A stretch of DNA of 11,546 nucleotides from Clostridiaceae bacterium (lineage in GTDB: Bacteria; Bacillota_A; Clostridia; Acetivibrionales; Acetivibrionaceae), in assembly GCA_012513545.1 (NCBI GenBank), contig JAAZCB010000241.1, positions 1 through 11,546 on the forward strand. The letters are read 5' to 3'. A program made the translations under genes and the position numbers. Shown here piece by piece: positions 1-11,546 of the stretch (positions within the stretch are counted from its first letter, which is position 1; the number at the start of each line of letters is the position of its first letter). A model generated the notes under the pieces. The model was given only the letters and a program-made list of their open reading frames with translations, was not told where the DNA came from and made no database searches.

Positions 1-491
1 ATGCCGGCGTAATATTCGATGTGTTGGGTGATGTTACGACAGTATATGCAGCTACCCTTGACAGCAGTGCAATGGTGAAGATAAGTGATGAAACGAATTT
101 TGCATCCATAACTCATGCAATTGCAAGAAATAATGCAAAGTACGGTTTTAAATATACGGTGTATGAATTGTATGATAAAACTACTGGTGCAGTAAAGTAT
201 GTTGGTAGGACTAGACAACCTCTTACGATGAGAAAAATGCAGCATTGGGCTACTGATTCTGCCAAAAAAGGATTGCAAATTCAAGTAGCGAGAATTGAAG
301 GGAAAGAATTAAAAGGTTTATTATACTCAGAAGCAAGGGGATTAGAGCAACTAGCTTATGAAAACTATACCAAAAACGGTATAAAATTGCTAAATAAAAT
401 AAGACCTTTGAGTAATAGTACGAAAAAAGCTGCGACTAAGGCAGCAAAATATCTTGATGATGCAGGGAAGTTTTTAAAGAAAATAATTTAG
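1..491 (+). CDS. C-terminal end of a probable polymorphic toxin with a GIY-YIG-like nuclease tip (5' truncated)
   Basis: The frame is open to the left edge (first whole codon at base 3), so the GTG at 21 is probably internal and this is the tail of a larger protein. The last ~110 residues resemble GIY-YIG nuclease tips of polymorphic toxins. A strand reading TVYELYD (156-176) corresponds to GIY, and YVGRT (198-212) supplies the YIG-like turn and the conserved arginine. Next come a histidine in MQHW (~237-248), EARGLEQ (330-350) with a likely metal-binding glutamate, and LLNKIRP (387-407) with the late conserved asparagine. The tail is lysine-rich. Toxin tips of this kind cut nucleic acid after delivery, with the N-terminal part handling export. 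A pair of immunity-like genes starts 12 bases after the stop, which supports the toxin reading. The delivery domain, and so the secretion route, is outside the window. The family call rests on motif order only. Confidence 0.65.
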   Translation, partial: AGVIFDVLGDVTTVYAATLDSSAMVKISDETNFASITHAIARNNAKYGFKYTVYELYDKTTGAVKYVGRTRQPLTMRKMQHWATDSAKKGLQIQVARIEGKELKGLLYSEARGLEQLAYENYTKNGIKLLNKIRPLSNSTKKAATKAAKYLDDAGKFLKKII

Positions 492-503
492 GAGTGATAT
501 TTA

Positions 504-974
504 GTGGCAAAAAGAATTCGTTATAAAATAGGTGATATATTTCTAGTTCCACTTGAAGATGATTTAAACGGAGTGGGTAGAATACTGAAAAAAGATCAGG
601 CTACTATTTTTATTGAATTGTATAAAATTAAACCTATAAAAGATGTTTCAGAATTTAACTTTGAAGAGGTAATAAGGGAAAAACCATTGGCTATGAGTTG
701 GTGCTATGATAGTTTGATAAAGAAGGGAGAGTGGATAATTATTGATAATAAGCCTATAGAAGAAGAGATTGAAATGCCTTTATTCTGGCATATAGACTCC
801 GGTGATATGAAATATTATATACGTAAAGGAATGCCTGATTGTTTTGAGACTTTTGGAGAGCGGGTTGAAATTTCAAAAGATGATATCGACAAATATGAAG
901 GTGAAGGAATTGGCGATGGATATTCTGAAAGAAATATTTATATCAAAAGGCTTAAGAAAGTAGGTTTACTATAA
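504..974 (+). CDS. Imm26-like immunity protein, copy 1
   Basis: This 156-aa soluble protein has no signal peptide or membrane segment. The N-terminus (residues 4-40: RIRYKIGDIFLVPL, then GVGRIL and IFIELY) has the pattern I associate with Imm26-type immunity proteins: a K/P-G-D-x-F-x-(I/V)-P-L opening followed by a glycine-flanked G-R strand. Conserved tryptophans occur in SWCYD, GEWII and LFWH. The start is GTG at 504 with GGAGTGA at 491-497, which abuts the stop of the toxin tail, so the two are probably co-transcribed. The expected role is cytoplasmic binding and neutralisation of the cognate toxin. The next gene is a paralogue of about 72% identity (hand count of ~43 differences in 156). 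The family name is from memory of its consensus and has not been searched. A non-immunity function is possible, but gene order favours immunity. Confidence 0.65.
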   Translation: MAKRIRYKIGDIFLVPLEDDLNGVGRILKKDQATIFIELYKIKPIKDVSEFNFEEVIREKPLAMSWCYDSLIKKGEWIIIDNKPIEEEIEMPLFWHIDSGDMKYYIRKGMPDCFETFGERVEISKDDIDKYEGEGIGDGYSERNIYIKRLKKVGLL

Positions 975-1023
975 TAATTATCTATAGTTTCAGGCGTGTA
1001 ATCGTCCAATGGAGTGATATATA

Positions 1024-1494
1024 ATGGCAAAAAGAATTCGTTATAAAATAGGTGATATATTTCTAGTTCCACTTGAAAATGATTTAAACGGAGTGGGTAG
1101 AGTATTAAAAAATGACCAAGCTACAATTTTTATTGAATTATATAAGATTAAACCCATAAGGGATGTCTCTGAATTTGACTTTGAAGAGGCTATAAAAAAT
1201 AAACCTTTAGTTATGAAGTGGTGCTATGACGATGGGGTAAGGAAAGGTGAATGGACGATTTTTGATAATAAACCTGTCGATGAAGAAATTGATATGCCGT
1301 ATTTTTGGAGTCAGGATTGTGGCAATTGGAAATATTTTATACGTAAAGGAACAAGTGATTCATTTGATACTGCTGGAGAACGGATTGAAATTTCAAAAGA
1401 GGACATCGACAAATATGAACCATATGGAATTGGAAATGAAATTTCAGAAAGAAACAGATACATGAGAAGACTAAAACAAGCAGGCTTATTATAA
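1024..1494 (+). CDS. Imm26-like immunity protein, copy 2 (tandem paralogue)
   Basis: This is the same length (156 aa) as the preceding gene and aligns with it without gaps. It shares the RIRYKIGDIFLVPL opening, the GVGR strand, the WCYD, GEW and FW motifs, RKG, the GER(V/I)EISK segment, and the GLL C-terminus. It starts with ATG where copy 1 has GTG, after the same GGAGTGATAT ribosome-binding segment (1011-1020). Codons 2-26 match copy 1 in 74 of 75 bases, and later codons differ often, also at silent positions. Most amino-acid differences fall around residues 56-73, 93-117 and 133-148, a plausible zone for partner specificity. Neither copy is broken, so both may be functional. Copy 2 may protect against a variant toxin from neighbours, or replace copy 1 when the toxin tip changes. 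That function is inference. Confidence 0.62.
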   Translation: MAKRIRYKIGDIFLVPLENDLNGVGRVLKNDQATIFIELYKIKPIRDVSEFDFEEAIKNKPLVMKWCYDDGVRKGEWTIFDNKPVDEEIDMPYFWSQDCGNWKYFIRKGTSDSFDTAGERIEISKEDIDKYEPYGIGNEISERNRYMRRLKQAGLL

Positions 1495-1514
1495 ATTATA
1501 AGGGGGATAATGTA

Positions 1515-1865
1515 ATGGGAACATGGGATACTGGTATTTTTGATGATGATCTGGCAATGGATATAAAAACTGAATTTGATGATGCTATTGAAGAGGGAAT
1601 GAGTGTTAAGAAAGCTACAAAGCAAATTCTTGAGTCCTTTGAAGATGAGCTTGAGGATGAGGACGAAGCTTCAATAATATATCTTACACTTGCAGCATTG
1701 CAGCTGGAAAAGGGAAGTGTTGAGAAAAATATAAAAAAGATGGCTCTGGAAATTATTGAATCCGGACAGGATTTGGAAAGATGGGAAGGGGCAGACGAAG
1801 AAGAGTTAAACAAAAGGAAAGTGGTTTTAAATGAATTGAAAGAAAAGTTATTGGAACAAAAATAG
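1515..1865 (+). CDS. DUF4259-like small acidic protein
   Basis: This 116-aa protein opens with MGTWDTGIFDDDLAMDI. That matches the M-G-(A/T)-W-x-x-G-x-F-x-(N/D)-D-x-A-x-D opening I associate with DUF4259, whose function is unknown. It is strongly acidic in the middle (FEDELEDEDEAS, residues ~36-47), and the remainder looks helical with an EELNKRK..LNELKEKL amphipathic end. It has no signal peptide or membrane segment. ATG at 1515 follows AGGGGGAT at 1501-1508, 20 bases after the second immunity-like gene, and a terminator lies just beyond the stop. It is therefore probably the last gene of the toxin/immunity transcript. Proteins with this opening also occur outside toxin loci, so a third immunity role is only a possibility. 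The family call is moderate and the function is unknown. Confidence 0.55.
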   Translation: MGTWDTGIFDDDLAMDIKTEFDDAIEEGMSVKKATKQILESFEDELEDEDEASIIYLTLAALQLEKGSVEKNIKKMALEIIESGQDLERWEGADEEELNKRKVVLNELKEKLLEQK

Positions 1866-1872
1866 CAGAATC

Positions 1873-1896
1873 AGCTGGAGAAATCCAGCTTTTTTT
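1873..1896 (+). terminator. Rho-independent terminator closing the toxin/immunity cassette
   Basis: A perfect 7-bp stem, AGCTGGA (1873-1879) paired with TCCAGCT (1884-1890), is closed by a GAAA tetraloop and followed directly by a T run (1890-1896). It starts 7 bases after the stop of the DUF4259-like gene. It separates the accessory cassette from the xylose operon. Confidence 0.85.
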
Positions 1897-1941
1897 GTGG
1901 TCAATCAAATACTAATATTACATTATAAACTATGGGCAATA

Positions 1942-1970
1942 TTTTCAAATTCTATTGAAAAAACTTTCAA
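1942..1970 (+). promoter_or_regulatory. Candidate operator: three TTTCAA/TTGAAA half-sites over the -35 box
   Basis: TTTTCAA (1942-1948) and TTGAAAA (1955-1961) form a 7-bp inverted repeat with a 6-base gap. The same TTGAAA also pairs with TTTCAA (1965-1970) across 4 bases. The half-site centres are 12 and 10 bp apart, roughly one helical turn each, so a dimer or a pair of dimers could bind one face. The site lies on the promoter of an operon that encodes its own ROK repressor, the natural candidate to bind it. It is not the TTAGTTTGTTT-type operator of Bacillus XylR. AT-rich DNA gives such short repeats by chance fairly often. Confidence 0.45.
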
Positions 1971-1983
1971 ATCGGAATATACT
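1955..1983 (+). promoter_or_regulatory. SigA-type promoter of the xyl operon
   Basis: The -35 box TTGAAA (1955-1960) and -10 box TATACT (1978-1983) have an ideal 17-base spacer. Transcription would start near 1990, about 40 bases before the xylB start, which leaves a short leader. The -35 box is itself the middle half-site of an inverted-repeat array, so repressor binding there would block RNA polymerase. The call is from sequence pattern only. Confidence 0.7.
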
Positions 1984-2028
1984 TAATAATGTGAGATTAC
2001 AAAGTTAATTTGAATAGGGGGGATAAGT

Positions 2029-3555
2029 TTGTCATTTTTGCTGGGTATTGATATCGGTACATCAGGTACTAAAACAGTACTGTTTGATGTAAACGGAAAT
2101 ACGGTTGCCAGTGCATTGGAAGAGTATCCTTTATACCAGCCCAACTTAGGATGGGCTGAACAGGACCCTGAAGACTGGTGGAGGGCCACATACACCACAA
2201 TTAAAGCTGTTATTTCCAAAAGCGGAATTCAGGCTTCTGACATTAAGGGTGTCGGCCTTTCCGGTCAAATGCATGGAGCTGTGCTTCTGGACAAAGATTA
2301 CAACGTACTTAGAAAGGCTATTATCTGGTGTGATCAGCGCAGTTTCCTGGAATGTGATCAGATTACTTCCATCATAGGCAGGGAAAGACTGATTGAGATT
2401 ACTGCAAATCCTGCGTTGACAGGGTTTACCGCTTCAAAAATACTTTGGGTAAAAAATAATGAACCACAAATTTTTGAAAAGGTAAATAAAATCCTTTTGC
2501 CTAAAGACTACATTAGATTCCGCTTAACCGGAGAATTTGCAACAGAGGTTTCCGATGCCAGCGGTATGCAGCTTATGGATATACCGGGCAGAAAGTGGAG
2601 CAGTGAGGTGCTGGGTAAGCTTGGTATTGAACAGAGCATGCTCGGTAAGCTTTACGAATCCCAGGAGATCAGCGGTAAAGTCAACAGGGCAGCTTCGGAG
2701 ATTACAGGTCTGAAAGAAGGAACTCCGGTTGCAGGCGGTGCAGGCGATCAGGCTGCTGGTGCTGTTGGAAACGGTATAGTTAAAACAGGTGTTGTATCAT
2801 CAACAATAGGAACATCTGGTGTTGTTTTTGCATTTTCTGAAAATGTCAGCATTGATCCAAAAGGAAGGGTTCATACCTTCTGTCACGCAGTTCCGAACAC
2901 CTGGCATATCATGGGAGTTACACAGGGTGCAGGCTTATCACTTAAATGGTTCCGTGACAATTTCTGCATAGAAGAAAAAAGGACAGCCGATCTTTTGAAG
3001 ATTGACCCATATGTGCTTATGGACCAGGAAGCGGAAAAAGTAACTGCCGGATGTAACGGGCTTATTTATTTGCCTTATTTGATGGGAGAGAGAACACCTC
3101 ACCTTGACCCTAACGCTAAAGGCGTATTCTTCGGATTGTCAGCCAAACATGAAAAACCCGACATGATAAGGTCTGTTATGGAAGGCGTAGTTTACAGCCT
3201 CAAGGACTGCCTTGAAATTATAAGAGAAATGGGCGTTGACGTATCAGAGGTAAGAGCATCGGGCGGCGGCGGAAAAAGCAAGCTGTGGAGACAGATGCAG
3301 GCTGATGTTTTCGGAAAGGAAATTACTACAATAAATTCCTCAGAAGGACCTGCTCTTGGTGTTGCTCTGCTTGCAGGAGTCGGAACAGGCGTTTATAGCA
3401 GTGTAAACCAGGCATGTGAAGCAGTTATAAAGGTAAAAACCAAACAGAGCGCTGATATGGAGATTAATTCAAAATATGAGAAGTTCTACGGTATTTACAA
3501 GCAGCTTTACAATTCACTTAAAAAAGATTTTACAGATCTTGCAGGAATACTATAA
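2029..3555 (+). CDS. xylB: Xylulokinase
   Basis: This enzyme phosphorylates D-xylulose to D-xylulose 5-phosphate with ATP in the cytoplasm, feeding the pentose phosphate pathway. The 508-aa length is typical of FGGY-family XylB. The N-terminal domain opens with the phosphate-binding loop GIDIGTSGTKT (residues 6-16). GLSGQMHG (~78-85) is the substrate-side signature. D240 in GAGDQAAGAVGNG is the catalytic base position. GTSGV and GERTPHLDPNAKG follow, and ASGGGGKSKLW is the C-terminal ATP-site signature. The start is TTG at 2029, chosen because AGGGGGG (2016-2022) is well spaced and because any later methionine would remove the phosphate loop. It is the first gene of the operon, 15 bases before the ROK regulator. 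The regulator and xylA nearby make xylulose the likely substrate rather than another FGGY sugar. Confidence 0.95.
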   Translation: MSFLLGIDIGTSGTKTVLFDVNGNTVASALEEYPLYQPNLGWAEQDPEDWWRATYTTIKAVISKSGIQASDIKGVGLSGQMHGAVLLDKDYNVLRKAIIWCDQRSFLECDQITSIIGRERLIEITANPALTGFTASKILWVKNNEPQIFEKVNKILLPKDYIRFRLTGEFATEVSDASGMQLMDIPGRKWSSEVLGKLGIEQSMLGKLYESQEISGKVNRAASEITGLKEGTPVAGGAGDQAAGAVGNGIVKTGVVSSTIGTSGVVFAFSENVSIDPKGRVHTFCHAVPNTWHIMGVTQGAGLSLKWFRDNFCIEEKRTADLLKIDPYVLMDQEAEKVTAGCNGLIYLPYLMGERTPHLDPNAKGVFFGLSAKHEKPDMIRSVMEGVVYSLKDCLEIIREMGVDVSEVRASGGGGKSKLWRQMQADVFGKEITTINSSEGPALGVALLAGVGTGVYSSVNQACEAVIKVKTKQSADMEINSKYEKFYGIYKQLYNSLKKDFTDLAGIL

Positions 3556-3570
3556 ATCTTCGGAGTTTTT

Positions 3571-4773
3571 ATGACAAAAAGCAGGGTTGGAAACAACAAA
3601 TACCTAAAAGTGTTCAATCAAACAGTAATACTCGATTTGATTAGGATACACAAGGAAATATCCAGAGCGGAGCTTTCCAAAATAACAGGTTTGTCGGCTA
3701 CTGCAATCGGTAGTATAGTATCGGAGTTGCTGGAAGCCGGATATATTACCGAGACTGGAATTGGCAAGTCGCAGGGCGGAAGAAGGCCGGTTTTACTGGA
3801 ACTTAAGCCTGAGTCTTTTTATTCCATTGGAGTAGACCTTGATATCGACTATATCAGGCTTGTGCTTATGGATATAACAAGCAGGGTTATAGACGAAAGA
3901 CTTGTTGATGTGCCAAGACCCGTATTGTTTGATGAGATTACAAAGGTAATTGCAGAAGAAATCGACAAAGTAATTGCATATAACAGGATAGAAAAGTCAA
4001 GACTACTTGGGATAGGGATTTCGATACCTGGTATGATTGACAGCAGGGTTGGCAAGGTAATTCTTGCTCCGAACCTCGAATGGGAGAACGTGGATATAAA
4101 AACACGCTTAACCACGCTGGCGGCCTTGCCTGTTTATGTTGAAAACGAGTCCATGGCATCAGCGATATGTGAGAACTGGATCGGCAACTGTCAGGAAATT
4201 AAAAACTTCGTTTGTATAAACATAATGTCCGGAATAGGCTCAGGTATATTCATTGACGGAAAACCATACCGTGGTGCAGGTGGAAGTACCGGAGAGGTTG
4301 GACATATAGTAGTGGATGACAGCGGAAAAAAATGCGGCTGCGGAAATTACGGATGTCTTGAAACCTACTCGTCAACTACGGGAATTGTTGAAAGAGCACA
4401 GCAGTTGGTTAAACAGGGCGTGGTTTCAAAGCTCAATGCTGTTGAAAATATTGAGGACATCAATATAAAGACAGTTATTGCCGCTGCAAAGGAAGGCGAC
4501 GAGGTAGCCAGGAACATACTGGTGGAATCCGCAAGATTTCTGGGATTGGCTATATCAAGTGTTGTAAATATCCTGAATCCTGAAAAAATAGTTTTGGGAA
4601 AAGAGTTTGTCAACTATGCCGATATTGCTATGCACCAGATAAAAGATATTGTTGAGTGCAAGGCATTAAAACAGCCTGCAAGTGACGTTGAAATAATTAA
4701 ATCAGATCTGGGGGAAAGGGCTTCAGTTTTAGGGGCTGCGATTATCCCGATAAAAGTACTATTTGGAAAATGA
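3571..4773 (+). CDS. xylR: ROK-family transcriptional repressor, probable xylose regulator
   Basis: This 400-aa protein has an N-terminal winged helix-turn-helix (residues ~15-75: [24 protein letters not shown].. then a GGRRP wing), followed by a ROK sugar-binding domain. The domain carries [11 protein letters not shown] (~147-157), a GEVGH motif (241-245), and cysteines C255, C257 and C262. With H245, these form the usual structural zinc site before CLE. Two kinase features are degraded: the usual DxGGT phosphate loop reads DLDID (89-93), and the catalytic ENDA-type motif reads VENES (190-194 region). It should therefore bind a sugar but not phosphorylate it, as in XylR/NagC regulators. ATG at 3571 follows CGGAG (3561-3565). 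Lying between xylB and xylA, it would be autoregulated and respond to xylose. The symbol rests on context; the inducer is not proven. Confidence 0.82.
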
Positions 4774-4804
4774 TAATAATATTAATTTAAGGAGGCATTT
4801 TATT

Positions 4805-6124
4805 ATGTCAGAATATTTTAAGAACGTATCAAAAATCAAATATGAAGGTAAAGATTCAGACAACCCGTTAGCGTTTAAGTATTACAATGCTGACGAAGTT
4901 GTAGGCGGCAAGACCATGAAGGAGCATTTGCGTTTCGCAGTTGCATACTGGCATACATTCCAAGGAGGAGGCGCAGATCCGTTTGGAGCAGGCACTGCTC
5001 AAAGACCGTGGGATAACTTAAGCGACCCAATGGATATTGCAAGAGCAAAAGTTGCTGCAAACTTCGAATTCTGTGAAAAGCTCGGAGTACCTTTCTTCTG
5101 TTTCCATGACAGGGATATAGCTCCTGAAGCTTCAACACTTGCAGAAACAAACAAGAGACTTGATGAAATTGTTGCTCTTATAAAAGAAAACATGAAAAGC
5201 AGCAGTGTTAAACTTCTCTGGGGTACAACAAATGCTTTCGGCAATCCAAGGTTTGTACACGGTGCATCCACTTCACCAAACGCTGACGTATTTGCATACG
5301 CTGCAGCCCAGGTTAAGAAAGCCATGGAAATCACAATGGAGCTCGGCGGACAGAACTATGTATTCTGGGGCGGCAGAGAAGGTTACGAGACACTTCTCAA
5401 CACAGACATGAAGCTTGAGCTTGACAATATGGGAAGATTCCTTAGAATGGCTGTAGAATATGCAAAAGAAATAGGCTTTACAGGCCAGTTCCTGATTGAA
5501 CCAAAGCCGAAGGAACCTACAAAGCACCAGTATGACTTTGATACTGCAACTGTAATAGGTTTCTTAAGAACTTATGGTCTTGAAAAGGATTTCAAGATGA
5601 ATATCGAAGCAAACCATGCTACACTTGCAGCTCATACCTTCCAGCATGAACTCCAGGTTTCAAGAATCAACGGAGTTTTGGGAAGCATTGATGCAAACCA
5701 GGGTGATTTACTGCTTGGATGGGATACTGACCAATTCCCGACTAACATTTACGATACAACTCTTGCTATGTATGAAGTACTTAAAGCCGGCGGCTTTACC
5801 AAAGGCGGCCTGAACTTCGACTCCAAGGTAAGAAGAGGTTCCTTTGAAGCAGTTGATCTTTTCCATGCTCACATTGCAGGTATGGATTCCTTTGCAAAAG
5901 GCTTAAAAGCTGCATATAAAATGATACAGGATGGAAAGATTGACAAATTTATCGAAGAAAGATACCAGAGCTACAAGAGCGGCATTGGCGCTGACATCGT
6001 AAGTGGCAAGGTTGGTTTTAAAGAACTTGAAAAATATGCACTTTCAAATGATCAGGTTAAAAATACTTCAGGAAGGCAAGAATATCTTGAAACTTTGCTT
6101 AACAAGTATATAATTGAAGGATAA
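4805..6124 (+). CDS. xylA: Xylose isomerase (class II)
   Basis: This enzyme interconverts D-xylose and D-xylulose (and D-glucose and fructose, less well) with two divalent metal ions, as a cytoplasmic tetramer. From the ATG at 4805 the protein is 439 aa, the class II length, and every active-site residue sits at its canonical class II number. These are H101 and D104 in FHDRD, E232 and K234 in IEPKPKEP, E268 and H271 in NIEANH, D296 in SIDAN, D307 and D309 in GWDTD, and D339 in LNFDS. A longer reading from TTG at 4763 would overlap the regulator's end; the ATG is preferred because GGAGG at 4791-4795 is ideally placed. It lies 31 bases after the ROK gene, and galM follows 8 bases later. I see no defect in it. 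Confidence 0.97.
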
Positions 6125-6132
6125 TTAAGATT

Positions 6133-7194
6133 ATGTGTATTTTAGAAGAGAAATTTGGTAATTTTGAAGGTGTAGGTAGTGTAAATATCTATACCCTTAC
6201 AAATGCAAACGGCATGAAAGCGAAAATTACCAATTATGGGGGAGTAGTAGTATCACTTTATGTGCCAGATAAAAATGGAAAACTGGAGGATGTTGTTTTA
6301 GGTTATGACAATCTCCAGGACTATTTGAAGGATATATTCTTTTTTGGAGCCATAATTGGGAGGTATGCCAACAGAATTGAAGATTCAAGTTTTGAGCTTA
6401 ACGGCTCTAGTTATGCTCTGTTTGCAACTGAAGGGAAACATCATCTGCATGGAGGGATAAAAGGATTTGATAAGGTAGTATGGGAGGCTGACGTCGTAAA
6501 GAAAGATAACCTTCAGTGTCTTCAGCTTTCATATCTGAGTGTGGATGGAGAAGAAAACTACCCTGGAAATCTTGATGTAAAGGTTATATACTCCATAACA
6601 GATGATAATTCCCTCAAAATCGACTACTATGCAGTATCTGACAAGGATACCGTGGTGAACCTGACAAATCATTCTTATTTTAACTTGTCAGGTCACGAAT
6701 GCGGTGACATATTGAAGCATGAACTCAAGCTTAACTGCAACAGTTTTACTCCTATAGACGGGGACTGCATACCGACAGGTGAAATCAGGAGTGTTAAGGG
6801 GACGCCATTGGATTTTACAACAATGAGACCTATTGGTGAAGGTATTTCGGCGAATGATCAACAAATCCTTTATGGAAAGGGTTTTGACCATAACCTTGTA
6901 ATCAGTATGGAAGACAAGGACCTGAAAAAGGCTGCTGAAGTATTTGATCCTTCGAGCGGAAGGGTTATGGAGGTTTATACAACTAAACCCGGTATTCAGT
7001 TTTATTCAGGCAACAACATTTTGGCCGGTACCTCCGGCAAGAATGGTGCCGGATATAATAAGAGATCCGGATTCTGCCTTGAAACTCAATACTTTCCAAA
7101 CTCTTTAAAGCACAGAAATTTCCCATCACCTGTAATTAAGGCAGGACAGGAATACAGGCATACAACCATTTACAAGTTTTCAGCAAAAAGCTGA
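6133..7194 (+). CDS. galM: Aldose 1-epimerase (mutarotase)
   Basis: This enzyme interconverts the alpha and beta anomers of aldoses, so the anomer favoured by the isomerase is not limiting. The 353-aa length is normal for GalM. The landmarks appear in order: NYGGVVVSLYVPD (34-46), GRYANRI (76-82) with the conserved R/N/R, HLHGG with H106, NLTNHSYFNLSG with catalytic acid H180, GFDHNLVI with D252, and FCLETQYFPNS with catalytic base E317. ATG at 6133 follows the xylA stop by 8 bases. Its only Shine-Dalgarno, AAGGA (6117-6121), lies in the last xylA codons, which suggests translational coupling. It is the last gene before the operon terminator. The nominal galactose specificity of the symbol is unproven; context points to xylose or glucose. 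Confidence 0.92.
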   Translation: MCILEEKFGNFEGVGSVNIYTLTNANGMKAKITNYGGVVVSLYVPDKNGKLEDVVLGYDNLQDYLKDIFFFGAIIGRYANRIEDSSFELNGSSYALFATEGKHHLHGGIKGFDKVVWEADVVKKDNLQCLQLSYLSVDGEENYPGNLDVKVIYSITDDNSLKIDYYAVSDKDTVVNLTNHSYFNLSGHECGDILKHELKLNCNSFTPIDGDCIPTGEIRSVKGTPLDFTTMRPIGEGISANDQQILYGKGFDHNLVISMEDKDLKKAAEVFDPSSGRVMEVYTTKPGIQFYSGNNILAGTSGKNGAGYNKRSGFCLETQYFPNSLKHRNFPSPVIKAGQEYRHTTIYKFSAKS

Positions 7195-7276
7195 TACATC
7201 GGCTAATTGAAGCATTACTTGTTATGAGGCACTAAAAGATAAATGAGAGTAATATAATAGAAATGTAAACAGTCTT

Positions 7277-7315
7277 AAACCGGTTATAAGGGGTCAAACC
7301 CGTATAACCGGTTTT
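7277..7315 (+). terminator. Long hairpin terminator ending the xyl operon
   Basis: AAACCGGTTATA (7277-7288) pairs perfectly with TATAACCGGTTT (7303-7314). A further inner stem GGGT (7291-7294)/ACCC (7298-7301) lies around a CAA loop, with a small asymmetric bulge between the stems. The T run is short (7312-7315), so termination may be incomplete. The A run on the 5' side also allows it to act on the opposite strand. Confidence 0.7.
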
Positions 7316-7376
7316 GCATTATGCTTACATATTTTTCATCGCATTTATCACATCCGCCAATTTGCAGGATTGAGTA

Positions 7377-7405
7377 TTGACTCTTGCAAAAAATAGTGTT
7401 ACCAT
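7377..7405 (+). promoter_or_regulatory. Candidate lysA promoter with overlapping inverted repeat
   Basis: TTGACT (7377-7382) and TACCAT (7400-7405) are separated by 17 bases. The -35 box is near consensus and the -10 matches four of six positions. The -35 lies inside an imperfect inverted repeat: TTTGCA (7361-7366) with TGCAAA (7385-7390), and inside it GAGT (7372-7375) with ACTC (7380-7383). That may be an operator. Start mapping would settle it. Confidence 0.45.
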
Positions 7406-7406
7406 A

Positions 7407-7445
7407 AAATAAATATATTTCTAGCGTAAATAAATATATTTATTT
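7407..7445 (+). repeat. Two AT-rich repeats, 21 bp apart, in the lysA leader
   Basis: The 14-base unit AAATAAATATATTT occurs at 7407-7420 and again at 7428-7441, exactly 21 bp (two helical turns) apart. The second copy extends to a perfect 18-bp palindrome, AAATAAATATATTTATTT (7428-7445). The first has only the 10-bp palindromic core AAATATATTT. Phasing and symmetry would suit paired dimer binding, but in such AT-rich DNA slippage or chance is a live alternative. Confidence 0.6.
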
Positions 7446-7519
7446 CTCAGGAATACTTCAATTGAAGAACTTATGTAATGATTTTGAAATTATTTATTTT
7501 TATATGGAAGGTGGAAGGT

Positions 7520-8833
7520 ATGTTTGTATCAAAATCACTATCAATAAATAAAAACGGTCATTTGGAAATCGGAGGCTGTGATTGTGTTGAGCTGGAAAAA
7601 AATTACGGAACACCGATTTATGTGATGGATGAAGGTCTTATAAGAGAAAATTGCCGTATATATAAAAATTCTATGGACAAGTACTATAATGGCAGAGGTC
7701 TTGTGTTATATGCAAGTAAGGCTTTCTGCACCATGGCTGTCTGCAGGATAGCTCACCAGGAAGGACTCGGACTTGATGTTGTATCGGGAGGAGAGCTTTA
7801 TACTGCAATAAAAGCAGGCTTTCCAATGGACAAGGTCTACTTCCATGGAAATAACAAGACATATGATGAGCTTGAATTTGCCATTGATAACAATATCAGA
7901 AGGATTGTAGTGGATAACAGGGAAGAGCTTTACAGGGTAAGTGAAATAGCTTCAAAAAAAGGTAAGACTGCAAGTATTTCATTCAGAATCAAACCTGGAA
8001 TTGATGCGCATACTCATGATTTTATAATGACAGGGCAGGTAGATTCCAAGTTCGGGGTTACTCTTTCAAATAATGAGGCTCTCGATATTATCACTGAGGC
8101 TTCAAAGCTTTCCGGCATAAGGGTTGAAGGCCTGCACTGCCATATAGGCTCACAGATATTTGATCTGGCACCCTTTGAAATGGCTGCTAAGGTTATGCTT
8201 GAGTTTATTGCAGAAGTAAAAGAAAAAGCCGGCATTGAAATTGAGGAGCTTAACCTTGGCGGGGGTTTCGGAATAAAATACACGCCTGACGATGATCCTA
8301 TTGAGTATGATCACTATATTGAATCGGTTTCAAAGGTAGTAAGAAAAGTATGTGAGGACAAAAAATTAAAGCTTCCCTTTATTGTTATGGAGCCCGGAAG
8401 ATCAATAGTGGCTTCGGCAGGAATTACTTTGTATAAAATCGGCGCAGTCAAGGACATTAAAGATGTAAGGAAATATGTTTCAGTTGATGGCGGAATGACG
8501 GATAATCCAAGGTATGCACTGTATAACGCAACATATGACGCAGTACTTGCAAACAGACCTGATGCACCTAAGACTGAAAAGATTACTATTGCAGGAAAGT
8601 GTTGTGAGTCGGGTGATCTTCTGGCTAAGGATATAATTATGCCCGAAATAAAGTCAGGGGATATTCTGGCTGTGTTAGCCACAGGTGCATATAATTACTC
8701 AATGTCAAGTAATTACAACAGGATTCCAAGACCGCCCGTAGTGTTGGTAAAGGACGGCAAATCACGCATAATTGTCAAAAGAGAAGACTATGATGATATT
8801 ATAAGAAATGATGTGCTGCCCGAAGATCTTTAA
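7520..8833 (+). CDS. lysA: Diaminopimelate decarboxylase
   Basis: This enzyme makes L-lysine from meso-diaminopimelate with pyridoxal phosphate, the last step of lysine synthesis. From ATG at 7520 it is 437 aa. K67 in YASKAF forms the Schiff base. GLHCHIGSQ (204-212), the glycine loop LNLGGGFG (245-251) and EPGRS (291-295) bind the cofactor phosphate, and C362-ESGD (362-366) is the conserved motif contributed from the second subunit. An upstream ATG at 7478 is in frame, but the intervening residues are hydrophobic and unlike the family. 7520 has AAGGTGG (7508-7514) in front and gives the normal N-terminus. The gene stands alone after the xyl terminator, with its own candidate promoter, and cca starts 76 bases downstream. 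Confidence 0.95.
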   Translation: MFVSKSLSINKNGHLEIGGCDCVELEKNYGTPIYVMDEGLIRENCRIYKNSMDKYYNGRGLVLYASKAFCTMAVCRIAHQEGLGLDVVSGGELYTAIKAGFPMDKVYFHGNNKTYDELEFAIDNNIRRIVVDNREELYRVSEIASKKGKTASISFRIKPGIDAHTHDFIMTGQVDSKFGVTLSNNEALDIITEASKLSGIRVEGLHCHIGSQIFDLAPFEMAAKVMLEFIAEVKEKAGIEIEELNLGGGFGIKYTPDDDPIEYDHYIESVSKVVRKVCEDKKLKLPFIVMEPGRSIVASAGITLYKIGAVKDIKDVRKYVSVDGGMTDNPRYALYNATYDAVLANRPDAPKTEKITIAGKCCESGDLLAKDIIMPEIKSGDILAVLATGAYNYSMSSNYNRIPRPPVVLVKDGKSRIIVKREDYDDIIRNDVLPEDL

Positions 8834-8909
8834 GTGTTGATGAAGTAAAATACAGTCTGCCTCTGTTGTCTTAAGAAGGGTTTTGCTTTTACAGCAGGAG
8901 GAAATCAGT

Positions 8910-10187
8910 ATGAAATTTGAATTGCTGCCTGATAAGGTTGCAAGGGTATTGTCCGATGCAGGGAGAATTGCAGATGAAATTGGATATAACATATATGTTG
9001 TAGGCGGGTTTGTCAGGGATCTTATTATAGGAGTAGAAAATCTGGACATTGACCTTGTTGTGGAAGGTGATGGGATATGCTTTGCAAAAAAGTTCTCAGA
9101 AAAATACTCAGCAAAGCTTGAAACCTATGAAAGGTTCCGGACAGCCCTTGTTACAATGGAAAATGGTTTATCCATTGATATTGTTACTGCAAGGAAGGAA
9201 AAATACCCTCATCCGGCTGCTCTCCCTGAGGTTAGCGAGGGAACAGTACGGGATGACCTTTTTAGAAGAGATTTTACAATCAACAGCATAGCAATAAAAC
9301 TTAACAGTAATGATTGGGGTAAGGTTATTGATTTTTTTGAAGGAGAAAAAGACTTGTCGAAGGGGATTATCAGGATTCTTCACGACTTGAGTTTTATTGA
9401 TGACCCCACCAGGATTATTAGGGCTGTAAGGTTTGAGGCCAGGTATGGTTTTCATATGGAGGAGAAGACTGAGAGTCTGGCGGTTAAGGCTATTGAATCA
9501 GGAATTTTCGATGCGCTTAGCAGGGAACGTATCGGTTTTGAGTTCGATATTCTTCTGAGGGAAAAGAATTTTGCAGAAATACTTAAGCGTATGCTCAATC
9601 TGGGCATCCTTGAAAAGATTTACCCTGAAATCGATTTAACTGATGTATTGATGGATATTCTTGCAAGTCTTGATAAAAAAATTTCACTTCTTCAAAAAAA
9701 CTTGAAGTTCAATGAAAATATTGATAAAATCCTTTTATATATTCTTATTCTTCATTACAATATGAATAGTGAAAAAGCCTGTAGTTCTGCTTCGAGGATG
9801 AGACTGAACAAGAGCTTTAAGCATGAGATACTAAGCTTCATAAACATACGTGATAATTCGCTCCCAATGCTGATAGGTAAGGGAAGTGTGAGTAATTATG
9901 ATATTTATATAGCTTTTAAGGAAATTTCAACAGAGGTATTGGTTGCTTTATATTTGATAGAGGACAATCATATATTTCATGAAAGGATACTGAAGTATAT
10001 AAACTGTTTACGAAGCATAAAGCCGTGTATTACGGGAAAGGATTTATTGAAGGCTGGTGTTAAGCCTGGACCTGAGTTTAAGGAAATACTGCAAAGTATT
10101 TTAATACAGAAGGTTAACGGCACTATTAATACTATTGAAGAAGAATTGGATTATGTAAAAAAAACCAGGATAAGCAGCGAATCATAA
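8910..10187 (+). CDS. cca: Class II tRNA nucleotidyltransferase / poly(A) polymerase family protein
   Basis: Enzymes of this family build or repair the CCA 3' end of tRNA in the cytoplasm. From ATG at 8910, with AGGAGG at 8896-8901, the protein is 425 aa. A TTG at 8883 would add nine residues but would place the ribosome binding site inside the gene. The head domain has VGGFVRD (31-37), catalytic D46 and D48 in LDIDLVVEG, the RRDFTINSIAI motif (119-129), and DDPTRIIRAVRFEARYGF (164-181), where the nucleotide-selecting EDxxR reads DDPTR with D165 and R168 kept. The C-terminal half is helical and poorly conserved, as expected. No HD phosphohydrolase motif is visible. The sequence alone does not say whether it adds CCA, only CC, only A, or poly(A), so the symbol is provisional. 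Confidence 0.85.
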   Translation: MKFELLPDKVARVLSDAGRIADEIGYNIYVVGGFVRDLIIGVENLDIDLVVEGDGICFAKKFSEKYSAKLETYERFRTALVTMENGLSIDIVTARKEKYPHPAALPEVSEGTVRDDLFRRDFTINSIAIKLNSNDWGKVIDFFEGEKDLSKGIIRILHDLSFIDDPTRIIRAVRFEARYGFHMEEKTESLAVKAIESGIFDALSRERIGFEFDILLREKNFAEILKRMLNLGILEKIYPEIDLTDVLMDILASLDKKISLLQKNLKFNENIDKILLYILILHYNMNSEKACSSASRMRLNKSFKHEILSFINIRDNSLPMLIGKGSVSNYDIYIAFKEISTEVLVALYLIEDNHIFHERILKYINCLRSIKPCITGKDLLKAGVKPGPEFKEILQSILIQKVNGTINTIEEELDYVKKTRISSES

Positions 10188-10195
10188 CCGGTTTT
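10161..10195 (+). terminator. Weak candidate terminator at the end of cca
   Basis: AAAACC-A-GG (10161-10169) can pair with CCGGTTTT (10188-10195) with one bulged A. The hairpin spans the cca stop codon and has a large loop (~18 bases). The T run is only four bases, so the call is weak. The remaining intergenic DNA to 10295 shows no convincing promoter. Confidence 0.25.
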
Positions 10196-10295
10196 AAATA
10201 CTGATATTTAATATTTTAAAGTGTAAAATCACAAAAACGCTACACGACTAAGAATCGGAAATGAACTCTTACCTGGGTTTATAAGGAGTAATAAA

Positions 10296-10991
10296 ATGCT
10301 TGTTGATAACTTGAAAAATCCTATAATTATTGTATATTTGTTTTTGGTTTTTTCTTTTTCGATATCTTTTCACGAGATGTCTCATGCACTTTCGGCATAC
10401 CTCCTTGGTGATTCTACTGCCAAGGACAAAGGAAGACTTACGCTTGACCCGCTTAAGCATCTTGATCCATTTGGTACTATAATGATATTGTTTTTTTCAT
10501 TTGGATGGGCGAAACCTGTTCCGGTTAACATAAGTAATCTAAAATACAAAAAGCTGGGTATGGTGCTTGTGAGTCTTGCAGGTCCGGTTTCCAACATGTT
10601 GCTGGCATTTTTGTTTATGATTCCTTTAACCTATTACGGTTTCAGATATGATTTTGATCCTAAATTAATGATTAATAGACTGGGTTTGTTTGAATCTACT
10701 GATATTAATACTGTAATTATCAACTTATGCGTTTTAGGTGTCAGTATGAATACTGTCCTTGCAGTCTTCAACTTTATTCCTTTCCCTCCGCTGGATGGCT
10801 CGAAGATATTCTCGGGATTATTGCCTGCAAGGATATATTTTAAACTTATGAATTATCATCAGATCTTTTATGCAATTCTCATAATTCTTATGATAACAGG
10901 TGCTTTCGGTTTTATACTTTGGCCTGCAGTACATTTTATGGTTGGTGTGCTTGATTTTGCAGTAAAACCTCTTGTGGCACCGTTTGTGTAA
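10296..10991 (+). CDS. Site-2 protease family (M50-type) membrane metalloprotease
   Basis: This 231-aa polytopic membrane protein has zinc-ligand motif HEMSH (H26, E27, H30) in the first membrane segment. The third ligand motif lies in FNFIPFPPLDGSK, with D167 in the second half. Hydrophobic stretches at about residues 9-25, 60-70, 88-112, 138-160 and 185-210 suggest four to six membrane spans. It belongs to the short, PDZ-free family found in many Clostridia and thermophiles. The active site would lie in the membrane, and substrates are unknown. In other bacteria, related enzymes cut membrane anti-sigma factors or signal remnants. ATG at 10296 follows AAGGAG (10283-10288). Neither neighbour (cca or trpS) gives a functional clue. 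Family call firm, role open. Confidence 0.88.
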   Translation: MLVDNLKNPIIIVYLFLVFSFSISFHEMSHALSAYLLGDSTAKDKGRLTLDPLKHLDPFGTIMILFFSFGWAKPVPVNISNLKYKKLGMVLVSLAGPVSNMLLAFLFMIPLTYYGFRYDFDPKLMINRLGLFESTDINTVIINLCVLGVSMNTVLAVFNFIPFPPLDGSKIFSGLLPARIYFKLMNYHQIFYAILIILMITGAFGFILWPAVHFMVGVLDFAVKPLVAPFV

Positions 10992-11042
10992 TCATATTGA
11001 TAAAATTCCTTAAACCAGTTGCTTAATTTTCTTAAATTGAGT

Positions 11043-11071
11043 TAGACTTTATATGAAAAAAAAGATATAAT
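11043..11071 (+). promoter_or_regulatory. Candidate SigA-type promoter for trpS
   Basis: A perfect TATAAT (11066-11071) lies 17 bases after TAGACT (11043-11048), which matches TTGACA at four of six positions. An A run precedes the -10. Transcription would start near 11078, leaving a leader of about 75 bases before the GTG start. I saw no T-box core or terminator/antiterminator pair in that leader. Confidence 0.6.
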
Positions 11072-11153
11072 TTATAAATATGATTTTAATGGATAATTAT
11101 TATTAGAATTAGAGTTTTACCTATTTATAGTAAACAGGAGAGTGAGTTTTTAA

Positions 11154-11546
11154 GTGAATAAAGGGACAATCTTAAGTGGCATGAGGCCAACAGGTGCATT
11201 ACATCTGGGTAACTATTTCGGTGCTCTGGAAAACTGGGTTAAGCTTCAGAATGAATATAAGTGTTATTTTTTTATTGCAGATTGGCATGCCCTTACTACT
11301 GGATATGAGGATACCTCTGAGTTAAAAAACAATGTATCGGATTTAATTATAGACTGGCTAAGCGCAGGACTTGATCCTGAAAAGTGTACATTTTTTCTTC
11401 AGTCAAGCATTTTAGAGCACGCAGAGCTGCATTTACTGTTCTCTATGACGACACCCTTATCCTGGCTGTATCGTTGTCCCACATATAAGGACCAGTTAAG
11501 CCAGCTTAAGGATAAAAATATAACAACCTATGGTTTTTTAGGATAC
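11154..11546 (+). CDS. trpS: Tryptophanyl-tRNA synthetase (3' truncated by window)
   Basis: This is a class I aminoacyl-tRNA synthetase that charges tRNA-Trp. The first 131 residues are visible. LSGMRPTGALHLGNYFGAL (7-25) holds the HIGH-type ATP motif as HLGN (17-20). FFIADWHALTT and MTTPLSWLYRCPTYKDQ match the tryptophan-site region of TrpRS, and the open frame runs off the right edge. The start must be GTG at 11154, because TAA lies directly before it in frame and the next methionine (codon 10) would cut into the GMRPTG motif. The best Shine-Dalgarno, AGGAG (11136-11140), is 13 bases away, longer than usual. The KMSKS loop is beyond the window. It has its own candidate promoter. Confidence 0.95.
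   Translation, partial: MNKGTILSGMRPTGALHLGNYFGALENWVKLQNEYKCYFFIADWHALTTGYEDTSELKNNVSDLIIDWLSAGLDPEKCTFFLQSSILEHAELHLLFSMTTPLSWLYRCPTYKDQLSQLKDKNITTYGFLGY

What the first reader, a model, noticed from the sequence alone, without database searches (positions are those of the whole stretch)
1..1865. Probable polymorphic-toxin tail followed by a duplicated immunity gene and a DUF4259-like gene
The sequence shows a frame open to the left edge with GIY-YIG-like motifs (TVYELYD, YVGRT, EARGLEQ, LLNK). Two gap-free paralogues resembling Imm26 follow, then an acidic DUF4259-like protein and a terminator. In polymorphic toxin systems an immunity gene normally follows the toxin tip, and extra copies can protect against related toxins. 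That this tip is a nuclease, and that either neighbour neutralises it, is inference. The pairing of this tip type with Imm26-like and DUF4259-like genes may not be well described.
Basis: partly seen in the sequence, partly recalled or inferred. Interest (0 to 1): 0.7.

Follow-up and report, generated by a model that had tools for sequence, protein, structure and literature searches.

The report
RHS nuclease toxin tip, immunity genes
The left end of this stretch is probably the tail of a bacterial weapon protein that cuts nucleic acid, followed by two copies of its likely antidote gene and a third small gene that may also be protective; the arrangement is ordinary apart from the third gene, whose role is still open.

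Summary
The frame open to the left edge (3-491) is a GIY-YIG/URI-type nuclease tip: catalytic-type Tyr, Tyr, Arg, Glu and Asn are present and the predicted fold aligns best to GIY-YIG nucleases. Its own Pfam score (15.6 bits) is below the cut-off (22.6); a homologue passes it. Two Imm26 genes and a DUF4259 gene pass theirs; a terminator follows.

The delivery part lies outside the window. In relative G203 it is an RHS protein: a 2766-aa frame with subtilase, DUF6531, 33 RHS-repeat stretches and this tip, Imm26 next. Of 10 Imm26 genes found in 391 Clostridia genomes, 7 directly follow such a tip or a remnant.

Tox-URI1 with Imm26 was listed by Zhang et al. 2012, so that pairing is known. DUF4259 is less ordinary: it follows Imm26 in four loci, may be distantly related to the immunity family Imm3 (weak, mixed evidence), and occurs in one paper of the library, without a function. 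Best reading: toxin tip, cognate Imm26, duplicate Imm26, and an extra immunity-type protein. Toxicity and neutralisation are untested.

The parts
3..491 (+). C-terminal 162 aa of a larger protein, open to the left edge: the end of a pre-tip region (about residues 1-45), a GIY-YIG/URI-type nuclease tip (about residues 49-135) and a C-terminal helix
   Evidence: homologues P0006-P0008 54, 53 and 49% identical; motifs; model and structural alignment
504..974 (+). Imm26-family gene, copy 1 (GTG start, 12 nt after the tip's stop codon); likely cognate immunity gene
   Evidence: PF15428 49.0 bits, cut-off 23.3
1024..1494 (+). Imm26-family gene, copy 2 (72% aa identity to copy 1; no synonymous difference in the first 26 codons)
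   Evidence: PF15428 49.8 bits
1515..1865 (+). DUF4259 gene, 116 aa, acidic, predicted all-helical; possible additional immunity-type protein
   Evidence: PF14078 32.7 bits, cut-off 22.8; model mean pLDDT 84.8; context
1873..1900 (+). intrinsic terminator (7-bp stem, GAAA loop, T run) ending the module

Best explanation
This is the 3' end of an RHS polymorphic-toxin gene, probably of a Clostridia bacterium (inferred from its relatives), and its immunity operon. The tip is a metal-dependent GIY-YIG (URI) nuclease that would cut DNA or RNA in a neighbouring cell once released from the RHS shell. The Imm26 protein encoded directly after it binds and blocks the tip in the producer and its kin. The second Imm26 gene is a tandem duplicate that covers a variant tip or adds dosage. 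The DUF4259 protein is a further small immunity-type protein, carried as the second member of a two-family immunity cassette. Shown here: domain identities, conserved catalytic-type residues, RHS architecture in relatives, and the recurrent gene order tip, Imm26, sometimes DUF4259. Inferred: toxicity, neutralisation, substrate, the window's own RHS part, and the role of DUF4259.
Confidence: 0.85

Rival explanations
1. Decaying orphan module: the tip is a displaced RHS cassette without its own delivery part, and the immunity genes are kept only as protection against kin that still carry the toxin.
For: Related cassettes are often remnants: L001's tip is broken, with an RHS-like frame before it and an RHS-like fragment after it, both by eye; G096 C20 has a degenerate tip fused to Imm26; G369 and G337 keep only the C-terminal half of a tip.
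Against: The window tip is intact as far as it is visible, keeps the catalytic-type residues, and its first residues match the pre-tip region of full-length G203.
Confidence: 0.25
2. DUF4259 is not an immunity protein but a helper (for example a chaperone or regulator) of the Imm26/toxin pair, or a passenger.
For: It is not the first gene after the tip in the four cassettes that have Imm26; many DUF4259 proteins carry a second domain and lie outside RHS loci; its subfamily's matches to Imm3 are weak and no better than those to an unrelated helical family; no function is given in the one paper found.
Against: RHS-like genes in the surroundings of 5 of 14 loci against 0 of 20 control windows; in G337 a long DUF4259 gene directly follows a GIY-YIG tip remnant without Imm26 between; in G224 a protein found by the DUF4259 profile directly follows a deaminase toxin, in the immunity position.
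Confidence: 0.35
3. Ordinary housekeeping GIY-YIG protein with unrelated neighbours.
For: GIY-YIG domains also occur in repair enzymes (established knowledge).
Against: Relatives are C-terminal tips of RHS proteins with Imm26 next.
Confidence: 0.02

Closest known systems
Tox-URI1 RHS toxins with Imm26 (Zhang et al. 2012, PMC3482391; passages read)
   Same: URI (GIY-YIG) nuclease tip, RHS delivery in relatives, Imm26 gene directly downstream
   Different: The window has two Imm26 copies and a DUF4259 gene; DUF4259 does not occur in the held part of that paper's main text. The paper marks the pairing for Bacteroidetes and gamma-proteobacteria and lists Firmicutes unmarked
TepC-TipC DNase effector and immunity pair of Yersinia pseudotuberculosis (PMC10833071; passages read)
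   Same: Immunity protein annotated with an Imm26 domain, encoded directly after a nuclease toxin
   Different: Type VI effector without a recognised nuclease domain, in a Gram-negative bacterium; not described there as an RHS tip
Imm3 with BURPS668_1122 deaminase toxins (Zhang et al. 2012; Pfam PF14425, PF14424)
   Same: All-helical small immunity protein; some DUF4259 relatives match it weakly
   Different: The window's DUF4259 does not match Imm3 at E 1 or better, the DUF4259 profile does not find the one Imm3 above cut-off in G332, and the tip is a nuclease, not a deaminase
PAAR-RhsA-GIY-YIG effectors in Salmonella SPI-6 (PMC11669294; passages read)
   Same: RHS protein with a GIY-YIG tip
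   Different: Type VI delivery in a Gram-negative bacterium

Membership tests
GIY-YIG (URI) nuclease superfamily | Catalytic-type Tyr, Tyr, Arg, Glu and Asn in order | tested here: met
   Y54, Y66, R77, E115, N131 in the window tip; both Tyr and Glu in 9 of 9 aligned tips, Arg in 8 of 9, Asn in 7 of 9. Which residues are catalytic is recalled, in part from UvrC mutant titles
GIY-YIG (URI) nuclease superfamily | Sequence homology to the family profile PF01541 | tested here: inconclusive
   Window tip 15.6 bits, below the cut-off 22.6; homologous G096 C47 tip above it at 25.5; window and G096 tips find each other by profile; several other tips are not called at E 0.1
GIY-YIG (URI) nuclease superfamily | Mixed beta-alpha core fold | tested here: met
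RHS polymorphic toxin tip | Fused to an RHS-repeat delivery protein | not testable with these tools
   The window begins inside the pre-tip region and no genome is held. By Pfam the feature is met in relatives G203 and G280, by motif in G002
RHS polymorphic toxin tip | Immunity gene directly downstream | tested here: met
   Imm26 gene 12 nt after the stop; the same order in relatives
RHS polymorphic toxin tip | Toxic when expressed, neutralised by the cognate protein | not testable with these tools
   needs bench work
Imm26 (PF15428) | Score above curated cut-off | tested here: met
   49.0 and 49.8 bits, cut-off 23.3
DUF4259 (PF14078) | Score above curated cut-off | tested here: met
   32.7 bits, cut-off 22.8
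Imm3 (PF14425) | Score above curated cut-off | tested here: not met
   No match at E 1 or better for the window protein; 6 of 31 subfamily members match weakly, best E 0.0022. Not filed as Imm3; a distant kinship is only proposed

The most novel reading that the evidence does not exclude
DUF4259 is a so far unnamed immunity superfamily, perhaps a distant branch of Imm3. In Clostridia RHS arrays a short DUF4259 is a recurrent second member of an Imm26-DUF4259 cassette for GIY-YIG tips, acting either as a second inhibitor of the same nuclease or as cover against a related tip.
Probability: 0.35. Interest if true: 0.45.

Novelty: new member of a known kind. Interest (0 to 1): 0.3.

Why it matters
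The pair itself is a further example of a catalogued toxin and immunity combination, and relatives give a Gram-positive RHS case with a full-length architecture. The useful part is a lead for DUF4259, a Pfam family of unknown function: its recurrence next to Imm26 and GIY-YIG tips gives a direct, simple rescue test.

Tried and rejected
DUF4259 long forms as Imm26 fusions: their C-terminal domain begins with a GD motif like Imm26, but profile-profile alignment gave probability 6 over 145 columns and 24 over 24 columns. Not supported.

DUF4259 as a plain member of Imm3: rejected. The window protein has no Imm3 match. The DUF4259 profile does not find the Imm3 protein of G332, and that protein and the G224 protein do not find each other. 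The Imm3 search over the same 391 genomes matched G050, G329 and G332, none of them a DUF4259 genome. In the scan where 6 of 31 DUF4259 relatives matched Imm3 (best E 0.0022), 11 of 31 matched the family HAAS (best E 0.0028) and 2 matched Borrelia_REV (best E 0.00029), so weak matches of this size are not special.

Solved-structure sequence searches with the tip, Imm26 and DUF4259 gave no credible relative. Foldseek with the tip model found nothing at E 0.001 or better. The DUF4259 model matched generic helical and designed proteins only, in the rows shown; no family is excluded by that.

Tip, Imm26 and DUF4259 in viral contigs: no relatives by these scans. Tip on plasmids: no match. PADLOC: no match for the four proteins. 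PHROGs: weak matches only, best E 0.012. NCBIfam: none for the tip or Imm26 copy 1, weak unrelated ones for the other two. First genome-contig scan with one Imm26 protein: none.

The relatives whose upstream part I looked at showed RHS.

Rows left out: P0009 was dropped because its sequence lies inside the G002 tip, which was used instead; L001's broken tip pieces were also left out of that alignment. In one search, P0003 and P0043 (the window's own) were left out of the Imm26 list: 44 of 46 used. In one search, 30 sequences were aligned, 28 of them from the 46. In one search, two of the 11 rows are two halves of one frame-split gene in G369, so 10 genes were counted.

Full report
What is there. 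The window starts inside a protein-coding frame that ends at 491. Two frames of 156 aa follow at 504-974 and 1024-1494, then one of 116 aa at 1515-1865, then a terminator hairpin at 1873-1890. The next gene is a xylulokinase (2029-3555; TIGR01312). GC content is 31-36% over the four frames and 42-44% over the next three genes, which fits a horizontally acquired module.

Family assignment. Pfam puts both 156-aa proteins in Imm26 (49.0 and 49.8 bits, cut-off 23.3) and the 116-aa protein in DUF4259 (32.7, cut-off 22.8).

Delivery. The window does not reach it and no genome is held. In G203 the tip is the end of a 2766-aa open frame with a subtilase domain, DUF6531 and 33 RHS-repeat stretches. The region before the G203 tip contains YAGVIFDVLGD, and the window frame starts with AGVIFDVLGD. 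In G280 a protein with RHS repeats and PT-HINT ends in a homologous tip. In G002, cut by its contig edge, an RHS-core motif precedes the tip, although Pfam finds no family in that frame. The window frame is therefore most likely the end of an RHS protein, by homology. No export signal was tested.

Linkage of tip and Imm26. G002 is Clostridium sp. CX1, so its class is Clostridia. In 391 genomes drawn from that class, the tip alignment matched 3 genomes and Imm26 matched 8; all 3 are among the 8, with Imm26 next to the tip. One of the 3, G002, is in effect a row of the alignment (P0009). The 8 genomes hold 10 Imm26 genes over the cut-off; 11 rows were listed, two of them halves of one frame-split gene in G369. 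Seven directly follow a GIY-YIG tip or a remnant (G002, G203, G096 C47, G096 C20, G280, G366, G369) and three do not (G114, G246 C62, G246 C31). The window and L001 add two more loci with the same order. G280 and G366 were first recognised by eye and are members of the profiles; G369 is not a member and scored 49.9 and 43.6 bits.

The duplicated Imm26. Identity is 72% aa and 79% nt. Among codons for the same amino acid, 24 of 24 are identical in the first 26 positions and 56 of 88 after that (the boundary was chosen after looking, and a run-length permutation gave 0.0028). A recent local exchange between the copies at the 5' end would explain it. Loci with repeated immunity genes of one family are described in general by Zhang et al. 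(passage), where Imm26 is not among the prominent examples.

DUF4259. In the window, L001 and two G096 loci it follows Imm26 as the next gene family. Six of 30 DUF4259 relatives and six of 44 Imm26 relatives from the protein searches share the exact length of their longest contig, against a mean of 0.2 by jitter, and the tip relative P0006 and the DUF4259 relative P0018 both list a contig of 3579. Shared length is not proof of a shared contig. One relative (P0038) begins with residues that read like an Imm26 stretch, by eye. A profile of the subfamily matched 11 of 391 genomes. RHS-like frames lie in the fetched surroundings in 5 of 14 loci, and in 0 of 20 control windows placed by me at round coordinates in nine of the genomes; the loci were 5-19.5 kb, the controls 17 kb, and the profile was built from relatives of the window's protein, so this is a rough test. 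One further locus, G096 C20, has a tip upstream at a contig edge. In 6 of the 11 genomes no RHS-like frame was seen. Near three of four plasmid hits no RHS gene is annotated; one has a RelE/ParE toxin gene nearby. In G337 the frame directly upstream of a long DUF4259 protein is a remnant of a GIY-YIG tip.

Possible kinship to Imm3. For it: the G224 protein found by the DUF4259 profile (genome-wide E 8e-6) matches Imm3 at 18.2 bits, below its cut-off of 25, and lies directly after a protein with RHS repeats, PT-HINT and a BURPS668_1122 deaminase, the toxin class that Zhang et al. list for Imm3; 6 of 31 subfamily members match Imm3 weakly; one carries both Pfam labels in the database; the DUF4259 model is all-helical, as Imm3 is said to be. 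Against it: the window protein does not match Imm3; the DUF4259 profile does not find the Imm3 protein of G332, nor do the G224 and G332 proteins find each other; the three genomes matched by Imm3 are not DUF4259 genomes; and HAAS matched 11 of the 31 members about as well. The kinship is possible and unproven.

Literature. Zhang et al. 2012 (PMC3482391, passages) list Imm26 with Tox-URI1, marked for Bacteroidetes and gamma-proteobacteria, and say URI toxins other than those of intracellular bacteria are typically linked to RHS repeats. PMC10833071 (passages) reports TipC, annotated with an Imm26 domain, that binds and neutralises the DNase TepC. PMC11669294 (passages) lists RHS GIY-YIG effectors in Salmonella. 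DUF4259 occurs in one paper of the library, as a gene in a lanthipeptide cluster without a role (listing, passage); a further search found no paper holding it together with polyimmunity or Imm3. That covers only this open-licence library.

Verdict. The Imm26 pairing is known. DUF4259 as a further immunity-type protein is the open and modestly interesting part.

Noticed in passing
window 504-581 and 1024-1101: The two Imm26 copies show no synonymous difference in their first 26 codons, against 32 synonymous codon differences later, which suggests a recent local exchange.
   Followed up: partly
window 2029-7194: A xylose-type gene group follows the module: xylulokinase, ROK-family regulator, xylose-isomerase-like protein, aldose epimerase.
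   Followed up: no
L001:1945-2387: The tip of this relative is broken by stops and a frame change, while its Imm26 and DUF4259 frames are open.
   Followed up: no
L031:492-1442: A decayed GIY-YIG tip is fused in one frame to an Imm26 domain, next to another tip copy and a DUF4259 gene.
   Followed up: partly
L057:7763-9661: Behind an RHS gene, a DUF2691 gene (PF10903, 130.7 bits), a long DUF4259 gene and a second DUF2691-like gene (by eye) lie in a row: DUF2691 may be an unnamed immunity family.
   Followed up: no
L024:4082-9731: Mixed array: Imm26, RHS protein with an AHH tip, Imm11, a long DUF4259 protein, a weak second Imm11-like gene (E 0.011) and an RHS-like fragment.
   Followed up: partly
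L028:6455-8623: Imm26 lies inside a 723-aa frame in which Pfam finds no other domain at E 0.1.
   Followed up: no
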